DNA from: a virus
DNA: 64,000 nt
Strand: one strand, 5' to 3'
Virus record (IMG/VR): IMGVR_UViG_3300038415_000126
Location: 34,514-98,513 of that record
Under the pieces are notes generated by a model. The model saw nothing but the letters and a program-made list of their open reading frames with translations, did not search any database and had not been told where the DNA came from. Shown in pieces: positions 1 through 64,000 of this stretch (within the stretch, counting starts at the first letter, position 1; each line of letters opens with the position of its first letter). The position numbers and the translations under genes are program-made.

Positions 1-443
1 TCAAGTGTTTCCCGACAGAAGTGGTCTGACATTCGATGTTCGTTGACTACGGAAAATCCACCATAGGTGAACGATGCGGGGGCAACACCATTCAAGATGT
101 CCTGAATGCAGGCTCGGTACTTGTCTAGATTCTGCAAGAAATCTTCAAGAGGGGTCTTCCTAGCGAGAACCTCCTCGACCATGTGATCCGTCACATAATC
201 ATCAGCAAGCCGATCAAGGCGCTCTGGGCAACACACTTTGACCCATTCGACAAAAGGTCTCTTCTTGCTGGGTTTTAGGCCACCCAGTACCTTGATCCCC
301 TTTTCGTCAAGGGGAGACTTGAGCTTCTTGGCATTCTGATACTTCTTGTTGAAGGCCTCAACTTCTTTGACGGCCGCGTCCCAAAGCGACACTTCAGCGG
401 TCTTGTATCGGGCTGCTACCCGTAGCGTGATAGGGTCAGTCAT
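1..443 (-). CDS. Partial protein with DPITLRVAARY N-terminus
   Basis: Leftward gene beginning at ATG 443 and running off the left edge; about 147 residues are visible with no stop. Its first residues, MTDPITLRVAARYK, match the start of the adjacent upstream metallopeptidase. The remainder is charged and Lys-rich, and I do not recognise a family. Its ATG overlaps the upstream stop (ATGA), so the two are probably translationally coupled. Function unknown; the shared N-terminus suggests a common destination. Confidence 0.8.
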   Translation of the reverse strand, partial: MTDPITLRVAARYKTAEVSLWDAAVKEVEAFNKKYQNAKKLKSPLDEKGIKVLGGLKPSKKRPFVEWVKVCCPERLDRLADDYVTDHMVEEVLARKTPLEDFLQNLDKYRACIQDILNGVAPASFTYGGFSVVNEHRMSDHFCRETL

Positions 444-1684
444 TTTCCCACCAAAGTCTCAAATGGCTCGACCAATGCTCTCGGGAGCCTGTCAAGACAG
501 TAGAATGCGAACATCTCAGCGAAGTTCTCACTAGGTCCACCCTTCTTGGCATAGTTCGTCACAAAGCCTTTGAAGTCGGGTTGAGTGAGGTCACGAGTCT
601 TCTCACCTTTCATAGACAACCAACCATCAAGATCGATCTTGTAGTTGGTCCCTGGCTTGGATTCGGTGACCATGTGCACTACCCATGAACCTCGCCCATT
701 GGGTATGGTCTGAGTCACCTGGAACGTCTTGCCCTTGTTGACCACAGTATCACCGATAGCGGGAAGTAAGGCCTTAGTTTCGGATAGACCCTTACCATCC
801 TCTTGGTTTTCGATCACACGGTACAATTGTTTAATGTCCCAATCACGACCCTTCATGAACTGGTGTTGATAGCGATGTCCTAACTCATGGATAGTGGTTT
901 TCAGGATGTCCGGGGAGGCTTTTGCGTCAGCTCGAACGAACATCTCATCAGAGTTAAAAAGGTAGAAAGCATAGGCGTTACGCATCAGCTTGTTGGTGAC
1001 CTGGATGTCTCCGTAGCAGACCTTGCCGAAGCCCTTCGACTTCAGATGTGCTTGAGCCTTCTGGGCCAAGTCAGTAATTGTATCCATGACCTTACCAGGG
1101 AAGCCCCCAGTATTGACCAGTGTGAAGTCACCCACCTTGATTCGAGTTGCCCCCTCACCCCCTTCTGAGTGAGCCTTACCAGTCCCAACGGCCAGTATCG
1201 CAACCGCAAGATGGCCCTTGAGTTGAGCCATCCGCTTCTCGTAGATGTCAAACTTTTCGAGGTCTCTTTCAATCCCACGTTGCTTAATCCTCGGAAGGCC
1301 AACACTGGCATAAACGAGCGCCGCCTTCTCGACTTTCTTCCTCAGGGGTTCTGGTAGGACCTTTTCCTGCAAGATTGAGAGGAACAACGGATCAAGAACC
1401 CCATTGGCAAGACCTTCAAACCCTTTCGTTGCCTTGAACCAAGCCTTGTAAGCTAGATCCTCAGCTTCAATGTATCCAGGCCACTTTCGTTCCCATGTAT
1501 GGGGGCCAACCTTTTCAGCTTCGAGGTACTCGTTGATGACTTTCCGGGCTTTAGCAATATCCTGCTCGGGGATCTCCAATAACGCGACCCCAGCTATGAA
1601 CTTGTGCAGTAAGGCATTAGGGTCACCTACTGCCTTAGCCCGCAGGTACCTAGCTGCTACTCGGAGGCTGATCGGGTCTATCAC
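440..1684 (-). CDS. Zincin-like metallopeptidase (HELGH motif)
   Basis: 414 residues from GTG 1684. I chose this start because VIDPISLRVAARYL then aligns with the start of the next gene; a longer frame reaches 1771. Residues 266-270 read HELGH, the HExxH zinc and catalytic signature, and a downstream SENFAEMF segment (about 385-392) can supply the third ligand. It is therefore likely a secreted-type or virion zinc peptidase; the substrate is unknown. The N-terminal half is helical and unrecognised. The motif is seen directly; peptidase activity is inferred from the family. Confidence 0.8.
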   Translation of the reverse strand: MIDPISLRVAARYLRAKAVGDPNALLHKFIAGVALLEIPEQDIAKARKVINEYLEAEKVGPHTWERKWPGYIEAEDLAYKAWFKATKGFEGLANGVLDPLFLSILQEKVLPEPLRKKVEKAALVYASVGLPRIKQRGIERDLEKFDIYEKRMAQLKGHLAVAILAVGTGKAHSEGGEGATRIKVGDFTLVNTGGFPGKVMDTITDLAQKAQAHLKSKGFGKVCYGDIQVTNKLMRNAYAFYLFNSDEMFVRADAKASPDILKTTIHELGHRYQHQFMKGRDWDIKQLYRVIENQEDGKGLSETKALLPAIGDTVVNKGKTFQVTQTIPNGRGSWVVHMVTESKPGTNYKIDLDGWLSMKGEKTRDLTQPDFKGFVTNYAKKGGPSENFAEMFAFYCLDRLPRALVEPFETLVGK

Positions 1685-1886
1685 CCTTGAGGTCGGACAT
1701 AGATAGAATCTCGACACACTGCTCGATGATCCTGCGTACTTGACCAGCAAGGGCGGCCTCAAGAGCGGCATCGACCATCTCTACTGCTTGATCTAAGGTC
1801 ACCTTGTCGCTACGGATCACTTCGACCAGATCAACGATAGCTTGCCTCTTTCGAGCCGCGTCCACATTCACTTCCTCTTTGCCCAT
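1650..1886 (-). CDS. Small helical protein, unknown
   Basis: 78 residues, mostly helical and acidic-basic mixed, with no recognised motif. It overlaps the upstream gene's end by 19 nt and the downstream metallopeptidase start by 35 nt, as in a tight leftward operon. Confidence 0.55.
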   Translation of the reverse strand: MGKEEVNVDAARKRQAIVDLVEVIRSDKVTLDQAVEMVDAALEAALAGQVRRIIEQCVEILSMSDLKGDRPDQPPSSS

Positions 1887-2143
1887 CCGTCGATTAGGCC
1901 AACGGCTTCTTTAGTCGAACTGATCTTGCGAGCGAAGTTGAGGCGAGCCTTCCGCTCTGTTGAGCCTTCCGCTTCGAACCTGTTCTTGTAAACTGAAACC
2001 GTGATAGTCCAAACACCCCGATGCGAGATGCAGATGAACGGATCACCCGGCTTGTCCTCGTTCATCCAGACATTGTGGAGGTTTTCGCTAGGCTTAAGCG
2101 TGAACCCCAAGAATCTCTTGACACCGGCGGTTAACTTCGGCAT
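1868..2143 (-). CDS. Small basic protein, unknown
   Basis: 91 residues from ATG 2143. The frame stays open to 2488, but the shorter start is preferred because a strong promoter sits 8 nt before it and a rightward gene occupies the upstream DNA. It contains a Trp/Ile/Val beta-rich middle (RGVWTITVSVYKNRF) and a basic tail. No family recognised. Confidence 0.7.
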   Translation of the reverse strand: MPKLTAGVKRFLGFTLKPSENLHNVWMNEDKPGDPFICISHRGVWTITVSVYKNRFEAEGSTERKARLNFARKISSTKEAVGLIDGWAKRK

Positions 2144-2151
2144 ACCGCTGC

Positions 2152-2180
2152 ATATTACAAGGGAATCGAAGGAATGACAA
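2152..2180 (-). promoter_or_regulatory. Promoter TTGTCA-17-TAATAT
   Basis: On the minus strand TTGTCA (2180-2175) is followed by a 17-nt spacer and TAATAT (2157-2152). ATG 2143 lies 8 nt further on, so the leader is 0-2 nt. Confidence 0.6.
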
Positions 2181-2434
2181 GAGCACAACTGAAGGTATTG
2201 GCGAAGGTTCTGGATCAGTCGGCCGATGAGTTCAGCAACCATGGATGCAACGACTTGAACCTGAACAAGCTTGGGCTGACCCCCGACGAGCTTGAGAGCT
2301 TCAAAGCGGAGTTCACCATGTGCATGAAGAGCGATGACCCCTATTACGAGAGGACCGGAAATTGTGTCGAGGACTGGCTCGTTATGCGATACCTGAGCAA
2401 CTTGGCCTTGAGCGAAGCAACTACTTCGAAGTGA
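2174..2434 (+). CDS. Small acidic protein, paralog of the 12.3-kb gene
   Basis: 86 residues from ATG 2174, with GAAGGA immediately upstream as ribosome site. The LGLTPDELESFKAEF segment resembles FDLTPEETEAFRTKM in the rightward gene at 12341, so the two form a small family. It is an isolated rightward gene inside a leftward block, and its 3' end overlaps the convergent zinc-ribbon gene by 91 nt. Function unknown. Confidence 0.6.
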   Translation: MTRAQLKVLAKVLDQSADEFSNHGCNDLNLNKLGLTPDELESFKAEFTMCMKSDDPYYERTGNCVEDWLVMRYLSNLALSEATTSK

Positions 2435-2604
2435 CCCTCTCTTGCTTGCTGGCAGTCCTTCTCCCCGACCTTGGGATCCACCGGACATCCATCTTTAGCT
2501 CTGGCCAAGCACCAGGTACATGGAGCCAATGAAATGGCTGAACCGTCGGCATCGGTTACTTCGAGCATCCGCCCGCAAGCAGAACAACTGTAATCGGTTG
2601 ACAT
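2344..2604 (-). CDS. Small zinc-ribbon protein
   Basis: 86 residues. CSACG near residue 7 and CTWC near residue 29 form a CxxC-CxxC zinc ribbon, with a further Cys (CP) before residue 42. It starts 10 nt after a GGTGTA element. A nucleic-acid-binding or scaffold role is possible but unproven. Confidence 0.65.
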   Translation of the reverse strand: MSTDYSCSACGRMLEVTDADGSAISLAPCTWCLARAKDGCPVDPKVGEKDCQQAREGHFEVVASLKAKLLRYRITSQSSTQFPVLS

Positions 2605-2613
2605 GAGGGAGAT

Positions 2614-2889
2614 CTACACCAGGATTTGGAACTCCAAGGACACAAGAATCCCCTCAAGTCGCTTGTGGTCGTCCATCTCGTACCAGTACTCAAAGAAGAA
2701 TCGGTCAAATAGCTCTTCGGCCTCGGACTGTGACTTGTTGGTTTGGATGGCGAAAGCCCACATATGCGGTCTTTCATCGTCGGGCTTCACGATGACTGGC
2801 TCGTGGAAGTACTCGTCGAGCTTGATGAGCACCTCGCGCCCAACCTCGCGCAGGTTCTCTGGTAACTTCTGGACCTCATCTTCGATCAT
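2614..2889 (-). CDS. Acidic small protein, unknown
   Basis: 91 residues from ATG 2889, whose A is the last base of the preceding TGA (TGATG), the reason for choosing this start over a longer frame to 2940. Contains the aromatic stretch FDRFFFEYWYEM. No family recognised. Confidence 0.65.
   Translation of the reverse strand: MIEDEVQKLPENLREVGREVLIKLDEYFHEPVIVKPDDERPHMWAFAIQTNKSQSEAEELFDRFFFEYWYEMDDHKRLEGILVSLEFQILV
2615..2620 (-). promoter_or_regulatory. Class B element GGTGTA
   Basis: Ends 10 nt before ATG 2604. The stop codon TAG of the upstream gene (2616-2614) is part of GGTGTAG. Confidence 0.5.
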
Positions 2890-3008
2890 CAGCTGACCTT
2901 TTCCCCTTTGAGGACCCGCTCGAAGGTCCTGGTAGCCCAATCGAGAGCTTCACGAGCTGTCATCACGTAGAACTCTTGCCCACAGGTGGCGCACTTCTTG
3001 GAGTACAT
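2889..3008 (-). CDS. 39-residue zinc-knuckle peptide
   Basis: Short gene from ATG 3008 with AGGA 5 nt upstream; it begins MYSKKCATCGQEFYVMTARE. CATCG is a zinc-knuckle CxxC. It ends TGATG, overlapping the next start by one base, and overlaps the 3' end of the preceding zinc protein in another frame. A GTG at 3050 could add 14 residues. Coupling at both ends supports a real gene. Confidence 0.55.
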   Translation of the reverse strand: MYSKKCATCGQEFYVMTAREALDWATRTFERVLKGEKVS

Positions 3009-3174
3009 CTTGGTCCTGAGCGACAAGGTGTCGACCAAGGTACCCTTCACACTCTAGGCAAACGTAGCCCAAGTAATGGCGAAGTGGCTCATCACCTGGA
3101 ACTACTTGATGCCCAGTGTCAAGCACATGCTGATGGCAGTCTCGAACGAACTTGACTGGGTCATCATAGTCCAT
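2950..3174 (-). CDS. Small Cys/His protein, zinc-binding candidate
   Basis: 74 residues; CHQH near residue 13 and CLEC near residue 39 give a plausible CxxH/CxxC metal site. It starts 11 nt after a GGTGTA element. Function unknown. Confidence 0.6.
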   Translation of the reverse strand: MDYDDPVKFVRDCHQHVLDTGHQVVPGDEPLRHYLGYVCLECEGYLGRHLVAQDQDVLQEVRHLWARVLRDDSS

Positions 3175-3185
3175 GCGATGACCAG

Positions 3186-3191
3186 TACACC
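3186..3191 (-). promoter_or_regulatory. Class B element GGTGTA
   Basis: Precedes ATG 3174 by 11 nt; no convincing -35 hexamer is visible. Confidence 0.5.
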
Positions 3192-3197
3192 AGTACT

Positions 3198-3665
3198 CTA
3201 GCTTAGTTCGACCATCAGGATGTACCTGGCCTCATCTGGGTTGAAGCCCAGCATGAGGAACACATTGGTTAGTTCGAACAGGTCGATACCGATCTTCTTC
3301 GGACCGATAGGGTCAAACGAGGTCATCTTGTTGGTCCCCTCCTCGGCCACAATGGCTCCAAAGACCCATTTGCGCCGATCCGTGTTCCACTCCCGAGGTC
3401 CTTTCCACTGGTACTTGGATAGCTTGGCGTAGGCTGCATCCCCAGACATCCCGTGTTTTAGAGCAAAGGCGACCAGCAGAGGGGAGTGGACCATCCGTGC
3501 GACCTCTTCCACGTGAGAGCCGCAGCAAGGACAGAAGGATCTATCTGGGACTATCTGGTGCTGAGAGTTCGACCGACATTCGAACTTCGTCCCATCCGCG
3601 ACCCGGAGTAGCTCCTCAGTCAGCTCGAACCCGTAGAGAACCTTAGCGTAAGCCGATGCGCTCAT
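3198..3665 (-). CDS. Cys-rich protein, unknown
   Basis: 155 residues. FECRS followed by SFCPCCGSH (about residues 28-51) resembles a zinc ribbon; the C-terminal half is hydrophobic-helical. It overlaps the stop of the upstream small membrane gene by 4 nt (ATGA). Confidence 0.65.
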   Translation of the reverse strand: MSASAYAKVLYGFELTEELLRVADGTKFECRSNSQHQIVPDRSFCPCCGSHVEEVARMVHSPLLVAFALKHGMSGDAAYAKLSKYQWKGPREWNTDRRKWVFGAIVAEEGTNKMTSFDPIGPKKIGIDLFELTNVFLMLGFNPDEARYILMVELS

Positions 3666-3817
3666 GGTTTTGATTCCCCAGTCATTTTTTTGATGTCACC
3701 CAGCGCCTTGTTCGTCCTCTTCAATGACCGCCGCGAGATGAACATCGCTATTAGTGACAGGATCATCGCCAGGACGTTCACACAGGCCAGGATCAGCTGC
3801 AGTCTTTCGTGGGTCAT
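3662..3817 (-). CDS. Small single-pass membrane protein
   Basis: 51 residues from ATG 3817. One hydrophobic span (residues about 6-24, ILACVNVLAMILSLIAMFI) is followed by a basic cytoplasmic-type tail. It overlaps the upstream gene's C-terminal coding region by 122 nt in another frame, so one of the two 3' or 5' boundaries may be wrong. Confidence 0.5.
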   Translation of the reverse strand: MTHERLQLILACVNVLAMILSLIAMFISRRSLKRTNKALGDIKKMTGESKP

Positions 3818-4289
3818 TGGCTTCAGGTACACCAGGGGGCCTCGCTCTGTCAACCATCTCGTACAGGTCGTACAGGTCCCGCGCGATAGCCCGTAGTGCG
3901 CAGACAGCCGGACTGAACCTCTCCGGTTCAGTCAAGATGCTGAAGAAGTTGTCATATTCGATGATTGACCGCTTGATTCGAACTAGCTCATGCCAGGGAT
4001 CGGTCTTCGTCCCAATCAAGCTCCTCAGGCTGTTGCACTGATCAACCCCCGGCCTAGCCAGGGAGCGAGCCCAAGTGTTCCGGCCCTCGACCGTGAAAAA
4101 GTACCTAGTCAGTAGTTCCCGTCTCTCTTCTATGGGGATGGCTTCCCCGTCCCTTGACATCTCCTGCAGCCGGGTTACCGTCAGGTCGAGGTACCATTGG
4201 ACGCGAGCCCGGTGACCAGCATCCTCGACATCCTCCTCCTGAGTGACATCTTGGAGCTTATCCAGGTACCATTCCAGATCGACGGCCAT
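3696..4289 (-). CDS. Paralog family member (EWYL family), 197 aa
   Basis: Starts at ATG 4289 (MAVDLEWYLDKL), one base past the upstream stop. It aligns along its length with the proteins at 14549-15082 and 15091-15624: a WYxxLT helix, an RxxLxxxYxFTxxGR block, an EYDNFxSI block and an FxPAVCxxRA block. All helical; function unknown. The last 50 residues are less conserved and overlap the membrane-protein gene. Confidence 0.65.
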   Translation of the reverse strand: MAVDLEWYLDKLQDVTQEEDVEDAGHRARVQWYLDLTVTRLQEMSRDGEAIPIEERRELLTRYFFTVEGRNTWARSLARPGVDQCNSLRSLIGTKTDPWHELVRIKRSIIEYDNFFSILTEPERFSPAVCALRAIARDLYDLYEMVDRARPPGVPEANDPRKTAADPGLCERPGDDPVTNSDVHLAAVIEEDEQGAG

Positions 4290-4291
4290 CG

Positions 4292-4900
4292 CTAGATCAC
4301 CCACGGACGTTCGTACCGTGATACCCGAGGGGGCCTAGGCTCACTTATCACACCCAAGCTCTTAGGTACCCATAGATCAGGGATGTCAGAGTAATGCATC
4401 GGAGTGCAGTGGAACTCAGGCTCGGGCTCGACCGTTGAATAGCCAAGGACCAGACTATACGACTTGCTATCGGCCAATGAAGCCTTGACTCCCGGCCTAG
4501 TAACAATGAACAAGGTCCCGCCAGGTATCAAAATCCCCTTGTCACCGAGGAATCTGGTGAGTTGATTTACCCGATTCCCCATAGTCCTCATTGGATCAAA
4601 CACACGCCCATTGTTCTTGAACCATCTGTCAGTGATCTTCAGAACAGGTAGAGTCAGCTTCAATGGCTCACTCAATGTCACGTGGTCCTGGCGCTCAAAG
4701 TGGAACTCAAACCGACCATTCTCAGTTTTATCCCACTTAGTATGCCACTTCTCACAAGTATCTTCCCAATTGACCAGTAGCCCACCCACTCCAACTGAAA
4801 CAACAGTATAGCTAGCAGCGGCCCGAGAGTACGGGACGACGCGCAAACCATCCAAGTTCTCCGAGGTCTCGTACCACTTGAGGTGGGTGGGTAAGGGCAT
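4292..4900 (-). CDS. 202-aa protein with C-terminal SRYERPWVI tag
   Basis: From ATG 4900, chosen because a good promoter ends 6 nt upstream; a TTG at 4936 would lie inside that promoter. No domain recognised; mostly beta-like with many aromatic residues. It ends RVSRYERPWVI, the tag shared with at least nine other proteins here. Divergent from the rightward gene at 4968. Confidence 0.7.
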   Translation of the reverse strand: MPLPTHLKWYETSENLDGLRVVPYSRAAASYTVVSVGVGGLLVNWEDTCEKWHTKWDKTENGRFEFHFERQDHVTLSEPLKLTLPVLKITDRWFKNNGRVFDPMRTMGNRVNQLTRFLGDKGILIPGGTLFIVTRPGVKASLADSKSYSLVLGYSTVEPEPEFHCTPMHYSDIPDLWVPKSLGVISEPRPPRVSRYERPWVI

Positions 4901-4906
4901 CGCGTG

Positions 4907-4936
4907 GTCGTACCATGGTGCGACAATTGTTGTCAA
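4907..4936 (-). promoter_or_regulatory. Promoter TTGACA-18-TACGAC
   Basis: TTGACA (4936-4931), 18-nt spacer, TACGAC (4912-4907), then 6 nt to ATG 4900. The -35 overlaps the divergent promoter. Confidence 0.5.
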
Positions 4937-4959
4937 TTGACGTGACTTGGGTGTAAACT
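4930..4959 (+). promoter_or_regulatory. Promoter TTGTCA-18-TAAACT with operator-like palindrome
   Basis: TTGTCA (4930-4935), 18-nt spacer, TAAACT (4954-4959), 8 nt to ATG 4968; the -10 is also a GGTGTA element. CAATTG-TTGT-CAATTG (4924-4939) covers the -35 boxes of both divergent promoters. Confidence 0.5.
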
Positions 4960-4967
4960 ACCGCCCC

Positions 4968-5252
4968 ATGGATGACGATACTGACGAAGGCTTTCTGCTC
5001 TATGTGGACCTGCACTCGGAGACCGATCTAGCCTTGTTCAGCCGAGAAGACGTTGTACGACTTTTGAGGCTAGCCTGTGTCCCTCCAGGCTCCTGGTTCA
5101 TACCGAACAGGACCTTCCTCAGCGTTCACTCCGATGTTGCTCGTCCCCTCATCAAGCGAGCCAGAAGACATCTCAAGCGACTGAAGACTCCACAGTTGGA
5201 ACTCCCATTCGACTCATGCCGGGGCGCCGAGGACTACCTGCTATCCGAATGA
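4968..5252 (+). CDS. Small basic protein, unknown
   Basis: 94 residues from ATG 4968 (MDDDTDEGFLLYV). Acidic N-terminus, then a basic helical part with ARRHLKRLK. Possible nucleic-acid binder; no family recognised. Confidence 0.6.
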   Translation: MDDDTDEGFLLYVDLHSETDLALFSREDVVRLLRLACVPPGSWFIPNRTFLSVHSDVARPLIKRARRHLKRLKTPQLELPFDSCRGAEDYLLSE

Positions 5253-5265
5253 GCCATTAAAGGCG

Positions 5266-5296
5266 AACGGCCCACGTGTCAGATGGGCCGCTCAAG
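5266..5296 (+). terminator. Possible hairpin terminator
   Basis: GGCCCA and TGGGCC pair around a 9-nt loop just after the rightward gene; there is no T-run. The following 160 nt before the leftward gene end hold nothing I recognise. Confidence 0.25.
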
Positions 5297-5458
5297 CCTT
5301 GGTTACTCGCAAGGTTCCAATCCCTAGCGACTGATGATGGCTGGTCTGATCCTCAGTTCCCCCGTTTGCCCTGATCTTGAATTACTTCAGGAGGTAGCGT
5401 ATAGGGGAACTGGAAACCAAACGAGTGATAGGAGCATAATCAAATGCCCTGACACTGT

Positions 5459-5938
5459 CTAGTTCCTTTTGAAAAATCCAGTTGCTTTTGGGGCCGGATC
5501 AGCTGTCAAAGGGACAACAACGCCAACCACTGGCATCCCATCAATCTCTGATGGGATGCCCGGAGGAACCTGGCCCACACTCACGAAGTTAGCAATTAGG
5601 GTAAACCCATCATGGGAAACACCCACGTAGTCAAAGCCCGGTAGACCCATTTGTCGGAGCACATTGGTCAGCTGCTCCCTTCGAGTACCGATCTCACCTG
5701 GGTTGAAGAACCGTCGAAGCTCCTCACCAGGCTCAATCCGATACGCCGGATGATCCGACCCCATCTCAACGTACCATGCCGGCGGAGAGGGCTCGCGCAT
5801 GACTACTCCGGGCTCTGGGTAGACTCGACGAACATACCAATGGTTCCCACGCGGGTCGACGTAGTCACCACATTCTGGCCGATCCTCTTGAAACACGAGG
5901 AAGGTCCAGGTTACTAGTTCAGGGTTCGAGACGATCAT
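5459..5938 (-). CDS. Unknown protein, 159 aa
   Basis: Beta-rich, Pro-rich (PEPGVVMREPSPPAWYVEMG), no recognised domain, no C-terminal tag. Start ATG 5938 overlaps the end of the upstream gene by 4 nt. Confidence 0.6.
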   Translation of the reverse strand: MIVSNPELVTWTFLVFQEDRPECGDYVDPRGNHWYVRRVYPEPGVVMREPSPPAWYVEMGSDHPAYRIEPGEELRRFFNPGEIGTRREQLTNVLRQMGLPGFDYVGVSHDGFTLIANFVSVGQVPPGIPSEIDGMPVVGVVVPLTADPAPKATGFFKRN

Positions 5939-7116
5939 GTAGAAAACCGTTCAAGCAACAGTTGCTCAACAACGGCAGGGGTAGACCCCAGTAAGTCAGA
6001 GAGAGCCCCAATACTGAGAATCTCACGAGGTATCAGACGAAGCAAGCCCGATAACATCTGGGCTAATACCCCCATTGACAACCCAACTTTAGGATGGATC
6101 TTGAGGTACTCCTGACGGATCTCTCCCATGTCGCTCTCACTGAGGGCCCCTTTCGCGAATAATCGTTCGTACTCACGAAGCTTCCTCACATCAGCGATGT
6201 TGTTCAAAGAGGTGTCTGCAAGCTCCATGAGTGACTTTTCGATGATCCCACTGTTCAGCTTGAGGGAGAGAACCTTTAAGCAGAGATCGTCGTTGTTCCC
6301 ATGAAGAATGACGAGACGTATCCGGCCCTCATCGTCCAGGTACTGCGCCTTCAACTGCGCCTTGACCTCTTCAATCCGGACCCGAGCTTTGGCTCTCTCC
6401 TCTTCGTTCACCTCAACAGGGGGGCGGGTGCTCAAGGGGGCCAGTTGGTAGTACTGCGCCCAGGTACTATTCTCGATTGATAGTCTGTTGAGCGTTACAT
6501 CAGGCATGTAAACCACTGTATTACGTGCTTCAACAAGAGCCTCTTGCTCAACCCGGGCTTGCTCTTCAGGGCTGCGATGGGTAACCAGATTCTGGATTCC
6601 TCGTAGATCTGGACCAGAAACCCTCGGAACCGAGTTCCAAATGTGGGGTAACAAGTCCTCGTAGGGCATGTGAACCCCTGAATCGAGGTTATAGGGGTCG
6701 AGCCCAATCCCAAATATGGACTCATCCGACAGATCGCTGATACTACCAAGGGACGAGGATACCTGAGTGACCGTATCAATGGGGATCTCTTCTTGCCCCT
6801 CTATGACGGGCTTGCCACCACGAGGATTGAACACGAACCTGACGTCTGGTGAAAGTAAAGTACCCTTGCTTGAGTTGATTTGCCTCAGAAACTCCATCGC
6901 ACTCAAGTACTTAGATCGAACGTCTGAAGGTAACCGGCTCACGAACTCATCATGCGTAATCCCATCCTCGGCCTCTAATTGGGTGGATTCAGCCTTCTCA
7001 ATCAACTCCTCAAAGCTATGCTCACGAAGACTCGCCAGTTGCTTCGCTTGGGTATGAAACTTCTTGCTGCTTACCGCAACTTCAAAGGACCACTTGCTTC
7101 TATTTGCAGGCTCCAT
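5935..7116 (-). CDS. Large helical protein, unknown
   Basis: 393 residues from ATG 7116 with GGAGG 5 nt upstream. The frame extends upstream through a repeated YVGIEG/YVGVEG peptide with a GTG near 7218, so a longer N-terminus is possible. Charged helical middle and hydrophobic C-terminal segments (MGVLAQMLSGLLRLIP). No family recognised; size and composition would suit a structural or internal virion protein, which is inference. Confidence 0.65.
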   Translation of the reverse strand: MEPANRSKWSFEVAVSSKKFHTQAKQLASLREHSFEELIEKAESTQLEAEDGITHDEFVSRLPSDVRSKYLSAMEFLRQINSSKGTLLSPDVRFVFNPRGGKPVIEGQEEIPIDTVTQVSSSLGSISDLSDESIFGIGLDPYNLDSGVHMPYEDLLPHIWNSVPRVSGPDLRGIQNLVTHRSPEEQARVEQEALVEARNTVVYMPDVTLNRLSIENSTWAQYYQLAPLSTRPPVEVNEEERAKARVRIEEVKAQLKAQYLDDEGRIRLVILHGNNDDLCLKVLSLKLNSGIIEKSLMELADTSLNNIADVRKLREYERLFAKGALSESDMGEIRQEYLKIHPKVGLSMGVLAQMLSGLLRLIPREILSIGALSDLLGSTPAVVEQLLLERFST

Positions 7117-7225
7117 ATTTCCTCCACTTCCTTCAACTCCCACATACGCTCGATGTGTCAGCCACCAATAGGACCCAACCAGGGTTCGCCAACGTCCTTC
7201 AATTCCCACATACTCTGTCACTAAC
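7117..7225. repeat. Two imperfect 27-nt direct repeats
   Basis: On the minus strand TATGTGGGAGTTGAAGGA recurs as TATGTGGGAATTGAAGGA about 76 nt apart, upstream of ATG 7116. The repeat is either a leader duplication or codes for a repeated YVGxEG peptide. Confidence 0.45.
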
Positions 7226-7231
7226 CATGGT

Positions 7232-7462
7232 TCAGCTCCACTCTGATTCGAGCGTGAGGACCTTTTGAGCCAGCAAGGTGATCGCCCGCTTCGTCTCCTC
7301 AGGGAGACCATCCGGAGGCGCCTCAGGTAGACTTGGGTCCAAGTCACGAGCCTCCAGCCACGCCCGAGGGAACTCGATAGCCCGGATCTTGTCCAGCTCG
7401 GTACCGTGAGAGCTTACCGGTTGTCCTGAGACGTCTCTAACCCTTCGATTGCCTTTTGACAT
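7232..7462 (-). CDS. Small acidic protein, unknown
   Basis: 76 residues, charged and Leu-rich. It overlaps the 3' end of the upstream gene by 49 nt in another frame. Confidence 0.5.
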   Translation of the reverse strand: MSKGNRRVRDVSGQPVSSHGTELDKIRAIEFPRAWLEARDLDPSLPEAPPDGLPEETKRAITLLAQKVLTLESEWS

Positions 7463-7722
7463 CGCTCTTGGACCTCTTCAGTGTTACAGATATTGACTAT
7501 GATGTCCTCATCTACTGGGATTCGAAAGATCTGACCACTCGATGTCCTAACATCAATATAGGCTCGTGTAGTACCGCTCACTGGGGCAGTGTAGATCACC
7601 CGATCAGACCCAGATTCCTTCACGGATGCAATTTCACGATCAATGTGGTAGCCAACCACATCAAGTACAGCAAGGGCTCCTGGTAGCAATGGGGTTTCAC
7701 TCGGTACTGTCTCTTCTGGCAT
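7414..7722 (-). CDS. Unknown protein, 102 aa
   Basis: Beta-rich small protein, no motif recognised. ATG 7722 has both GGAGG 4 nt upstream and a GGTGTA element 12 nt upstream. Confidence 0.6.
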   Translation of the reverse strand: MPEETVPSETPLLPGALAVLDVVGYHIDREIASVKESGSDRVIYTAPVSGTTRAYIDVRTSSGQIFRIPVDEDIIVNICNTEEVQERCQKAIEGLETSQDNR

Positions 7723-7734
7723 GGTACCTCCGGT

Positions 7735-7740
7735 TACACC
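7735..7740 (-). promoter_or_regulatory. Class B element GGTGTA
   Basis: 12 nt before ATG 7722; a GGAGG lies between, so this mRNA would retain a ribosome site if transcription starts near it. Confidence 0.4.
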
Positions 7741-7752
7741 GCCCGAAGCGGA

Positions 7753-7965
7753 TTATCGGTCCCTGTTCTGCTTAGCCATCTCAGCCATAGTGTTCACAGT
7801 ACACTCAAGCGTGTCTGTCAGCTGCTTTATCTCGCGTTCTTGTACATCGAGTCGTCGTTCAACTGCGTCAAACTCGCGTCGATACCCACGTGCTAACAGG
7901 ACACTACTGGCCATGAATAGCAAGTAGATTGACGTCCATAGTGTATCTCTTCGCGTAAAGCTCAC
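7753..7965 (-). CDS. Small membrane protein with coiled coil
   Basis: 70 residues from GTG 7965 (AAGGTGG upstream). Hydrophobic segment about residues 9-24 (LWTSIYLLFMASSVLLA), then a heptad-rich EFDAVERRLDVQEREIKQL coiled coil. The layout (membrane helix then coiled coil) resembles phage lysis-accessory proteins, but no lysis genes are nearby. Confidence 0.55.
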   Translation of the reverse strand: MSFTRRDTLWTSIYLLFMASSVLLARGYRREFDAVERRLDVQEREIKQLTDTLECTVNTMAEMAKQNRDR

Positions 7966-7984
7966 GATTCCACCTTATCCAGGG

Positions 7985-8230
7985 TTAGAAGTTCTTCACA
8001 TTGGTGACTGTCTCTTGGGCCTTGCAAGCAGAGCATCCAACGGAAACAATATCACCACACCCAGTAGGAGTGAACTTCACGTAGAAGTTGGTATCGAAGA
8101 GCATTCCAACCACATTCGATGGCTTGCAAGCCTTCCGGTGCTCATCAATCCAATCCTTGATCTTCTCAGCTTCCTCTGGGGTCGCCTCGAACTTGAAGGC
8201 ATGGTTCTCGAACCAACGCTTGTCCATCAT
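7985..8230 (-). CDS. Small Cys-containing protein, unknown
   Basis: 81 residues from ATG 8230, overlapping the upstream TGA by one base. The C-terminus has CGDIVSVGCSACKA, a possible metal site. Confidence 0.6.
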   Translation of the reverse strand: MMDKRWFENHAFKFEATPEEAEKIKDWIDEHRKACKPSNVVGMLFDTNFYVKFTPTGCGDIVSVGCSACKAQETVTNVKNF

Positions 8231-8487
8231 CACCACCGAACCGTGCAGGCCTTCATGACAAGCCCGCAACATACGACACCGGGGACCCGCTTCAAACCAA
8301 TTGGATTGGTCGCCTCGAACTCAGTGGCCGACCAATCACCCATGCACGCAAAGAAGCCATGCCCGCGGGTCTGCACCTCTGTGAAACCACTGTACCTGAG
8401 GGCTCTCTGAGTATCAGCCTCGTTCGTCCAGGGGAGACACCAGGCAATCATAAAGAGTAGAGAAATCACGTTGATGATGAGTTTCAT
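8230..8487 (-). CDS. Exported small protein (signal peptide)
   Basis: 85 residues; MKLIINVISLLFMIAWCLPW is a signal peptide or membrane anchor. The rest has three Cys. It starts 10 nt after GGTGTA and is coupled (TGATG) to the next gene. Function unknown. Confidence 0.65.
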   Translation of the reverse strand: MKLIINVISLLFMIAWCLPWTNEADTQRALRYSGFTEVQTRGHGFFACMGDWSATEFEATNPIGLKRVPGVVCCGLVMKACTVRW

Positions 8488-8497
8488 GCCAACTTGT

Positions 8498-8503
8498 TAC
8501 ACC
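8498..8503 (-). promoter_or_regulatory. Class B element GGTGTA
   Basis: 10 nt before ATG 8487, back-to-back with the rightward class A promoter whose -35 starts at 8510. Confidence 0.5.
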
Positions 8504-8509
8504 AAGAGG

Positions 8510-8539
8510 TTGAGTTTTGACCCCTCTCGCGCGTAATAT
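8510..8539 (+). promoter_or_regulatory. Class A promoter
   Basis: TTGAGT (8510-8515), 18-nt spacer ending CGCGCG, TAATAT (8534-8539), then 5 nt to ATG 8545: predicted leaderless. Confidence 0.75.
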
Positions 8540-8544
8540 TAGTC

Positions 8545-8847
8545 ATGAACACTGAACGACGCTCCCTCTTTGCTTGCGGGGTTGAACTGGTACTCGAAAA
8601 CGGCAAGGTCACTATCCCCGGCAAGAGCAACGACGGCCCTCCCCGCCAAGAGTACGCCGACAAGCTCGCCACTATGACCGAAGACGAGTTCTTCGAGGCC
8701 TGCAAGAAGTACATCTGGCTCTCGGCCTATGCCAGCAACAACCCAAGGTCTGACTATCACTGGCAGAATGATGCTTGTACCCTTGAGGGCTGGCGCCGGA
8801 ACCGTGATGACATCTACCAGAAGGCCTGGAACGAGGTTGCAAGGTAA
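8545..8847 (+). CDS. Unknown protein, 100 aa
   Basis: Starts at the ATG that the class A promoter places at or next to the transcription start. Charged N-terminal beta part (VELVLENGKVTIPGK) and helical C-terminus. No family recognised. Confidence 0.7.
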   Translation: MNTERRSLFACGVELVLENGKVTIPGKSNDGPPRQEYADKLATMTEDEFFEACKKYIWLSAYASNNPRSDYHWQNDACTLEGWRRNRDDIYQKAWNEVAR

Positions 8848-8866
8848 TCCCTGGTTGGATCACCAT

Positions 8867-9382
8867 TTAGATCACCCAAGCCCGATTGTACCGCGATACT
8901 CGACGAACCTGTGGCTCATCAGGGAGCCTAACCTCGACCTGAAGAGGGACAGCAAACTGTGGGGTCAACCACAAGTGACTCGCGAGGCTTGCAGGGAGCT
9001 CCTTCATCCCCTGAATAGGGGTTAGCTCGTTGGTCAGACTCGCATATGCGAGGCCCAAATACACAACAGCATAGCCCCTATCCTCACGATGAATCCAGTA
9101 GGCCCCGTAGAAGTTCCCGTCTCTGAACCCGTACTCATTATCAGAGGCCGCATAGTCAACCATGTCCTGAGCACCCCTTGTGAGTTGTTCAAACAGAGGG
9201 TCAGCCCACTCACTGATGAGGGTGACAATCGCTATGTCATGCGTTAGGAACCATGCCTCAACGCCTGCATTCCGGTTGTCATAGTCCTTGTAGTTCAGGC
9301 AGACAATCGGAGTCGAAGTGGTGTGGAACCCAGCCGGTGCATCTGTTGGGACTTCGAACCAGCGAATCGCCTTTGAGATCAT
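8867..9382 (-). CDS. 171-aa protein with C-terminal SRYNRAWVI tag
   Basis: Begins MISKAIRWFEVP; ends RVSRYNRAWVI. Middle is rich in Tyr/Trp/Ala, unrecognised. Overlaps the kinase gene end by 4 nt, so it closes the 11.98-8.87 kb leftward operon. The IRWFEV start vaguely recalls LKWYET in the tagged protein at 4292-4900. Confidence 0.7.
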   Translation of the reverse strand: MISKAIRWFEVPTDAPAGFHTTSTPIVCLNYKDYDNRNAGVEAWFLTHDIAIVTLISEWADPLFEQLTRGAQDMVDYAASDNEYGFRDGNFYGAYWIHREDRGYAVVYLGLAYASLTNELTPIQGMKELPASLASHLWLTPQFAVPLQVEVRLPDEPQVRRVSRYNRAWVI

Positions 9383-9843
9383 ACCAAGACACTAGCCTTG
9401 AGGAAGGTCTTCTCCGGACCCCACACGACCTCGTACAGCTCGTCAAAGCCTTCCGCCAGGGTTGGGGCAACGAACAACTTTGCCTTCGCTAGAATGCCCA
9501 CACGAGGTATCAAAGCCTTCCCGACCCTCCGTGAGTTGCGATCTAGTGACTGCTGGGTAGAGCACCTAAAGTGATACCCCACAACCCAGGCAGAGTACTC
9601 CCGGCCGATTTGTATCAGCTCAGACCGCTCTTCCAACGTCACATTCGTGTTGTCCACAACCACTGAGCGCCCAGCACTCAGATCTTCTCGGATGAGTTGC
9701 GCCTGCCGAGCCGACTTGGACACCCCGCTCTTCCGGTCTCGACCCATCATGTCCTTGCTCACGACACTATGCTTCGGGTACTCCGCCATCCGGAATGTAC
9801 TCTTCCCCGATGCTTGTAGGCCCACAAGTATGACTAGGTCCAT
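9379..9843 (-). CDS. P-loop kinase, polynucleotide-kinase-like
   Basis: 154 residues from ATG 9843 (a GTG at 9852 overlaps the upstream stop). Walker A GLQASGKST lies at residues 7-15, SKDMMGRDR near 30, and VVDNTN near 65 followed by ER, the pattern of AAA_33/T4 Pnk-type 5'-OH polynucleotide kinases. Only the kinase domain is present, with no phosphatase. It is coupled to the Thg1-like gene, which suggests RNA 5'-end processing or tRNA repair. The fold is well supported; RNA rather than another substrate is inference. Confidence 0.8.
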   Translation of the reverse strand: MDLVILVGLQASGKSTFRMAEYPKHSVVSKDMMGRDRKSGVSKSARQAQLIREDLSAGRSVVVDNTNVTLEERSELIQIGREYSAWVVGYHFRCSTQQSLDRNSRRVGKALIPRVGILAKAKLFVAPTLAEGFDELYEVVWGPEKTFLKASVLV

Positions 9844-9848
9844 TGAAT

Positions 9849-10619
9849 TCACTCATCCGATCTAAGCACACCCAGACCGAGACACAACTTAGTCACGAGA
9901 CTAGCATATTCTGGCCCACGAGGGAGGTCTCGGTTTACATAGACCCTTCTCCTCAAAGCCATACTCGTCTCGTTCTTCTTGGGGTTGAACCCGTTCTTCT
10001 CGAAGTTCTCCCAGTAAATCCCGCAACCCCGCTTTTGCCATGCAGGAACGTTATTGAAGTTGATCCCGTGCTTGTGCAAGAGCTCGTTCTTCTCACTGAA
10101 GGTCTTGCCCTCAAGAGCTTTCGTCGCTTCCAAGGCGCTCTTGCCCTTGCCTCGAAGCGTCCAGTAGCACCACCCATTGAGGCAGCACCGGGAAGCATCC
10201 GACTGCCTCCATCTGAAGTAGTCGACCACGTCATCATTCGAAACCCCAACCCACACGCGACTATCAAAGTGAGCCGGATAACTCAGTTTGACTGAGAAAA
10301 TAGAACTTGCCACGCCCGCGGACACCGAAACCAGCTTCTCGATCTCTCGACCGAATAAGTCGGTATCACGGGGTAAGAGAACGCTGATCTCATCCGACTC
10401 CGTGAAGGCGTAGAGCCCACCCAGCTCGACTAGTAGGGCAAGAGCCGTCGCCACCATGTAGTCGTGGAACTTGTGGTCAAAGGGGTGCTCAAACACCTTG
10501 GTCAATCGAGTGAAGCTCCGTCCATCAACGCGAATAACCATCCAAGCACCGGGAAGGGCCGCCATCGAGTGGTAACACTCAAGTCGTCGCATCCTGTCTT
10601 CAAGGCTATCGGACTTCAT
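9849..10619 (-). CDS. thg1: tRNAHis guanylyltransferase-like protein (Thg1/TLP)
   Basis: 256 residues. IRVDGRSFTRLTK (about 29-41), the metal-binding start of the Thg1 palm, is followed by FEHPFDHKFHDYM and by YAFTESDEISVLL (about 70-82), which supplies the second acidic pair. Thg1 adds G to the 5' end of tRNAHis; bacterial and phage-type Thg1-like proteins do template-dependent 3'-5' repair of 5'-truncated tRNAs. The neighbouring kinase strengthens a repair role. The family call is firm; which reaction it performs is not. Confidence 0.88.
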   Translation of the reverse strand: MKSDSLEDRMRRLECYHSMAALPGAWMVIRVDGRSFTRLTKVFEHPFDHKFHDYMVATALALLVELGGLYAFTESDEISVLLPRDTDLFGREIEKLVSVSAGVASSIFSVKLSYPAHFDSRVWVGVSNDDVVDYFRWRQSDASRCCLNGWCYWTLRGKGKSALEATKALEGKTFSEKNELLHKHGINFNNVPAWQKRGCGIYWENFEKNGFNPKKNETSMALRRRVYVNRDLPRGPEYASLVTKLCLGLGVLRSDE

Positions 10620-11056
10620 GCTGTCGCAGCTTTCTTCAATCGGTTCAGAGCCTGAACTTCATTCCTATCATAAAGGGCTGTTCTCCGGATACCAATCAAC
10701 TCACGCTCCGGGGTCACCAAGACGAGGTTCAGGCAGGTCATGTGGTAGTAGATCGCAATGATCCCATGAGGGACCTTCTGCAGAGCTTCCAAGACCGTGT
10801 TGTTTGGGTCAGTGGGCCAGTTCTCATGGGTCCAAACTTCATCGGTCAGCTGCTCGTGATCCATGGTGGGGAACTCATCCGTTTCGAGTATCTCACCTGT
10901 AGGTGAGCGGAAGCGACGAGTTGGGAAGAGCCCCTGCTTGATAGCTTCTTCCTGCGGAACCTCCTTCAGTCGATGCCCTAGAAGCCTCTCATGGTCGCGC
11001 TCCGCGAGGTAGGGAACACCAATGCGCTTTGCTAAGTCTGCAACGAACTTGGACAT
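10616..11056 (-). CDS. Unknown protein, 146 aa
   Basis: Overlaps the Thg1-like gene by 4 nt (ATGA), so likely co-translated. Contains GLFPTRRFRSPTGEILETDE and a C-terminal basic helix. No family recognised; its position makes it a candidate partner of the repair pair. Confidence 0.65.
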   Translation of the reverse strand: MSKFVADLAKRIGVPYLAERDHERLLGHRLKEVPQEEAIKQGLFPTRRFRSPTGEILETDEFPTMDHEQLTDEVWTHENWPTDPNNTVLEALQKVPHGIIAIYYHMTCLNLVLVTPERELIGIRRTALYDRNEVQALNRLKKAATA

Positions 11057-11064
11057 GAGTTATC

Positions 11065-11316
11065 TCAACTTTGGAGAACCTCAGTCGGCTCTACCCTCAA
11101 GGAGACCAACTGGGGAGCACCATCTTCCAGGTGGCGTGTGAACTCATACTCCCGAGACGACCTAGGGTTCCTGAAATCAGCGGTATGCATAAATCCAGTG
11201 ACCTCTAAACCTAACTTAGTACCACCAGCGATGGCGGCATCGTCCGCTGTTTGCGCTTCAACTACTAGTGTCTGACAATCGCTACGCCCTTTAGGCCCCG
11301 TAACCAAGAACATCAT
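11065..11316 (-). CDS. Small protein, paralog of the 12.0-kb gene
   Basis: 83 residues beginning MMFLVTGPKG; it aligns with the protein at 12031-12264 (MIFVVTGPTN, then VEAxTxxxAAxxxGxxLGxEVxG and DDFR/ADFR). Function unknown. Confidence 0.65.
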   Translation of the reverse strand: MMFLVTGPKGRSDCQTLVVEAQTADDAAIAGGTKLGLEVTGFMHTADFRNPRSSREYEFTRHLEDGAPQLVSLRVEPTEVLQS

Positions 11317-11522
11317 GACTTCTTCTCCTCAACGGGCCAGATAATGTACGGACCTTGACCCGAGGTCTGAATTACGAACCATCCTGTCTCCGGATGATGA
11401 ACTATCGCTGTTGGAACCCCATCACCAGACTCACTCTCAAAGAGTTGAACAGCTTCTGGTGGCGCCCCGGCATAGTCAGTTACAATGAAGGTCTCAAGCT
11501 CCCCAGCACTTGGTCGCCTCAC
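11313..11522 (-). CDS. Small protein, unknown
   Basis: 69 residues, 4-nt overlaps at both ends (ATGA). Beta-rich with GWFVIQTSGQGPYIIWPVE. Confidence 0.6.
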   Translation of the reverse strand: MRRPSAGELETFIVTDYAGAPPEAVQLFESESGDGVPTAIVHHPETGWFVIQTSGQGPYIIWPVEEKKS

Positions 11523-11731
11523 GACTTCTGGTCATCGCCCACCGTGATCAGGTGAGTGACCTTCCCCGAGGAGTCATAGGGCCCGTCCGCAATCCGGACT
11601 GCTTCAGCCTTGCACTCATGATCATGAGACAAAGCCCGCGCCCAGCCCTCGGCCCCAGCATCATTGCCACGATACGTGTGAACCTCTTGTTTACCTGTAT
11701 ACTTGTCCCTGTATCGAATCTCGTAGCTCAT
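11519..11731 (-). CDS. Small protein, unknown
   Basis: 70 residues in the coupled operon (4-nt overlaps). Begins MSYEIRYRDKYTGKQEVHTY; a two-strand plus helix small fold is likely. Confidence 0.6.
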   Translation of the reverse strand: MSYEIRYRDKYTGKQEVHTYRGNDAGAEGWARALSHDHECKAEAVRIADGPYDSSGKVTHLITVGDDQKS

Positions 11732-11982
11732 GACTTCTTCTCCAACTTCTTGATCTTCTTCACTACCCGGTCATACCGCCTCTGAAGCTCCAACATGTCG
11801 TCCCAGGCCGCTTGATTTGCTGCCTCGCTCCCGAGGTCGTCCGTTGACTGAAGGGCCGCTACCCCATCGTGAAGCTGATCCCGTAACGTCTGAAGCTCAC
11901 CCAAGTCAGTGGGGAGATCCGTCCCCAGCTCAAGTGCTTCTTGCCCATCCTTCAACCGCCGCTTGTCTACTGCTGATGGCAT
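11728..11982 (-). CDS. Coiled-coil protein, unknown
   Basis: 84 residues, two predicted helical coiled segments ending in a Lys-rich tail. First gene of the 11.98-8.87 kb operon; upstream on the minus strand TTGACA occurs but with no good -10. Confidence 0.6.
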   Translation of the reverse strand: MPSAVDKRRLKDGQEALELGTDLPTDLGELQTLRDQLHDGVAALQSTDDLGSEAANQAAWDDMLELQRRYDRVVKKIKKLEKKS

Positions 11983-12030
11983 ACTTCATTTGTGTCCGGT
12001 ATGGCTACCAAATTCCCATTATTGTCAACC

Positions 12031-12264
12031 TTAATCAACCTTGCCGGCGTGATCTTGTAGTACTCGTAGCATTGGGTAACGTCTGTCGAGCGGATGTATT
12101 GGTAATCCCTCGTGGTCTCTGAAGTCATCTATCTGGGCGTGACCCCCTACCTCAACCCCGAGTGCAACTCCCGCACCAAGAGCGGCAGCATCACTGGTCG
12201 GCGCTTCGACGAGTATCGTCCGTTGTTCCTTCGAGTTAGTGGGCCCGGTCACTACGAATATCAT
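12031..12264 (-). CDS. Small protein, paralog of the 11.1-kb gene
   Basis: 77 residues from ATG 12264 (MIFVVTGPTN), chosen by alignment with the 11065 paralog and by a promoter ending 7 nt upstream. Carries the VEAPTSDAAALGAG segment. Function unknown. Confidence 0.6.
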   Translation of the reverse strand: MIFVVTGPTNSKEQRTILVEAPTSDAAALGAGVALGVEVGGHAQIDDFRDHEGLPIHPLDRRYPMLRVLQDHAGKVD

Positions 12265-12271
12265 GGCGACA

Positions 12272-12301
12272 GCCATACCAGAAAGAGTTGCAATAAGTCA
12301 A
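12272..12301 (-). promoter_or_regulatory. Promoter TTGACT-18-TATGGC
   Basis: TTGACT (12301-12296), 18 nt, TATGGC (12277-12272), 7 nt to ATG 12264. Abuts the divergent rightward promoter. Confidence 0.4.
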
Positions 12302-12303
12302 GC

Positions 12304-12333
12304 TGGACAAGGGCCCGAATTGCGTGCTACTCT
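12304..12333 (+). promoter_or_regulatory. Promoter TGGACA-18-TACTCT
   Basis: TGGACA (12304-12309), 18 nt, TACTCT (12328-12333), 7 nt to ATG 12341. Confidence 0.4.
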
Positions 12334-12340
12334 GATACTC

Positions 12341-12652
12341 ATGCCCAATGTAACACTAGAATTGACCGAAAGTGAGGCTCGAATCGTCGTGAGGGCCCTG
12401 GATATTGCGGTATCTTACATCAACAGTGGAGAGCCGTTCGATGGCATACTTGAGGAGTTTGATCTCACGCCTGAGGAGACCGAAGCCTTTCGAACCAAGA
12501 TGCAAGCCCGAAAGGACGCCTTCGATCGACGACTCAGTGCTATGCCAGGTTATGGTGAGGTTACCAATGAGCCCATCGATTGGCCCCCAACCGACGAGGC
12601 CATCATCGAGTTCGTGTCCGGAGTCATTGAACAGCAACTACCCCAAGGTTGA
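12341..12652 (+). CDS. Acidic protein, paralog of the 2.2-kb gene
   Basis: 103 residues from ATG 12341 (MPNVTLELTESEA). The ALDIAVSYI...FDLTPEETEAF region aligns with the protein at 2174-2434. Function unknown; both genes are isolated rightward units with their own promoters inside leftward DNA. Confidence 0.65.
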   Translation: MPNVTLELTESEARIVVRALDIAVSYINSGEPFDGILEEFDLTPEETEAFRTKMQARKDAFDRRLSAMPGYGEVTNEPIDWPPTDEAIIEFVSGVIEQQLPQG

Positions 12653-12821
12653 GTATGCGCGAGGTCAAGGTCTAGTCGGAGGCGAACCTTGACCCCATTA
12701 TCGGGCCAGAGCTCTTCCGGTGTTCCTACTGGGTTGTTCGGTCTTGGAATCTCCAAAGCTCGGGTCCGAACCGCTCACCCAGTTACACCAGAGATAATCC
12801 ACAAACCCATGAAAGGGCCAC

Positions 12822-13238
12822 ATGCCCCTGAATCAAGAATCCCTGACCATTGAAGAGATCAACCTGATGCCCATGGAAGCTCTGACACTCAGAGACTTGG
12901 TGAGCATGCAATCCACCAGACTCCCTTACTCGAACTACACATACCTGCAAGCCTCGTCAGGGTTCCCCAAAGAGGAACGTGAACGTGTCTTGACCAAGTT
13001 CGGTAACGAGAACGATGCCCGGTGGTACTGGATCTGGATCCGTCGAGGTCTCGACCCAGATAAAGCCATGCGCAAAGTATGCGCGGACGACATCAATAAC
13101 AAGCAACAGATTCTACGGACCAAGATCCTCATGAAGCGGAACAAGCGCAAGCAACCTAAATTCAAGCCCATCGAGGTATTGCCGGCCCACCCATCCTGTC
13201 ACCAAAGACATCCAATCCACTCCTGTGGCCAAGAATAG
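12822..13238 (+). CDS. Unknown basic protein, 138 aa
   Basis: GAAAGGG lies 5 nt before ATG 12822. The C-terminal part (KRNKRKQPKFKP) is highly basic, suggesting nucleic-acid binding. First of three rightward genes to 14249. Confidence 0.55.
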   Translation: MPLNQESLTIEEINLMPMEALTLRDLVSMQSTRLPYSNYTYLQASSGFPKEERERVLTKFGNENDARWYWIWIRRGLDPDKAMRKVCADDINNKQQILRTKILMKRNKRKQPKFKPIEVLPAHPSCHQRHPIHSCGQE

Positions 13239-13244
13239 GTCCCC

Positions 13245-13529
13245 ATGCCCCCTAAGACCAAACCACCCTGCGAGAGACGGAACCGCACTGTAGCCATCCT
13301 CTTGACCGAGGGAGAGATGAACGATCTCGACCAGTTGGTCGCTGAACAGAATAGGGCCATCAGATCCCTCGGCATATCCAACGTCATCACCAGGGCGAAC
13401 TTCATTCGAAACCTGGTCCACAAGGAGATAGCCACGCTCCACGAACGTCCTCTACCAGAGCCAGAACCTGATCCGGCGCCCTCGGCCCCGAAACTGAGAA
13501 AAGAAGAAGTGATTCAGTTCGAGACCTAG
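13245..13529 (+). CDS. Ribbon-helix-helix-like regulator
   Basis: 94 residues: a beta strand (RTVAILLTEGEM), helix, and TRANFIRNLVHKEI helix fit an RHH DNA-binding fold at residues about 14-64. The Pro-rich tail PEPEPDPAPSAP is disordered. Likely dimeric repressor; target not identified. Confidence 0.55.
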   Translation: MPPKTKPPCERRNRTVAILLTEGEMNDLDQLVAEQNRAIRSLGISNVITRANFIRNLVHKEIATLHERPLPEPEPDPAPSAPKLRKEEVIQFET

Positions 13530-13562
13530 GCCACATACTTCATCTATGCTGTCCTAACTACT

Positions 13563-14249
13563 ATGAGCACTGATCCGATCATCAAGGAGCTGGTCGAACG
13601 CGCCGAGCACATGCCCTCCCAAGGGGAGAACTGGCCAGCCTTCATTGATGCCCTCCGAGAGTCTGACTACGATGTCACGGGCCCTATCTATCAAGGGGGT
13701 CCTGGAAGCCTCACCAGAAGCATCTCAATCGCCCTCGGCCCTAAAAAGGACGAGAAGGTCAGTCTGACTCGGTTATTCCAAGAGTGGGATGATTACTACA
13801 AGCGCGACCAAGCCAAAAGGGTAAGGCAGCGCTACCTCGACTCGACCGTGGAAGTCATCTACCTCGACAAGAATGGTCGACTCAAGAAGCCTGAGCATAT
13901 CCCCAAAGAGGATGCCCACACTCCGTGGAAGCCCGGTTGCCACATCCAAGAGGAGGGGGCCCATGTCGAAGGCCGAGGATGGGACAACGACCAAGGAGCC
14001 ACCTTCGTCCTGAAGACCACCCCGATTGGGACCGAGACGCCTACGGGAACCATTGTGGGTAAGCGCAAGCTGAGTGGGACCGTCCAGTACCTCATCAAGC
14101 CCCGTAGTGGCCCAGCTGAGAAGAAGTACCTCGCGCGCCTCGAACTCGAATCACTCCAAACTCAGCTCAGAATCAACCTGGACTACATGAGCCCTGAGGA
14201 CATCCAGAAGACCCACGAGAGAATCGAAGTGCTCAAGCACAAGGTGTGA
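13563..14249 (+). CDS. Unknown protein, 228 aa
   Basis: Begins MSTDPIIKELVERAE, weakly like the DPI N-terminal segment of other proteins. Beta-rich middle with GTETPTGTIVGKRKLSGTV and helical end. No family recognised. It ends 6 nt from the convergent leftward gene. Confidence 0.65.
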   Translation: MSTDPIIKELVERAEHMPSQGENWPAFIDALRESDYDVTGPIYQGGPGSLTRSISIALGPKKDEKVSLTRLFQEWDDYYKRDQAKRVRQRYLDSTVEVIYLDKNGRLKKPEHIPKEDAHTPWKPGCHIQEEGAHVEGRGWDNDQGATFVLKTTPIGTETPTGTIVGKRKLSGTVQYLIKPRSGPAEKKYLARLELESLQTQLRINLDYMSPEDIQKTHERIEVLKHKV

Positions 14250-14254
14250 GGTAG

Positions 14255-14539
14255 CTAGTATGAACAGCGAGAGGCCCGCTTCGCTTGCTTCTCGCCTCTT
14301 TCCTTGAGCAGTTTTGCTAGATAGGACGTGCAATCTTTGCCGTAACTCGGTTTGCTCTTGCTCTTTTGGAACCCCTGGACGCTCTGAAACTCCCTCATGA
14401 ACTCATCAGGTTGAGCAATATAGCGACGCATCCACTCATTGAAGGCCCATTGCAGGTCACGAACGGTAAATATTGCGTCGGATACTGGGGTTGTTTTGAT
14501 CCTGGGTACCTTCGGCGCAGCTGTCCTTTTCACGGTCAT
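14255..14539 (-). CDS. Basic protein, unknown
   Basis: 94 residues from ATG 14539. WAFNEWMRRYIAQPDEFMRE helix and a Lys/Arg-rich C-terminus. A GTG at 14548 is possible, but GGTGTA lies 10 nt before the ATG. Confidence 0.6.
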   Translation of the reverse strand: MTVKRTAAPKVPRIKTTPVSDAIFTVRDLQWAFNEWMRRYIAQPDEFMREFQSVQGFQKSKSKPSYGKDCTSYLAKLLKERGEKQAKRASRCSY

Positions 14540-14548
14540 GGCTACCAC

Positions 14549-15082
14549 CTACACCGATGGAGAGGACGTGTCGAGGGGTAATCGATCAGCCTCCGTCAGC
14601 GCCGTCCCCTGAATCACTTCGGATAGATCAAGCCCGTCACTCGCCTTCAAGGCATCCTTGTACAACGTGAACATATCCTGAATTATTGACCTGATCTCGA
14701 AGAAAGGCCCGGAAAACTGCTCTTCTTCAGGCATAACACTGATGAGGTTTTCATGATCAATGATAAGATCCTTGATCCCCTCAAGTACCCCACCCCACGA
14801 CCAATCAAGGCTCTCAGTGTGGGTATCGACTAGCTTCCGATAGTAGTTGTACCGAGCCAAACTCGGCCGAACCATACTCTGAATTAGCTTCTCCCGCCCC
14901 TGCTTAGTGAACAAGTAGTCAGAGTAAATCTTCCTCTTGACTTTATCCCAATGATCAGATGACCCAGGTTGCTTTTGCTTAGCTATAGTCAGCTCGATGT
15001 ACCACCAAATTCTATCCTCATTGGATATATTGCGAGGTTCGACAGGGCTCTCTACGGCTGATAGGGCGCTCTCAGTTGACAT
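14549..15082 (-). CDS. Paralog family member (EWYL family), 177 aa
   Basis: Exactly the length of the interrupted neighbour 15091-15624 and clearly homologous: SDYLFTKQGREKLIQSMVRP aligns with SAYLFNRDGRNKFAQSMIQP. Starts 9 nt after GGTGTA. All-helical, function unknown; adjacent duplication. Confidence 0.7.
   Translation of the reverse strand: MSTESALSAVESPVEPRNISNEDRIWWYIELTIAKQKQPGSSDHWDKVKRKIYSDYLFTKQGREKLIQSMVRPSLARYNYYRKLVDTHTESLDWSWGGVLEGIKDLIIDHENLISVMPEEEQFSGPFFEIRSIIQDMFTLYKDALKASDGLDLSEVIQGTALTEADRLPLDTSSPSV
14550..14555 (-). promoter_or_regulatory. Class B element GGTGTA
   Basis: 10 nt before ATG 14539; its bases overlap the last codons of the preceding gene. Confidence 0.5.
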
Positions 15083-15090
15083 AAAGCAAG

Positions 15091-15624
15091 CTACACCGGA
15101 GGTCCATCTTCGTCACTTGTCTGGGTCACCAGAAGCGGGGTCCCAACCCCAGGGATCTCCTCGTAAGGATCAAGCCCAGAAACCACTTCAATCACTTCCT
15201 CCAACAACGCGATTAGCCGTACCAAACCCGCCCGTACCTCGCATACAGCTGGAATGAACCGCTCACCGTCAGGGTAGATGCTGATGAAGTTCTCGTACTC
15301 GACAATCGCTTCTTGAAGGCCCTTCAACACCCGGTTCCAAGTCCAGTCTATCGGCTGAGCCCGGGTATCTAGGATCTCCCGGTAGTACTTGTACCGTACC
15401 TGTACCGGCTGAATCATCGACTGCGCGAACTTGTTCCGCCCATCTCGATTGAACAAGTACGCTGAGTAGATCTCGCGCTTCTGATCCGCTGTGATGTGCG
15501 ACGGCCCACCCTGCGAGATGACCCAGTTGATATACCACTTGATCCGAGCCCGTATGCCCGAGTCGTTGCAGTCGTCTTCTAGGGCCTCTATCTGCTTAAG
15601 ATATCACTCGACAATGAGAGGCAT
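15091..15624 (-). pseudogene. EWYL-family paralog with in-frame TGA at codon 7
   Basis: From ATG 15624 the frame reads MPLIVE, TGA (15606-15604), then YLKQIE and 170 further open codons. In the intact paralog at 3696-4289 the same place reads EWYL, so TGA replaces a conserved Trp (TGG to TGA). No ATG or GTG follows until far inside, only a TTG at 15456. It is either nonsense-inactivated, read through, or a sequence error. Otherwise conserved to the end, which argues against old decay. Confidence 0.7.
15092..15097 (-). promoter_or_regulatory. Class B element GGTGTA
   Basis: 9 nt before ATG 15082; the upstream gene's TAG stop (15093-15091) is embedded in GGTGTAG. Confidence 0.5.
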
Positions 15625-15632
15625 GGTCAACC

Positions 15633-15968
15633 TTATTCGAGTACAGTGGCGATGTCCCTGAGCAGCTCCTCACCCTTGGCCGTCAGCCACGAGCACCGGA
15701 TAGTCGCCCCATGCTCGATGTAGTCTTGGTTGGTCGCCCACGACAGGAAGAACATCACCGGCAGGTCGTCATGGTTGGTAGTAGCCCACGTGGACTGCCC
15801 AACATGGAGCCGAAACATCTCGACGATGTACCGAAGGATTGCATCCGAGTCCCCGCAGTCACATAGAGGTAAGACACCTTGCTTGAGGTAGGCAGCTCGG
15901 GTCGCCCAAGCTACTCCATTTTCATCGTAGAACCCGTCATCACGGTCATAGACCAGCTTCTCAAGCAT
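15633..15968 (-). CDS. Unknown protein, 111 aa
   Basis: From ATG 15968, overlapping the upstream gene by 8 nt. CDCGD near residue 37 and the IRCSWLTAKGEELL end are the visible features; the end resembles winged-helix type tails, but no family is assigned. Confidence 0.6.
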   Translation of the reverse strand: MLEKLVYDRDDGFYDENGVAWATRAAYLKQGVLPLCDCGDSDAILRYIVEMFRLHVGQSTWATTNHDDLPVMFFLSWATNQDYIEHGATIRCSWLTAKGEELLRDIATVLE

Positions 15969-16401
15969 GACTGCCCTCTTCATCCCATGGCGCATAGTCA
16001 GACATCAGGACCGTCACCCCATGGGCGCCACACTCAATCGACACAGACCAAGCCCCCTCCACGTCCCCAAGCGTTATCTCCGTGGCCCTTGGATACGCCA
16101 CGTAGACCCGCCCTTCCCACCCAATAGCCACATAGTGATACCTCAGGCATTGATGCTCACAGGAACGATTAGGCGCCCGGATCTCGAACCGATGAGTCCC
16201 ACACTCCTCTTCAATAGGGAGTTCAGGCATCCGTTGGTTCATCTCCTCAAGATCTCTGAACCCATCAAACCGGCCCGAGAATACCCCACACTCAGGATGC
16301 CCCTCGCCCGTGAAACTATCCCCACAATCCAGCTCCACGACAAGCCGACGAGGGTACTGAACCGGGTCAATGACGAACCTGCCCGCAAGTTGAATCAGCA
16401 T
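15961..16401 (-). CDS. Cys-containing beta-rich protein, unknown
   Basis: 146 residues; Cys pairs at CGDSF, CGVFS, CGTHR, CEHQC could bind metal. Starts directly after the upstream TAA. Confidence 0.6.
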   Translation of the reverse strand: MLIQLAGRFVIDPVQYPRRLVVELDCGDSFTGEGHPECGVFSGRFDGFRDLEEMNQRMPELPIEEECGTHRFEIRAPNRSCEHQCLRYHYVAIGWEGRVYVAYPRATEITLGDVEGAWSVSIECGAHGVTVLMSDYAPWDEEGSHA

Positions 16402-16578
16402 TTACTTGATCCGTCCTATTACACCCCGACCACCAACCGTCGTGTGAGTCACCGTCTGGTCCCGGGCTATCTCCGGCGGCTGTGGCTCATCACAGAAAGG
16501 TGACGTCGCAAACGGATACTCCGGGACCGGGTCGTGAGTCGGCTGGGAGAGCTCCTCGGTGTCTTTCTCGTTGTCCAT
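16402..16578 (-). CDS. Small Pro-rich protein
   Basis: 58 residues from ATG 16578, chosen over a longer frame because GGTGTA lies 9 nt upstream. Low complexity (Pro/Glu/Thr), likely disordered. Confidence 0.5.
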   Translation of the reverse strand: MDNEKDTEELSQPTHDPVPEYPFATSPFCDEPQPPEIARDQTVTHTTVGGRGVIGRIK

Positions 16579-16586
16579 GGTCCAAC

Positions 16587-16781
16587 TTACACCGAGGACC
16601 AGCCGTCTATCGGCTCCGTCACATACCGAACTACCTGATACACCCTCATCCGATACCCGCACTTGAGACACACCCAGGAACCCTTGAGGATAACCTCCTC
16701 CTCAGGTCTATTGGTCGGGTTCTTCCCACATTGTGGACACTTCGGATGCAAAGTGTTTGAGCAGCTCTGACGTGTATGCAC
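16587..16781 (-). CDS. Small zinc-ribbon protein
   Basis: 64 residues; CPQCG and CLKCG, 23 residues apart, form a classical zinc ribbon. GTG start. Unknown partner. Confidence 0.6.
   Translation of the reverse strand: MHTRQSCSNTLHPKCPQCGKNPTNRPEEEVILKGSWVCLKCGYRMRVYQVVRYVTEPIDGWSSV
16588..16593 (-). promoter_or_regulatory. Class B element GGTGTA
   Basis: 9 nt before ATG 16578; the upstream zinc-ribbon gene ends TAA inside GGTGTAA. Confidence 0.5.
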
Positions 16782-16788
16782 TTGGAAC

Positions 16789-17298
16789 CTAGAACCGTGT
16801 CAATTGGAACTCACTCGGCGCCTGGTCCCGAGTCAGGTTCTCCTCACCCTCCGCCACGATGACAAACGTTTGCTGAGGTATCAAACGAGACGTGTGAACC
16901 GTCGCCCCCCAAATCTTGCCCTGTATCCCTTGTACCAAGGCTGAACTATCAGCTTCATGCTCGAAGATGTCATGACACAACTTGCGGAGATCCGCGCAAT
17001 TGTAGGCGTTCACCCAAATGTCGGTTACCTTCTTGTCCATCCTGTTCTTATTGACGAACGCAATCGAGAGGATATCCCGTGTTAAACAGGACGGTCGTTG
17101 AACCGCAAGCTCCACCTGTTCAACTGCCTCCAGCAATAGGTCGAAAGCCTTGTCACGAGCCGGATTGGCATGAACTTCTTGAGCTACTTCATTGGCCAAA
17201 GCCAGAAACTTACCCCTGATCCTATTGATGACTACAACCTGCTCATCCGTCAGAGCATTCTTCGGACCCAAGTAATGCGACATCTCTAAGTACGGCAT
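16789..17298 (-). CDS. Unknown protein, 169 aa
   Basis: From ATG 17298 (MPYLEMSHYLGPK); a GGTGTA sits 21 nt upstream. Helical N-terminal two thirds, beta C-terminus. No family recognised. Confidence 0.65.
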   Translation of the reverse strand: MPYLEMSHYLGPKNALTDEQVVVINRIRGKFLALANEVAQEVHANPARDKAFDLLLEAVEQVELAVQRPSCLTRDILSIAFVNKNRMDKKVTDIWVNAYNCADLRKLCHDIFEHEADSSALVQGIQGKIWGATVHTSRLIPQQTFVIVAEGEENLTRDQAPSEFQLTRF

Positions 17299-17330
17299 AC
17301 AAACCCTTTCCAAACCACCTACACCGGGGA

Positions 17331-17624
17331 TCAGAACCGTGTGGATACCCATGACCCACGATCCTCATCCGGGATCTCGATGTCACTCAAAAAAGTGCTT
17401 TCAGCGTCGGTGAAGAGGTTCTGTCCAGGAACCCCATACAACTGGTTGTATATCTCGGTGGCATGATCAAAGATCTTCCGCTCCTCAAGTGTCACCCCTT
17501 CTGAAGGTGTCTTTTTCTCCTTGGGCATCATCGCGAATAGCTGGTCAAAACAGGAGTACCACTCCAGAATCAACTTCGCTCGCTCTCGACCTAGTATTCT
17601 CGACCCCTGAGCTTGATTGTCCAT
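17331..17624 (-). CDS. Small helical acidic protein
   Basis: 97 residues, no motif. GGTGTA ends 8 nt before ATG 17624. Confidence 0.6.
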   Translation of the reverse strand: MDNQAQGSRILGRERAKLILEWYSCFDQLFAMMPKEKKTPSEGVTLEERKIFDHATEIYNQLYGVPGQNLFTDAESTFLSDIEIPDEDRGSWVSTRF

Positions 17625-17632
17625 ACCACAAG

Positions 17633-17638
17633 TACACC
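17633..17638 (-). promoter_or_regulatory. Class B element GGTGTA
   Basis: 8 nt before ATG 17624, just after the end of the preceding tagged gene (17646). Confidence 0.5.
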
Positions 17639-17645
17639 GATGGGG

Positions 17646-18065
17646 TTAGATCACCGGATCCCGGTTGTATCTCGAAATCCGTACCCCAATATATCGTTCA
17701 GGCTCCGTAACTTGAACCGGCTCAACAGTATCCCCTGAATACCGAATAGTCACAACTGGCTCAAGCCGACTGGTTAGGTTTTCATACCAACCCGTAGCCT
17801 CTGGAAATGTGACTTCAACAGAACAAGGCCCAAACCCACTCTCCATCGTGAACCCAAATCGATTGAACCCCGTGAGTCGAGTCCCACCTATCCAAACTCG
17901 ACCCACAGATCTTGGACTCCCGTCACTATAGCCATACTCACCCTCAAGTACCTGCATCACAACAACTAAGTCGTTCGGCCCCAACTCGTGATAACCCCCA
18001 CGTAAGCCCCCACGCCCCTTGACCACAAACACTACGTCACTGTCATCCACTTCAATGGTAGGCAT
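17646..18065 (-). CDS. 139-aa protein with C-terminal SRYNRDPVI tag
   Basis: Beta-rich, Gly-rich N-terminal part, ends RISRYNRDPVI. Immediately follows the interrupted tagged gene (1-nt gap), and a second tagged gene precedes that: three consecutive carriers. Function unknown. Confidence 0.7.
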   Translation of the reverse strand: MPTIEVDDSDVVFVVKGRGGLRGGYHELGPNDLVVVMQVLEGEYGYSDGSPRSVGRVWIGGTRLTGFNRFGFTMESGFGPCSVEVTFPEATGWYENLTSRLEPVVTIRYSGDTVEPVQVTEPERYIGVRISRYNRDPVI

Positions 18066-18066
18066 G

Positions 18067-18390
18067 TCAGATCACCGGCGACCTATCGTATCGACTCACT
18101 CAATGGATTGATGGGACTACCTCAGGGCTTGAACCCGTAACCGAGTACCCGAGCTGACTCACTAACCCACTAGGCCATTGAAGGGTAACTGTCCAAAGCT
18201 CAAGGTTACCGCGACCATAAACAACCTGAGTCGCTGCCACCATCATAGCTTGAAGATCTGACATACCAGGGTCAAGAGCAGAAAGTATCGAGTTCCACAG
18301 GTCCTCTGTCTCTTGGACATCGAGACCAGTAATTCTAGTCACCCGTACAGGGTTACCACCTTCACTAGCTTTTAGTGTTACTTCAATCAT
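18067..18390 (-). pseudogene. Tagged protein with TGA just before its C-terminal tag
   Basis: From ATG 18390 (overlapping the upstream TGA, TGATG) 96 codons read to TGA at 18102-18100. The same frame then continues VSRYDRSPVI and a second TGA at 18069-18067. The tag is therefore intact but separated from the body by one stop, where a Trp (TGG) would fit. Beta-rich body, no family recognised. Either readthrough regulates tagging, or this is a point mutation or error. Confidence 0.65.
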
Positions 18391-18659
18391 ATTACCGGCT
18401 CCCGGTTGTACCGTGATACACGAATCATCGGCGTCCAGTCCAAACAATCGTCATGCGTGTTCGCCCGATACAACCGAATTACCGGGACCTTATTGGGATC
18501 CCCTGGCTTCTTCCACTCCCAGAGGATACCAACCGAATGCCCACGAAGGCAAGTCCCCTCCCACCCAAAGTCAGGGGACCGCTCTACCTCATCTCCAGTA
18601 GCCCCTCGACTCGGATACGTGGTCGGACACCACCGACAACCATCACAGGGGCGTGGCAT
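18387..18659 (-). CDS. Cys-rich tagged protein (CDGC family)
   Basis: 90 residues: CDGCRWCP near residue 5, YPSRG, W-x-GTCLRGH, C near 74, then RVSRYNREPVI. Four to five Cys suggest zinc. Same family as 20448-20756 and 20760-21035, and related to two proteins near 53.3-53.7 kb. Function unknown. Confidence 0.7.
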   Translation of the reverse strand: MPRPCDGCRWCPTTYPSRGATGDEVERSPDFGWEGTCLRGHSVGILWEWKKPGDPNKVPVIRLYRANTHDDCLDWTPMIRVSRYNREPVI

Positions 18660-19116
18660 CCGGGTCCGGCTCCCGTGTCCCCAACGACCAAAGCGACACT
18701 ATTCCCTCCAAGTACCACTCAACTTGATCCGCTGAGGCATCAATGATACCCAACCCACCCCTTCGAAACGGGCTTATAGTGATGTGAGCACAATACGAGG
18801 ACACCTTCCCGCAGATCTCACGAAAACTCTCCTCAAACTGACTATCGACCGAGTCAATAGTCAGTACCGTCACATGAGTCGAGCGCTCACCAATGAACAA
18901 CACATTGTGCAGTAGAAGACGCACATAGAGCTGCTCAGCTACCCAAAGGATCCGCTGATCATGGTCTTCATCCCAGATAACAGCGAAGTCGTGAAACTTC
19001 ATCCGCGGAACCCAAACCAACGCCCGTAGAACAGAGTAATGCGCCCCCTTGCCAAAATGGTCCGCCGGAGAGGGTTCATCGTACACGGTACTAAAAAACT
19101 CAGAGTATCTGTTCAT
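18643..19116 (-). CDS. Unknown protein, 157 aa
   Basis: Mixed alpha/beta, HVTVLTIDSVDSQFEESFRE helix, ends DPDATPL without tag. Overlaps the next gene by 17 nt. Confidence 0.6.
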   Translation of the reverse strand: MNRYSEFFSTVYDEPSPADHFGKGAHYSVLRALVWVPRMKFHDFAVIWDEDHDQRILWVAEQLYVRLLLHNVLFIGERSTHVTVLTIDSVDSQFEESFREICGKVSSYCAHITISPFRRGGLGIIDASADQVEWYLEGIVSLWSLGTREPDPDATPL

Positions 19117-19147
19117 GTAGGTGAGGATCCGATATAACTAGGCGAAA

Positions 19148-19567
19148 TCAGGCCTGTATCAGAGCCTCATACGCTACTTGCTCGAATAATGCAACACGGG
19201 CTCCCCGAGAGTCGATTAGGGATACCCCTGCCTTGAAACCCAGACGGTCTAGCTCCTGAACCAAGGACCAGGATGGGCCCACCACCTTGGAGAGCGCTTC
19301 CACTACCGACTCCGCTCGAACCCCATCAACCGTGTCCCCAGGCTCCCCTACGCCCGCCCCAGGTAGACTAGGAGCCAAGTCCCACCACCATAGAGGGTCC
19401 CAGTCGTCGATGTGAGCATGGTCCTCAAACGAGGTCGTGATCATCCACGCATTCTTCGTCTCAACCTGCCCCTGCCCAACCCGATAGTTCACCCCTCCAG
19501 TAGGCCTGAGAATCAGTATGTTCGCTCGCTTGTTGATGTGATACCGAGGATCTTCGTTATGCCACAT
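19148..19567 (-). CDS. Unknown protein, 139 aa
   Basis: Trp-rich segment DWDPLWWWDLAPSLPGAG in the middle, Ala/Val helical end. GGTGTA ends 10 nt before ATG 19567. Confidence 0.6.
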   Translation of the reverse strand: MWHNEDPRYHINKRANILILRPTGGVNYRVGQGQVETKNAWMITTSFEDHAHIDDWDPLWWWDLAPSLPGAGVGEPGDTVDGVRAESVVEALSKVVGPSWSLVQELDRLGFKAGVSLIDSRGARVALFEQVAYEALIQA

Positions 19568-19577
19568 GAGGAGGGAC

Positions 19578-19583
19578 TACACC
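19578..19583 (-). promoter_or_regulatory. Class B element GGTGTA
   Basis: 10 nt before ATG 19567, in the divergent gap before the DUF2786-like gene. Confidence 0.5.
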
Positions 19584-19674
19584 GTGGATCGATTCTATGA
19601 CCCAATCCCCCCATGGTGGAATAGATACAATCGGCCAGAACGTTAGTGTCAGTTTAGTGTATACTTTTGAAGCC

Positions 19675-20445
19675 ATGCCAGAGGGTACCTTAGAGCAAGT
19701 CATTAGAAGAGTCAGAAGTCTCTACGACTTGGCTGATAACACGACCGAGCATGAGGCTTCCACTGCTATCGGGGCTGCCGAACGACTCATGCAGAAGTAT
19801 AGATTGACCCAGGTCGATCTCCTCCAGACCTACACTGTGGCGACCGAGATACCCTCTGAATGTGAATACCCAATTGAGTTTGCAGGTAGAATCCACCGCT
19901 GGAAGGGTCTGCTCATCCTGGACCTCGCCAAACAATACGGGTGCTCAATCTACTACCATACCCGCCGCCCGAAGGTAGGACCTAAACGAATTGAGGTTAG
20001 AGTAGTTGGCCTACCCTCTGATGTAGCCATGCTCAGGATACAGTACGACAGCATCAAACAACAGGTCAACAATCTCACTCGAATTAACACTAGAGGCCAG
20101 GGGATAAGAAACGCAGACAGTTACCGAAAAGGCCTCACAGACTCGATTCGCAGGGAACTGAAGGAACTAACTAATCAACTCAAACAAGAGTCATCGACTA
20201 CCGCCATAGTGTTGCTTGATAGCAGGCTTCCTAAAGCCAAGAAAGCCAGGGATGAGTTACACCCAGATCTGACCGATAGATGTACCTCGTTTTCAGAACC
20301 AGCTTCAAATGCCTACATCCAGGGTTGGACTGACGGTGACAAGATCCACCTCGGTCGTGAACTTCCAGATCAATCTAAACCTGGTGAACCAGTAGGGTAC
20401 CTTAGCTCCGATAGCCACTCTATGACTGAACCGCCTTCGGAGTAA
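19675..20445 (+). CDS. DUF2786-like protein
   Basis: 256 residues from ATG 19675 (MPEGTLEQVIRRVRSLYDLA); TATACT at 19660-19665 could be its -10. The segment IRRVRSLYDLADNTTEHEA...AAERLMQKYRL is the DUF2786 signature; the basic middle and C-terminus often accompany it in phage proteins. The molecular function of DUF2786 is unknown. Isolated rightward gene in leftward DNA. Confidence 0.7.
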   Translation: MPEGTLEQVIRRVRSLYDLADNTTEHEASTAIGAAERLMQKYRLTQVDLLQTYTVATEIPSECEYPIEFAGRIHRWKGLLILDLAKQYGCSIYYHTRRPKVGPKRIEVRVVGLPSDVAMLRIQYDSIKQQVNNLTRINTRGQGIRNADSYRKGLTDSIRRELKELTNQLKQESSTTAIVLLDSRLPKAKKARDELHPDLTDRCTSFSEPASNAYIQGWTDGDKIHLGRELPDQSKPGEPVGYLSSDSHSMTEPPSE

Positions 20446-20447
20446 CG

Positions 20448-20756
20448 TCAGATCACCGGCTTGCGAGCATACCTTGAAACCCGTGGCCCAAGGTATGGCT
20501 CCTCCCAGTCAGAACATATCATGGCTGGAGATCGATACAAGTGAATGGCCCTTTGATGGTCTATACCCCCAGTCTCATCAAGGTCAAAGCTCCAGGACAC
20601 CAACACCTCGTACCCACGAGCACAAGTCCCCCTCCAAGTATAAATCGAATCCGGCTCCCGACCTATCGCATCCACCCCAACAACACCCCTCCCAGGATAC
20701 ATCGAAGGACTGAATCGACACTTGTCACACGGTGCTGGCATCGGATCAGTTGGCAT
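20448..20756 (-). CDS. Cys-rich tagged protein (CDGC family)
   Basis: 102 residues: PCDKCRFSP, YPGRG, W-RGTCARGYEV, IHLYRSP, then PRVSRYARKPVI. Aligns with its neighbour at 20760. The tag is complete. Start ATG 20756; an internal MPAPCDKC start would match the paralogs. Confidence 0.7.
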   Translation of the reverse strand: MPTDPMPAPCDKCRFSPSMYPGRGVVGVDAIGREPDSIYTWRGTCARGYEVLVSWSFDLDETGGIDHQRAIHLYRSPAMICSDWEEPYLGPRVSRYARKPVI

Positions 20757-20759
20757 AGA

Positions 20760-21035
20760 TCAAATCACAGGCTCCCTTGAGTAACGACTAACCCTCGGCC
20801 CGTCATATGGCTCTTCCCGGTCACCACACTCAGTCCAAAACGGTAACCGAAACATGTAAATGACCCGCTCATGATCCTCATTCCAAACCCATGTTATCGA
20901 CACCGAATGACCCCTACTACATGAATTTTCCCAGTCAAAGCCCCCATCTGACACCTGATCAACTCGCTCACCAAGATAGCCCTTCCCAGGATAGGTAGCA
21001 GGACTGTACCGACACCCGTCACAAGGTTGCAGCAT
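20760..21035 (-). CDS. Cys-rich tagged protein (CDGC family)
   Basis: From ATG 21035 (MLQPCDGCRYSP), chosen by alignment to MPRPCDGC and MPAPCDKC; upstream starts to 21065 exist. Ends PRVSRYSREPVI. Tandem duplicate of 20448-20756. Confidence 0.68.
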   Translation of the reverse strand: MLQPCDGCRYSPATYPGKGYLGERVDQVSDGGFDWENSCSRGHSVSITWVWNEDHERVIYMFRLPFWTECGDREEPYDGPRVSRYSREPVI

Positions 21036-21068
21036 GGATGAGTTGCTCATGAAAAACTTTGACACCGG

Positions 21069-21641
21069 TCAATCCTCGGCCTCAAACTCCATCCCGTCCA
21101 GCCATGACATATCGTCAGAGCCCGTAGACGAAGTATCAACCTCAGCTGAAGACTCAACCAGCCTGCTCAAAGCCTCCGTCACCAAAGAATCCCAGGTGAG
21201 ATTCGTTCCCTCCATCACAGATAGAATCACTGACCTGTTGCACTTCAACCACAGGTCACTTGGTATGGAAGCGCATACCTTCCTTGGTGGCTCAGTTGGT
21301 GTGGCTCGCTCCCGTACTGTAACCCGAATGACCTCAGGGACAAGTTGACCAATCTCACTTGGAACACCAAGCCCATTGACCGGTAACTCGTCAGGGACAA
21401 CACATCCAGCTGCTATCCAATACCGTACAGGTTCAGCGCTGAACCACTCGCCTCGGAACCGGTGTTCGTGGAAGAGCATGTGGAGGGTTCTTTCAAGGTT
21501 GGGTCCACCAGGGATGAAGGTCAACAGCTTGAGCTGATAGGGAAAGCACCCTTGTAGGTCAGACACCCTCCGGGCTACGTCTGTCGTCACCCCTATCTTG
21601 ATGATGCCTGCCCCAATAGCTTACACGAAGTACACATACAT
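21069..21641 (-). pseudogene. GIY-YIG (T5orf172)-RHH protein with in-frame TAA
   Basis: From ATG 21641 the frame reads MYVYFV, TAA (21623-21621), AIGAGIIKIGVTTDVARRV and on to 21069. The intact relative at 32315 reads VYFVQAGLAGRPIKIG at the same place, so TAA replaces a Gln (CAA). The core continues with LHMLFHEHRFRGEWF, the T5orf172 C-terminal motif, and ends with an RHH-like segment. Internal GTG at 21590 could yield a truncated protein lacking the catalytic Tyr pair. Nuclease activity is doubtful in this form. Confidence 0.7.
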
Positions 21642-21652
21642 GGGCCTGTCAG

Positions 21653-22003
21653 TCATCGCCCGTCCTCCTCAAAACTGTCTGCCCTAGCCAATAGGTCTGC
21701 CCACTCGTCGCTACCAACCTCCAAAGGCTTGGGTGAAGATCCACCCTCAACTGCCCCTACCAGGATGAGACCTGCCTCGTCGTCACTACTCTCAGAGTGT
21801 TGATCTGGCTCCTGAGAACCAGTCAGTGAGGGTGATACCTCTTGGCCCTTGAGCTTGGCAGCTACTAGAAGCCGTATCCACTCCGATATAGTTCTTTCTT
21901 CTGCACGGGCGCGGAGCGCCATTGCTTGATAAAGGCTCTCCGTGAACCTGACTTTTGCTACCCTAGAGCGTATTTCAGCCACTTCATCGGTAGTATACAC
22001 CAA
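21653..22003 (-). CDS. Ribbon-helix-helix DNA-binding protein
   Basis: VAKVRFTESLYQAMALRARA followed by ERTISEWIRLLVAAKL is an RHH strand-helix-helix; the acidic C-terminal half is unrelated. Possible starts are TTG 22003, GTG 22000 and GTG 21982. It lies next to the 25-bp repeat array, so the array is its likely operator or centromere. No partition ATPase is seen in the window. Confidence 0.65.
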   Translation of the reverse strand: MVYTTDEVAEIRSRVAKVRFTESLYQAMALRARAEERTISEWIRLLVAAKLKGQEVSPSLTGSQEPDQHSESSDDEAGLILVGAVEGGSSPKPLEVGSDEWADLLARADSFEEDGR

Positions 22004-22024
22004 GAGGCCCTCTAGGGTGACAAT

Positions 22025-22166
22025 GTAGTTTTTCGTGGTCCCCCTACATGTAGTTTTTCGTGGTCCCCCTACATGTAGTTTTTCGTGGTCCCCCTACATG
22101 TAGTTTTTCGTGGTCCCCCTACATGTAGTTTTTCGTGGTCCCCCTACATGTAGTTTTTCGTGGTCC
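22025..22166. repeat. 25-bp tandem repeat array (5 units plus partial)
   Basis: Five exact units (22025-22149) begin GTAGTTTTTCGTGGTCCCCC and end TACAT; a sixth diverges after 17 nt. Adjacent units create CTACATGTAG palindromes at each junction. Iteron-like or operator array beside the RHH gene. TAGTTTTTTGACACG with the same ACATG flank recurs at 30556. Confidence 0.85.
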
Positions 22167-22726
22167 ACTCAAACGGACCACGCTGGACCACGGTTGCCTA
22201 CCCCGCAAATACCAAACCCACCCGGTCCGAAATTCTAAAATAACCAATCATTCACAATTAACCCACAATTCAATGCGCTTCCGCGCGCTGATATGTTGTG
22301 TGTTTCCATACTCCAATCGAACCAGCACACACTTTCACTGCAGTTCACCGTGTGTTTCGTGTGGCCTGCTTAGATTCACAGTAAAACACACAACGAATGA
22401 CATCGCGCCTCCGGCGCCCTGTGTTTCACTGTGAAAAGTATCATGGTAGGATACACGCACCTGAACGAGGCGCGAAGCGACAGGTTGGGGTGGGTGGGTT
22501 CATGGATAACCCTGAATGGCTCCCTCGACGTTCTAGTATGTAGGCAGAGGAGCGGTTCAGAGCTATAGGTCTGAGAGGGGTAGATGCGCACATGATGGTT
22601 AGAGGATGCGTTCGTAGCTATAGCTACGAAGCTAGTGCTTGCACACATGGTGAGCTAAAGTATCGTTGAAACCTGTATACAAGTATGAACCGATACTATG
22701 CTTACACGTAGAAAGTATAAAGTTGG
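22167..22726. other. Non-coding region, palindromes, possible replication or control locus
   Basis: No convincing gene. It holds several GTGTG/CACAC tracts, TTTCACTGTGAAA (near 22424-22436), a GCGCCTCCGGCGC dyad near 22405, the 20-bp palindrome at 22611 and AGTATCG/CGATACT arms at 22652 and 22691. It separates the leftward and rightward blocks. Confidence 0.45.
22611..22630. promoter_or_regulatory. Perfect 20-bp palindrome, candidate operator
   Basis: TTCGTAGCTATAGCTACGAA; related sites occur at 30522 and 30575. Confidence 0.55.
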
Positions 22727-22756
22727 TTGAGTTCTTGGGTGGCCTACGCGTAATAG
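22727..22756 (+). promoter_or_regulatory. Class A promoter
   Basis: TTGAGT (22727-22732), 18 nt ending ACGCG, TAATAG (22751-22756), 6 nt to ATG 22763. Confidence 0.75.
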
Positions 22757-22762
22757 TAGGGT

Positions 22763-23089
22763 ATGGCAACCCCAAAGATAAACTTAGTCTCCGAAGTAGT
22801 AGTTCGACGCAGGGATGGGAAGCTCTACCTGATGAATACTCGGGCTACTGGGTGGCAGTTTAGCTCTATCCCCATAAACAGTGAGAAGATCCTGCTGAGG
22901 GTCTTTAACGTTCAACTGGGGGAGTGGACTCGTGACGAATACTCGGAGTACTGTCCGGTGCACAGTCTACCACGCTCGGAGTTACCGACACTCCATGACG
23001 ATGAGAAGCCAGCCTCAGAGATGAAAGTGCTTTGGGAGATCGCGGATGTTGGGGCTGAGTACAGTCATGGGTTCCGAAGGAAGCCATGA
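22763..23089 (+). CDS. Paralog of the following gene's N-terminal domain
   Basis: 108 residues; RRDGKLYLMN, GWQF, SEKILLRVFNVQLGEWTRDEYSEYCPV are shared with the 227-aa protein at 23196. Small beta domain followed by a short charged tail. Predicted leaderless. Function unknown. Confidence 0.7.
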   Translation: MATPKINLVSEVVVRRRDGKLYLMNTRATGWQFSSIPINSEKILLRVFNVQLGEWTRDEYSEYCPVHSLPRSELPTLHDDEKPASEMKVLWEIADVGAEYSHGFRRKP

Positions 23090-23110
23090 GGGTCAGTACC
23101 GTACTCAAGT

Positions 23111-23232
23111 AAAACTTGTTCAGTAGAGGGTTAATCCACTAGGGGTGAAACTCAAAACTTGTTCAGCAGTACGATAATCCAATGAGGGTGAAGACATGGC
23201 AAAGCAAAACTTGTTCAGCAATACAGTAATCC
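23111..23232. repeat. Three degenerate copies of an AAAACTTGTTCAG element
   Basis: Copies start at 23111, 23154 and 23206, each followed about 10 nt later by TAATCC. The third is the coding start of the 23196 gene (KQNLFSNTVI), so the first two look like decayed duplications of that gene start. Confidence 0.55.
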
Positions 23233-23879
23233 GTCGGGACGGTACCGGTGGGGACCTATACCTGATGAACCGGTTGGAGGGTGGTTGGCGCTCTCTAGCT
23301 GTCCCGGTGGCGAGTGAGGAGGCGCTCTTGGCCAAGTACAATGTACGGCTGGGGGCATGGACCCGAGACGAGTACTCGGAGTACTGTCCTGTGCTCTGCC
23401 TGGGGAGAGAAGAGCTGAGCACCATTCCCCCGCCAGCCCCTGACATGAAGCCGGTGGTCATTGTTGACGGGCTCAACGTGCTCAAGGGTTACAGCCTCAT
23501 GGGTGATGGGGTGATCTCAGAGAATGAGGCGTTCGAAGCCATCGTGCGGACCAATGCCGGCCCAACTCTCATGGACGACAGCTACAAGTCTGGCCCGGTC
23601 CTAGTCGATGACGGGACCACCAAGAAGGTACATGACCTGTTGGACGCGCATCCGGAGCTGGTTGAGATAGGATCTGGAGGGCAGCCGTTCATGGTCGGTG
23701 ACGGTATCACCCATGAGACCGTACGTGAGCTGGCCCGTGGTAGGGCTGGGTACAGCTCTGCTCTTGGCCCTAGCACGCTACCGGTTGACCCCTATGAAGT
23801 GCTTCTTGAGGAGGGTCTGCGAAAGGTTATCCAGCTCCATGAGCTCGTTGACACAGCTGAACGTGAGAAGAAGCCGTGA
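23196..23879 (+). CDS. Unknown two-domain protein, 227 aa
   Basis: N-terminal 75 residues duplicate the preceding protein. The C-terminal part has VVIVDGLNVL (about residues 90-99), reminiscent of a PIN/NYN-type start, but the later acidic residues are not assignable. GAGGGTGAAGAC precedes ATG 23196 as ribosome site. Function unknown. Confidence 0.65.
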   Translation: MAKQNLFSNTVIRRDGTGGDLYLMNRLEGGWRSLAVPVASEEALLAKYNVRLGAWTRDEYSEYCPVLCLGREELSTIPPPAPDMKPVVIVDGLNVLKGYSLMGDGVISENEAFEAIVRTNAGPTLMDDSYKSGPVLVDDGTTKKVHDLLDAHPELVEIGSGGQPFMVGDGITHETVRELARGRAGYSSALGPSTLPVDPYEVLLEEGLRKVIQLHELVDTAEREKKP

Positions 23880-24229
23880 CGTTCAAGGACGAATCAGACC
23901 TCATCGACCCTCGTGGGCAGGTACCGGTGGACGACCAAAGCGAGGTCGAAGAAGAGGCGGAAGAAGACCAATCACTCATTCCAACACTCCCATGCCCTGC
24001 TGGGGACCCAACACGACCCACACTACCTAGCATTGAAGTCAGCACAACACGGCAGAACAAGACTGCGCTAACCAATGAGATTGTAAGACTTCAACAGGTG
24101 TTAGTACACGGCTATCAGAACAAGGCGGCTTCAAAAGAACGTATGAATATATGGGTAAACCTAGGGATCTGTAAGTCCCTACTCAAGAACCTGAAACAAA
24201 TGGAAAGCCGAAGAAAACCACGTCAGTGA
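23876..24229 (+). CDS. Acidic/helical protein, unknown
   Basis: GTG 23876 overlaps the upstream TGA. Acidic disordered first half (EEEAEEDQ), helical basic second half (NIWVNLGICKSLLKNLKQ). Coupled to its neighbour. Confidence 0.55.
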   Translation: MTFKDESDLIDPRGQVPVDDQSEVEEEAEEDQSLIPTLPCPAGDPTRPTLPSIEVSTTRQNKTALTNEIVRLQQVLVHGYQNKAASKERMNIWVNLGICKSLLKNLKQMESRRKPRQ

Positions 24230-24236
24230 GGATGTC

Positions 24237-24476
24237 ATGAAGTTCGTCATCGCTCATCGGGAGGTGTCAGGTGTCTACCTCTGCTACCAAGAGGGTCTCA
24301 ACCCGTACTGGGGACCGCGCGAGCTGGCGCGGGAGTACTCAGCTGAGGCGATTGCCGAGCTCACCAAGGTCTTCCCTCAGTGGAAGTACCTTCTTGGGGT
24401 CAGCCATGAGGAGGCTTCGATTCAGGTGGACCAGAGCCCCGATACGGTCCCTCCCAAGGGTGGCTGCAGGCTTTGA
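24237..24476 (+). CDS. Small protein, unknown
   Basis: 79 residues, aromatic-rich start MKFVIAHREVSGVYLCYQEG. Last gene of the 22.76-24.48 kb rightward group. Confidence 0.55.
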   Translation: MKFVIAHREVSGVYLCYQEGLNPYWGPRELAREYSAEAIAELTKVFPQWKYLLGVSHEEASIQVDQSPDTVPPKGGCRL

Positions 24477-24560
24477 AGGGTTTGAAGAACACAGAGCCCT
24501 ATGGTAAGTGAGCGTAATCACTAACTTCAGCAGGCTTTAGCTTGCAATGGGTGCAGGCTT
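24463..24560. repeat. GCAGGCTTT repeats
   Basis: GCAGGCTTT occurs three times, near 24465, 24532 and 24552, in the convergent gap between rightward and leftward genes; possibly terminator-related. Confidence 0.3.
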
Positions 24561-24624
24561 TGGCTATGCTGGTTCTTGCGGGCTGGCCCTCTTGTTTCTT
24601 CTGCCGATTCTGCTATCCCCACTT

Positions 24625-24780
24625 TCATCGTCGCGGAGGGTCAGCCCGTACTACAATAGAGAGTGGGACTGAGATGGCAATGGATGCCACCATTGCGATG
24701 AGGGCTGCCTTCCGGTTACCGCCCATGAGGTAGCTGATGACCATGGATGTGAGTCCGAAGAGGAGGGCTTTGGTGACCAT
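24625..24780 (-). CDS. Small membrane protein
   Basis: 51 residues from ATG 24780, two short hydrophobic spans (LLFGLTSMVISYLMGG and ALIAMVASIAISVPLSIVV). Follows the RHH gene directly. Confidence 0.55.
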   Translation of the reverse strand: MVTKALLFGLTSMVISYLMGGNRKAALIAMVASIAISVPLSIVVRADPPRR

Positions 24781-24781
24781 G

Positions 24782-24991
24782 CTAGAGCTTGATTCCAAGT
24801 AGGGGGTCAAACTTGTACCCTTGGGCTTCTTCCGGGTTGGGACTGGGTGTCACTGGCGCCCCAAGATTGCCCAAACACCCCTGCTCAACGAGCTTTGAGA
24901 CCGAAACAAAGGGGTGCTTACTCTTTTGGTCAATGATCCAAGCTTTGAGTTGCGGGGTCAATGTAACGCAAATAGTAGGAACTTTTGCCAT
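24782..24991 (-). CDS. Small RHH-like regulator
   Basis: 69 residues; PTICVTLTPQLKAWIIDQ strand-helix and VSVSKLVEQGCL helix fit an RHH fold. Its promoter overlaps a TTAGTAC/GTACTAA dyad, so autoregulation is likely. Confidence 0.55.
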   Translation of the reverse strand: MAKVPTICVTLTPQLKAWIIDQKSKHPFVSVSKLVEQGCLGNLGAPVTPSPNPEEAQGYKFDPLLGIKL

Positions 24992-25010
24992 TGTACGGTA
25001 TCAACGTACT

Positions 25011-25039
25011 ACTTTAGTACCGTACTAAGGTAAAGTCAA
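25011..25039 (-). promoter_or_regulatory. Promoter TTGACT-17-TAAAGT with operator dyad
   Basis: TTGACT (25039-25034), 17 nt, TAAAGT (25016-25011), 19-nt leader to ATG 24991. TTAGTAC-C-GTACTAA (25014-25028) overlaps the -10, with further GTAC half-sites to 24993. Confidence 0.5.
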
Positions 25040-25057
25040 GTTCATGGGGTGACCACG

Positions 25058-25381
25058 TTACCCGCCCATGGACGTCACATCATAGGTGCGCCATCGCCGG
25101 AGGATGTCCTGGTGGTCAGGTCCGTCTATCTCGTCGCTTGGTTGGTCTGCCACGGTAGCCTGGCTGCTCAAGAGGAGCTGGACCACGGAGGTCAGCTCGA
25201 TGGGTAGCAGGGGCTTATTGGCGGCGGCCATGGGCGCCCCAACCCTCACGGTCGTATGGGCGCTCTTCGCTAGGCCCATCACCTCTACGACGTAAGTGTA
25301 GCAGCCCATGGTAGGGTCTTCCTCGAACTCGGTTATGACCCGGGCGCGCAAGTAGCCTGTGACATCAAGTCGAGTGATCAT
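25058..25381 (-). CDS. Unknown protein, 107 aa
   Basis: Beta-rich first half, helical LPIELTSVVQLLLSSQ, polar tail. 4-nt overlap with the upstream gene. Confidence 0.6.
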   Translation of the reverse strand: MITRLDVTGYLRARVITEFEEDPTMGCYTYVVEVMGLAKSAHTTVRVGAPMAAANKPLLPIELTSVVQLLLSSQATVADQPSDEIDGPDHQDILRRWRTYDVTSMGG

Positions 25382-25569
25382 CCTGTGTGCTTTCTGTGAG
25401 TGAGGAAGGCAAGGAACACTAGGGCTGCCAATAACCCAATACTACCGCTCCCGATGATGTACCACGGGTATGGGACATCGGTCACGATGACCTGGGTCAC
25501 ATGCTGAATCGAACCATCGGATCGTACCCGATAGATGCCCGGCTCAAGCTTGCACGTGCAGTCGTTCAT
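25378..25569 (-). CDS. Small membrane protein
   Basis: 63 residues; soluble N-terminus with CTC, one span WYIIGSGSIGLLAALVFLAF near the C-terminus. Confidence 0.6.
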   Translation of the reverse strand: MNDCTCKLEPGIYRVRSDGSIQHVTQVIVTDVPYPWYIIGSGSIGLLAALVFLAFLTHRKHTG

Positions 25570-25781
25570 CTCGTGTTGTTATCCCCCGAGTAGACTCGGT
25601 AGCCTAGGGCCTTGAGGGCTCCCGTCACGGTAGCGATGTCATGCGCGTGTTGGCGCGGCCCTCGGGGGATCAGTGTCGGGACGTAGTCGTACTCCTTGCA
25701 AGCATTGACCAACTGTTCGAACGTGGTGAAGGCGGTCACGCGCGAGGTAGCCGCATCGAGGGTGACGGTATCAGTGGCCAT
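25566..25781 (-). CDS. Small protein, unknown
   Basis: 71 residues in the coupled operon; ends GALKALGYRVYSGDNNTR. It is not recognisable as HicA, although the next upstream gene is HicB-like. Confidence 0.55.
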   Translation of the reverse strand: MATDTVTLDAATSRVTAFTTFEQLVNACKEYDYVPTLIPRGPRQHAHDIATVTGALKALGYRVYSGDNNTR

Positions 25782-25950
25782 GACCGTCCATGTCCTGGAG
25801 GGTGTCGAGGACCAGCTCTTGGATGCCCTTCAGAGCGCCCTCCTCGGTCTTGTCGAGCCAGCTCAGGCTGGGGAACTTGAGGTAGGTCCCAACGAACGCC
25901 TGGTCCTCCTCAGACCATTCAACGCGGTAGTATCGAGTGTCAGCTTCCAT
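25771..25950 (-). CDS. HicB-like small protein
   Basis: 59 residues from ATG 25950. YYRVEWSEEDQAFVGTYLKF then LDKTEEGALKGIQELV matches the HicB/UPF0150 partial RNase H fold. It lacks the usual C-terminal DNA-binding domain, and no HicA toxin is adjacent, so it may not be a toxin-antitoxin component. Confidence 0.55.
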   Translation of the reverse strand: MEADTRYYRVEWSEEDQAFVGTYLKFPSLSWLDKTEEGALKGIQELVLDTLQDMDGHGH

Positions 25951-26176
25951 CGAACTTCTTTCCCTCAAGGAGGGTGATCTGCTTCTTCAAGGATCTGATC
26001 TTGGCCGCTCTCATGACTTCAGCTCTCCCTAGGGCCTCTTCCTTGGTGTCCCACCAGTCTCCCTTGTGGAAGTAGGCGCGGTTGTCATTGTCCACGGCTG
26101 AACCAGCACTGAACCCATCCAACACCCTGACCTCGGTCTCGTACACCCCTTGGTGAGAGCGTACTTGGTGATCCAT
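25940..26176 (-). CDS. Small protein (WWDTKEEA family)
   Basis: 78 residues. NRAYFHKGDWWDTKEEALGR followed by a Lys-rich helix is a pattern I know from small phage proteins of unknown function. Overlaps the HicB-like start by 11 nt. Confidence 0.55.
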   Translation of the reverse strand: MDHQVRSHQGVYETEVRVLDGFSAGSAVDNDNRAYFHKGDWWDTKEEALGRAEVMRAAKIRSLKKQITLLEGKKFDGS

Positions 26177-26198
26177 ACTCGACGAATCTCAGTTGCCA

Positions 26199-26375
26199 CT
26201 ATTCGACTCCGTATTCGGTAGGATCCTCGCCCCGGTACCACTCATCGAAGGTCATACCCTCACGGTTCAAGGCCGGTTGAGCCCGACGCTTCTCAGAGAG
26301 GTTGAAATTGAACAGCTCCGAGAGAGTCATCGTGCTCAAGTCGGGGTCACCATGAGTGGTACTGCTGGGGGTCAT
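26199..26375 (-). CDS. Small protein, 58 aa
   Basis: From ATG 26375, placed 5 nt after a class A -10. Sequence starts MTPSSTTHGD and contains SELFNFNLSEKRR and DEWYRGEDPTEYG. Function unknown; promoter placement is the main support. Confidence 0.65.
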   Translation of the reverse strand: MTPSSTTHGDPDLSTMTLSELFNFNLSEKRRAQPALNREGMTFDEWYRGEDPTEYGVE

Positions 26376-26380
26376 GTCTA

Positions 26381-26409
26381 GTATTACGCTTCAGCCTTGG
26401 GTTTCTCAA
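26381..26409 (-). promoter_or_regulatory. Class A promoter (inside upstream gene end)
   Basis: TTGAGA (26409-26404), 17 nt, TAATAC (26386-26381), 5 nt to ATG 26375. It encodes the last residues of the upstream gene, whose TAA stop is the first three bases of the -10. Confidence 0.75.
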
Positions 26410-26977
26410 CCTCAGGCTTCTTCTTTTTAGCCTCCTCCCAGGGCATGACTGGGTAGCTGGCATCGCCCGTATCAACCCCTGCAATCCTCAAAGCATCAAG
26501 CATGCCTGCGAGAATTTCCTTGGCCTCCTGAGTGTATGCCGAATGGATGACTAGAGCATTCCGCACTGACTGTAGCTCTTGCTGGGAGAGGTTCAAGAAC
26601 GTCACCTCGAAACCCTCTTGTGACGTGTGAGAGACTCTGCAGGTGAGGTTGGTAGGCTCAGGCGTCTTCTTGGCAGCTACGGCCGTAGGCGTAGGGTTCT
26701 TCTTCTCAGAGACCGATGGGGGCTCGGGAACGAGCTTGCACCAACTCTCCAGGTTGGCCACGAAGGTGCACCACTCGTGGCTCATCTTCGGCCCCCAGGT
26801 TTCAGAGCTCTGGTCAAGGGTTCTGGCAATCTTGATCAGGGCAATGACCACTTCTAGTACGCCCTTCCGATCTACATCGCGCAAGTTCACATACTCAGGC
26901 GGGTCGCCCTGCTTTGGTGGCGACAGCTTCTCGGCCAGGTACTTGAGCTCGTTCTTCAGTTTCTTGAGGTATTTCAC
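26384..26977 (-). CDS. Unknown protein, 197 aa
   Basis: From GTG 26977, which overlaps the upstream TGA (GTGA). Basic helical N-terminus, Pro/Thr linker, C-terminal helical domain, Lys/Glu tail ending VEKPKAEA encoded by a promoter. No family recognised. Confidence 0.6.
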   Translation of the reverse strand: MKYLKKLKNELKYLAEKLSPPKQGDPPEYVNLRDVDRKGVLEVVIALIKIARTLDQSSETWGPKMSHEWCTFVANLESWCKLVPEPPSVSEKKNPTPTAVAAKKTPEPTNLTCRVSHTSQEGFEVTFLNLSQQELQSVRNALVIHSAYTQEAKEILAGMLDALRIAGVDTGDASYPVMPWEEAKKKKPEVEKPKAEA

Positions 26978-27315
26978 TTTGCGCCTTTCAAGCGGGTTAT
27001 GCGTTCTCCGGTTTTTACTAGTTGGTCTACTGGCAGGTACATCAAGTCGAAAGCTTGGTTCTCCAGGTCCTCGGGCGTCCCTAAAGCCCCAAAAATCAGG
27101 TGACTGATCTGAACGCAAACTGTGGCTTTAGCCTTGAGGTAAACCTCGGTCTCGGTAAGTGGTGGCTCAGCCATCTTCTGTGCTTGAGGAGCTGATTGTA
27201 CCCTGAAAACAAGTTTGGGGATACTCGGGTCGTTTGACTCATCAGCCACTTCTTTCAGCCTTGGTATAAGCAGGCTTGGATGCGCCCCCTCCCAGGCTAA
27301 GTCAGTTGTGTGCAT
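26974..27315 (-). CDS. Unknown protein, 113 aa
   Basis: ATG 27315 overlaps the upstream TGA by one base. C-terminal helical region VYLKAKATVCVQISHLIFGA. No family recognised. Confidence 0.6.
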   Translation of the reverse strand: MHTTDLAWEGAHPSLLIPRLKEVADESNDPSIPKLVFRVQSAPQAQKMAEPPLTETEVYLKAKATVCVQISHLIFGALGTPEDLENQAFDLMYLPVDQLVKTGERITRLKGAK

Positions 27316-27545
27316 CAATGCTTCCTTAGGATTAGGGCCCAAAAGATCGCAGTGGCCGAGAGAATGTACCACACGACATGGCTTGGAAAGACCTTCTCGG
27401 CCCGATAGGTCACCCCCGCCCCCATCTTGGTCGTGAGCCAGGAGAAGAACCCATCCGCATGTTGCCCCCACGTGTTCGCCCCATGGACGAGGAGCCCAAT
27501 GATGAGGAGTAGGCCCGCTAGGATGATGCAAAGTACTGTAATCAT
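27315..27545 (-). CDS. Two-span membrane protein
   Basis: 76 residues; spans ITVLCIILAGLLLIIGLLVH and VWYILSATAIFWALIL. Possible holin-size protein, but no lysis genes nearby. Confidence 0.6.
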   Translation of the reverse strand: MITVLCIILAGLLLIIGLLVHGANTWGQHADGFFSWLTTKMGAGVTYRAEKVFPSHVVWYILSATAIFWALILRKH

Positions 27546-27829
27546 GGTTCTTTCACGTCCCGGATCTCGTAGTAGCTCCCACTCTCATGGTCGAACGAGG
27601 ATACTTCTTGCTTGATTGGGGTTTTCCATACATGAACGTCCGGCCCTAGGAGAACTCGGATGAAGGCTTCGACGGTACTGAGGGAGATTTTGTCTTGTTG
27701 TGGTCCGATGGGCTCAACCACTCGGACATGGGCGCGGCCCTCTGAGAGCTGACCATCGAAGGACATTCGGATGGTCTTGGGTAGCACGCCCTTGTGGTAG
27801 GTCACTCGCACATCAATCTGATTGAGCAT
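27542..27829 (-). CDS. Unknown beta-rich protein, 95 aa
   Basis: Overlaps the membrane gene by 4 nt. No motif recognised. Confidence 0.6.
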   Translation of the reverse strand: MLNQIDVRVTYHKGVLPKTIRMSFDGQLSEGRAHVRVVEPIGPQQDKISLSTVEAFIRVLLGPDVHVWKTPIKQEVSSFDHESGSYYEIRDVKEP

Positions 27830-27832
27830 AGG

Positions 27833-28084
27833 TCACCTCAGGAGCTCTGGTGGAACGTCTTCGCACGGTACTCGGAAGGCTGATCGCATCCAATAGCACA
27901 GGCAGATCTTTGGCGCGCGGGGGTCGCGCCGGTACATGGGCGTGTCCCATGACTCTTGGGACCGTTGACTAATGCTCACTAGGAGGATGAAGAGCCCTAC
28001 AGCGACTGTAAGGCCAATCAGCAAGAACAGGATGATCTTGCTTGCCTTGCTGTGCTCTGGCTTAAGGTTTGGGTCTATTGTCAT
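27833..28084 (-). CDS. Single-pass membrane protein
   Basis: 83 residues from ATG 28084; span IILFLLIGLTVAVGLFILLV (about 17-36), then a Pro/Arg/Cys-containing tail. First gene of the 28.1-26.4 kb operon. Confidence 0.6.
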   Translation of the reverse strand: MTIDPNLKPEHSKASKIILFLLIGLTVAVGLFILLVSISQRSQESWDTPMYRRDPRAPKICLCYWMRSAFRVPCEDVPPELLR

Positions 28085-28181
28085 CGTCGACCACACCACT
28101 CGGTCACTGAGCACCATAAGGTGCAACCAACAAGGACCGTGACCCATACCGAGGCGCAGCCCCAATCATATATCGCACGCA

Positions 28182-28664
28182 CTAGAGCCATTCCCCTAAT
28201 TCCTTGTCGAAGTACTTGCGGGTGACCGGGCATACCTTTGACACTAGCTGGCGCACCTTCCCCGGGTCAATCTTATTCAGCGATTCCAGCCCAATAACCA
28301 ACGCTGCCTTCGTCACCCGCCGGTGAGACACCTCCCCGCCTATCGCCTGCCACACCCGATCAACCCCCTCTAACAACCCCTGGGTCGAAGAACACTCAAG
28401 GACCAGCTCCGCCTTGATCCGCCTCTTGTGCGACCGTACCCCCACAGGTGGCTTCTCCCGATAAGGAGCCGCTCCCTCAACCATACTCAAAGCAACCCCC
28501 CGAGGCTTCCCCAAGAGGAGTTTAATCCCCAGTAGTATCGCAGTCTTCGCCACCCTGTGTTTCGTGATGGTACACTTGATCCGACCGTCAGCAACGCCCT
28601 TGGAGGCTTCATAAAGTGAGGTCAGGATCTCAACACTCTCGATGGAATTGCTCAAATCTAGCAC
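28182..28664 (-). CDS. Protein with internal duplication, possible DNA binder
   Basis: 160 residues from GTG 28664; the frame is open to 28835 but then runs through a hairpin. Two repeats of a helix-turn segment: RVAKTAILLGIKLLLG and RVTKAALVIGLESLNK, each preceded by a short helix. This resembles paired RHH/HTH units. Function unknown. Confidence 0.55.
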   Translation of the reverse strand: MLDLSNSIESVEILTSLYEASKGVADGRIKCTITKHRVAKTAILLGIKLLLGKPRGVALSMVEGAAPYREKPPVGVRSHKRRIKAELVLECSSTQGLLEGVDRVWQAIGGEVSHRRVTKAALVIGLESLNKIDPGKVRQLVSKVCPVTRKYFDKELGEWL

Positions 28665-28789
28665 GGTGTTCCGGTGAGTTGACAAGATAACATGTTCTCT
28701 TGGGTAGCAGTTACTTAACAAATACAACCACTTAGCATAGGTTTGACCCCACCTCAAGAGGCCTGTTTGCCGATATAACTGAACGCACG

Positions 28790-28834
28790 TGATGCTACAT
28801 GGCTTGCCCACCCGTGGCAAGCCATGTAGCATCA
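28790..28834. repeat. Perfect 19-bp hairpin
   Basis: Arms 28790-28808 and 28816-28834 pair perfectly around 7 nt (TGATGCTACATGGCTTGCC on the left). No T-run follows on either strand. Confidence 0.75.
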
Positions 28835-28977
28835 AAAAGAACGTCGATTAACATAGGGTTATCTAGTTTAGCACCAGACACGCGTCCCTAATGTCCCACA
28901 AGTCCAGTTCAGTCTTATGGCCTATACTGACGCACGGGAGCAGTTACACAGGTTCAAATAGTATCGAGGTCCCTCTT

Positions 28978-28983
28978 GGTGTA
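28978..28983 (+). promoter_or_regulatory. Class B element GGTGTA
   Basis: 11 nt before ATG 28995. Confidence 0.5.
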
Positions 28984-28994
28984 CCCTGGATAGT

Positions 28995-29783
28995 ATGACT
29001 ATGAGTCGCAAGATGTTCATCTATCGGGCCAACCGGATACATGGCTCAAGGTATGATTACACCCAGGTCCCAGAGAGGGTCGGCTCGCGAGTAGTCATTA
29101 TATGCAGGGAGCATGGTGGGTTCGAGCGAGGGGTCAAGGAGCACTTCCAGAGGAGAGGATGCCCCGTCTGTGACGCCCGAGATAAGCACAAGTGGGTATT
29201 GTATAAATTTGTGCATGAGGCCCGCAAGGTGCACAAGGATCTCTATAGCTACCCGAGGGTAGGTGAGGCTCAGTTTCCAATGGTGGTGGTCACCTGCAGG
29301 GAGCATGGGGACTTCGAGCAGAGCAAGTACAGCCACCTGAGGGGTAGTGGATGCCCCATCTGTCACCCGCCCTTCTATCGCCAGTCGAGAGTTGCTAACC
29401 GCTGGCTCGACTCCATTGGTCTGCCCAATGACACGAAGCACAGAGAGGTCAAGGGGCTCATTCCTGGTAAGCAGTTCATAGTCGATGGCTTCGATCCGGA
29501 CACCAACACGGTCTATGAGTTCTATGGGGACGCTTACCACGGTAACCCTCGACTCTATGACCCTGGATGCCACAACCCATTGACTGGAACGACCTACGGG
29601 CAACTGAACCAAGAGCGGATTGACAGGGAGCAGCTCCTGCAAGAAGCAGGTTTCAACCTCGTGACCATGTGGGAGTTTGACTTCAAGAACCCACTGGGTG
29701 TTCCGCCTAAGACGCCCGCAACCGCTACCGAGGAAGCACTGAACGAGTTTATCTCGGAGAACGGCCTGGGTGGAAGCCGCTGA
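28995..29783 (+). CDS. Homing-type endonuclease with zinc-knuckle repeats
   Basis: 262 residues. Two repeats of the DUF723 type: HGSRYDYTQV...REHGGFERG...GCPVC and HKDLYSYPRV...REHGDFEQS...GCPIC. The C-terminal IVDGFDPDTNTVYEFYGDAY fits a Vsr/EDxHD-type PD-(D/E)xK nuclease core, as in phage homing endonucleases. It sits between unrelated regions, consistent with insertion. Nuclease call is from family knowledge; target unknown. Confidence 0.8.
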   Translation: MTMSRKMFIYRANRIHGSRYDYTQVPERVGSRVVIICREHGGFERGVKEHFQRRGCPVCDARDKHKWVLYKFVHEARKVHKDLYSYPRVGEAQFPMVVVTCREHGDFEQSKYSHLRGSGCPICHPPFYRQSRVANRWLDSIGLPNDTKHREVKGLIPGKQFIVDGFDPDTNTVYEFYGDAYHGNPRLYDPGCHNPLTGTTYGQLNQERIDREQLLQEAGFNLVTMWEFDFKNPLGVPPKTPATATEEALNEFISENGLGGSR

Positions 29784-29803
29784 CTTGTGATACTCTTGGG
29801 AGC

Positions 29804-30061
29804 ATGCTCATACTCGAAACCTACAACTTCCGTCTCGTGCAGGATGGTCCGCGGTCGTATCACTCGGAGCATTGGGAGCATCAGCGTTGGTGGAGGAGCG
29901 GGGTTACCGAGCTGCTTGATACCTATCCTGGGACAGTGGAGCAGGCGATGACAGAGGACTGGGAGGCCATCACGAACCCGAAGGTGGAGACTGTAGAGGA
30001 GCTGAGGGCTAGGTTCGAGGCTGAGTTTGGTGGCGAGGATTGGTTCCCTGGGGTGCTCTGA
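29804..30061 (+). CDS. Small acidic protein, unknown
   Basis: 85 residues, Trp-rich (HWEHQRWWRSG), Glu-rich end. TGATAC occurs 11 nt before ATG 29804. Confidence 0.6.
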   Translation: MLILETYNFRLVQDGPRSYHSEHWEHQRWWRSGVTELLDTYPGTVEQAMTEDWEAITNPKVETVEELRARFEAEFGGEDWFPGVL

Positions 30062-30062
30062 G

Positions 30063-30068
30063 GGTGTA
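30063..30068 (+). promoter_or_regulatory. Class B element GGTGTA
   Basis: 10 nt before ATG 30079, right after the upstream TGA. Confidence 0.5.
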
Positions 30069-30078
30069 GAGTACCTGC

Positions 30079-30483
30079 ATGCCAAGTCAGGTACTCTACA
30101 CGCACTCATTGGATGGGACGCGCTATCAGGTTGAGTCAGAGGCGGGGCGTCAGTACACTGCGTATCTCTTCAATAGCCAACAAGAGGACAACTACAGTGT
30201 TCTAGTACTAGTGAGGGCTAACACACTGGTTGTAGCCCACTGGTCTATATTCAGAAATCAGCATAGGACTGAAGAAGAGCGGTTGGAGTTCATCACTGGG
30301 ACAGTTGACATCATTGATCGTAGGGTTGAGGTCAACCCCGTTGACCCAGAGGAACCGACTGTTGTTCCGACTGTTGTCGAAGAGCCATATGCCGGCCCCC
30401 GCCCGACTCGCTATGAGAAGATCTTGAGCGAGCTACCGGGGTCGCCCGAGGACATCCTGGCCTCGATGGGCCTTCGTTTATAG
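30079..30483 (+). CDS. Unknown protein, 134 aa, tag-like TRYEKIL near C-terminus
   Basis: Beta-rich N-terminal domain, EEPTVVPTVVEEP linker, then GPRPTRYEKILSELPG and a helix. TRYEKIL recalls the variant tags TRYDKVL and NRYTKIM at 53.3-53.5 kb, but here 20 residues follow it. Confidence 0.6.
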   Translation: MPSQVLYTHSLDGTRYQVESEAGRQYTAYLFNSQQEDNYSVLVLVRANTLVVAHWSIFRNQHRTEEERLEFITGTVDIIDRRVEVNPVDPEEPTVVPTVVEEPYAGPRPTRYEKILSELPGSPEDILASMGLRL

Positions 30484-30521
30484 AACGCTTATACTGTATA
30501 AGCATGTGTGCTATGCCCACG

Positions 30522-30541
30522 TTCATAGCTATAGCTACGAA
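30522..30541. promoter_or_regulatory. Palindromic operator candidate, one mismatch
   Basis: TTCATAGCTATAGCTACGAA differs at one base from the perfect palindrome at 22611. Confidence 0.5.
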
Positions 30542-30574
30542 CCTACGCTCCGCCCACATGTAGTTTTTTGACAC

Positions 30575-30596
30575 GTTCGTAGCTATAGGCGCGAAC
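30575..30596. promoter_or_regulatory. Degenerate third copy of the palindrome
   Basis: GTTCGTAGCTATAGG then CGCGAAC; left half identical to the others, right half diverged. Confidence 0.4.
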
Positions 30597-30632
30597 CTCT
30601 CGCGAAACTACATTGTATCAGATACTTTGAAG

Positions 30633-30661
30633 TTGAGATCCGTCGAGCTGGCGCGTAATAC
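30633..30661 (+). promoter_or_regulatory. Class A promoter without a gene
   Basis: TTGAGA (30633-30638), 17 nt ending GGCGCG, TAATAC (30656-30661). No start codon follows; a terminator does. Confidence 0.7.
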
Positions 30662-30666
30662 TAGGC

Positions 30667-30732
30667 GCATACTGATTCTCCAATCGGTTAGAACCAGCGG
30701 TAACTGTCCAAGGTGGCCGCTGGTTCTTTTTT
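30667..30732 (+). ncRNA. Candidate small RNA, about 65 nt
   Basis: Region between the class A promoter and an intrinsic terminator, with no reading frame. Predicted start near 30667, 3' end in the T-run. Function unknown; RNA mapping would decide. Confidence 0.5.
30690..30732 (+). terminator. Intrinsic terminator
   Basis: AGAACCAGCGG pairs perfectly with CCGCTGGTTCT across a 16-nt loop, followed by TTTTTT. Confidence 0.8.
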
Positions 30733-30736
30733 CTTA

Positions 30737-31178
30737 AGGTACTTGACCGCACACCCGCTCGAAGCTATCATCCGACCTGCATACGGTCACCCGCCACTCC
30801 TGAACAGTCCTAGTGACTTCCTTCCTGAGTGGGCCTGAGGAGCCCGAAGCAAAGACCAACGAACCTCACTCATCGAACAGGGTTAGTCCCTTCCTTCCTC
30901 TGAGTGGCAAGGCTCGAAGGCAGATGTAGATACCATAACCCAGCTTGGCCTCCGGCGGCCCTGCTAGGTTCTCAGTAAGCTGACGATCTCTGTCCCCTTG
31001 GAATCAGCCCATCCTTCCCCTTAGTGGGTAAACACAGGCCTTGAGAGACGCCCCGAGTCCGAAGCTGAACGAACCGCAGGCCTAGGTAGGATAAAAAGCG
31101 CAATTGCAGCCTGAATCCCGCACCTTCCATGGTGACGCTCGGAGACGGGCTAAAGGTGTATTTAGGCTACTTAGTTAG
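30737..31178. other. Non-coding region with degenerate repeats
   Basis: No gene seen. CCTTCCTGAGTGG (near 30820), CCTTCCTCTGAGTGG (near 30893) and CCTTCCCCTTAGTGG (near 31013) recur; CCGAAGC...GAACC recurs near 30844 and 31059. GGGC/GCCC-type short hairpins follow the first copies. Could be a structured RNA or decayed repeats. Confidence 0.4.
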
Positions 31179-31207
31179 TTGAGATCTGAGCTCCTCGCGC
31201 GTAATAC
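31179..31207 (+). promoter_or_regulatory. Class A promoter with a 40-nt leader
   Basis: TTGAGA (31179-31184), 17 nt, TAATAC (31202-31207). Unlike most, ATG 31251 is far downstream and has AGGGGAGA before it; the leader contains GGCTAGCAATAGCC. Confidence 0.75.
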
Positions 31208-31250
31208 TAGGCAAGGCTAGCAATAGCCCACCTCTTTAGGGGAGATCCAG

Positions 31251-31631
31251 ATGAATTCTATACCACATCTACTCAAGTTGCATTGGATACAGGCTAAGAG
31301 CGAGGGGACGCCCGGGGTTACATCCTTCGCTTGCCAGGGGACATGGATCTACAAGATGGATCCGGCTAGCCCGAACATGTACTTCAGGATCCTCATGAAG
31401 GATGCCTTCCGGCCAGAGCCCCTTGATCTGTTCCGGATAGGTGCGACCCACTCCCTGCAGATCACCATGCCCATGCACTGGGAGCCTGTGGATGTATGCG
31501 GCAACCCACTCAGGCCTTCCCAAGCTTCGTGTACCCCCAAAACCCTAATACCACCGGCCATGGTCCCCCCATCAGCCCAGCCGCACAGTATTGATGAGCT
31601 GTTCAACCCGGCCGAACTTCTTAACCTGTAA
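31251..31631 (+). CDS. Unknown protein, 126 aa
   Basis: Begins MNSIPHLLKLHWIQ; Pro-rich C-terminus (PPAMVPPSAQP). No family recognised. Conventional leader and ribosome site. Confidence 0.6.
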   Translation: MNSIPHLLKLHWIQAKSEGTPGVTSFACQGTWIYKMDPASPNMYFRILMKDAFRPEPLDLFRIGATHSLQITMPMHWEPVDVCGNPLRPSQASCTPKTLIPPAMVPPSAQPHSIDELFNPAELLNL

Positions 31632-31656
31632 ACCATCAACCCACATAGGAACGCCC

Positions 31657-31779
31657 ATGCTCAAACACTGGCTCAGCCAACTCCGGCTCATGCTTCGAAC
31701 CCTCTTCAACGGGCCCGCTACCTCACGTCGCTCTGTCGTGAGACGTGAGGCGGACGCCAAGGTCCAGACGCCCCTCTAA
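31657..31779 (+). CDS. Possible 40-residue basic peptide
   Basis: ATG 31657 with ATAGGAACG upstream; MLKHWLSQLRLMLRTLFNG is an amphipathic basic helix. It lies between a gene and a strong hairpin; weak support. Confidence 0.35.
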   Translation: MLKHWLSQLRLMLRTLFNGPATSRRSVVRREADAKVQTPL

Positions 31780-31798
31780 GACTGTTCGATTACCATGT

Positions 31799-31846
31799 AA
31801 GCCAGAGGGCGACACGGCTGTAGAAAGCCCTGTCGCCCTCTGGCTT
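31799..31846 (+). terminator. Strong hairpin, likely terminator
   Basis: AAGCCAGAGGGCGACA (31799-31814) pairs perfectly with 31831-31846; short TTT follows. Confidence 0.65.
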
Positions 31847-32314
31847 TGGCATACTTATTGACATGAGCTCATGTTCAACCCACACCTAACGCCCATTGTG
31901 TGTAGTACTACACGATTACTGTGTAATACACGGGCAATGTGTGTAGTGAATATGCGATATTGAGTATATTGTGGGATAACACACAGTCAACGTACGCGGA
32001 GCGGGTGTTATATGTGTGTTGTGAGTATGTGTGAAGGGTTGTTCATATTCGCTCGATTATCTTTTTCCGGCTAGCCGGAAGGGGTAAAGTGGCGTATTCA
32101 GGTAACGCGCGGAAGTTTCACCGTGGTACGGTATTCCAGGGTCAACTCAGGGCGCCTCCGGCGCGGTGAAAGACATGGAAACATAACGATCAGACCCCCA
32201 CCCCTATGAAAGGGGACCCATCGAGGGCGGGTGTCAGGTCAAAATTTGGCTATGGCGGCTAAATTTTCCTGAAATGAGGTAATTACCAGGGACTTACTAT
32301 GCTACCCCTAACAA
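31847..32314. other. Non-coding region rich in palindromes, origin candidate
   Basis: Palindromes ACATGAGCTCATGT (31861), GTGTAGTACTACAC (31900), near-palindrome GTGTAATACAC (31921) and TTCCGGCTAGCCGGAA (32065), many TGTG/CACA tracts, AT-rich GATATTGAGTATATTG. CGCGCGGAAG and GCGCCTCCGGCGC echo the 22.2-22.4 kb region in inverted orientation. No gene seen. Confidence 0.45.
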
Positions 32315-33124
32315 ATGGTAACAATCCCTGATGGTACATCGACAAGACAGCTCCGACTTGAAGGGATGCGAGCACGGTACCCTGACGTGGAATGCCCTAG
32401 GTGTAGTTATCGTGTTCAGAACCTGATTCGACACTTCAAGCAGAGTCACCCATCACACTTGGAGGAGGTCTACGCTCTTTGCTCGGCCAATGATGACCCA
32501 CAGGTCCTAGCCTTGAACCATAGGGTGTTACAGGAGAGGGCGGAGGTACATCGGACGTGCAAGTGGGATCCCATCATGTGTGTTGTGTACTTCGTTCAAG
32601 CAGGGTTGGCTGGTAGACCAATCAAGATTGGGTATGCTCAGGAGATGTGTCGGAGGGTAGTCCATCTTCAGCTTGGGTGTCCAGAGCCACTGGAGGTGTT
32701 ATTGGCAGTCGGAGGGGGTAGGGAGCTTGAGCAAGAGCTGCACCAGAGGTTTGCCCACCTGAGGATTCATCAGGAGTGGTTCCGCGTCGACCTTGACCTG
32801 ATGACTTGCATTCACGAGATGAGCCAGAACAACCCAACAGTTCCGATCCGCAAGAAAGGGGCAATGAATGTCTGGCCAAGATGGAGAAAACCAAAGCTCA
32901 CGTACGAGGAGTGTCGAGAGGTAGCTCAGCGGCTTGGGGTGACTACGGCGGACCATTGGATAATCTTACATCGGGCCGGGGAATTACCCCACGGAGCGAC
33001 TTGGAATCTTCCTCGAACGTATCCGAACGAGTGGCGGGGTTGGTCGGAGTTTCTTCACGGCAAGTCAGTCTTGCGACCACCGGGGCTGATGGGGCTTGAC
33101 CGAATGTTGAAGCTCCACCGGTGA
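32315..33124 (+). CDS. T5orf172 (GIY-YIG) nuclease-like protein with zinc finger and integrase-type repeat
   Basis: 269 residues. C-x2-C...H-x4-H finger (CPRCSYRVQNLIRHFKQSH, about 27-45); VVYFVQAGLAGRPIKIG then RELEQELHQRFAHLRIHQEWF is the T5orf172/Mug113 GIY-YIG core (about 90-165); LTYEECREVAQRLGV and YPNEWRGWSEFLHG resemble the short repeats found beside some phage integrases. Likely a site-specific DNA-cleaving or binding protein. Its interrupted relative is at 21069-21641. Confidence 0.75.
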   Translation: MVTIPDGTSTRQLRLEGMRARYPDVECPRCSYRVQNLIRHFKQSHPSHLEEVYALCSANDDPQVLALNHRVLQERAEVHRTCKWDPIMCVVYFVQAGLAGRPIKIGYAQEMCRRVVHLQLGCPEPLEVLLAVGGGRELEQELHQRFAHLRIHQEWFRVDLDLMTCIHEMSQNNPTVPIRKKGAMNVWPRWRKPKLTYEECREVAQRLGVTTADHWIILHRAGELPHGATWNLPRTYPNEWRGWSEFLHGKSVLRPPGLMGLDRMLKLHR

Positions 33125-33128
33125 CAGT

Positions 33129-33682
33129 TCATCCGAGGTTAGCCTTGTGGGCTAGGGCGGCAATTTTGAGGAGGGCTTTGGATTTGATTTGGCTGACGAA
33201 GGGTTGGGAGACGCCCCAAGCGAGGGCGAGGTCGCCGAGGGATTGACCGGAGGCGAGGGCTTCGATGACTTGGCGTTCTCGGTCGGTGAAGGGGATAGAG
33301 TCGACCTGCAGGAGGATGTTTTTGAGGTGGAGGAGGTGTTCTGGGGTAGGGTTGGGGGATTCGAGGGTGACGGAGTCAACGTCGTTGAAGGTTGGTTTTT
33401 TTTGTGGAGCTGACCATTCGGCGGGGGATAGGTGATTCTACACGGATCTCGTCCCAGATTTGGCCACGGATACGGACACGGGCATAGAATTGGAAGGAGG
33501 GTTCATCGCCGGTGAAGCGCCTACAGGCGTCCCACAGGCCGATAGATCCGAAGTGGATGAGTGTTTTGAGGTCGTAGACGTGGTGGACTTTTTTGAAGGT
33601 TTTGGAGGCTTCGGAGGTGACGAGTGGGAAGTTATCTCGGAAGAGTTCTTGGATTTTGGTTTGGGGGGTAGAGGGGATGAAG
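33129..33682 (-). pseudogene. Sigma-70 family factor, frameshifted at an A8 run
   Basis: On the minus strand one frame encodes region 2 (TLIHFGSIGLWDACRRF, then FYARVRIRGQIWDEIR). After AAAAAAAA (33403-33396) a one-base shift is needed to continue into region 4 (FTDRERQVIEALASGQSLGD, GVSQPFVSQIKSKALL), ending TGA 33131-33129. FliA/WhiG/SigB-type layout. No start codon is visible in the region-2 frame; the upstream HTH frame could supply it through a further shift. Third codon positions are almost all C, unlike neighbours, suggesting recent acquisition. It could serve the phage promoters here if expressed by frameshifting. Confidence 0.75.
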
Positions 33683-33928
33683 CTAGGTGGGGTGGGGTGG
33701 GGTGGTGATGGGTCGGATGGGGAAGGGACCGGCGGTGATGGGTCGGCCTTTACGGCGGGCGTGGGATAGGCGCATGGCTTCGGAGCGGGACAGCACTCCT
33801 GGGCCTGTATGGGAGAGGATGGTGTCTCGGTGGAGGCCGGTGAGTTTGGAGATCTGGCGTAGGCTGAAGCCTTGGGATCGGAGGCGGGCGGCTTCTTTGA
33901 GGCGTGAGGGTTTGGCGTAGTTGGCCAC
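33683..33928 (-). CDS. Small HTH protein or N-terminal part of the sigma factor
   Basis: From GTG 33928: YAKPSRLKEAARLRSQGFSL then RQISKLTGLHRDTILSHT is a helix-turn-helix of resolvase/sigma-4 type. It ends TAG just after three CCCCA pentamers. One extra CCCCA unit would fuse it in frame to the sigma-like frame downstream. Same C-rich codon use as the sigma region. Confidence 0.55.
   Translation of the reverse strand: MANYAKPSRLKEAARLRSQGFSLRQISKLTGLHRDTILSHTGPGVLSRSEAMRLSHARRKGRPITAGPFPIRPITTPPHPT
33685..33704. repeat. CCCCA pentanucleotide repeat (minus strand)
   Basis: About three tandem CCCCA units immediately before the HTH stop codon; unit number sets the frame between the HTH and sigma segments. 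Confidence 0.6.
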
Positions 33929-33969
33929 GGGTTGTCTACTAGTGGCTCTACGAGAGGAGGAATACTCTT

Positions 33970-33975
33970 GGTGTA
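33970..33975 (+). promoter_or_regulatory. Class B element GGTGTA
   Basis: 12 nt before ATG 33988, in the gap divergent from the HTH/sigma unit. Confidence 0.5.
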
Positions 33976-33987
33976 ACCCTACAGGCG

Positions 33988-34296
33988 ATGAAGGACTTGA
34001 TGGGGCAGACGATTCGAGTGGGGGACAAGGTAGCGTACTCGGTGACATCGTTTGCTGGGTATTTGGGGATAGGGGTAGTGGTGGAAGTGGTACCGGAGAA
34101 GAAAGATGCCTCCAAGCCTGCCGGCGTAGTCCCGTCGAAGTTGAAGGTTGAAGTTACGGCCTCATCGAAGTATGTGGGGGCAAAGCGGGGGAAGGTGATT
34201 ACTCTGGGGAACGATGCGACTCGGGCTCATCATCCCAAGGGACGATTGGACACGGTCTTCGTGTATGAGAGGGCGTACATTCGGTGTAGAAGCTAG
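33988..34296 (+). CDS. Unknown beta-rich protein, 102 aa
   Basis: MKDLMGQTIRVGDKVAYSV opening resembles small SH3-like KOW/YorP-type beta barrels; no firm family. Ends just before the next gene. Confidence 0.6.
   Translation: MKDLMGQTIRVGDKVAYSVTSFAGYLGIGVVVEVVPEKKDASKPAGVVPSKLKVEVTASSKYVGAKRGKVITLGNDATRAHHPKGRLDTVFVYERAYIRCRS
34283..34288 (+). promoter_or_regulatory. Class B element GGTGTA
   Basis: 10 nt before ATG 34299, inside the final codons of the upstream gene. Confidence 0.5.
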
Positions 34297-34298
34297 TT

Positions 34299-34649
34299 AT
34301 GGTTACAATACACACATCGAAGAAGCTGAACACAGGCATAACCCTTGAGATCCCCAAGAAGTTTCTTGAGAATCTCTCAGCTGATGGTGTTCAAATGGTG
34401 TTGATTCCATGCAAGCTAGACTCTGGTGAGGCCGGATATGTGTTGAAGGTGGTGGGTGGCTCAATCGATCTTTACAGCGAGGGTGTTCAAAAGGTATTCA
34501 CGATGTGGGTAGGTGCTATGCGCGAAGTGGCCATCGAAGTTTTGACCCCCAAGATGATAGACAAGTTCTTCAATCTATTCGCAATCAAGATGAAGGGTTG
34601 GGAGAAGAAGGCCCAGCGCAAGTTGAAGAGCACTCAATCGAAGGGGTAG
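34299..34649 (+). CDS. Unknown protein, 116 aa
   Basis: Hydrophobic alpha/beta with a Lys-rich C-terminus (KKAQRKLKSTQSKG). Convergent overlap of 65 nt with the leftward gene. Confidence 0.55.
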   Translation: MVTIHTSKKLNTGITLEIPKKFLENLSADGVQMVLIPCKLDSGEAGYVLKVVGGSIDLYSEGVQKVFTMWVGAMREVAIEVLTPKMIDKFFNLFAIKMKGWEKKAQRKLKSTQSKG

Positions 34650-34980
34650 ATTCTTCATGTACGAGGAAGCTAGCGCCACGGAGGTGGACTAGGGCGACCC
34701 GGGCTAGGGTGAGGATGTCGAGGAGCATGCCTGAGCTGCCATCTGAGCCGAAGATCAATTCGCAGATTTCCTCGGCGTGGGTTCCACCATGGTAGCCAAT
34801 CTCATCTGAGGCCATTTGGATGAGCCTGTCGATGGCTTCTAGGGTGACTTGACGGGGTTGGAAGACAGTCTGCTCGTCCATCTTTCGTTGAAGCCAGTCG
34901 ACGACCTTAGTGTCTAGTCCCTTCTTGATGGCCAGCTCAAGGAGTTGGTCTAGGAGAACTTTGGCTGGTGAGTTTGGCAT
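34585..34980 (-). CDS. Helical protein, paralog of 34984-35277
   Basis: 131 residues. DQLLELAIKKGLDTKVVDWL aligns with DQLLDLVKLANKNGLYDAADWL of the upstream gene. The Ser/Pro/Cys tail overlapping the convergent gene is likely non-conserved. Function unknown. Confidence 0.55.
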   Translation of the reverse strand: MPNSPAKVLLDQLLELAIKKGLDTKVVDWLQRKMDEQTVFQPRQVTLEAIDRLIQMASDEIGYHGGTHAEEICELIFGSDGSSGMLLDILTLARVALVHLRGASFLVHEESTPSIECSSTCAGPSSPNPSS

Positions 34981-34983
34981 ATT

Positions 34984-35277
34984 CTACTGCTTGTCGTTAA
35001 GGGCTTCGTGGTTGGCAATCCCCAAAGCCGTAGCCGATATCGACTTCAACTCACAGACTCGAACCGAGGGCTTGGAATTCTCCCAGGTTGAAACCAAGGA
35101 TCTTGCCATGCGGAGTAGGTTGTGAGCGAAGTGCTCGGAAGCAGTCTGGGGTATTGGGTCCATCTCTGGGGTGGGTAATTTTTGACTAAGCCAATCAGCG
35201 GCATCATAGAGTCCGTTCTTGTTGGCCAGTTTGACTAGATCCAACAACTGGTCGGTGACGCTTGCTTGGGAGTTCAT
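34984..35277 (-). CDS. Helical protein, paralog of 34585-34980
   Basis: 97 residues; the N-terminal 'LL-LA-K-GLYDAADWL' helix pair is shared with its neighbour. CCTGTA lies 12 nt before ATG 35277, a near class B match. Confidence 0.6.
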   Translation of the reverse strand: MNSQASVTDQLLDLVKLANKNGLYDAADWLSQKLPTPEMDPIPQTASEHFAHNLLRMARSLVSTWENSKPSVRVCELKSISATALGIANHEALNDKQ

Positions 35278-35288
35278 TGGGGTTCCAC

Positions 35289-35678
35289 CTACAGGGCGTT
35301 GAAGAATCCTGTTAGGAGGTTGGTGAGTTCGACCTTCTTGTCCAAGGGGAGGGTACCTGAGGTGGCCATGGCGCGGGCGATGGCTTCTTGGAGGTCGGAG
35401 TTGGCTCTCTTGATTTTGGCCGTTTGTTCTACTTCAGCTCGAAGGGCATCGGTCGCGGGAAGGTACCAGGCGGAGTAGAAGTCTCCGTGGCCGAGCATCT
35501 TATTGGTAACCCGGCTCATTCTCTCGTTATCGGAGAAGGTGATTTGGGTTTTGGTGACCTTGGTGACTTCGACTTCTCTGGCCTTGTTGTAGCGGTCCAT
35601 GCGGAACCACTTGTCACCCGGCTTGACGTCCAGCATGGCTTGTTTCTCTTGCTCTCGGATTTCGTCCATAGTTGGCAT
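35289..35678 (-). CDS. Unknown protein, 129 aa
   Basis: PGDKWFRMDRYNKAREVEVT beta part and C-terminal helix (ELTNLLTGFFNAL). Charged, no signal. No family recognised. Confidence 0.6.
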   Translation of the reverse strand: MPTMDEIREQEKQAMLDVKPGDKWFRMDRYNKAREVEVTKVTKTQITFSDNERMSRVTNKMLGHGDFYSAWYLPATDALRAEVEQTAKIKRANSDLQEAIARAMATSGTLPLDKKVELTNLLTGFFNAL

Positions 35679-35691
35679 GATGGGGTTCCTT

Positions 35692-35907
35692 TTAGATGCG
35701 ACCTAGGGCTTTGAAGAGTATGATGGCTCGTTCCTGGATGGTTTTCCGGAGGGCTTCGATACGGCCTTGGTCGTGAACGAAGTCCATGTGGTTGAGGAGC
35801 TCATCAGGATTCCCCTCTGATTCCAATGCATTAGCGGCGGCCGTCAGCTGGGTTGCCAGGGTTCTAGCATTCTTGATGACCTCTTCTCTTGTGAGTTTCT
35901 TTGCCAT
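35692..35907 (-). CDS. Small helical protein
   Basis: 71 residues, two or three helices, basic start MAKKLTREEVIKNA. Predicted leaderless from a minus-strand class A promoter; first gene of the 35.9-34.6 kb operon. Confidence 0.65.
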   Translation of the reverse strand: MAKKLTREEVIKNARTLATQLTAAANALESEGNPDELLNHMDFVHDQGRIEALRKTIQERAIILFKALGRI

Positions 35908-35912
35908 ACTTG

Positions 35913-35942
35913 GTATTACGCCTGAGGGGGATCAGATCTCAA
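35913..35942 (-). promoter_or_regulatory. Class A promoter (minus strand)
   Basis: TTGAGA (35942-35937), 18 nt ending CAGGCG, TAATAC (35918-35913), 5 nt to ATG 35907. Back-to-back with the next promoter. Confidence 0.75.
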
Positions 35943-35951
35943 CTTAATTGG

Positions 35952-35981
35952 TTGAGTTTCTGATAGGCTGGCGCGTAATAG
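35952..35981 (+). promoter_or_regulatory. Class A promoter
   Basis: TTGAGT (35952-35957), 18 nt ending GGCGCG, TAATAG (35976-35981), 5 nt to ATG 35987. Confidence 0.78.
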
Positions 35982-35986
35982 TAGGC

Positions 35987-36199
35987 ATGGCAAGCAAGAG
36001 TATCAAGTTGGGTCAACGTGTCCAGATCAACAAGATAATCTGGTCGAATGGGCCTGGTTTGGAGCCAACGAAGTGCTGGAGTGGTGGTTATACTCTTGAG
36101 GGGATCGTTGATGGGTTAGCTGTTGTGAAGGCCGAGACTGGGTTATTCGCCGGCTGCTTGGTAAACTACGATATATCTGATGTAAGGGAGGGGTTTTAG
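35987..36199 (+). CDS. Small protein, unknown
   Basis: 70 residues from ATG 35987 (MASKSIKLGQRVQINKIIW), chosen by promoter spacing. Small beta-barrel-like sequence (GYTLEGIVDGLAVVKAETG). Confidence 0.65.
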   Translation: MASKSIKLGQRVQINKIIWSNGPGLEPTKCWSGGYTLEGIVDGLAVVKAETGLFAGCLVNYDISDVREGF

Positions 36200-36201
36200 G
36201 C

Positions 36202-36420
36202 ATGGCAAGGATAACTCCTTTCTCGGTTGGGCGGCGCTGGTATTGTGACAATTCGACCACGGGTCGTCCGAACTTCACGTTCGTTATCATTGGTCCAGGG
36301 TCTAAGCCTGATGAGAAGCGATGCCGGTTAGAGTATGACGACCCGAGCCGTCTCTCTCACAACCACGAGACCTTCTACTCGCACAAGCACCTCAAGAAGT
36401 ACGCGAAACTTCAGGGGTAA
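36202..36420 (+). CDS. Small basic protein, unknown
   Basis: 72 residues, 2 nt after the upstream stop; His/Lys-rich C-terminus (NHETFYSHKHLKKY). Confidence 0.6.
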   Translation: MARITPFSVGRRWYCDNSTTGRPNFTFVIIGPGSKPDEKRCRLEYDDPSRLSHNHETFYSHKHLKKYAKLQG

Positions 36421-36472
36421 CCCGGCCAGACACCTTAGTATTTCTTAGATTAAACACCTCAAACAACAGGGA

Positions 36473-37333
36473 ATGAAACAGATGCTATCTAAGTTCGTGA
36501 TGTTTTTCGTATTATTCATATTTTCATGTTCATCCGTACCCGGGAGTGATGGTTCATCGTCGGAGGGGAGTGTGGGCAAGGTCAAGGCGAACATACAATT
36601 GGCGCCGGGCGTAAGCATTACCCAGGTTTCCTACACGATATCTTGCACACCTACGCCGGTACCGAGTCCAATTGCTACGGGGACTTGGCAGGTACTTACG
36701 GATGTCAATGGGGTACCGAAGGTAGACGGGTCCATTGGTGGGATTGATCTGGGTGATACGTGCACCCTCGTACTTTCGGCGCAAGATTCCTGGGGTCTAG
36801 CTCATGGCAACATCCAGAATTGCAGGGGCGAAGCTGATGGTTTGCCGGTGGATGGTACTGCGATTCAGATGAATCTGGTGTGTACGGACAACAGCGTAGC
36901 GGGACCCAACTCGGGCAATGTTACGGCTGACATCACTGTTCTGCAGGGGGCTCCTTATCAGTGCAGTGGAATTGCGTGGTATCAAAGTGATGAGTACATG
37001 TCCCCTGTCCAGTATGTAGGCAATGCCTTCAATCTGAACATGGCCGTCACGGTACCGACTTCACCTCAGACGGTCACGTGGACTAGCAATGATGGTGCGG
37101 CTTACTGGTACCAAGGGACCACGTATGCCAACGTCTTTACGCTGACTGGGAATCCAGCAACGGATCCGGCTACCTCTATCACTGGTGGGGCAGCTCAGGT
37201 GATGTATTGCTACACTCACGGGGTTTTCACTATTACGTTGACCGTGCAAGATCTGACGTCTGGGTTGTTGATCAATGGGCAGCCTGGGCTATGTCCGGCC
37301 TACTCAAACACGTTCCAGGCTATCTGTAACTAG
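36473..37333 (+). CDS. Secreted lipoprotein, Myxococcota-like
   Basis: 286 residues. MLSKFVMFFVLFIFSCSS is a lipoprotein signal peptide with lipobox FIFSC (Cys 19). The mature part has a repeat of beta-sandwich type with paired Cys and IxGIDLGDTCTLVLSAQD, a pattern I associate with surface lipoproteins of myxobacteria and relatives. A role in altering the host surface (for example superinfection exclusion) is possible but not shown. It may be a host-derived gene. Confidence 0.7.
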   Translation: MKQMLSKFVMFFVLFIFSCSSVPGSDGSSSEGSVGKVKANIQLAPGVSITQVSYTISCTPTPVPSPIATGTWQVLTDVNGVPKVDGSIGGIDLGDTCTLVLSAQDSWGLAHGNIQNCRGEADGLPVDGTAIQMNLVCTDNSVAGPNSGNVTADITVLQGAPYQCSGIAWYQSDEYMSPVQYVGNAFNLNMAVTVPTSPQTVTWTSNDGAAYWYQGTTYANVFTLTGNPATDPATSITGGAAQVMYCYTHGVFTITLTVQDLTSGLLINGQPGLCPAYSNTFQAICN

Positions 37334-37347
37334 TATTTCAGGGTGTT

Positions 37348-37387
37348 TCCCAACCATGCTCCATGAACCCATGGAGCATGGTTGGGA
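37348..37387. terminator. Perfect 18-bp hairpin, likely terminator
   Basis: TCCCAACCATGCTCCATG (37348-37365) pairs perfectly with 37370-37387 around AACC, 15 nt after the lipoprotein stop. No T-run. Confidence 0.6.
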
Positions 37388-37414
37388 GGCGGTAAACTGC
37401 GGGGAGAATACCAA

Positions 37415-37660
37415 GTGAACTACAAGGTACGACGTTGGCATAGGGAGGGTTCGAAGCACAAGCAGGTGGATCAGGTAGTTGAAGCACCGACCCCTGAGGA
37501 TGCAGCCAGGAGTGTAGCTTGGGAGAATGGGGACACGGTGACGCGGGTGTGGGGTCCTTATCTAGGGCTAACGCCACCGGTATTGTTCCTGGTGGGTTGC
37601 AACTCGACTGATGGAAAAGACAATGCCTCTATAGAGGTTTACGAAGAGGAACCACAATGA
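37415..37660 (+). CDS. Small protein, unknown
   Basis: 81 residues from GTG 37415, GGGGAG upstream. VDQVVEAPTPEDAARSVAW recalls the VEAxTxxxAA helix of the 11.1 and 12.0 kb proteins; the LFLVGCNSTDG middle is hydrophobic. Confidence 0.55.
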   Translation: MNYKVRRWHREGSKHKQVDQVVEAPTPEDAARSVAWENGDTVTRVWGPYLGLTPPVLFLVGCNSTDGKDNASIEVYEEEPQ

Positions 37661-37917
37661 GCTTGAATCCAACAACAGATCATGGGCAACCGTTTACGGG
37701 GGACCAGAGGGTCATTTTGGAGAAGCGGACTGAGGGAGGGATCCTAGATTTATCGGACCCGCAGCCTCCGCTCAAGGTACGGGGTCGGGATTTGACCCTT
37801 GATGATGTGTATGCTCTCTACTTCAGGGAGCATGCGGAAGCGGGTAGTTGTTCTTGGGGTACGCTTCGGGCGTGGCTCGACTCAAAGAGTTGGGTAGTAC
37901 GGGCGAAGACCTGGTGA
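37657..37917 (+). CDS. Unknown protein, 86 aa
   Basis: 4-nt overlap with the upstream gene. LTLDDVYALYFREHAEAGSC helix near the end. No family recognised. Confidence 0.55.
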   Translation: MSLNPTTDHGQPFTGDQRVILEKRTEGGILDLSDPQPPLKVRGRDLTLDDVYALYFREHAEAGSCSWGTLRAWLDSKSWVVRAKTW

Positions 37918-37922
37918 TTGAT

Positions 37923-38183
37923 ATGGCTCGACCAAGTAAAAAACCTGAAGTTCACGAGCTCAATCGGCGCTTGTTCATCAAGTGGTCCCAGGGCATCTTG
38001 TTGGAGAGGGACAAGGATTGCAAGTGCATCGTCCTAGACGGATCGGACTTTGCCAAGCGTTGTGAGGCGGCTACTGAGGCTTTAGAGCGAGGGGCCATCC
38101 TCTACCTGACGGACAACCATGGGAAGCGCATCACGCGGATCACCTCTGATGGTAAGGGGTATGAAGAGGACCTTGTCGAATGA
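37923..38183 (+). CDS. Unknown protein, 86 aa
   Basis: From ATG 37923 (MARPSKKPEVHELNRRLF). Alpha/beta, ends GKGYEEDLVE; overlaps the next start by 4 nt. Confidence 0.6.
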   Translation: MARPSKKPEVHELNRRLFIKWSQGILLERDKDCKCIVLDGSDFAKRCEAATEALERGAILYLTDNHGKRITRITSDGKGYEEDLVE

Positions 38184-38374
38184 AGAAGTACCGTAAGCTA
38201 TCTGCGAGGGACATTCTACGGTGGGGTGATGAGTACCGGACTCGGGTAGGTGTCTGGATAGAGGTTCATGGTGCGGCGACGGGGTCACTTCATACGGTGG
38301 GTTTGCACCCCTATCCAGGGTTTGAGTATCGGCGTCCAGTAAAATCAGTTGAGATCCGTCGAGCTGGCGCGTAA
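38180..38374 (+). CDS. Small protein whose C-terminus is encoded by a promoter
   Basis: 64 residues; the last ten (KSVEIRRAGA) are the translation of a class A promoter, and its TAA stop is the first three bases of the -10. Function unknown. Confidence 0.6.
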   Translation: MKKYRKLSARDILRWGDEYRTRVGVWIEVHGAATGSLHTVGLHPYPGFEYRRPVKSVEIRRAGA

Positions 38375-38377
38375 TAC
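38349..38377 (+). promoter_or_regulatory. Class A promoter (inside upstream gene end)
   Basis: TTGAGA (38349-38354), 17 nt ending GGCGCG, TAATAC (38372-38377), 4 nt to ATG 38382. The 29-nt core is identical to the one at 30633. Confidence 0.8.
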
Positions 38378-38381
38378 TAGT

Positions 38382-38600
38382 ATGATTACTAAGAAGTTGA
38401 CAACGGCTCAAGCACGGACCCTTCAAAACATCATCAAGTTGACTGATGCTGGTTTTCGAAAGTGGTCTTGTGTGACTAACTACAAGCCGGCGATGGCGCT
38501 TCTTGCGCTCGGGTATGTGAAGAGGGTTGGCGATTTAGCTAGCGAGTACCGTATGACCCTAGAGCCTACGGCGGAGGGGCGAGCTGCGGCCGCTGGTTGA
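38382..38600 (+). CDS. Small protein, winged-helix-like
   Basis: 72 residues from ATG 38382. TTAQARTLQNIIKLTDAGFR and a final EGRAAAAG look like a truncated winged helix; weak. Confidence 0.6.
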   Translation: MITKKLTTAQARTLQNIIKLTDAGFRKWSCVTNYKPAMALLALGYVKRVGDLASEYRMTLEPTAEGRAAAAG

Positions 38601-38601
38601 C

Positions 38602-38796
38602 ATGGGCAAGATAGGTGTTGGGGACGGTGTGGTCTATCGGGACAAGGATCTCCGGAAGGAATACGGTGTTTTCACTGTACTTCCCTGTGTTTGCCCCTCG
38701 TGTCGGGACGGGAATACCCTCTTGGTAGATCTGCCCAGCCTGTTTAATGAATATTCGAACCGACATGTTGGTTACGAGATGGTGGAGAAAGCATGA
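38602..38796 (+). CDS. Small Cys-containing protein
   Basis: 64 residues, CVCPSC could bind metal. 4-nt overlap with the next gene. Confidence 0.6.
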   Translation: MGKIGVGDGVVYRDKDLRKEYGVFTVLPCVCPSCRDGNTLLVDLPSLFNEYSNRHVGYEMVEKA

Positions 38797-39008
38797 CCAA
38801 GGAATCCAACTACCTGGAAGTGAAGAAAGCGGCTCAAGCGCTGGCTGACGAAACTGGGTTTGATGTGGGGATTGAGTTGAACCCGGACTTCATGTACTAC
38901 CGGTCGTTCTTACTTCCTCGCAAGGAGCATCGATGCGGGTTCGAGCTTTACTGCGAAGTGGTTCATTGCACAGATCTTACCAAGTGTCAGGTAGGTCACG
39001 GGCCTTGA
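38793..39008 (+). CDS. Small protein, unknown
   Basis: 71 residues with three Cys; no motif. Ends the operon started at 38382. Confidence 0.58.
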   Translation: MTKESNYLEVKKAAQALADETGFDVGIELNPDFMYYRSFLLPRKEHRCGFELYCEVVHCTDLTKCQVGHGP

Positions 39009-39025
39009 TTTCTCTCACGATCTAG

Positions 39026-39054
39026 TTGAGTTCAGTCCTTCTCGCGCGTAATAG
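39026..39054 (+). promoter_or_regulatory. Class A promoter
   Basis: TTGAGT (39026-39031), 17 nt ending CGCGCG, TAATAG (39049-39054), 5 nt to ATG 39060. Confidence 0.8.
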
Positions 39055-39059
39055 AAGAC

Positions 39060-39458
39060 ATGACAACCAAAACACGCAAGTCAGACGAGTTCGAGTGGGA
39101 TAGTCGGTACGAGGTATTCGAGTACGTAAACCATGCGTTTGATGTGACGAAGGCCAAGGAATTGATTCGTCAGAAGCCGCGCAAGGTGGGTGTGATGAAC
39201 ATCTCGGGGCTGGTGGGTATCATTGGGAGTCCTCCCGTTGAGGGTGGTCCTATGCATCTTCGTGTTGTCACTATCGACTGGAACAAGGCTCAGTCGGACG
39301 CGGTAGATCTTGAGATACCTTGTATTTTGGTTCCCTGGCGGGACAGTGCGCTTCCTATTGATGGGTGGCATCGGTTGGCCAAGGCCAAGGTGACGGGCAA
39401 GACTGCGCTTCCCTATGTCATTCTGACCAAGAAGGAATTGAAGCAGATACAGTTGTAG
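39060..39458 (+). CDS. ParB-like (ParB/Srx fold) protein
   Basis: 132 residues. IPCILVPWRDSALPIDGWHR followed by LAKAKVTGKTALPYVIL matches the small ParB/sulfiredoxin-like domain (DGxHR core, about 95-120) seen in phage proteins. Could be a nuclease-like or nucleotide-binding protein; no HTH is present, so plasmid-type partition is unlikely. Confidence 0.65.
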   Translation: MTTKTRKSDEFEWDSRYEVFEYVNHAFDVTKAKELIRQKPRKVGVMNISGLVGIIGSPPVEGGPMHLRVVTIDWNKAQSDAVDLEIPCILVPWRDSALPIDGWHRLAKAKVTGKTALPYVILTKKELKQIQL

Positions 39459-39509
39459 GCCACGTGTAACCTGGCTTCAGAGAAAAGTACGGGCTGACCT
39501 AAGTTTTAG

Positions 39510-39538
39510 TTGAGTTCCGTCGAGCTGGCGCGTAATAC
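39510..39538 (+). promoter_or_regulatory. Class A promoter
   Basis: TTGAGT (39510-39515), 17 nt ending GGCGCG, TAATAC (39533-39538), 5 nt to ATG 39544. Confidence 0.8.
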
Positions 39539-39543
39539 AGGAC

Positions 39544-40053
39544 ATGATCAGGGTCCTCTTGCCGGTAATAGTAGCACTCCTAGTGCTCGACGTTGTGTTT
39601 AGCGTGGAAGCTGCATCGCTTCCGGCCCCACCCAAAAGCATTTGCAGTCAGCTGCAGAGAAAGGGGATTGTGAAGGATTGTCAAGAGGGGACTCCGTGGG
39701 CCTTCGAGGTGGTGAGGCATGGGTCTCAATGGAAGTTTCACACTACCAATCCTGAGCTCTTTGGGTGCTACCGCATATCTGGGGTTGGTCTGTTTGAGGG
39801 GTGTCACTTTGAGGGCGCAATCACTCAGTTTGCGAGCGTGAAAGACCTCAACGATGCGATTACTCAGATCATCAATGCGCATCACTATGAGAATCTCTAT
39901 CCGCAAGCTGACATAGTAGCGGCTGATACAACTTTAGAGCATCACACGGTCTATGCATTTTCAGAGCATCGGATGCTCATCATGATGCCGAGGACAGAGA
40001 ACTCGATAGCTGTTGAAAGAGAAGTTGAGGGGTTGTTGGGGCCAAGCGATTGA
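39544..40053 (+). CDS. Exported protein with signal peptide
   Basis: 169 residues; MIRVLLPVIVALLVLDVVFS then VEAASLPAP gives a signal peptide with AxA-type cleavage near residue 24. Three Cys in the mature part. Leaderless expression is predicted. Function unknown. Confidence 0.68.
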   Translation: MIRVLLPVIVALLVLDVVFSVEAASLPAPPKSICSQLQRKGIVKDCQEGTPWAFEVVRHGSQWKFHTTNPELFGCYRISGVGLFEGCHFEGAITQFASVKDLNDAITQIINAHHYENLYPQADIVAADTTLEHHTVYAFSEHRMLIMMPRTENSIAVEREVEGLLGPSD

Positions 40054-40097
40054 GGGTTGTAGTGGGTTAGGGTAATTGACTTATAGAGGCGTACCAG

Positions 40098-40103
40098 GGT
40101 GTA
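40098..40103 (+). promoter_or_regulatory. Class B element GGTGTA
   Basis: 11 nt before ATG 40115, flanked by TACCAG and CTGGTA arms. Confidence 0.5.
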
Positions 40104-40114
40104 GGGACTCTGGT

Positions 40115-41128
40115 ATGCCCCGTAAGTTCTTGTACACACTCCATGCGCTGGTTGAGAATTACTCTTCGAATCAAGTAACCCACTTGATGTCTTCGAGTGG
40201 TTTTGATTGGACCGTTGTTGGGAACATCACAGCTGGCCCATCGTCCAACAACCTATCTGCTCTCGCTTCCAACCTTCAGGGGTCTCGGGTACTGTACGCC
40301 AACTACAGTGGTGGTGGGGTTGTTCCACTAGACTATAATGGGTCTACTTGGGTACCGGGAACACTCGTCCCACAGGGAGGGGGAAATTGCGCAGCTGTAG
40401 CGATGTCTGATGACGGGCTCCATGCACTATCAGGGGGAGACTACTCCTCGGGCGTTACTCCCTATAACTTCAATACGGGGACTGGTCTTTGGGAAGCAAG
40501 TTCTGTAGTTAGTATCCCATCAGCACACTTCAATTCAGTGAGCATGACTCGGGATGGGTCTAGAGCGATCACTGTCCCTAAGTGGGACCCCTTTGTTTTT
40601 CCACTAGCCAGGGATCCGGGTACAGGGGATTGGACTGTAGGAAGTGGTATTGGTCTTACTGGGTCCACTGAGAAGTTCTTTTGTAGTGGTATATCCCCTT
40701 CTGGTGATGCAGCAATCGTGGGTAGCTGTTACAACCCATTGGAATCAACAGCGCTTACTTGGAACGGAACTACCTGGGATCATGTTACAATTCCAGTCGT
40801 TCTGAGGAGTGCTTGTTGGCGTCCAGATGGGCTGTCTGCAATCGGTGGGGGTGGTGAGAACGAAGCTGGAGTCATTTGCACAGTCAACTTTGATCCAATT
40901 ACTAAGGCTTTCACTTTGGGTCAAACGCTAACAGGTTTCAACACTATTGTATCGGTTACGGTAGCCAATGATGGGATTGGAGATACTGCATTAGCGGCAG
41001 ACTTCTATGCAAATACAGTGATCCCGCTCACCTATTCACGAATGACAGGGCTTTGGACTGCTGGCTCCCCCATCGTAAGTGGGTTGTTCTCCAACCCATG
41101 GAATATGTTGGTATTCCCGATCTGGTAG
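40115..41128 (+). CDS. Beta-propeller protein
   Basis: 337 residues from ATG 40115. Six to seven repeats of a blade-like unit: AVAMSDDGLHALSGG, SVSMTRDGSRAITVP, CSGISPSGDAAIVGS, SACWRPDGLSAIGGG, SVTVANDGIGDTALA, each followed by LTY/LTW-type strands. No signal peptide. Such propellers bind proteins or ligands; a virion adhesin role is possible but unsupported by neighbours. Confidence 0.7.
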   Translation: MPRKFLYTLHALVENYSSNQVTHLMSSSGFDWTVVGNITAGPSSNNLSALASNLQGSRVLYANYSGGGVVPLDYNGSTWVPGTLVPQGGGNCAAVAMSDDGLHALSGGDYSSGVTPYNFNTGTGLWEASSVVSIPSAHFNSVSMTRDGSRAITVPKWDPFVFPLARDPGTGDWTVGSGIGLTGSTEKFFCSGISPSGDAAIVGSCYNPLESTALTWNGTTWDHVTIPVVLRSACWRPDGLSAIGGGGENEAGVICTVNFDPITKAFTLGQTLTGFNTIVSVTVANDGIGDTALAADFYANTVIPLTYSRMTGLWTAGSPIVSGLFSNPWNMLVFPIW

Positions 41129-41131
41129 AAC

Positions 41132-41553
41132 TTAGATCCCGACCATCTCTTTCCACCGGTTCACGATCATCTCTGTGAAAGGGATGCTTGGGGTTCCGTA
41201 GGCTCCTAGCGCCCAGGCGTCATTGACTTCGACGAGGGGGTCTGACCATCGTCGGTGACCCCAAGGTCGAGTGAGTACCCGACGGGGGCTTGGGTGAAGC
41301 GCTGGGTGGCTTGGGTGGCCACATCCATGTTGGGGAAGACGGAGCAGTCGCCCTTGTAGTGACGGCAGGCGAAGACTAACCCCTGATGGACGAGGACGCG
41401 GTATTCGGAGACGAAGTTGACGACTTGGGATTCCCAGATCTGGGTATCGTCTTCGAAGGTGTTCAGGCGGATCAGGTCCTCGATAGTATTAGAGTCGAGG
41501 GGCAAGCCTGTTTCGAGGTTGGCTTGAATGAAGGCTTTTTCTATGCCGAGCAT
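41132..41553 (-). pseudogene. ATP-grasp-like protein, frameshifted at a C5 run
   Basis: Reading from 41553 the frame ends DDGQTPSSKSMTPGR. Adding one base at CCCCC (41240-41236) instead gives TPLVEVNDAWALGAYGTPSI and continues to TAA 41134-41132. VEVNDAWALGAYG is the metal-binding end of an ATP-grasp domain (DUF4343-like); only the C-terminal half of such a domain is encoded. Either truncated, frameshifted, or sequence error. Confidence 0.6.
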
Positions 41554-41558
41554 CGGTT

Positions 41559-41939
41559 CTAGATCACTGGGTCCCGCCCATACCGACTACGCCTATTGGG
41601 CTCATCATCGGGATTCGTTTGGAAGTCGAGTTTGTCCAGAGACTCAAACTCGGCAAGTGTGTAGGATAATTCTAGGATCATGTCCTTGTTTGCCCGGATG
41701 GGCCTCAGCTCGTTAGTCCGGAAGGGCTCCTTGCGCCGGTAACCTTGATAGAATGCCACTCCGTTGAAGAAAAGCTCATCCGCAAACCCAATTCTGATCA
41801 ACGAGGGTTTCCCAACTACGACTTCGATAGCAACCCGGTTACTCACTTCTTTCCCAAAGTCCGTCAGGCTCAAGTACATGGTCTTTGGTTCGGTCTCCCC
41901 AACCGGTATGCAACCGATCACCCTGATTACCTTCGGCAT
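41559..41939 (-). CDS. 126-aa protein with C-terminal SRYGRDPVI tag
   Basis: From ATG 41939 (MPKVIRVIGCIPVGE), 10 nt after GGTGTA. Alpha/beta, no family recognised. Ends NRRSRYGRDPVI. Upstream of the ATP-grasp-like gene, possibly one operon. Confidence 0.7.
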   Translation of the reverse strand: MPKVIRVIGCIPVGETEPKTMYLSLTDFGKEVSNRVAIEVVVGKPSLIRIGFADELFFNGVAFYQGYRRKEPFRTNELRPIRANKDMILELSYTLAEFESLDKLDFQTNPDDEPNRRSRYGRDPVI

Positions 41940-41949
41940 AGCACCCCTA

Positions 41950-41955
41950 TACACC
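41950..41955 (-). promoter_or_regulatory. Class B element GGTGTA
   Basis: 10 nt before ATG 41939. Confidence 0.5.
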
Positions 41956-41960
41956 TAAAC

Positions 41961-42214
41961 GGATAGTTAGTTGACACCTGGTTTATCCGTTCTCAACTCT
42001 TCTCAACTTGTCTGTGCTATAAACCATACGACCGGACAACTTCCAAAGTATGGTCATGGTGACTTTGGAGGTTAGGTGCAAAAACTAAGTCGCTCAACCC
42101 TTCTGTGCTCGATTGTGCTCTCCTGTGCAGTGCTGTGTCACCGGTATCTAAACCGCTGTCGGCTCTGTCATGGTGACAGTTAGGTTTTGACCAAACAAGA
42201 TTTCGAAGTTCTTA
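41961..42214. other. Intergenic stretch with repeats, no gene
   Basis: AACGGATA/TATCCGTT arms (near 41958-41991) and two copies of GTCATGGTGAC (near 42052 and 42168) followed by TTAGGT; CTGTGCTCGATTGTGCTC is repetitive. Probably regulatory or a decayed gene. Confidence 0.35.
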
Positions 42215-42224
42215 TTTTCATAGT

Positions 42225-42434
42225 TTACCGGATAGGTTTCGCGTAGTAATGCCACGCGTGGTTGGACCGGTTCATGAGGTCAGCCTCGGCTATGGCGGCC
42301 TCGTAGGGTTTGGGTTCTGAGCTGGTCCACCTGGGATCATGCATGTGACCCTTGGGCTCGCAGAAGACTCCGTAGAGGCCCTCGGGGGCAGGTCTGGTTT
42401 CTGGGTTACTTTTGGCTATCTGTTCGGTTTCCAT
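42225..42434 (-). CDS. Small protein, unknown
   Basis: 69 residues ending SNHAWHYYAKPIR. GGTGTT, one base off class B, lies 11 nt before ATG 42434. Confidence 0.55.
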   Translation of the reverse strand: METEQIAKSNPETRPAPEGLYGVFCEPKGHMHDPRWTSSEPKPYEAAIAEADLMNRSNHAWHYYAKPIR

Positions 42435-42457
42435 GCTATGAACTTAACACCGGGTGG

Positions 42458-42487
42458 TTGAAAATGGTATCTCTTTTGATCTATTAG
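42458..42487 (+). promoter_or_regulatory. Promoter TTGAAA-18-TATTAG
   Basis: TTGAAA (42458-42463), 18 nt, TATTAG (42482-42487), 15 nt to ATG 42503. Confidence 0.4.
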
Positions 42488-42502
42488 TATCAAGTATCAA
42501 GT

Positions 42503-43843
42503 ATGTCTGCTGATCTGATCCAGAGAGTAGCGTCAAGATTCATCGAAGCTTCCGCGCCTATCGTCGTGAAGGAGGTTGACGGGAGAATTGAAGTCTCTGG
42601 GCCTTACGACAAGATGAAGGACCTGATTCCATATCTACGTGGAAAGTTGGAGTATCGAGGCCAAGATCGTACTTGGTGGGTTCCGAAGGCGAAGATGACC
42701 CCAATGAAGATCAAGAATCTTCAGAAGAGGGTTGATGAGGTTAATGGGAAATTTGGACCAGACCCAGTGAAGGTAGAAGAGCCAGCGGATGCTAAGGCAA
42801 CTCGCATTGAGGAGGCCAAGAAGCTACTCAGCAAGGCGATCCACATGAGGGTTCCTGGACTTACCTTCATCAATATCGCGGGCGATGGGGCTCAGTTGAC
42901 TGGGGCGCTCACTGATTTGAGAGTGCTGATCAACATGTCTGGGGGAGACTATGGCCCAGAGTTCTCGAAGTTCTTCTCACAGAAAATCAAGCCAGTAGAG
43001 TTCGAGAAGCTCCTGGACGCGGTTGAAGATCAGGGTAGGCTTGTGGCCAAATCCCTTGCTGACCTGTCCAGCATCATTCCGCGCAACTTCCCAAACTTGC
43101 AGATTAACGTGGGGACCAACAACGGGAGCTACCTATTCGTAGTAGCTGGAAAGACCTACGACTTCAAGGATGAGATCAAGAAGCTAGTACCGGTGACCTT
43201 CAATGGCCAAGGGAGTTTCTGGTGGGCTCCGGTCCACCAGGTCAAGGAGGCTCAAGTCAAGAAGTTGATTGAGTACCTTGAGGGTGAAGAGCGGGCGCGA
43301 GCTGAGAAGTGGAAGGCTGAAAAGGTAGAGCGGACACCGACACAGAAGGCGAAGAGGCCTAATCGTAGAGGGGATAATTGCTTAACCTGCGGAGCATGGG
43401 TAGGGGCTGGTGAGGGTTATCTTGTAGACCATTGGGACAATGATGAGGATGAGCTAGTCTACAAGGTGGTTCATTCTGATCCTAGTATATGCGCTGAGGT
43501 CAAGGAGAGGGCTAGAATACGTCACGAAGAGGCCAGGACAAAGCGTGAAGCTCAGAGCAACCTGTACAAGCTATGTGCAAAATCAGAGTACTATATGCAA
43601 GGTACAGGGCATCGACCACCAGGTGAGCAGATCTGGATTGACAAGACTGCTCTTGGGTATGGTGGTGGGACTTGGGTAGTCATCGAGCCAGGGGAGAACT
43701 ACTTCTGGTATGTCAAGAACAACGGGGCTGACGGTGACGATTGGTCCCACAACAATGTCGAGACGGGTGGTGCTGGGGCCATTGGGTATCGACTTCCGAT
43801 GACGAATGAAGCGCGCGTGCTCATTGACGTGGCCAAGGAATAG
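42503..43843 (+). CDS. 446-aa protein with two DUF5710-like modules, N-terminal RVASRF
   Basis: Begins MSADLIQRVASRFIEAS, a relaxed version of the DPIxLRVAxRY start. Two similar modules: YDKMKDLIPYLRGKL...DRTWWVP (about 35-65) and TYDFKDEIKKLVPVTF...GSFWWAPV (about 215-245), resembling DUF5710/HARP-like DNA-related modules. A zinc-type CLTCGAWVGAGEGYLVDHW follows (about 293-311), then an aromatic C-terminal domain. Probable nucleic-acid-associated protein; function unknown. Confidence 0.65.
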   Translation: MSADLIQRVASRFIEASAPIVVKEVDGRIEVSGPYDKMKDLIPYLRGKLEYRGQDRTWWVPKAKMTPMKIKNLQKRVDEVNGKFGPDPVKVEEPADAKATRIEEAKKLLSKAIHMRVPGLTFINIAGDGAQLTGALTDLRVLINMSGGDYGPEFSKFFSQKIKPVEFEKLLDAVEDQGRLVAKSLADLSSIIPRNFPNLQINVGTNNGSYLFVVAGKTYDFKDEIKKLVPVTFNGQGSFWWAPVHQVKEAQVKKLIEYLEGEERARAEKWKAEKVERTPTQKAKRPNRRGDNCLTCGAWVGAGEGYLVDHWDNDEDELVYKVVHSDPSICAEVKERARIRHEEARTKREAQSNLYKLCAKSEYYMQGTGHRPPGEQIWIDKTALGYGGGTWVVIEPGENYFWYVKNNGADGDDWSHNNVETGGAGAIGYRLPMTNEARVLIDVAKE

Positions 43844-43848
43844 TAGAA

Positions 43849-43983
43849 TCACTCATCCGATGGCCAGGCATCCCAGCTGAGGTCGGAGGTGTCTTCCACG
43901 GTACCTGGGATGGGTCCGAGGCCGAGTACACTTCGGATCGCGTTGATGAGATACATGTAGGATTTATCGTATTTGGCAGCCAC
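43849..43983 (-). CDS. Small protein, 44 aa
   Basis: From GTG 43983 (VAAKYDKSYMYLINAIRSVL), 8 nt after GGTGTA. Acidic C-terminus. Upstream bases belong to the preceding gene. Confidence 0.5.
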   Translation of the reverse strand: MAAKYDKSYMYLINAIRSVLGLGPIPGTVEDTSDLSWDAWPSDE

Positions 43984-43990
43984 GGTTTGA

Positions 43991-44197
43991 TTACACCGCG
44001 GGTTTATCGGGCGGGGTTGGGCATCCATTGGCGACGAAGTAGCGGAGGGCCATTCGGAGGACCTCGACCCCATTGGTCCCGGTGCTGATGCAGGCTTCTC
44101 GGAGTAGGTTGGTATCTCGAAGGTTCAGGCCAACGCTGACGTGAGTGGAAAGCCATTCCTCCTTGGGTCGGTTCTTGTACTCTTTTCCTCGGGGCAT
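43991..44197 (-). CDS. Small RHH-like protein
   Basis: 68 residues; STHVSVGLNLRDTNLLREAC strand-helix then GVEVLRMALRYFVANG helix, RHH-like. Possible regulator of the surrounding genes. Confidence 0.5.
   Translation of the reverse strand: MPRGKEYKNRPKEEWLSTHVSVGLNLRDTNLLREACISTGTNGVEVLRMALRYFVANGCPTPPDKPAV
43992..43997 (-). promoter_or_regulatory. Class B element GGTGTA
   Basis: 8 nt before GTG 43983; the upstream gene's TAA (43993-43991) is part of GGTGTAA. Confidence 0.5.
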
Positions 44198-44199
44198 GT

Positions 44200-44466
44200 C
44201 TACCTGGTCTTGCCTTGGCGCATGCGCTCAGCTCGTTCTAGGTTGGGTTTGGTGGCTGGGAAGTAGCTGGGCATGAAGCGAAGAGCTCCCTTGCTGTAGC
44301 CGGCGATCTTGCCCGTAGTGCGGGACAAGGTCACACCGTTCTCAAGGCGGACCGTAGCGGCTGTAACCTCTATGACGACGTGTTCTCTGATCTCTCGAAC
44401 CAGAAAGCTCAGAAACTTGTCACCTATTTTTGCCCGATTGTATGCGTAAACGTCAGTTGCTTTCAT
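44200..44466 (-). CDS. Unknown basic protein, 88 aa
   Basis: Beta-rich (VVIEVTAATVRLENGVTL) with basic C-terminus (ERAERMRQGKTR). 4-nt overlap with the upstream gene. Confidence 0.58.
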   Translation of the reverse strand: MKATDVYAYNRAKIGDKFLSFLVREIREHVVIEVTAATVRLENGVTLSRTTGKIAGYSKGALRFMPSYFPATKPNLERAERMRQGKTR

Positions 44467-44744
44467 GGCCCTACTGGATCACGGAGTTCTCTCACGAGAT
44501 CTACTACCCCGACCTCTTTGCTGTGGGGTTCGATGAGCTTTTTTTCGACTAGAGAGCCTAGTGCTAGAAGCACCGGGCGTTCTGGGGCTCCAAAGGTGGG
44601 ATCTCTGAAGAGTTGCATCAAGCTCTCATGACGTTGTGGACCTTTGGACAGGAGGATGAGTATCTTGGCTTCAAGGCGGTCATAATACAGGAGCTTGCCC
44701 TTGACGATTTTCAGTTCATCCTTGGTCTCTTGTTCGGTTGGCAT
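44463..44744 (-). CDS. Winged-helix-like protein
   Basis: 93 residues from ATG 44744, which follows TACTTT by 6 nt. ELKIVKGKLLYYDRLEAKIL then ALGSLVEKKLIEPHSKE resembles a winged helix with recognition wing. A longer frame reaches 44807 and would overlap the divergent HU-like start. Confidence 0.5.
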   Translation of the reverse strand: MPTEQETKDELKIVKGKLLYYDRLEAKILILLSKGPQRHESLMQLFRDPTFGAPERPVLLALGSLVEKKLIEPHSKEVGVVDLVRELRDPVGP

Positions 44745-44763
44745 CCGAGCAAAGTACCCCAAT

Positions 44764-44793
44764 TTGATTGGAAAAGCGAGTGATTCGTAGTAC
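44764..44793 (+). promoter_or_regulatory. Promoter TTGATT-18-TAGTAC
   Basis: TTGATT (44764-44769), 18 nt, TAGTAC (44788-44793), 12 nt to ATG 44806. Confidence 0.45.
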
Positions 44794-44805
44794 GGTCCAG
44801 GGCCC

Positions 44806-45192
44806 ATGAGGACGAAGAAGCAGTACGTAGCGGCGATTCAGGAGCTGATGACCGGGGTCCCTCGGGCGTTGATAGAGGAAGTTCTGAAAGCTCAGGAGAG
44901 GGTGGTTCAAAGGGCGTTGAGCACTGGGCCGAAGGTGGGTCGAGTGATAACGGTACCTGGGGTAGTGACGATTTTTTCCACCCCCCAGCCTTGGCGGCCA
45001 GAACGTAGGGCTCGGAACCCGGCGACTGGTAAAATGATGGTGATACCGGCGAAGGCAGCTTCAGTGAAGTTGAAGACGAAAACTCCAGTTTCACTACGTC
45101 GAGCGGCGGGTGAGCGGATCATTGGTGACCCAGAACCAGAAGTTCTAAAGCCTCGAAGGCTATCGCGATATGAGAGGCCGCCGGTGATATGA
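44806..45192 (+). CDS. HU/IHF-like DNA-binding protein with SRYERPPVI tag
   Basis: 128 residues. Helical dimerisation half, then VVTIFSTPQPWRPERRARNP and ATGKMMVIPAKAASVKLK, the HU beta-arm signature (GRNPxTGxxxxIPA). HU proteins bend and coat DNA. The C-terminus ends RRLSRYERPPVI, the shared tag. This is the only tag carrier with a clear known family, so it is the best handle on tag function (for example packaging with DNA). Confidence 0.78.
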   Translation: MRTKKQYVAAIQELMTGVPRALIEEVLKAQERVVQRALSTGPKVGRVITVPGVVTIFSTPQPWRPERRARNPATGKMMVIPAKAASVKLKTKTPVSLRRAAGERIIGDPEPEVLKPRRLSRYERPPVI

Positions 45193-45737
45193 GCAACTTT
45201 AGGACTCCTGGATTAGAGGAAAAGGCCAAGAACTTGGTCAACAAGGTACGCTCACGACTAGTACAACTAGGTGTTGAGGTTGAAGATACATCTTGGGATG
45301 ACCATCATTTGTCGGTCAAGGGGTTCCCGAATTATGTATTGCGTGTCATCGAGGTGGGGGCTTATGGTAGAACCTACCCTAGCTTGCTCAATGCCAAGTT
45401 CAAAGGGCGTTGCATTAACGGCGTTACGGTACTGAGTAGTGACACTGTGGAGGTACCGGAGAGTGCACTAGTGGCTTCTTCTGAAGCTGAGAGACGGTTA
45501 GTTGATCGGTTGGCTCTGTTGGTCAAGGGGAGGTGTGATCACCTATCCACTTACTTGATGAGTATGAATCCTAGTTACCAGGAGCAAGCGGAGCATTTAC
45601 GGAAGGTGTTTTCTGATTATGCTGAGGGGATAACGGTTGGGTCTGGAGGACTTCGTTTGGTGCTTGATGATCTAACGTTGGGTGAGGTGACTACTCTTTT
45701 GAAACACCGGATTCGGATCAAGGGGCTGGTGACTTGA
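45189..45737 (+). CDS. Unknown protein, 182 aa
   Basis: 4-nt overlap with the HU-like gene. MSNFRTPGLEEKAKNLVNKV resembles MSKYSKPELEQQANELNNQI of the protein at 56842, so the two may be paralogs with a shared N-terminal helix. Function unknown. Confidence 0.62.
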   Translation: MSNFRTPGLEEKAKNLVNKVRSRLVQLGVEVEDTSWDDHHLSVKGFPNYVLRVIEVGAYGRTYPSLLNAKFKGRCINGVTVLSSDTVEVPESALVASSEAERRLVDRLALLVKGRCDHLSTYLMSMNPSYQEQAEHLRKVFSDYAEGITVGSGGLRLVLDDLTLGEVTTLLKHRIRIKGLVT

Positions 45738-45738
45738 G

Positions 45739-45921
45739 ATGTTGATCTTGAATGTAACGCTTCAGTGTTCAAACTGTGGTTCTGAGTTGGTAACAGAGAC
45801 TACGAATACGGATGGTATCGTCAAGGTGACTCCGTGTTCTTGTCGCGGGGATTGCCCCTTGTGTGGTTTTCTGGTTCAACTCTGTTCAGAAGTTCTTGGA
45901 TTCTATTCTCTTGTTGAATAG
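45739..45921 (+). CDS. Small zinc-ribbon protein
   Basis: 60 residues; CSNCG and CSCRGDCPLCG give up to six Cys. Overlaps the convergent gene by about 100 nt, so the C-terminus is uncertain. Confidence 0.5.
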   Translation: MLILNVTLQCSNCGSELVTETTNTDGIVKVTPCSCRGDCPLCGFLVQLCSEVLGFYSLVE

Positions 45922-46606
45922 CTTGGGCGACGGAACTTTCGCCGGGGTTGACCTCATTCATGACCCGAGTGAGGAGTTCTTCAGTGGTGAGCCCTAGTCC
46001 AAGGTTACGTCGAATTGATTGGGCGACGAGGCTTGGGTTAACCAAGTGGTTCAAGAGTCCAGGTAGAGACCCACTCTCATCTCTTCTGACGAGGGATAGA
46101 AGAGGTCCAATCTCTTGTCGGAGGATGTTCTCGACACCCTCTATGGTGGCGCCTTGGGTGTGGGAGTACTCAGTAACCCGGGAGGTGATGACATCGCCAG
46201 CACGGGTCCACAGAGCAGCAGCTGTGGTTGTTCTTGGAAGGTGTTCCCTCACTTCCCCTAACCAAACCTGACTCCGTAGAATGGCCTGTCGTTCAAACCC
46301 ACACCCCTCTGGCTCAGTACGGTCAGGGATGAACAAGTCAGCATCCCTTCTTGGGAGTTCGAGATTTCGAATGGCAGCATTGTGGTCGAAGCCACCTATC
46401 AAAGAGCTGTTGATTCGGGTTAGCGCTTGGTCGCGGATGATGGCCTCGTGGTCTGATACCCATTGAGGTACTAGTTTTTCCGGTGGCGCGGGATTTGGTG
46501 GCGCAGGTGGGCTCTCCCTCCGGTATGGGCGGACCGTCTTCCAGTAGCGTTCATAGTCGTCGTCAGCCACGGACGGGAGACTACCACCGAGGATCGAAAA
46601 GATCAC
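45821..46606 (-). CDS. Unknown helical protein, about 261 aa
   Basis: GTG 46606 (VIFSILGGSLPSV) is assumed; TTG 46633 would abut the divergent gene. Pro-rich segment PPAPPNPAPPEKLVPQW, then long helices (LTTEELLTRVMNEVN). No family recognised. Confidence 0.55.
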   Translation of the reverse strand: MIFSILGGSLPSVADDDYERYWKTVRPYRRESPPAPPNPAPPEKLVPQWVSDHEAIIRDQALTRINSSLIGGFDHNAAIRNLELPRRDADLFIPDRTEPEGCGFERQAILRSQVWLGEVREHLPRTTTAAALWTRAGDVITSRVTEYSHTQGATIEGVENILRQEIGPLLSLVRRDESGSLPGLLNHLVNPSLVAQSIRRNLGLGLTTEELLTRVMNEVNPGESSVAQAIQQENRIQELLNRVEPENHTRGNPRDKNTESP

Positions 46607-46635
46607 TTGTTTTCTATTGATGGGGTAGGACAAGT

Positions 46636-47304
46636 ATGTCTGATCCCATTGTTGAAGCGGTAGCGCTTCGGTACAAGAAGGCTGCCGAGAGCTGGCTCAC
46701 TGCAACCACTGATCAGTTACCCATTGAAGATGCAGAGGGGTACGTCAGAGAAGATGTAAAGCTAGCTCGCGGGTACAAGGCTAAGTGCGTGTACCTGGCT
46801 CAGATCTTCAGAAAACTGGCCGAACCACTCGAAGCTCCTCAGATCTCTGTCTACGCAGATCGAATAGAGAAACGAGTCCAGGAGTTAGACCAGCTCATGG
46901 TGCTAGTTCAATCGGGGGAAAAGCTGCTCAAGAAGACTCAGAGAGAATTCGACCAGCTTATCGAGGATCTTGCGGAGAAGGAGACTCAACGGGGTGGGAT
47001 CAAGGACGTTTATGGATTACCAGGTATTGAATCCATCCTCAAGATAGCCGATGAAGCTCGTAAAATTCAGGATCGTTTCACCAAGGAAGACGAGGACGGA
47101 CACATTGATTGGGTGTTGGAGGGGTATATTGGTCCCGAGTCTGGGGTTGGCAAAAAGATAGAGAAAAATGGGTCTAATCTCAGTGAGTGGTTCACAGACA
47201 AGTTCTCGGGTGTATACGCTCTCTATGGTTTCGTGAATTACCTCATCGATAGCAACTACATTCAAGAGCTGGTGGAGGAAGTTCGAGCCAGTAAGGATAC
47301 CTAG
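46636..47304 (+). CDS. Coiled-coil protein with DPIVEAVALRY N-terminus
   Basis: 222 residues beginning MSDPIVEAVALRYKKA, the shared N-terminal segment. Then long charged helices (RIEKRVQELDQLMVLVQSGE) typical of coiled coils and a more hydrophobic C-terminus. Function unknown; could be an internal virion or scaffold-interacting protein by analogy. Confidence 0.65.
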   Translation: MSDPIVEAVALRYKKAAESWLTATTDQLPIEDAEGYVREDVKLARGYKAKCVYLAQIFRKLAEPLEAPQISVYADRIEKRVQELDQLMVLVQSGEKLLKKTQREFDQLIEDLAEKETQRGGIKDVYGLPGIESILKIADEARKIQDRFTKEDEDGHIDWVLEGYIGPESGVGKKIEKNGSNLSEWFTDKFSGVYALYGFVNYLIDSNYIQELVEEVRASKDT

Positions 47305-47332
47305 ATAGGGGGATTTGGGGTATACCTAACGC

Positions 47333-47671
47333 ATGACGGCCAAGTGCGATGTCTGTGCGATTCCCGAGGGCGAGACGGTTTGCGTCACTTGTGGTAATGG
47401 GCCCCAAGTCGAGATTGGGATGGTGCGGACGCTCTACGAGGTCGGGAGTGGGGGTCCACCGATACCTGGGTTCACGATGATAACGGGTATCCGGGAAGGC
47501 GTTCAAGTCGAGCCGGCTCCTTGTGGCAAGTGTGGTAGGATGACGATCAACCGTATCGAGAGTCCGGATGGGCAGATAGGTTGCTTGGACTGTCTGGGTC
47601 ACTTTATACTTGGCGGGGACCCGCTTCTCGGGGATCTAACGAGCGCACAAAGTGATATTGACAAGTATTAA
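47333..47671 (+). CDS. Zinc-finger-like protein, 112 aa
   Basis: CDVC/CVTCG pair at the N-terminus and CGKCG/CLDC pair at about 80-97: two zinc ribbons. GGTATA, one base from class B, lies 8 nt before ATG 47333. Confidence 0.6.
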   Translation: MTAKCDVCAIPEGETVCVTCGNGPQVEIGMVRTLYEVGSGGPPIPGFTMITGIREGVQVEPAPCGKCGRMTINRIESPDGQIGCLDCLGHFILGGDPLLGDLTSAQSDIDKY

Positions 47672-47978
47672 TCTGGATGGGCGTTTCAATTGGGGGCATA
47701 CTCCGGCAGGAGGTAGAGATTTGTTTGGAAGACTAGGATCGTTGTTGAACGATATATCCTCTGGGACCCCGTTGTGTCGTGACAGTGACCAGACGCTTGA
47801 AGCTCGTCATACGAGGTACCCAGATCCTGAGCCAGATCCGGAGCCGGTGAGAGAGCCAGCACCTCCGGATAACACCTGCACTACTTGCGGGGGTACAGGT
47901 AGAGTTGGAGGCGAGAGATCCTGCACGACTATTGGTGGGGCTTGTCCAAGTTGCAGTGGTACAGGAAAGACAGACTGA
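47652..47978 (+). CDS. DnaJ-type zinc-knuckle protein
   Basis: 108 residues. CTTCGGTGRV and CPSCSGTGKT are CxxCxGxG knuckles as in DnaJ; no J domain. Pro/Glu/Asp repeat linker PDPEPDPEPVREPAP. Overlaps the upstream gene by 20 nt. Confidence 0.62.
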   Translation: MILTSINLDGRFNWGHTPAGGRDLFGRLGSLLNDISSGTPLCRDSDQTLEARHTRYPDPEPDPEPVREPAPPDNTCTTCGGTGRVGGERSCTTIGGACPSCSGTGKTD

Positions 47979-48024
47979 CCTACTCGGTAAGCAAGCCCAC
48001 GTTGGATTTCCACCCCATGGGCCT

Positions 48025-48050
48025 AACCTCGGGCGATATCGCCCGAGGTT
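48025..48050. terminator. 26-bp perfect palindrome between convergent genes
   Basis: AACCTCGGGCGAT followed by its complement; outer CCCCA/TGGGG arms extend the stem. Likely bidirectional terminator. Confidence 0.65.
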
Positions 48051-48058
48051 TGTGGGGC

Positions 48059-48298
48059 TTAACCAAAGGTACGGGCGATCTCTTCCCGTACAATGGTCCG
48101 TAGAGTACCGTTGTCCTCTGGGGGTGGTTGGTTGCGCCAGAGTCGATCAATCTCGCTAGTCAGGACAGTGGCCAGGAATTCGGACAAGGTCTGCTGACTG
48201 GAGTTGGCTAGGGTCTTGGCCATCATGTTGATGTCACGTGTAACCCTAGTGTTCACATAAGTCATGGGTACTTCTATCTTTTTTAGCTTCCTTTGCAT
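48059..48298 (-). CDS. Small RHH-like protein
   Basis: 79 residues; PMTYVNTRVTRDINMMAKTL strand-helix and TLSEFLATVLTSEIDRLW helix fit RHH. ATG 48265 is an alternative start. Confidence 0.55.
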   Translation of the reverse strand: MQRKLKKIEVPMTYVNTRVTRDINMMAKTLANSSQQTLSEFLATVLTSEIDRLWRNQPPPEDNGTLRTIVREEIARTFG

Positions 48299-48474
48299 GG
48301 GGAGCCTCCTTGAAGTACATCTTGGGCCGGTTTTTGGCGGGTGTCCAGGGTCTCTACCAAAGATTTTCGAATGAATTCCTATAATTAGGACATGATTATC
48401 AGTAGTCTAATTCGGACTGATGATAATGTCTGATCTAAATCTTGAACTTCATTCCTTTTCTGGTGTAGGGAGTC
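48299..48474. other. Intergenic stretch with an imperfect dyad
   Basis: GACATGATTATCAG (48390) and CTGATGATAATGTC (48417) form an imperfect inverted repeat; no gene seen. Its right end carries GGTGTA (48462-48467), which could start the RNA below. Confidence 0.4.
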
Positions 48475-48614
48475 ATTAGCCGACGGCTTAGCGGTCGATA
48501 GTCCAGGGGTTGTTGTTCGAACCTTCACCCTGGTGAGGTGTCAAGCTTCCGTGTTCGGTGGGGATATAAGGCCAGAAGTCCGGTAAAAGCCGGGGACTGG
48601 CCTTTTCCTTTTCC
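48475..48614 (+). ncRNA. Candidate small structured RNA
   Basis: Lies between a class B element (48462-48467) and an intrinsic terminator. Contains AGCC-GAC-GGCT and CCAGGG (48503) pairing CCCTGG (48528). No reading frame. It contains GTTCGAAC but cannot fold as a tRNA. Confidence 0.4.
48570..48614 (+). terminator. Intrinsic terminator
   Basis: GGCC (48570) to GGCC (48602) with inner AGTCCGG/CCGG pairing, then TTTTCCTTTTCC. Confidence 0.65.
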
Positions 48615-48627
48615 ACAGGGTAAAACC

Positions 48628-48954
48628 TCATGAGGCGTTAGGAATGACCTGGGTGAAGCGTATCTTGCCTTCCCCAATGAAGTGGGGGTCGAGGATCACC
48701 CTAATATGCTCTGCCTTTGGGACGTCGAAGCTGGTCAAGAACTCCGGGCCATCGTCAACCTGCTTGATTACGTATCTCTGGATATGCAGCCGATCCATCA
48801 TGTCCCTGAGCTTGTCGACGTCGGTGAAGCAAGGCAGGTACAAGTAGTTGGACTCAGGCATTCTCAGGTAGTGGGGTTGGGAACCGTCCCATGGGAAGAC
48901 GGTACCCGTGAGGCTGACTGATTTCAGAGGAGTTCCTACTTGATGCGGTTCCAT
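48628..48954 (-). CDS. Unknown protein, 108 aa
   Basis: Alpha/beta, no motif recognised. ATG 48954 is embedded in TAATATG, so no classical leader. Confidence 0.6.
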   Translation of the reverse strand: MEPHQVGTPLKSVSLTGTVFPWDGSQPHYLRMPESNYLYLPCFTDVDKLRDMMDRLHIQRYVIKQVDDGPEFLTSFDVPKAEHIRVILDPHFIGEGKIRFTQVIPNAS

Positions 48955-49020
48955 ATTATGCTGTGGCTACTTTATTGTGTTACATCAAGCCGAGGAGTTC
49001 CGGATTTCTGCCCTGAGTTA

Positions 49021-49026
49021 GGTGTA
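49021..49026 (+). promoter_or_regulatory. Class B element GGTGTA
   Basis: 16 nt before ATG 49043; overlaps TGTAATAG. Confidence 0.45.
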
Positions 49027-49042
49027 ATAGCACCCATCCGGC

Positions 49043-49453
49043 ATGAAAGAAAGATGGTACGATCGGGAGACGAGACGCTTTGGTAAGAACCCGTTAGATA
49101 TCATACGCGGGTATCGAAAAGCATTTGTTGTTTCGTTGGTTGGGAGTAGGTGCTTGTTCTGTGGGTATAACCGGTGCTCGAACAACTTAGTGTTTCATCA
49201 CATCGATGCTTCCAGCAAGTCCTCTTCGTTAGCTATCAAGCATTTCCAAAAGAGGCTTGAGGAGTTGCTCCCTGAGATTCAGAAGTGTGTTATTTGCTGC
49301 CATAATTGTCATGGAGAGATACATGCGGGGCTACTTATAGGGGTAGACGAAAAGTATCAAGTTTTCTTAGAGGCTATCAGGGTACTCGCTGGGAAGAGGT
49401 GGGAGGACTTTGAGTTAGGCTGGAGGAACGTGAAGGCTATGGTTGTGACTTAG
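49043..49453 (+). CDS. HNH endonuclease
   Basis: 136 residues. CLFCGYNRCSNNLVFHHID (about 37-55) followed by KCVICCHNCHGEIHAG (about 82-97) gives the HNH motif with two zinc CxxC pairs. Free-standing homing type; flanking genes are unrelated. Confidence 0.82.
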   Translation: MKERWYDRETRRFGKNPLDIIRGYRKAFVVSLVGSRCLFCGYNRCSNNLVFHHIDASSKSSSLAIKHFQKRLEELLPEIQKCVICCHNCHGEIHAGLLIGVDEKYQVFLEAIRVLAGKRWEDFELGWRNVKAMVVT

Positions 49454-49544
49454 ACTTTCCGGTTCTTGATCACGGTTCGGGTCCATTCCCAAACACCAGG
49501 GCTGCAAGCATCTCGACTATTGTCCGAGTATCGTAGGGGGGTGG

Positions 49545-50597
49545 TCATGGGTCACCCCAGAATTCTGGTGCGAGTAGCCGGCGACGAGTGGGAAGCGACT
49601 TCACGTGCATCCCCTTACGCACTTTTTCTCGGTCAAGTCTACGTTTTTCTTCTTTGCTGATCTCTTTTTCTTTAGCCCTAGCAAGCCTACGAGCTATCCC
49701 GGCCTCTTCCTTTTCGGCCCTCCTCTTGGCTTTTGCCAGTAACTCAGCTCTTCGCCTCTCCAGCGCGGCCCTCTTCTGTTGTTCTGCGTGGGCTTTGAGT
49801 TCTCGGATCACCTCTTGCTGTTGTTCCCACTTCCATTGGAGGTAGCTATCTCGGTAGGCTTTCTTGGCCTCCTCAATATCCTTCTTGGTGGTGAGTTTGA
49901 GGGACTTCAGCTTCAGCAGTTTGATTCTACGGTCGAGGAGTCCTGGGTCTTTGGTTTCATTCTTCCAGGTACCCATCCAATTGGTAGGGCAGCAATGGGC
50001 TCCGGTGTTCTTGCAGGATTCGCAGATGCGGGTAAGGCAGCGGACGCAACCACAGCCCTTCGTGAATGGGGTCTCACAGTGGTAACAGATCCATCCGGCA
50101 ACGCCCTTTAGCTGGACAAGCCACTGATCTTGCTGTGGGTAATCTGGGTTGACGCTACCTGGTTCCGTTTCATAGGTGCAACAGGGCAGTGAGAACGAAT
50201 CAACCTGAAAGGTATCGAGGTCGAGGGTAGACTCATAGTTGATCCTCTCGTAGTAGTGACCTGGGTAGAGACTTCCGGTCTTTTTGAACCACTTAGCGAG
50301 TAGCGAGGTACGGGACCGCCCAGCTTGGATGCTACTCTCGACGTGTTGGGCATAGAGCCCTCGACGTAGTTCCTGCAGACATCTCTCACAGCAAGTATCT
50401 TGGTCGAGCTTGATTGCACGGACCAGATTAGCCACTGTGCGGTAGGCGCGGCCTCCACAGTCGCAGAGGACTTCCCATTGTCGATAGTGCTGAGAGCCCT
50501 CGATAGAGTCACGAGGTTCCACCTCGGTGACGAGTTCAACGGAGCCTACTCGCAATCCTGGATACAGCTGGGTGCTAGATTGGGGGTCCACCGTCAA
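49545..50597 (-). CDS. Zinc-finger and coiled-coil protein, 350 aa
   Basis: Cys-rich N-terminal two thirds: CDCGG/CCERC (about 45-73) and CYHCETPFTKGCGCVRC with CESC (about 170-195). The C-terminal third is a long basic coiled coil (RRAELLAKAKRRAEKEEAG). Probable nucleic-acid binder; no family name. Confidence 0.62.
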   Translation of the reverse strand: MTVDPQSSTQLYPGLRVGSVELVTEVEPRDSIEGSQHYRQWEVLCDCGGRAYRTVANLVRAIKLDQDTCCERCLQELRRGLYAQHVESSIQAGRSRTSLLAKWFKKTGSLYPGHYYERINYESTLDLDTFQVDSFSLPCCTYETEPGSVNPDYPQQDQWLVQLKGVAGWICYHCETPFTKGCGCVRCLTRICESCKNTGAHCCPTNWMGTWKNETKDPGLLDRRIKLLKLKSLKLTTKKDIEEAKKAYRDSYLQWKWEQQQEVIRELKAHAEQQKRAALERRRAELLAKAKRRAEKEEAGIARRLARAKEKEISKEEKRRLDREKVRKGMHVKSLPTRRRLLAPEFWGDP

Positions 50598-50893
50598 GCT
50601 TGGTCCTTGGGGGAGTCCGTCTCAGTGGCAGTGAGAGCGACCGGCTTCCCAAGGAGGATGTCTCGGATCGCCCCCTCCAAAGCTTCGTACCCGCGCGACA
50701 GGTTAACCTTCTCATCATCGGTGAAGTCGCGTCCTAGGAGTCGCTGACACCCCTTGCGGGCAAGGTTGGCTAGGTTGGTCAGTAGCTCTTCGACTTCTTG
50801 TTCAGGCATGGGCTTGGGTATTCTGGTTACAACACTGTCAACGTCACAGTCACAGTGACGGAGAGGGACATTGGCGCAGCAATCACTGATCAT
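50594..50893 (-). CDS. Cys-containing helical protein
   Basis: 99 residues from ATG 50893 (MISDCCANVPLRHCDCD); longer starts to 51076 would overlap the divergent lipoprotein gene. 4-nt overlap with the next gene. Confidence 0.5.
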   Translation of the reverse strand: MISDCCANVPLRHCDCDVDSVVTRIPKPMPEQEVEELLTNLANLARKGCQRLLGRDFTDDEKVNLSRGYEALEGAIRDILLGKPVALTATETDSPKDQA

Positions 50894-50994
50894 TACCCCA
50901 CACCTTAGCTCAATACCCAATGAATTTGCAAGTATCAAGATCTTACCGGAAAGTTCGTGCACTGTCTGGAACTTTACGGTACTAGTAGCCGGCG

Positions 50995-51237
50995 GTGAAA
51001 CAGTACCTCCTGGCCCTCCTCCTGGTGTCTTGCACGCCACATGTGACGTTCCAGAACAGGTCACCGGTTGTCTCATCCGGTAAGTTCTCGTGTTACAACG
51101 GTAATTGCTGCTGGCCGTACCTGCATCACTCCGAGGTGAAGGATCACCACTTCATGCTCTGCACGCATGAAACCCTCCGACCCGATGGTTGGCATAGCGC
51201 TGATTTGTCGCTCAAGACCTACTTTCTTCAACCATAA
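50995..51237 (+). CDS. Small lipoprotein
   Basis: 80 residues from GTG 50995; KQYLLALLLVSCTPH is a lipoprotein signal with lipobox LVSC at Cys 13. Cys/His-rich mature part. Function unknown. Confidence 0.6.
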   Translation: MKQYLLALLLVSCTPHVTFQNRSPVVSSGKFSCYNGNCCWPYLHHSEVKDHHFMLCTHETLRPDGWHSADLSLKTYFLQP

Positions 51238-51338
51238 TCGTCTCCCCTAGTATGGATTCCCAGACACTGAAGCATACTTTACAGGGTAATACCTGGGATT
51301 AAGGTGTGACACAAATCGATTTGTCAAGAAAAAAGATG

Positions 51339-51368
51339 TTGAGATCGGGTACCGGTGGCGCGTAATAA
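51339..51368 (+). promoter_or_regulatory. Class A promoter
   Basis: TTGAGA (51339-51344), 18 nt ending GGCGCG, TAATAA (51363-51368), 5 nt to ATG 51374. Confidence 0.8.
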
Positions 51369-51373
51369 TGGGC

Positions 51374-51811
51374 ATGGACAGTCAAACCCAGAATATAAAT
51401 GAACAGAACGAACACTCATCCGTACGCCTTGCTGAGGTTATGGTATCGTCAACACCTACGGTACCACCCCCACCTGAAGGCTACTTGTTAGCTCAGGCCG
51501 AGCTTGAACTTCAGCGAGCCAAAGATTCCTTGTTGGTTCGAGCTGAGAAAGCACGGGCACAAGGGGATGTGGTCATCACGGTGCAAGAGAACCCCGAGCT
51601 AATTGAGAGTATCGCAAAGGAGATCGGTATCGACTCTCTCCGGATTACCGTACAAATGGCAGTGATCAACGGCGCTCTTATTCAAGCAGTCTTCGTTGAC
51701 GGTCGGGTTCGACCTGACCGAGCAGCCCGGATAGCTCTCAATAGGCTTAATTGGTCTGGACCCACCTTTGGGAAGATAAGCCTCGAACTCGTCCTGGGGA
51801 TGCACGAGTAA
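51374..51811 (+). CDS. Unknown protein, 145 aa
   Basis: From ATG 51374 (MDSQTQNINEQNEH). Polar N-terminus, Pro-rich turn, then helix AQAELELQRAKDSLLVRAEK and a beta C-terminal part. No family recognised. Confidence 0.65.
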   Translation: MDSQTQNINEQNEHSSVRLAEVMVSSTPTVPPPPEGYLLAQAELELQRAKDSLLVRAEKARAQGDVVITVQENPELIESIAKEIGIDSLRITVQMAVINGALIQAVFVDGRVRPDRAARIALNRLNWSGPTFGKISLELVLGMHE

Positions 51812-51864
51812 CGTATTCGTGGTAGTACTCTTGCAGAATATCAGGGGATACTCTGCTGGACACC

Positions 51865-52173
51865 ATGAGATATCTTTGGCTCGACGACGTACGAAACCCT
51901 CCGGGACCCGATTGGGTCTGGGTGAAGACATCCCTGGATGCCATCAAGGCGCTCCGCGCGGATCACTTCGAGGTCATCTCTCTTGACCATGACCTGGGAG
52001 AGGATGCCGGGACCGGATACGAGGTCCTCCAATACATCGAGGCGGAAGTGGCCAGGAATTCCGAGTACCGTCCGCCGGAGGAGATGATCGTCCACTCGGC
52101 CAACACCGTGGCGCGGGCGAGGATGATTCAGACTGTCGCGAGTATCCAGAGGCTTTTGGATAATAGGAGTTGA
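51865..52173 (+). CDS. Cyclic-phosphate-processing receiver-like protein (cREC)
   Basis: 102 residues. MRYLWLDDVRNPPGPDW, ISLDHDLGEDAGTGYEVLQY and MIVHSANTVARARM match the cREC-type receiver fold (LDDxRxP, SLDHDLG, HSAN), predicted in the literature to act on 2',3'-cyclic phosphate RNA ends or nucleotides. With the Thg1-like and kinase genes it may form part of an RNA end-repair set. Confidence 0.7.
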   Translation: MRYLWLDDVRNPPGPDWVWVKTSLDAIKALRADHFEVISLDHDLGEDAGTGYEVLQYIEAEVARNSEYRPPEEMIVHSANTVARARMIQTVASIQRLLDNRS

Positions 52174-52781
52174 CAACTACTTGTACCTCTCATACTTTCG
52201 GTGAGGACGTCACTGAAAGACGAGGAAAGTACATGCAAAGTAAAGAGATCACCGAGACTAACACCAGACATAGAGTATACGGGCGGGGAAAGGGGTTCCC
52301 GAGGATGTACAACGGACATCCTTGCGTACTAGACGCCATCCGAATCATCCTCTCTGGTGGGACCACGAAGGCCAAGGACATTGCTACAGGGTTGCAGGGG
52401 ATGGGTTGCATACCAGGATCTATCCGAGATCCTCTCCACTACGTTTGCAACATCCTGAGCACCAGCGCCAAGAAGGGGTTCATCCGGCGCGAGAAGGTTG
52501 GTTTCTATCAGCTCAGGCCAGGAGACACGAAGCCCGTGCACTGGTTCACGAAGAACCATCACAACCTGAATACGGAGAACGCCATTGTCGTCACCAAGGG
52601 CCCAGCAGTACGAGCGGTGAAGAAGCATCGGTCACCGCCCGCGATTAGAATTGAGGGTACCAACGGGCAGAGCCAGTCTGCTCGACGGCTCCGTGGTAAG
52701 CTCGACTTCTGCTGGCCAGGAACTGAGCGACCCCTCTTCACAGTAAAGTTCGAGATCTACCCGTCTGACCAGTCATTGTGA
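52170..52781 (+). CDS. Winged-helix-like protein, 203 aa
   Basis: VLDAIRIILSGGTTKAKDIA and YVCNILSTSAKKGFIRREKV form a winged helix (about 53-120). Basic C-terminal half. ATG 52233 (MQSKEITETN) is an alternative start. Overlaps the cREC gene by 4 nt. Confidence 0.6.
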   Translation: MTTTCTSHTFGEDVTERRGKYMQSKEITETNTRHRVYGRGKGFPRMYNGHPCVLDAIRIILSGGTTKAKDIATGLQGMGCIPGSIRDPLHYVCNILSTSAKKGFIRREKVGFYQLRPGDTKPVHWFTKNHHNLNTENAIVVTKGPAVRAVKKHRSPPAIRIEGTNGQSQSARRLRGKLDFCWPGTERPLFTVKFEIYPSDQSL

Positions 52782-52893
52782 CCGAGGGTAGCGCTTGTCT
52801 CGTGTGCTTGAGCTTGGCCATTGGGCTGCAGATTTGTGGTCACTACTTTAACGTGGTGTCAGCCAAGCACACGATGTGGCGATAATTCAGGCA

Positions 52894-52922
52894 TTTACAC
52901 CGGAGTCAATCCAGGGTAATCT
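52894..52922 (+). promoter_or_regulatory. Promoter TTTACA-17-TAATCT with dyad
   Basis: TTTACA (52894-52899), 17 nt, TAATCT (52917-52922), 9 nt to ATG 52932. CAATCCAG/CTGGATTG arms flank the -10, an operator candidate. Confidence 0.5.
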
Positions 52923-52931
52923 GGATTGGCA

Positions 52932-53231
52932 ATGGAGAGTCCAAAGGTACTTACATATTGCTCATTCTCTCGTGGTAGCCAGTGGCTCGGGCTTATCCTT
53001 TTGGAGGGTGAGTTGAATCAGGAGGGGGCGACCCACGAGCTTGTCAGAAGGTTCGAGGGGCTCCGGGGTTTGGGGCTGAAGGTGTCGGTCCGACGAGAAG
53101 ATGAGGTCAAGGCCGGGATCTTCAAACTGATGTGGGATAATCGTGGTCGATGGATCTCGGCCGCCGATGCTCGCACGCTGTTCTTGATGGAATCAAGACC
53201 AACTCGTCAGGAGAGTGTGGAGATCAGATGA
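52932..53231 (+). CDS. Unknown protein, 99 aa
   Basis: From ATG 52932 (MESPKVLTYCSFSRGS). Mixed alpha/beta. Overlaps the convergent gene by 8 nt. Confidence 0.6.
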   Translation: MESPKVLTYCSFSRGSQWLGLILLEGELNQEGATHELVRRFEGLRGLGLKVSVRREDEVKAGIFKLMWDNRGRWISAADARTLFLMESRPTRQESVEIR

Positions 53232-53449
53232 TGTCTCGCGCGAGCACCTTGTCGTAGCGAGTCACGTGCTTGAACTTGGGGCAAGGCGGCCCCCCCTAGC
53301 GGGTACAAGATCAGCTTGGCCCCATTGTACTGACCCCCGACAGACATCCCTTGGGAACAATCCCCCAACCATCGCTCATAGTCCGTACCGCGCGAGTCCG
53401 TTTTTGGACAGTGAGTGCACAGGTTGCAGTTGTGGACTCGACGGGACAC
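53224..53449 (-). pseudogene. Cys-rich family member, frameshifted at a G7 run
   Basis: From GTG 53449: CNLCTHCPKTDSRG and WLGDCSQGM match the CDGC family. At GGGGGGG (near 53297-53291) removal of one base restores GGPPCPKFKHVTRYDKVLARDII ending TGA 53226-53224, which parallels VNRYTKIMGRGII of the next gene. The unshifted frame instead ends ARHHLISTLS downstream. Indel, programmed shift or sequence error. Confidence 0.62.
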
Positions 53450-53450
53450 T

Positions 53451-53696
53451 TCAGATGATACCCCGCCCCATGATCTTCGTGTACCGATTCACTACGGGAG
53501 GTGGAGGGTCGACTATCTCTTCGTACATTGGACAGTCCTCGATTGTACCATCTGGGGTGAGAATCAAGTAAGCATCGAACATCACGTGGGTGTGGCAGCT
53601 TACCTTGATTCCCTTACCGCAAGTTCCAACCCACTTAGGGCTAATGGCCTCAGGTGAGCCCCAAGGGTGGTACTTGCAGCTGTTGCAAACTGTCAC
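53451..53696 (-). CDS. Cys-rich family member with variant tag NRYTKIMGRGII
   Basis: 81 residues from GTG 53696, which overlaps the upstream TGA. CNSCKYHPWG, WVGTCGKG and a fifth Cys align with the CDGC family; the tail is a divergent form of the SRY tag. Confidence 0.62.
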   Translation of the reverse strand: MTVCNSCKYHPWGSPEAISPKWVGTCGKGIKVSCHTHVMFDAYLILTPDGTIEDCPMYEEIVDPPPPVVNRYTKIMGRGII

Positions 53697-54106
53697 TTGG
53701 TTACCATGGAGTCCGGAACCCAATCGGATGGGTCAATGATAGGGGCCACAATCTTGTGGTACAAGTCGAGCATCTCATCTTCCAAGGGGATCCTCAATAC
53801 CATAAATTCTTGGGATAAGCGAAATCGAGAGGCCATCGAGTTCCGCATGAGCGCCCAGAACTCATCCATCGAGTTCCTCAGGTTCAGTTTCGCCAGGTAC
53901 CCGGCTGACTGGTACTGGTACAGGTCATCCTTCAGGGCTTCGATAAGTGGGTAGTCATCCTTGGGTAGTCCACTGGGGAGCTCGGCTTCGCTGACGATGC
54001 GTACTTGAACCCAGGCTAACTCTGGACACCACATGGATATTCCGATGGGGTACCATTCAGCGACGTCCTTATGCCGGATCGAGAAGACTGAGTACTTGGC
54101 TGGCAT
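53693..54106 (-). CDS. Unknown protein, 137 aa
   Basis: From ATG 54106 (MPAKYSVFSIRHKD). Helical Met/Leu-rich C-terminal half. No family recognised. Confidence 0.6.
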   Translation of the reverse strand: MPAKYSVFSIRHKDVAEWYPIGISMWCPELAWVQVRIVSEAELPSGLPKDDYPLIEALKDDLYQYQSAGYLAKLNLRNSMDEFWALMRNSMASRFRLSQEFMVLRIPLEDEMLDLYHKIVAPIIDPSDWVPDSMVTK

Positions 54107-54138
54107 CGAGTCCAAGTACTACACTACCTGACCTGATG

Positions 54139-54384
54139 CTACAACCCAGGGGTCTCATGCTCGCGCTCGGCGATCATCTGTAGGCTGTTTTCCAGGTTCT
54201 GGACGGCTGAGTCCAGTTCCCCCATGACCTCCCCCAGATCGTAAGGAGCCTCATACCAGAAGAATGGATGGTCGTAGCTTAGGTCCTCGGGGGACACTAG
54301 GACCTTGCTGAAGGTTTCAAGGATGGCTTTGATTCGGGCTTCGAGGCTCTTCAGGTTTTCCGTCGGTGTTTCCAATTGGGTCAT
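54139..54384 (-). CDS. Small helical protein
   Basis: 81 residues; ENLKSLEARIKAILETFSKV coiled-coil-like start. Overlaps the upstream gene by 68 nt in another frame. Confidence 0.52.
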   Translation of the reverse strand: MTQLETPTENLKSLEARIKAILETFSKVLVSPEDLSYDHPFFWYEAPYDLGEVMGELDSAVQNLENSLQMIAEREHETPGL

Positions 54385-54631
54385 TCTCCAAGTGATACGA
54401 GCAAAACTGGGTTCCGTCGTAGCCCGTTATCGTCTTTCCCCAGTATTTGCAATAAGGTACCTCACAGACATTCCCTCGGTTAGCGCATGTCAGGCAGGTC
54501 TCCGGTGGTGGGACATACAGCCTAACTACTTGATTGGTATAGCGTTTTAGGGGTGGTTGAGCCCTCGCGCGCAGGAAGTTACCGAACACGTCGAAAAGGA
54601 CGTAGATGACTGGCATGATCCTAACGGTCAC
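54317..54631 (-). CDS. Small Cys-rich, possibly membrane-anchored protein
   Basis: 104 residues. IMPVIYVLFDVFGNFLRA is a short hydrophobic start, followed by CLTCANRGNVCEVPYCKYWG and CSYH, a possible zinc site. Confidence 0.55.
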   Translation of the reverse strand: MTVRIMPVIYVLFDVFGNFLRARAQPPLKRYTNQVVRLYVPPPETCLTCANRGNVCEVPYCKYWGKTITGYDGTQFCSYHLENDPIGNTDGKPEEPRSPNQSHP

Positions 54632-55017
54632 GCGGCAGGTTCCTCGGGTGGCTCCCAGCAGCCGGTGATATTGAGGAGTGCGTACGCGAGCTTTGGGAGA
54701 CTCTCATTGGTTGGCTCAACCACGACAAGGTCATCTGGGTCGTTGACCTTGTACTTGTCGCGCCACTGGATGACCACGTTCCAAAGGGCTTTGAGAGCTT
54801 CGGGGGTCGGTTCTGTCCCCTCCTCGAAGTTCAGAGCATGGAAGATTCGAGCACCCCAATCATCCTGTAAGTTGTCGAGTTCCTTCTGGATTGTACTGGC
54901 CAGCTCGAAGATCTTGAGGTGGCGCTGGTCGATACGCTTCTGGAGTTCCTCCTCGGTCAGGGAGATTCCAGATCGCTTGTCTTCGTGAGGGGTTCGGGCA
55001 TTGTCTTCGATGGTCAT
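54628..55017 (-). CDS. Unknown protein, 129 aa
   Basis: Charged helical, LTEEELQKRIDQRHLKIFEL. 4-nt overlaps both sides place it in the 55.2-53.2 kb leftward operon. Confidence 0.6.
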   Translation of the reverse strand: MTIEDNARTPHEDKRSGISLTEEELQKRIDQRHLKIFELASTIQKELDNLQDDWGARIFHALNFEEGTEPTPEALKALWNVVIQWRDKYKVNDPDDLVVVEPTNESLPKLAYALLNITGCWEPPEEPAA

Positions 55018-55232
55018 GGCTTCACCAGCCTTTGGGCAACATCGTTGGCATACTGCGCGAGCCAGCCATTCGTGTAGATGATGTCAGGGTTGGCCTGGTG
55101 GTCCAACATTTTCTCCACTACTCCCGGCGGTAGGTAATCCCTCATGAGGTCGTAGAGGAATCCTACCAACCGGCTGTTGTATTGTATTTCCCCGCTGCGC
55201 TCGCGCATAGATTCAAGGTCTTCGTCGGGCAT
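55014..55232 (-). CDS. Small protein, unknown
   Basis: 72 residues, acidic start MPDEDLESMRERSG. GGTGTA lies 9 nt before ATG 55232. Confidence 0.6.
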   Translation of the reverse strand: MPDEDLESMRERSGEIQYNSRLVGFLYDLMRDYLPPGVVEKMLDHQANPDIIYTNGWLAQYANDVAQRLVKP

Positions 55233-55241
55233 CTCGACGGA

Positions 55242-55247
55242 TACACC
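55242..55247 (-). promoter_or_regulatory. Class B element GGTGTA
   Basis: 9 nt before ATG 55232. Confidence 0.5.
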
Positions 55248-55280
55248 GAAACTTGTACTAATCGACTCCCACCCGACTGA

Positions 55281-55784
55281 CTAGATCACGGGTTTGCGCT
55301 CGTAGCGCGAGATCCGCTTGATGGGCGGTTCCGGGGGCGGAGGTGGGCCTTCATAGATGGGTAAGCTCCACAATCTGCAGTCTACGGCTCGCAACCGACG
55401 ATATCCCTGGTCGAAACGTTCTCTGAAATATGGTTCAAGTAAATGGTTTGAGAAGGCTAGACCCACAGTAACCAAGGTCAAAGTATCTCGAATTGCGTGT
55501 GTCCTGATTACCCCGTAAAGGTGGCTTTCGAGACCCTCCTGAGACCCACACAAGACGAGGGCCTCAAGACGAGATTGGATCTGTTCGAGGATGTTTGGGT
55601 AGTCCTCTCCTACCTCTTCTTGAACCGAGAAAAGTGGAGTGATGACGTGGGACGCGCGCATAACTTCCAGGATGCTCTCGCCATCTTCGCCAATGATCCA
55701 GACTGGCTCACCTACCAATTTGGAGAACATTGGGAGTTCTTGGTCTTGCAGCTGCCACCAGGTGATTGGCCGAGGGCTTGGCAT
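55281..55784 (-). CDS. 167-aa protein with C-terminal SRYERKPVI tag
   Basis: From ATG 55784 (MPSPRPITWWQLQDQELPMF). Homologous along its length to 63125-63596 (TWWQI start, ILLGENGDAIIEV block, VIRY block). Pro-rich linker GPPPPPEPPIK, then RISRYERKPVI. Function unknown. Confidence 0.7.
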   Translation of the reverse strand: MPSPRPITWWQLQDQELPMFSKLVGEPVWIIGEDGESILEVMRASHVITPLFSVQEEVGEDYPNILEQIQSRLEALVLCGSQEGLESHLYGVIRTHAIRDTLTLVTVGLAFSNHLLEPYFRERFDQGYRRLRAVDCRLWSLPIYEGPPPPPEPPIKRISRYERKPVI

Positions 55785-55792
55785 ACTCAAAG

Positions 55793-55798
55793 TACACC
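55793..55798 (-). promoter_or_regulatory. Class B element GGTGTA
   Basis: 8 nt before ATG 55784, divergent from the class A promoter at 55816. Confidence 0.5.
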
Positions 55799-55815
55799 AG
55801 AAGTCTGATTTAAGG

Positions 55816-55844
55816 TTGAGATCTGAGCACCTCGCGCGTAATAC
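55816..55844 (+). promoter_or_regulatory. Class A promoter
   Basis: TTGAGA (55816-55821), 17 nt ending CGCGCG, TAATAC (55839-55844), 5 nt to ATG 55850. Confidence 0.82.
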
Positions 55845-55849
55845 GTGAT

Positions 55850-56788
55850 ATGGCAAACGAAATCGGTTACAAGAAACTGAAGGACGAAACCTGGGGTCTC
55901 TCTGGAGTCAATCTAGTTCCTGGTACTACGGTTACAGTGACCAAGAAGTCAGGAGAAACCAAACAAGAGGTCGTAGGGGCCATCGTTTGGAAGAACAAGG
56001 CCGATGGTTTCTGTTTTGCCAAGATCGCTACATCGAGCCAAGCTCAGAGTCCAGCACCCAAAGCGGCCCCTAGGGCTCGTACTTCAACCCGAGGTACCTC
56101 GACTCGTCGCAGTCGTAGAAGCGGCAAGAAAGAGGGCGTCCAAGAGGGCAAGTACAGTTCTTCGCGCGAGGGTGATGAGGGTGATGAGGTAGGTCGAGTT
56201 CGCTACCTCAAAAGCCAAGGTGTCCGTATCCCCGTTGTGGTTGTAGGGTACGAAACCGGCTACTGTAACGAAGACGGATTGTCATTTGGACTACCCATGG
56301 ATGAGGGTTACTACACTACTTCGTGGTACCGTGATGCAACCGAAGAAGAAGCCACGGACCTAGCTAGTAGAGAGGCTGCCAAGATCTCGGCCAAGGAAAC
56401 CGCTGCGCGAGCTGCCAAGGAAGCTCTAGAGGCTGCCGAGAAGGCTGCGCGAGCACCACTCGAAGGTCTGATCAGAAGTGACTCTCTTGCTACCCCCAAG
56501 GGTACACGAACCTCAGTGGGTAACTTCAAGAACGATTACAGCCAGAACGTGTCTGTCACCAAGATTGAGTTGGAAGACGGACGAGTGGTCTACCACGAAG
56601 GCGTGTACATGTACGATGACAGCCGAGACTACATCTGGGCCACCCAAGAAGTACTCGCGAGCCTCTATGAGGAACGGTTGGCGGAGCACCCCATCAGTCT
56701 GGAAGAGGCCCAAGAGTACTTGACCAAGTACTCAGGTTGCTGCGGAGCTGACATTTACAAGTACGTTGTAGCTCGGACCACCATCTAA
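55850..56788 (+). CDS. Unknown multi-domain protein, 312 aa
   Basis: N-terminal beta domain (WGLSGVNLVPGTTVTVTKKS, about 15-34) of a kind common in phage and plasmid proteins, a basic linker (TRGTSTRRSRRSGKK), a second beta part, then an Ala/Glu helix (KEALEAAEKAARAPLEG) and a C-terminal domain with CCGADIYKYV. Probably DNA-associated; function unknown. Confidence 0.68.
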   Translation: MANEIGYKKLKDETWGLSGVNLVPGTTVTVTKKSGETKQEVVGAIVWKNKADGFCFAKIATSSQAQSPAPKAAPRARTSTRGTSTRRSRRSGKKEGVQEGKYSSSREGDEGDEVGRVRYLKSQGVRIPVVVVGYETGYCNEDGLSFGLPMDEGYYTTSWYRDATEEEATDLASREAAKISAKETAARAAKEALEAAEKAARAPLEGLIRSDSLATPKGTRTSVGNFKNDYSQNVSVTKIELEDGRVVYHEGVYMYDDSRDYIWATQEVLASLYEERLAEHPISLEEAQEYLTKYSGCCGADIYKYVVARTTI

Positions 56789-56804
56789 CCTAACATTTTT
56801 CTTG

Positions 56805-56833
56805 TTGAGAAAGTTGTCTCTCGCGCGTAATAC
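56805..56833 (+). promoter_or_regulatory. Class A promoter
   Basis: TTGAGA (56805-56810), 17 nt ending CGCGCG, TAATAC (56828-56833), 8 nt to ATG 56842. Confidence 0.8.
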
Positions 56834-56841
56834 AGAGTATC

Positions 56842-57420
56842 ATGTCCAAGTACAGCAAACCCGAACTCGAACAACAGGCTAACGAGCTCAACAATCAGAT
56901 TTTAGTTGGGCTGGCCGCGATTGGGATCAAGGCTGAGCTGAATGATTGTACCGATGGGATCAAGATTCCTGAGTATACTTACGACATTGCTAGCGTGCGT
57001 GAGCCAAATGGGGAATCTGGTTTCAGTCGTCAACCTACAGGTAAGCTTGAAGTGGACTTCCGATCAGTCCACATGGGTCGAGGTTGCCTTTGCCATGCCA
57101 AGCGGTTCAAGGCTGATACCAAGGATCTGGTCCAGAAAGTGGTCTCCAGCGTCAAGGAGCGTCGGGAGGCTATCGTCGCCCAAGCTAAGCGTGAACGGGA
57201 AATGGGTAAGGCGCGGAGCGCTCACCAAAAAGTCCTCAAGAGTTTGAGCCTTGATTTCCCTGACTTCAAGGGTAACATCGTGAATCACAGTTCTCAGATC
57301 AACCTGAACTTTCATTGGTTGGATGAGAGCAAGGCGCGAAGGATACTCCTTGCGCTTCGGGCTGCCGGTATCAAGGGTGACCGGGGATTCGGAGAAGATG
57401 ACCCAGAGAACGAGGAGTAA
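56842..57420 (+). CDS. Unknown protein, 192 aa
   Basis: MSKYSKPELEQQANELNNQI start shared with the 45189 protein. CLCHAKRF near residue 80 and a basic helix follow; acidic tail EDDPENEE. Function unknown. Confidence 0.65.
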   Translation: MSKYSKPELEQQANELNNQILVGLAAIGIKAELNDCTDGIKIPEYTYDIASVREPNGESGFSRQPTGKLEVDFRSVHMGRGCLCHAKRFKADTKDLVQKVVSSVKERREAIVAQAKREREMGKARSAHQKVLKSLSLDFPDFKGNIVNHSSQINLNFHWLDESKARRILLALRAAGIKGDRGFGEDDPENEE

Positions 57421-57421
57421 C

Positions 57422-57751
57422 ATGGACATTCCAGGCATTGAGTACATCGTGGTCTGCAGAGAAGACCGGAAAGAGGACGGTACTCCCGGTGAGTACACCC
57501 TGGTGACCCGTACCATTTTCCCCACCAAGGAGGCAGCGGACAAGTTCGCTTCCGAGTGTGCGAGCGAGCGACAAGCCCTGGTCGTAGGTGGCCGGTTCAG
57601 CCAGCTACGACATGACTTCGAGGAGAGATTTCCAAAGCCTCTCATGACCGATTGTGCTAAACACGGGCATACTGAAGCTTTTGGGTATGATGCCGGTGTA
57701 ATGTGCAAGGCTTGCTTCATTGGAGCCTCTCGATATGTAGGCATTCCGTGA
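57422..57751 (+). CDS. Unknown Cys/His protein, 109 aa
   Basis: From ATG 57422, GAGGAG upstream. C-terminal CAKHGHTEAFGYDAGVMCKAC is a plausible zinc site. Confidence 0.62.
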   Translation: MDIPGIEYIVVCREDRKEDGTPGEYTLVTRTIFPTKEAADKFASECASERQALVVGGRFSQLRHDFEERFPKPLMTDCAKHGHTEAFGYDAGVMCKACFIGASRYVGIP

Positions 57752-57778
57752 GATTAACTATCAAACCTAATGCACCCC

Positions 57779-58108
57779 AGCTCGGTTGGCCGCGAGCTAG
57801 TCAGGTTGTCCCTGACGAACGGAACCGGGCAGGCCACCCGGAAAAAACACCTGTGACCGGAGGTCTCGTAGGCTTGGCTGCGTAGGATGGTATGACCGAG
57901 GGGTTCGCCCCGGTGACGTCGGTACTGACCACCAAGCACCTTTGAACTCTGGCATAATCGCCCGTCAGGTAGGCGATAAGGAGGCAGAATCCAGCCCCTC
58001 GAATCTCGCAGCAATAATTTGACTAGCTACGAGATTGTGTTGCCGATGGTAAAGAGCGGCCCGTCTGGCTTAGTTTAACCTCCATTTTTCTAAGCTGGCG
58101 GGCCGCTC
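57779..58108 (+). ncRNA. Candidate structured non-coding RNA, about 330 nt
   Basis: Seven good helices in a gene-free stretch: AGCTCG/CGAGCT (57779-57798), GTCAGG/CCTGAC (57800-57816), CCGGG/CCCGG (57825-57841), GGGG-TTCG-CCCC (57900-57911) inside ACCGA/TCGGT, ATCGCC/GGCGAT (57857+100 to 57977), AATCTCG/CGAGATT (58002-58036) and a long GAGCGGCCCG/CGGGCCGCTC helix with inner GCTTAG/CTAAGC (58054-58108). Not a tRNA or a known riboswitch to my eye. It ends 12 nt before the next ATG, so it could be a regulatory leader or an independent RNA. Confidence 0.6.
58054..58108 (+). terminator. Long hairpin before the next gene
   Basis: 10-bp outer and 6-bp inner perfect stems; the loop holds CCATTTTT but no T-run follows. 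Terminator or attenuator. Confidence 0.45.
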
Positions 58109-58120
58109 GCCTAACTTCTC

Positions 58121-58636
58121 ATGCCCCTTGTTACCCGATCAGTGTTGTACCTCAAGGATGGTACGCCTTTCGACCCTTCTGTGGGTCCAGTTGATCTGAG
58201 TACAACTTGGTGGGAGCTCCACGAGATTGAGCTCCCAGAGTGGCTCTCGACCAAGGAGTACTGCAGGAGCTTTATCAAGTGGAAGCACTTCTGGGGCCTC
58301 GGGGGTAACCCAGAGTGGCCTGAAAAATGGCAACGACTCTTGTCTCGGGGTGGTTCTCCGGCGGATAGACTCGCGTGCATCCAGCTACTCAAGACCAAGA
58401 AGTTCAGGAGCAAGTTCCGCAGCGACCTCTGCGCCCAGCTCGTGAAATGGATGAACGAGGAGCGCTACCCGACCCCGTTCTCTCCTAGGCAGTGGGAAAA
58501 GCTGGTCAATAAGTACGTTGTATGGCGGGCCGAGCGCCTAGAATCCGCTCTTCGGCGAGACAAGAGCTACTACGGGGTACCCAAGGACAACTTGGAAATA
58601 CAAATTCTGGTTGAGAATTTGAAACCTAGCGCGTAA
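58121..58636 (+). CDS. Unknown protein, 171 aa, C-terminus encoded by a promoter
   Basis: TTWWELHEIELPEWL near the start recalls the TWWQ opening of the tagged pair. Basic helical middle. Last residues VENLKPSA are the translation of a class A promoter; TAA is the start of its -10. Confidence 0.62.
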   Translation: MPLVTRSVLYLKDGTPFDPSVGPVDLSTTWWELHEIELPEWLSTKEYCRSFIKWKHFWGLGGNPEWPEKWQRLLSRGGSPADRLACIQLLKTKKFRSKFRSDLCAQLVKWMNEERYPTPFSPRQWEKLVNKYVVWRAERLESALRRDKSYYGVPKDNLEIQILVENLKPSA

Positions 58637-58639
58637 TAA
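58611..58639 (+). promoter_or_regulatory. Class A promoter (inside upstream gene end)
   Basis: TTGAGA (58611-58616), 17 nt ending AGCGCG, TAATAA (58634-58639), 5 nt to ATG 58645. Confidence 0.78.
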
Positions 58640-58644
58640 TGAGT

Positions 58645-58911
58645 ATGGTGGACTCAATAAATCCAGTCATGTCTCCAACCCTTGAGAGTATTGCTCTGAA
58701 AAGAGCTCTTGAGGTTATGACCCGGCTGGTCATGCTGTACAAGCTGAACAGGTTAGCTGTTACTGAGGCATCCAAGCAACGTTACCAGAGCGAGGCGCGC
58801 GAGTGTGTCCTCACCCTGGAGCAGTATTCCAAGAGTACTACGGATACCGGGGTACGCTGGGTTGTCGGGGAAGCACGTGATGTACTGGAACTCATGAAAA
58901 AAGTTGCGTAA
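58645..58911 (+). CDS. Small helical protein
   Basis: 88 residues from ATG 58645; an ATG at 58639 overlaps the -10 and is less likely. Helices VMTRLVMLYKLNRLAVTEAS. Function unknown. Confidence 0.65.
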   Translation: MVDSINPVMSPTLESIALKRALEVMTRLVMLYKLNRLAVTEASKQRYQSEARECVLTLEQYSKSTTDTGVRWVVGEARDVLELMKKVA

Positions 58912-58924
58912 TCATAGCTTTTGG

Positions 58925-58954
58925 TTGAGATCTAGACCCCCTCCCGCGTAATAT
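58925..58954 (+). promoter_or_regulatory. Class A promoter with leader
   Basis: TTGAGA (58925-58930), 18 nt ending CCGCG, TAATAT (58949-58954); ATG 58977 lies 22 nt on, with AAAGGAC between, so this transcript has a ribosome site. Confidence 0.72.
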
Positions 58955-58976
58955 TCTGTGAAAGGACAATGATCCA

Positions 58977-59183
58977 ATGACCCTGACCCCCTCCTACGGA
59001 CGCGACTACAAGTCAGCCAAAGAAGTGAAGGCTGACTGGGATGCCAACAAGGACTTCACGATTGCTGATGTCTTCGGTGGCCAAGCTGGTCGCCAGATCA
59101 ACAAGCAAGATGCTCCCACGGGTACTCACAACATCCGCTACAACAATCTGACCAAAGTCTGCGTCATTACGGTGAGTAAGTAA
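58977..59183 (+). CDS. Small protein, unknown
   Basis: 68 residues; YKSAKEVKADWDANKDFTIA then a beta end. Overlaps the next start by one base. Confidence 0.65.
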   Translation: MTLTPSYGRDYKSAKEVKADWDANKDFTIADVFGGQAGRQINKQDAPTGTHNIRYNNLTKVCVITVSK

Positions 59184-59524
59184 TGTGGAGGTTCGGTTGT
59201 CTTCGCAGGCCTCAACAGAGTCCTGCCCATGTCCAACCCGGGACCTATGCCCCAGGTGAGGTCCCTGAGTATGCCTTCTGTGAGCCAGTTGTCGCAGGTG
59301 TCAATGCCCGCTGGTATATCCGGAAGGTCAACAACACGCTCTACCTCAGTGGTGGCATCGACACCCCTAGCCTATGCGGCCGGGTGAAGCCCTTTGGACA
59401 TGAGCGGGGCGCCATTGGTGGTTGGGACGTCAACGTCAAGATCACTGAGCGCCACCTAGGACATTCCTGCCCGGCTTGCGTCGAGGCTTATCGACTGATT
59501 TCTATACCTGCTGAAAAAGACTAG
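59183..59524 (+). CDS. Unknown protein, 113 aa
   Basis: Beta-rich, CPACVEAYRLIS near the end suggests a metal site. No family recognised. Confidence 0.6.
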   Translation: MWRFGCLRRPQQSPAHVQPGTYAPGEVPEYAFCEPVVAGVNARWYIRKVNNTLYLSGGIDTPSLCGRVKPFGHERGAIGGWDVNVKITERHLGHSCPACVEAYRLISIPAEKD

Positions 59525-59529
59525 AGCCT

Positions 59530-59688
59530 ATGGAACCACCCAAGTACAGTAAAGGCTATGAAGAGCACAGCAGCTACTGCACGTGTCCATTCGAGTTTAG
59601 GCAAGAGCATCCAGACCCAAACGAGCACGAAGAAGAGTGTGCTTGTATATGTAAGCGTCCGCCGCCATCTAGTGAAACTTCCGGTTGA
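59530..59688 (+). CDS. 52-residue Cys-rich peptide
   Basis: From ATG 59530: MEPPKYSKGYEEHSSYCTCP and ECACICKRP. CTC and CACIC could chelate zinc. Its TGA stop lies inside the -35 (TTGAGA) of the next promoter. Confidence 0.55.
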   Translation: MEPPKYSKGYEEHSSYCTCPFEFRQEHPDPNEHEEECACICKRPPPSSETSG

Positions 59689-59714
59689 GATCTACACCCT
59701 CTCGCGCGTAGTAC
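59685..59714 (+). promoter_or_regulatory. Class A promoter
   Basis: TTGAGA (59685-59690), 18 nt ending CGCGCG, TAGTAC (59709-59714), 5 nt to ATG 59720. Confidence 0.75.
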
Positions 59715-59719
59715 TGATC

Positions 59720-60307
59720 ATGACCTTCGAACCCATGGTTAAATACATCCCTCCCGGTCAACGTGGCAGGGTTGAGGTTAGTCACTTTCACATTGGGGAG
59801 TCTGAGTTCCACTCCATGCTACTCAGAGAGGCGGCTACTAGGGGTCGTGAGCAGGCTACGCCCACGGGAGACTACTGCCGGCTGATCATCAATGGGCAGA
59901 CCGTCATGAGCGACACCTACTTGGAGTACTCGACCAACCGCGAGGTGGTCTACCAGGCTCGTGGTGACGTCCTCATCGCCGGGCTTGGCATCGGCTTCAT
60001 CTTGGTCCCCCTGCTTGCCAAGGAGGGTGTGAAGAGCATCACGGTCATTGAGAAACATCAAGAGGTGATTGACTTGGTGGGTCCTCATTTCAGAGACCCA
60101 CGCCTAACTGTAACCCAAGGCGATATCTTCAAGTGGAAGCCCATTAAAGGGTCCACCTACGATGTCATCTACTTCGACATTTGGCCCTGTATTTGTGCTT
60201 CCAACCTCAAGGAAATGACCCGACTTGAGAGACGATTCAGGCCGTTCAAGAGTGAGGGTGGCTGGATGGGCTCGTGGGCAAAGACCCGTTGTAGGAGACC
60301 TAGGTAA
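59720..60307 (+). CDS. SAM-dependent methyltransferase-like protein
   Basis: 195 residues from ATG 59720. VLIAGLGIGFILVPLLAKEG (about 88-107) is the SAM-binding motif I, ITVIEKHQEVIDLV motif II, LTVTQGDIFKWKP and YDVIYFDIWP motifs III-IV, as in spermidine-synthase-like Rossmann methyltransferases. Substrate unknown. Ends in a basic tail. Confidence 0.75.
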   Translation: MTFEPMVKYIPPGQRGRVEVSHFHIGESEFHSMLLREAATRGREQATPTGDYCRLIINGQTVMSDTYLEYSTNREVVYQARGDVLIAGLGIGFILVPLLAKEGVKSITVIEKHQEVIDLVGPHFRDPRLTVTQGDIFKWKPIKGSTYDVIYFDIWPCICASNLKEMTRLERRFRPFKSEGGWMGSWAKTRCRRPR

Positions 60308-60309
60308 TC

Positions 60310-60690
60310 ATGAAATGGGACATCGACAAGGCGTTGGAGTCGTACGGTCAACCTGGGGTGCTCATTGAGCACAGTGTTGTTCGAGTGCTGATCCATAGGG
60401 GCCAGTGGAAGAACCACCGGCTCAATCCCAAGCTGACTGATCCGAACCAGGAAAGCGTTCTCGCTTGGAGCCTCGGTGTTGGCCGGTGGGGACATCCCAA
60501 GCTGTTCGTTATGGCTCTGACCCTTCGAGAGGCTCATCTACGGTTGCGCAAAATTATCATGAAGATGGATCAGGAACCGGCCAACCTCTATGGGGTCAGG
60601 TTCAAGCCCAAGCGAAATAAGTTCGAGCGTCGAGAGCGGAAACCCAAGAAGCCGGTTGAGGTTAAACCGACCAAAAAGAAGGCCAAGTGA
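60310..60690 (+). CDS. Unknown basic protein, 126 aa
   Basis: Alpha/beta N-terminal part (YGQPGVLIEHSVVRVLIHRG), Lys/Arg-rich C-terminus (RRERKPKKPVEVKPTKKKAK). Likely nucleic-acid binding. Confidence 0.6.
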   Translation: MKWDIDKALESYGQPGVLIEHSVVRVLIHRGQWKNHRLNPKLTDPNQESVLAWSLGVGRWGHPKLFVMALTLREAHLRLRKIIMKMDQEPANLYGVRFKPKRNKFERRERKPKKPVEVKPTKKKAK

Positions 60691-60693
60691 TCC

Positions 60694-60900
60694 ATGGATC
60701 TAGACACATTCATCAAGAAGCTTCAGGACTTGCGAGCCACGGGTGGTAACCTGGACGTGTTCTACTTGGTCCACTCAGACTCAGAGCAGTACCCGGCGGA
60801 CGACGTCAAGATTGTTCAGGCCGATGAGGCTATCGAGGAGAAGATTGGTCTTTCAGAGGGTACCCCGTACGTCCTGATCGAAAGCGAAGCGGTCTGGTGA
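60694..60900 (+). CDS. Small acidic protein
   Basis: 68 residues; TFIKKLQDLRATGGNLDVFY helix-strand pattern common in small phage proteins, function unknown. Confidence 0.62.
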   Translation: MDLDTFIKKLQDLRATGGNLDVFYLVHSDSEQYPADDVKIVQADEAIEEKIGLSEGTPYVLIESEAVW

Positions 60901-60907
60901 TTCCTTG

Positions 60908-60937
60908 TTGAGTTCCTGGGAGGCTGGCGCGTAATAC
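60908..60937 (+). promoter_or_regulatory. Class A promoter
   Basis: TTGAGT (60908-60913), 18 nt ending GGCGCG, TAATAC (60932-60937), 5 nt to ATG 60943. Confidence 0.8.
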
Positions 60938-60942
60938 CTAGT

Positions 60943-61212
60943 ATGACCACTCCGACCACCCCCGAGACCGAGAACAGGACGCCCGAGAACATCAAGTACA
61001 TGCCGATGTTCAACCTGGTTTCTCCGAAGGACAACTGGAAGAAACCCATCAACGCGCTGGTTGACCCGATGGATCTGGTCGAGCTTGGGATCACCAAGCA
61101 GGACTTGTCGGACGCAGTTGAGTTCTTCACGGGTGCGCCTGCTGTCATCGTACGTGAGGGTAACAAGTACCGCGTGACGGCTCCGGGGTACTACATCGTT
61201 GTTGGAGCATGA
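60943..61212 (+). CDS. Small protein, unknown
   Basis: 89 residues; disordered TTPTTPETENRTPEN start, helix and beta end (YRVTAPGYYIVVGA). Predicted leaderless. Confidence 0.65.
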   Translation: MTTPTTPETENRTPENIKYMPMFNLVSPKDNWKKPINALVDPMDLVELGITKQDLSDAVEFFTGAPAVIVREGNKYRVTAPGYYIVVGA

Positions 61213-61215
61213 GGG

Positions 61216-61536
61216 ATGCATCAGGTTGAGACCCCTATTCACTGGCTATGGTTGGCGCGCGGAACGGAGCCTACTATCAATGTGGGCTCTGGCGGAAGTG
61301 CTTTGGTGATGATCGGGGACTTCGAGAAGGACTTCAAAGTGGTTGGGGAGGGACTTCTGAAGGTACCCCTCTTCAAGTTGAGTGTCCGCACTGGTTCGAG
61401 CCCCTCGCTTGAATCGAGGATCGCCGACCATGTCCAGATGACGGTCAAGTGGGCTCGGGCGTTGAAGGCTAGGTGGTCCAGCCTCAACATCTACGGGACC
61501 TTGAAGTCGAAGGGGACCCAAGGGGGGAGTGAGTAG
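61216..61536 (+). CDS. Unknown protein, 106 aa
   Basis: 3 nt after the previous stop. Beta-rich; ends GTLKSKGTQGGSE. No family recognised. Confidence 0.6.
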   Translation: MHQVETPIHWLWLARGTEPTINVGSGGSALVMIGDFEKDFKVVGEGLLKVPLFKLSVRTGSSPSLESRIADHVQMTVKWARALKARWSSLNIYGTLKSKGTQGGSE

Positions 61537-61741
61537 CGGAGCTGGCGGGACCCCATTGGTTGACTCTGTCGAGATGGGCTTGGTCTGCGCAAACATACCG
61601 CTGATGAACCATCCGGGCCTGGTTGTTCTAGACCACAGTAGGGTGGACTACCTGAAGCTGCCGCGCTTCTTAGTGGAAGCCATGGCAGAGCTGCCAACTA
61701 CTGAACCAACCCCGCGCGTGAGCCGTTACGACAGGAAGTAG
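61529..61741 (+). CDS. 70-aa protein with truncated SRYDRK tag
   Basis: Ends TPRVSRYDRK, TAG (61739-61741). The same frame then reads VI and TGA, so the tag SRYDRK-W-VI is cut by a TAG where Trp would stand. The rest is beta/helical, unknown. Confidence 0.62.
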   Translation: MSSGAGGTPLVDSVEMGLVCANIPLMNHPGLVVLDHSRVDYLKLPRFLVEAMAELPTTEPTPRVSRYDRK

Positions 61742-61753
61742 GTCATCTGAAGA

Positions 61754-61783
61754 TAGGTTTATGACAACAGTGTCATAAACCTA
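61754..61783. terminator. Perfect 13-bp hairpin
   Basis: TAGGTTTATGACA (61754-61766), loop ACAG, perfect complement to 61783. No T-run; likely ends the upstream operon. Confidence 0.55.
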
Positions 61784-61830
61784 AGTATCCTAGTGCATTC
61801 GGTGTACTTGGGTTGAACCGAGGACCCCAA

Positions 61831-62913
61831 ATGCACTACCATGATCCAGACAAGAAACGCGCGCATGTAATAGTCTTCTACCGAGACTTCAAGGACTACG
61901 ACGACTATGGGGACTACGGGTACGAAGGTTACGGCCGTTGTCACCGGGGTTTGGGTATCAATGCCCTCATGACCGTCAAGTGTCTGCGTAAAGCCGGCAT
62001 ATGCGCTGACCTGAGTGCAGTCATGCACCTAGAAGATGTCAAGAAGGAGCTTACCAAGCACAACCCCACCCATGCTGTGATTCAAGCATTATGGATCTCA
62101 GCGGAAGACCAAGCAGAGCTTTGCCAAGCATTCCCTAATACCCACTTCATCGTCCGGTGTCACAGCCAGATTGGGTTCCTGCAGGTCGAGCCGAATGCCA
62201 TCAAAATCCTGCGCGACCTTCTATTCATGCAGGAGTTGCAGCTCAATCTTTCGGTCTCGGCCAATACCCATCGATTGAGGGAGTTCCTTGAGCAGACCTA
62301 CAAGAGCCGGGTGGTCTACTTGCCGAACCTCTATGATGTTGAGCGTGTTCGCCGGAAGCGGGACGAGAGCCATGACCATCGAGTCCTGAGAGTCTCTAGC
62401 TTCGGGGCCCATCGACTACTCAAGAATCACACGACGGCCGCGGCTGCTGCCCTGATGATGGCCGAGCGGCGCGGGTCCGACTTGGAGTTCTATGTGAACG
62501 CCGGACGTGAGGAGAACCTTCCGAAGAAGTCGTCAGTGATCTCGTCGTTGAAGGCAATGTTCGACCGGTTGTCGTGGGCCAAGCTCATCGAGAGTCCGTG
62601 GGCGGAGTGGAGCCAGTTCAGAGCAACCGTAGCGCACATGGATCTCTGTATGCAGGTTTCCTTCACGGAGACCTTCAATATCGTGACCGCTGATGCTGTT
62701 GCAGAGGGAGTACCTAGCGTGGTGTCCAGTGCTATCGAGTGGACACCGGAACGATGGCATGCCGAAGTCGACAATGCCGCTGACATCGCTCGGGTAGGGT
62801 CCAGTCTACTCTGGGACACTCATGCTGCTGAAGAGGGGCTTCATGCCCTGGAAAGGTACCTCAAGTGCGGGATCAAGCACTGGTTGGAGTACCTGGACAG
62901 CAACCCCACCTAG
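61831..62913 (+). CDS. GT-B glycosyltransferase (GT4-like)
   Basis: 360 residues from ATG 61831 (GAGGA upstream; GGTGTA 24 nt upstream). N-terminal Rossmann domain (HAVIQALWISAEDQAELCQA), middle YKSRVVYLPNLYDVERVRRK then RVSSFGAHRLLKNH, and MQVSFTETFNIVTADAVAEGVPSVVS (about 275-300), where the ExFNxVxADAxAxGxPxV acceptor matches the GT4 nucleotide-sugar motif. May modify host surface, phage structural protein or DNA; substrate unknown. Confidence 0.75.
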   Translation: MHYHDPDKKRAHVIVFYRDFKDYDDYGDYGYEGYGRCHRGLGINALMTVKCLRKAGICADLSAVMHLEDVKKELTKHNPTHAVIQALWISAEDQAELCQAFPNTHFIVRCHSQIGFLQVEPNAIKILRDLLFMQELQLNLSVSANTHRLREFLEQTYKSRVVYLPNLYDVERVRRKRDESHDHRVLRVSSFGAHRLLKNHTTAAAAALMMAERRGSDLEFYVNAGREENLPKKSSVISSLKAMFDRLSWAKLIESPWAEWSQFRATVAHMDLCMQVSFTETFNIVTADAVAEGVPSVVSSAIEWTPERWHAEVDNAADIARVGSSLLWDTHAAEEGLHALERYLKCGIKHWLEYLDSNPT

Positions 62914-63125
62914 GGCGGCCCTAGCCGGTTGTAGGAGCCGTCATCGTTGACGGTCCACCTCTGACCCCTCCGAGACTGATGTGGATCCTTGTGATCTTTT
63001 GGTAGATCACAAGGATCCATATAGTAGGTGGCCAAGCACTTGGGGTAGTGCTTGAGACAGAGCAAGCAGAAGACCGTGTAGTACTCGTCGCGACACTCGT
63101 GTTCGGGATGTTCGGGGCATTTCAT
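62910..63125 (-). CDS. Small Cys/His-rich protein
   Basis: 71 residues from ATG 63125 (one-base overlap with the upstream TGA). CPEHPEHEC, CLLCLKHYPKC give a zinc-like cluster. The DNA at 62982-63019 inside it is a 16-bp perfect inverted repeat coding YMDPCDLPKDHKDPH. Confidence 0.6.
   Translation of the reverse strand: MKCPEHPEHECRDEYYTVFCLLCLKHYPKCLATYYMDPCDLPKDHKDPHQSRRGQRWTVNDDGSYNRLGPP
62982..63019. repeat. 16-bp inverted repeat within a coding region
   Basis: TGGATCCTTGTGATCT, 6-nt loop, perfect complement. Possibly a regulatory hairpin or binding site conserved inside the gene. Confidence 0.55.
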
Positions 63126-63596
63126 CAGATCACCCAAGGGCGTTCGTAGCGTGACAATGGGCCAAGCCTAATCTCTCTTGGGAGACCCTTTTCAACACAT
63201 TCCCAGTGATCTAGAACATAGTACTTGGGTTGCCCGGTGTGGCTTATATCCGGTTGGAAGTCAGCAGCGATGAAGACCTGGGAGTACGCAACCCCTAGGA
63301 GAACGTCTTCCTTAGAGTACCGGATGACGCAGTTGAATACACCAGGTACCATGCTCTTAGACTTGGCGCATCGCGCATCCCAGCATCTCCGTGAGTTGGT
63401 AGTTGACCCTGGCGGGTGTAAAGGATGCTCGATTCGTAGCAGATAGTGGGAGTATCACCATAGTTCGGCTGACAACCTCGATGATGGCATCCCCATTCTC
63501 ACCTAACAGGATGACCGGAGATCTGTCCGGTTTCCCAAAGGTGGGTAGGAATCCCTCTTCTATTTGCCACCAGGTGACTACGGCCGATACTACCAT
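63125..63596 (-). pseudogene. Tagged paralog of 55281-55784, frameshifted
   Basis: From ATG 63596: VVTWWQIEEGFLP, VILLGENGDAIIEVV. The frame runs into TAA near 63359 after EMLG; removing one G of GGG near 63380 instead continues DARCAKSKSMVPGVFNCVIR to GPLSRYERPWVI and TGA 63127-63125. It aligns with the intact 55.3-kb protein across the joint. Indel, programmed shift or sequence error. Confidence 0.65.
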
Positions 63597-63626
63597 GGGA
63601 CTTCGTACCCGAATCCCAGCAATTTC

Positions 63627-63908
63627 TCAACCAGATTTACGAGCCGGTTCTTGACTTACCCCGAGGCGCGGGCGCGGGGAGAGGTTGTCCAAGTAGAATG
63701 CGTCACAGACCATATCATCCCACTCCTCTTGGGTCAGGCTCTCGTCGAAGGCCTGCAGGAGGCGTAAAGCTTGGCTCGGGGCGTACCCCACTTCCAGTAG
63801 GGTAAGAATGACAGTGGTTCTCTTGAGGAGGTCTCCGCTAAGAAAGTAGCTCCGGACTTGTTGAAGGGAGAACGGGAGCGGCTTGCGGAACTGGATACCA
63901 CTGTCCAC
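63627..63908 (-). CDS. Unknown helical protein, 93 aa
   Basis: GTG 63908 assumed, directly after TAATACC. Helices QQVRSYFLSGDLLKRTTVIL and SLTQEEWDDMVCDAFYLDN. No family recognised. Confidence 0.55.
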   Translation of the reverse strand: MDSGIQFRKPLPFSLQQVRSYFLSGDLLKRTTVILTLLEVGYAPSQALRLLQAFDESLTQEEWDDMVCDAFYLDNLSPRPRLGVSQEPARKSG

Positions 63909-63912
63909 GGTA

Positions 63913-64000
63913 TTACCCCACCTTCTGTCGGTCCCAACTTGGATCGCGCTCGGACAGAGCTCGACAACGTATGGTAGCGGCCAGCATGTCCTGGATGTTT
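63913..64000 (-). CDS. C-terminal end of a gene entering from the right
   Basis: Frame open from 64000 to TAA 63915-63913: NIQDMLAATIRCRALSERDP, then a short end. About 28 residues visible; family unknown. Confidence 0.45.
   Translation of the reverse strand, partial: NIQDMLAATIRCRALSERDPSWDRQKVG

What the first reader, a model, noticed from the sequence alone, without database searches (positions are those of the whole stretch)
57779..58108. About 330-nt gene-free stretch with seven strong helices
Consecutive hairpins, one with a stable GGGG-UUCG-CCCC stem and one with nested 10- and 6-bp stems, far exceed what unconstrained sequence shows in this window. It is neither tRNA nor rRNA, and protein frames through it look unnatural. 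It could be a new phage ncRNA or leader regulating 58121.
Basis: seen in the sequence. Interest (0 to 1): 0.78.

Follow-up and report, generated by a model that had tools for sequence, protein, structure and literature searches.

The report
Phage intergenic spacer with terminator-like hairpin
A 369-base stretch between two phage genes is truly non-coding, but only one of its seven proposed RNA hairpins is clearly exceptional, and that one belongs to a set of strong hairpins this phage carries between many of its genes, so it looks like an ordinary transcript-end signal rather than a new functional RNA.

Summary
The window is the last 64 kb of a 98.5-kb IMG/VR phage fragment. The stretch 57752-58120, between two + strand genes of unknown function, is gene-free: its best reading frame scores below coding sequence. 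It has no Rfam match (E<=10), no tRNA and no sequence relative in any collection searched. 'Seven strong helices' does not hold up. The number of helices is ordinary for this genome. The folding excess (z about -3) comes mostly from one stem-loop, H7 (58054-58108, 10+6 bp, pair probability ~1.0, z -6). Without H7 the + strand is unremarkable (z -1.15, matched by 30% of genome windows). The GGGG-UUCG-CCCC stem is predicted to be occupied only ~5% of the time. H7 belongs to a class: 15 perfect stems of at least 11 bp in the genome against 0.5 in shuffles, 12 of them between genes; one keeps its position and pairing in a ~75%-identical relative although its bases changed. The phage's leaderless promoter motif is absent from the stretch. 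Best reading: a read-through intercistronic spacer ended by a terminator-type or transcript-end-protecting hairpin 12 nt before gene 58121. A discrete ncRNA or regulatory leader is not excluded: no relative covers this locus, so covariation could not be tested.

The parts
57752..58120 (+). Gene-free intercistronic spacer between genes 57422-57751 (+) and 58121-58636 (+)
   Evidence: Hexamer coding score negative in all six frames and below the 5% quantile of coding windows; gene calling; no Rfam/tRNA
58054..58108 (+). H7: stem-loop, 10-bp GC-rich outer stem and 6-bp inner stem (12+7 with G-U pairs on the + strand), 16-nt terminal loop; no U-tract after it; ends 12 nt before the ATG at 58121
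   Evidence: z -6.0 (+), -4.5 (-), 0/400 shuffles; 5th most stable 60-nt window of the + strand of the 98.5-kb genome; pair probability ~1.0
58002..58036 (-). H6: 7-bp stem on +, 11 bp with one G-U on -; competes with a long-range pairing 57795-57803/58020-58028
   Evidence: z -2.4 (+), -4.1 (-); pair probability 0.43 on + against 0.57 for the long-range pairing; inverted repeats I1, I2
57825..57841 (+). H3: CCGGG-caggcca-CCCGG, likely formed but short
   Evidence: pair probability 0.93; segment H1-H3 z -1.1 on +
57957..57977 (+). H5: ATCGCC/GGCGAT hairpin, followed by an SD-like AAGGAGG without a nearby start codon
   Evidence: pair probability 0.65; z -1.4; sequence
57900..57911 (+).
   Evidence: pair probability 0.04-0.05
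58121..58636 (+). Downstream gene, 171 aa, unknown function, no SD-like sequence and no promoter-motif match before its ATG
56805..56841 (+). Nearest upstream match to the phage promoter motif (TTGAGA-N14/15-GCGTAATA, then ATG at 56842): likely start of the transcript that would run through 56842, 57422 and the spacer

Best explanation
The stretch is an untranslated intercistronic spacer of a + strand transcription unit that probably starts at the leaderless promoter before 56842. Its one significant element is stem-loop H7. H7 most likely forms in the nascent RNA and marks or protects the 3' end of the 56842-57422 transcript, as a termination hairpin without a U-tract or as a processing/exonuclease block, just before gene 58121. 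The other 300 nt show no excess structure on this strand and need no function. Shown: non-coding; H7 real and far beyond chance; H7 one of a class of long intergenic hairpins; no promoter motif. Inferred: transcription, termination or protection, and that 58121 is reached by read-through or by a promoter of another type.
For: H7 alone carries most of the signal (without it, z -1.15 on +). Class evidence: 15 loci with perfect stems >=11 bp against 0.5 expected, 12 of 15 in the 25% of the genome that is gene-free; all 7 stems of >=14 bp are gene-free. Several abut stop or start codons on one strand: 71861-71900, 64577-64614, 96267-96296, minus-strand 2969-3049 and 3838-3919 (genome coordinates). 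The hairpin after gene g127 is at the same place in relative G002 with a largely different but fully paired 17-bp stem, there followed directly by a promoter and a gene. H7 is more stable as + strand RNA (-35.5 against -30.8), the strand of the flanking genes. The hairpin at 2969-3049 (-) shares GAGCGGCCC with H7 and has a U-rich 3' flank and a following gene start. Terminators without poly-U are reported to be common in bacteria (PMC8355165).
Against: No U-tract after H7, and the terminator scan does not list it (which allows loops of at most 8). H7 lies about 300 nt after the upstream stop codon, whereas in PMC8355165 98% of the correctly identified terminator sites lie within 80 nt of one. 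If H7 terminates, 58121 needs a promoter that was not found. No expression data. The - strand without H7 keeps some excess structure (z -2.1 to -3.3).
Confidence: 0.5

Rival explanations
1. 5' leader of gene 58121: H7 (and possibly the competing H6/long-range pairings) controls its translation or mRNA stability, for example by RNase III-type cleavage leaving a 12-nt leader for a nearly leaderless mRNA.
For: H7 ends 12 nt before the ATG; 58121 has no SD and no promoter motif, so it must be reached from upstream; other hairpins also sit 8-28 nt before start codons; H6 and the 57795/58020 pairing are mutually exclusive.
Against: No aptamer family (Rfam); mutually exclusive pairings are common by chance; no relative available to show conservation.
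Confidence: 0.2
2. A discrete non-coding RNA of about 300 nt on the + strand (3'-UTR-derived or independently transcribed) that ends with H7.
For: 300 nt of clearly non-coding DNA kept between genes and closed by a strong 3' hairpin; total fold z about -3.
Against: No promoter-motif match in or before it (best score 5.6, background level), whereas another gene-free stretch of this genome does have one (window 30633); no excess structure outside H7 on +; ordinary helix count; no Rfam match and no homolog.
Confidence: 0.18
3. A structured RNA from the minus strand (antisense side of the spacer).
For: Without H7 the minus strand folds better (z -2.1 to -3.3) than the plus strand; H6 forms an 11-bp stem with a G-U pair only as minus-strand RNA.
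Against: Both flanking genes are on +; the best minus-strand promoter scores (5.6 and 3.0) are at chance level; H7 prefers +; about 19% of gene-free windows reach the same minus-strand z.
Confidence: 0.05
4. A DNA-level element (recombination or replication site, or remnant of a mobile element) for which hairpin RNA is irrelevant.
For: H7 is a near-palindrome in DNA too.
Against: No repeats shared with the rest of the genome; the origin-like iterons and the GC-skew switch lie elsewhere (window 22023-22191).
Confidence: 0.05

Closest known systems
Rho-independent terminator hairpins, including those without poly-U (PMC8355165)
   Same: GC-rich intergenic stem-loop on the coding strand, stronger than background, one of a genome-wide set mostly between genes
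   Different: no U-tract; 16-nt loop; about 300 nt from the upstream stop codon and only 12 nt from the next start
Intercistronic RNase III processing hairpins of phages (T7 type; own knowledge)
   Same: long stem-loop between same-strand genes, close to the next start codon
   Different: processing not tested; no sequence relation claimed
Phage ncRNAs GOLLD and ROOL (PMC12286853)
   Same: long non-coding stretch in a large phage
   Different: far smaller (GOLLD often exceeds 800 nt); no Rfam match at E<=10; no tRNA island near; no covariation evidence

Membership tests
Intrinsic (Rho-independent) terminator | Stable GC-rich stem-loop in the RNA of the transcribed strand | tested here: met
   H7 z -6.0, pair probability 1.0
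Intrinsic (Rho-independent) terminator | U-tract directly after the stem (textbook form) | tested here: not met
   GCCTAACTTC follows; not listed by the scan
Intrinsic (Rho-independent) terminator | Transcript 3' ends map to it | not testable with these tools
   no RNA data held
Long intergenic hairpin class of this phage | Long, highly stable stem located between genes | tested here: met
   H7 is the 5th most stable 60-nt window on +; the class is enriched about 30-fold over shuffles at >=11 bp, though H7's outer stem is 10 bp
Long intergenic hairpin class of this phage | Position and pairing kept in a relative with changed bases | tested here: inconclusive
   shown for the hairpin after g127; the relative does not cover H7
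Known structured RNA family (Rfam 15: GOLLD, ROOL, riboswitches, group I/II introns, RNase P, tmRNA) | Covariance-model match | tested here: not met
   no match at E<=10
Independent phage ncRNA gene | Own promoter of the phage's recognised type | tested here: not met
   best score 5.6, background; real sites score 22-36
Independent phage ncRNA gene | Compensatory base changes in relatives | not testable with these tools
   no relative covers the locus
Type V tracrRNA of the phage's own CRISPR locus | Anti-repeat complementary to the CRISPR repeat | tested here: not met
   duplex energies equal to those of shuffled spacers

The most novel reading that the evidence does not exclude
The spacer encodes a new phage-specific non-coding RNA, or a switching leader in which the 57795/58020 long-range helix and H6 are alternatives, that ends with H7 and controls gene 58121.
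Probability: 0.15. Interest if true: 0.5.

Novelty: new member of a known kind. Interest (0 to 1): 0.22.

Why it matters
It shows that a by-eye count of helices is misleading at about 54% G+C: ordinary windows of this genome hold just as many. It also uncovers how this phage appears to mark transcript borders, with strong leaderless promoters and long intergenic hairpins, one of them preserved in a relative through compensatory changes. If the hairpins terminate or process transcripts without U-tracts, that is a testable rule for annotating large uncultured phages, and it points to a better small-RNA candidate at window 30633-30738.

Tried and rejected
Known RNA families and tRNA/tmRNA: none. 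Coding gene missed in the spacer: rejected, all six frames score negative. tracrRNA for the phage's type V-like CRISPR locus: rejected. Second copy in the same genome: none. Homologs by DNA in phages, plasmids and related viral records: none. Homologs by neighbouring proteins: 56842 and 58121 gave none in viral or genome contigs; 55850 none; 61831 gave a 363-kb phage without local synteny; 59720 gave only 33-41% relatives; window 440-1684 gave G002, about 75% nt identical and collinear over genome 23026-81807, but ending before the locus. An exact 16-mer pattern from the UUCG region: 33 chance hits, none homologous. First attempt at a genome-wide shuffle control timed out and was repeated smaller.

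Full report
Setting. The window is positions 34514-98513 of a 98,513-nt IMG/VR virus record; genome coordinate = window coordinate + 34513. A simple hexamer-based gene caller places 177 genes on 75% of the record. Most tested neighbours have no family match; Thg1, a weak glycosyltransferase match and a methyltransferase (PHROG) are exceptions. The spacer in question, 57752-58120, lies between genes 57422-57751 and 58121-58636, both on + and both of unknown function. It is the 15th largest gap in the record as the caller draws it (390 nt there, because it chose a GTG start at 58142), so its size alone is not remarkable.

Is it gene-free? Yes. The best of six frames scores -0.289 per codon, whereas coding windows average +0.209 and even other gene-free windows average -0.204. 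There is no tRNA or tmRNA, no Rfam family at gathering threshold and none at E<=10 on 57600-58300.

Is it unusually structured? Only in part. The 330 nt fold with z -3.0 to -3.4 on + and -3.7 to -4.1 on - against dinucleotide shuffles. Taken apart, one element dominates: H7, 58054-58108, z -6.0 on + and -4.5 on -. Removing it leaves z -1.05 on + and -2.06 on -. With pairing limited to 75 nt the rest scores -1.15 on +, matched or exceeded by 30% of windows of this genome, and -3.29 on -, matched by 4% of all windows and 19% of gene-free windows. The number of helices is ordinary: 9 on +, against 7.9 in shuffles and a genome mean of 7.9; 78% of windows have at least seven. The GGGG-UUCG-CCCC stem has a pairing probability of about 0.05 in the full spacer RNA, because other pairings win. 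In a GC-corrected scan other regions rank above this one: genome 27226-27665, 66166-66606, the CRISPR region 30306-30746 and 97241-97626.

What H7 is. Perfect stems of >=11 bp are 30 times more frequent in this genome than in shuffled sequence (15 loci against 0.5); 12 of 15 are in gene-free DNA, and all 7 of >=14 bp are. H7 (10 bp perfect, plus 6 bp inside) is the 5th most stable 60-nt window of the + strand, and the windows ranked around it are mostly intergenic as well. Several of these hairpins stand right after stop codons or 4-30 nt before start codons of genes on the same strand. In the related contig G002, the hairpin after gene g127 is in the same place with a largely different but fully paired stem (TCCCAACCATGCTCCATG against CCAAATGCGTTCCATGA), and a phage-type promoter and gene follow it directly. 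That is compensatory evolution for one member of the class, though not for H7 itself. The minus-strand hairpin at genome 2969-3049 shares the arm GAGCGGCCC with H7 and carries a U-rich 3' flank. H7 is more stable as + strand RNA than as - strand RNA (-35.5 against -30.8), in line with the direction of both neighbours.

Transcription context. The phage has a strong promoter motif, TTGAGA-N14/15-GCGTAATA, usually with ATG about 6-8 nt behind it, so that many mRNAs must be leaderless; the relative G002 has the same motif. Matches stand before 55850, 56842, 58639, 59720 and 60943. None stands before 57422, in the spacer, or before 58121 (best score in the spacer region 5.6, background level; true sites 22-36). 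The simplest transcript therefore starts at 56842, runs through 57422 and the spacer, and either ends at H7 or reads through into 58121.

Mechanism and rivals. I favour H7 as a transcript-end element (termination or 3' protection), with the other 300 nt as untranslated spacer. Against it: no U-tract, a long distance from the upstream stop, and no promoter found for 58121. Lack of poly-U is not decisive: a survey of 13 bacterial genomes found poly-U/A directly at terminator hairpins in a small minority (PMC8355165). The leader reading has real weight because H7 ends 12 nt before an ATG that lacks a Shine-Dalgarno sequence. A discrete ncRNA is possible but has no support beyond H7. A minus-strand RNA is the least likely of the transcribed options.

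What could not be tested. No relative covers the locus. G002 stops at genome 81807, the 363-kb G001 shares the gene at 61831 but not its surroundings, and protein- and pattern-based scans of viral and genome contigs found nothing else. No RNA data are held. The verdict rests on folding statistics, promoter absence and the class comparison.

Noticed in passing
window 30633-30738 (+): Strong phage-type promoter not followed by an ATG; an RNA starting near 30664 would end in a 12-bp hairpin plus UUUUUU, i.e. a ~75-nt small RNA with promoter and textbook terminator (z -5.2). No Rfam match above chance. Better ncRNA candidate than the finding.
   Followed up: partly
outside the window: genome 27666-29639 and 30552-31447 (L003 7666-9639 and 10552-11447): CRISPR array with 36-nt repeats GCCTCAGTGGTTCATTGAGTGTATGGGGATTGGAGC, about 13 copies, next to a 657-aa protein with weak Cas12f/Cas12u matches (E 2e-4 PADLOC, 0.013 PDB): a phage-borne type V-like CRISPR system.
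   Followed up: partly
window 22023-22191: Five direct repeats at 25-bp spacing (CTACATGTAGTTTTTCGTGGTCCCC, each with a palindrome) in a 762-nt gene-free stretch where the GC skew changes sign: looks like origin iterons.
   Followed up: partly
window 31799-31846: 16-bp perfect stem, part of the most stable local fold of the whole fragment on both strands (-43.5/-45.8 per 60 nt), in the gene-free stretch 31653-32093.
   Followed up: no
whole window, e.g. 55816, 56805, 58611, 59685, 60908: Leaderless promoter motif TTGAGA-N14/15-GCGTAATA-N6-8-ATG before many genes, also in the relative G002.
   Followed up: partly
genome 20717-20825 and window 43247-43285: Two identical 37-nt repeats enclose ~35 nt that match (97% over 39 nt, inverted) the phage's own gene at window 42503-43843; origin unclear.
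   Followed up: no
window 31251-31631 (+): 126-aa reading frame behind a phage-type promoter (31179) and an SD-like GGGGAG, missed by the gene caller.
   Followed up: no
window 9849-10619 (-): tRNA-His guanylyltransferase (Thg1, E 7.5e-28) encoded by a phage fragment in which no tRNA gene was found.
   Followed up: no
window 57979-57985 and 58079-58084: SD-like AAGGAGG without a start codon, and complementary AACCTCC in the loop of H7: a possible 5-bp loop contact, or chance.
   Followed up: no
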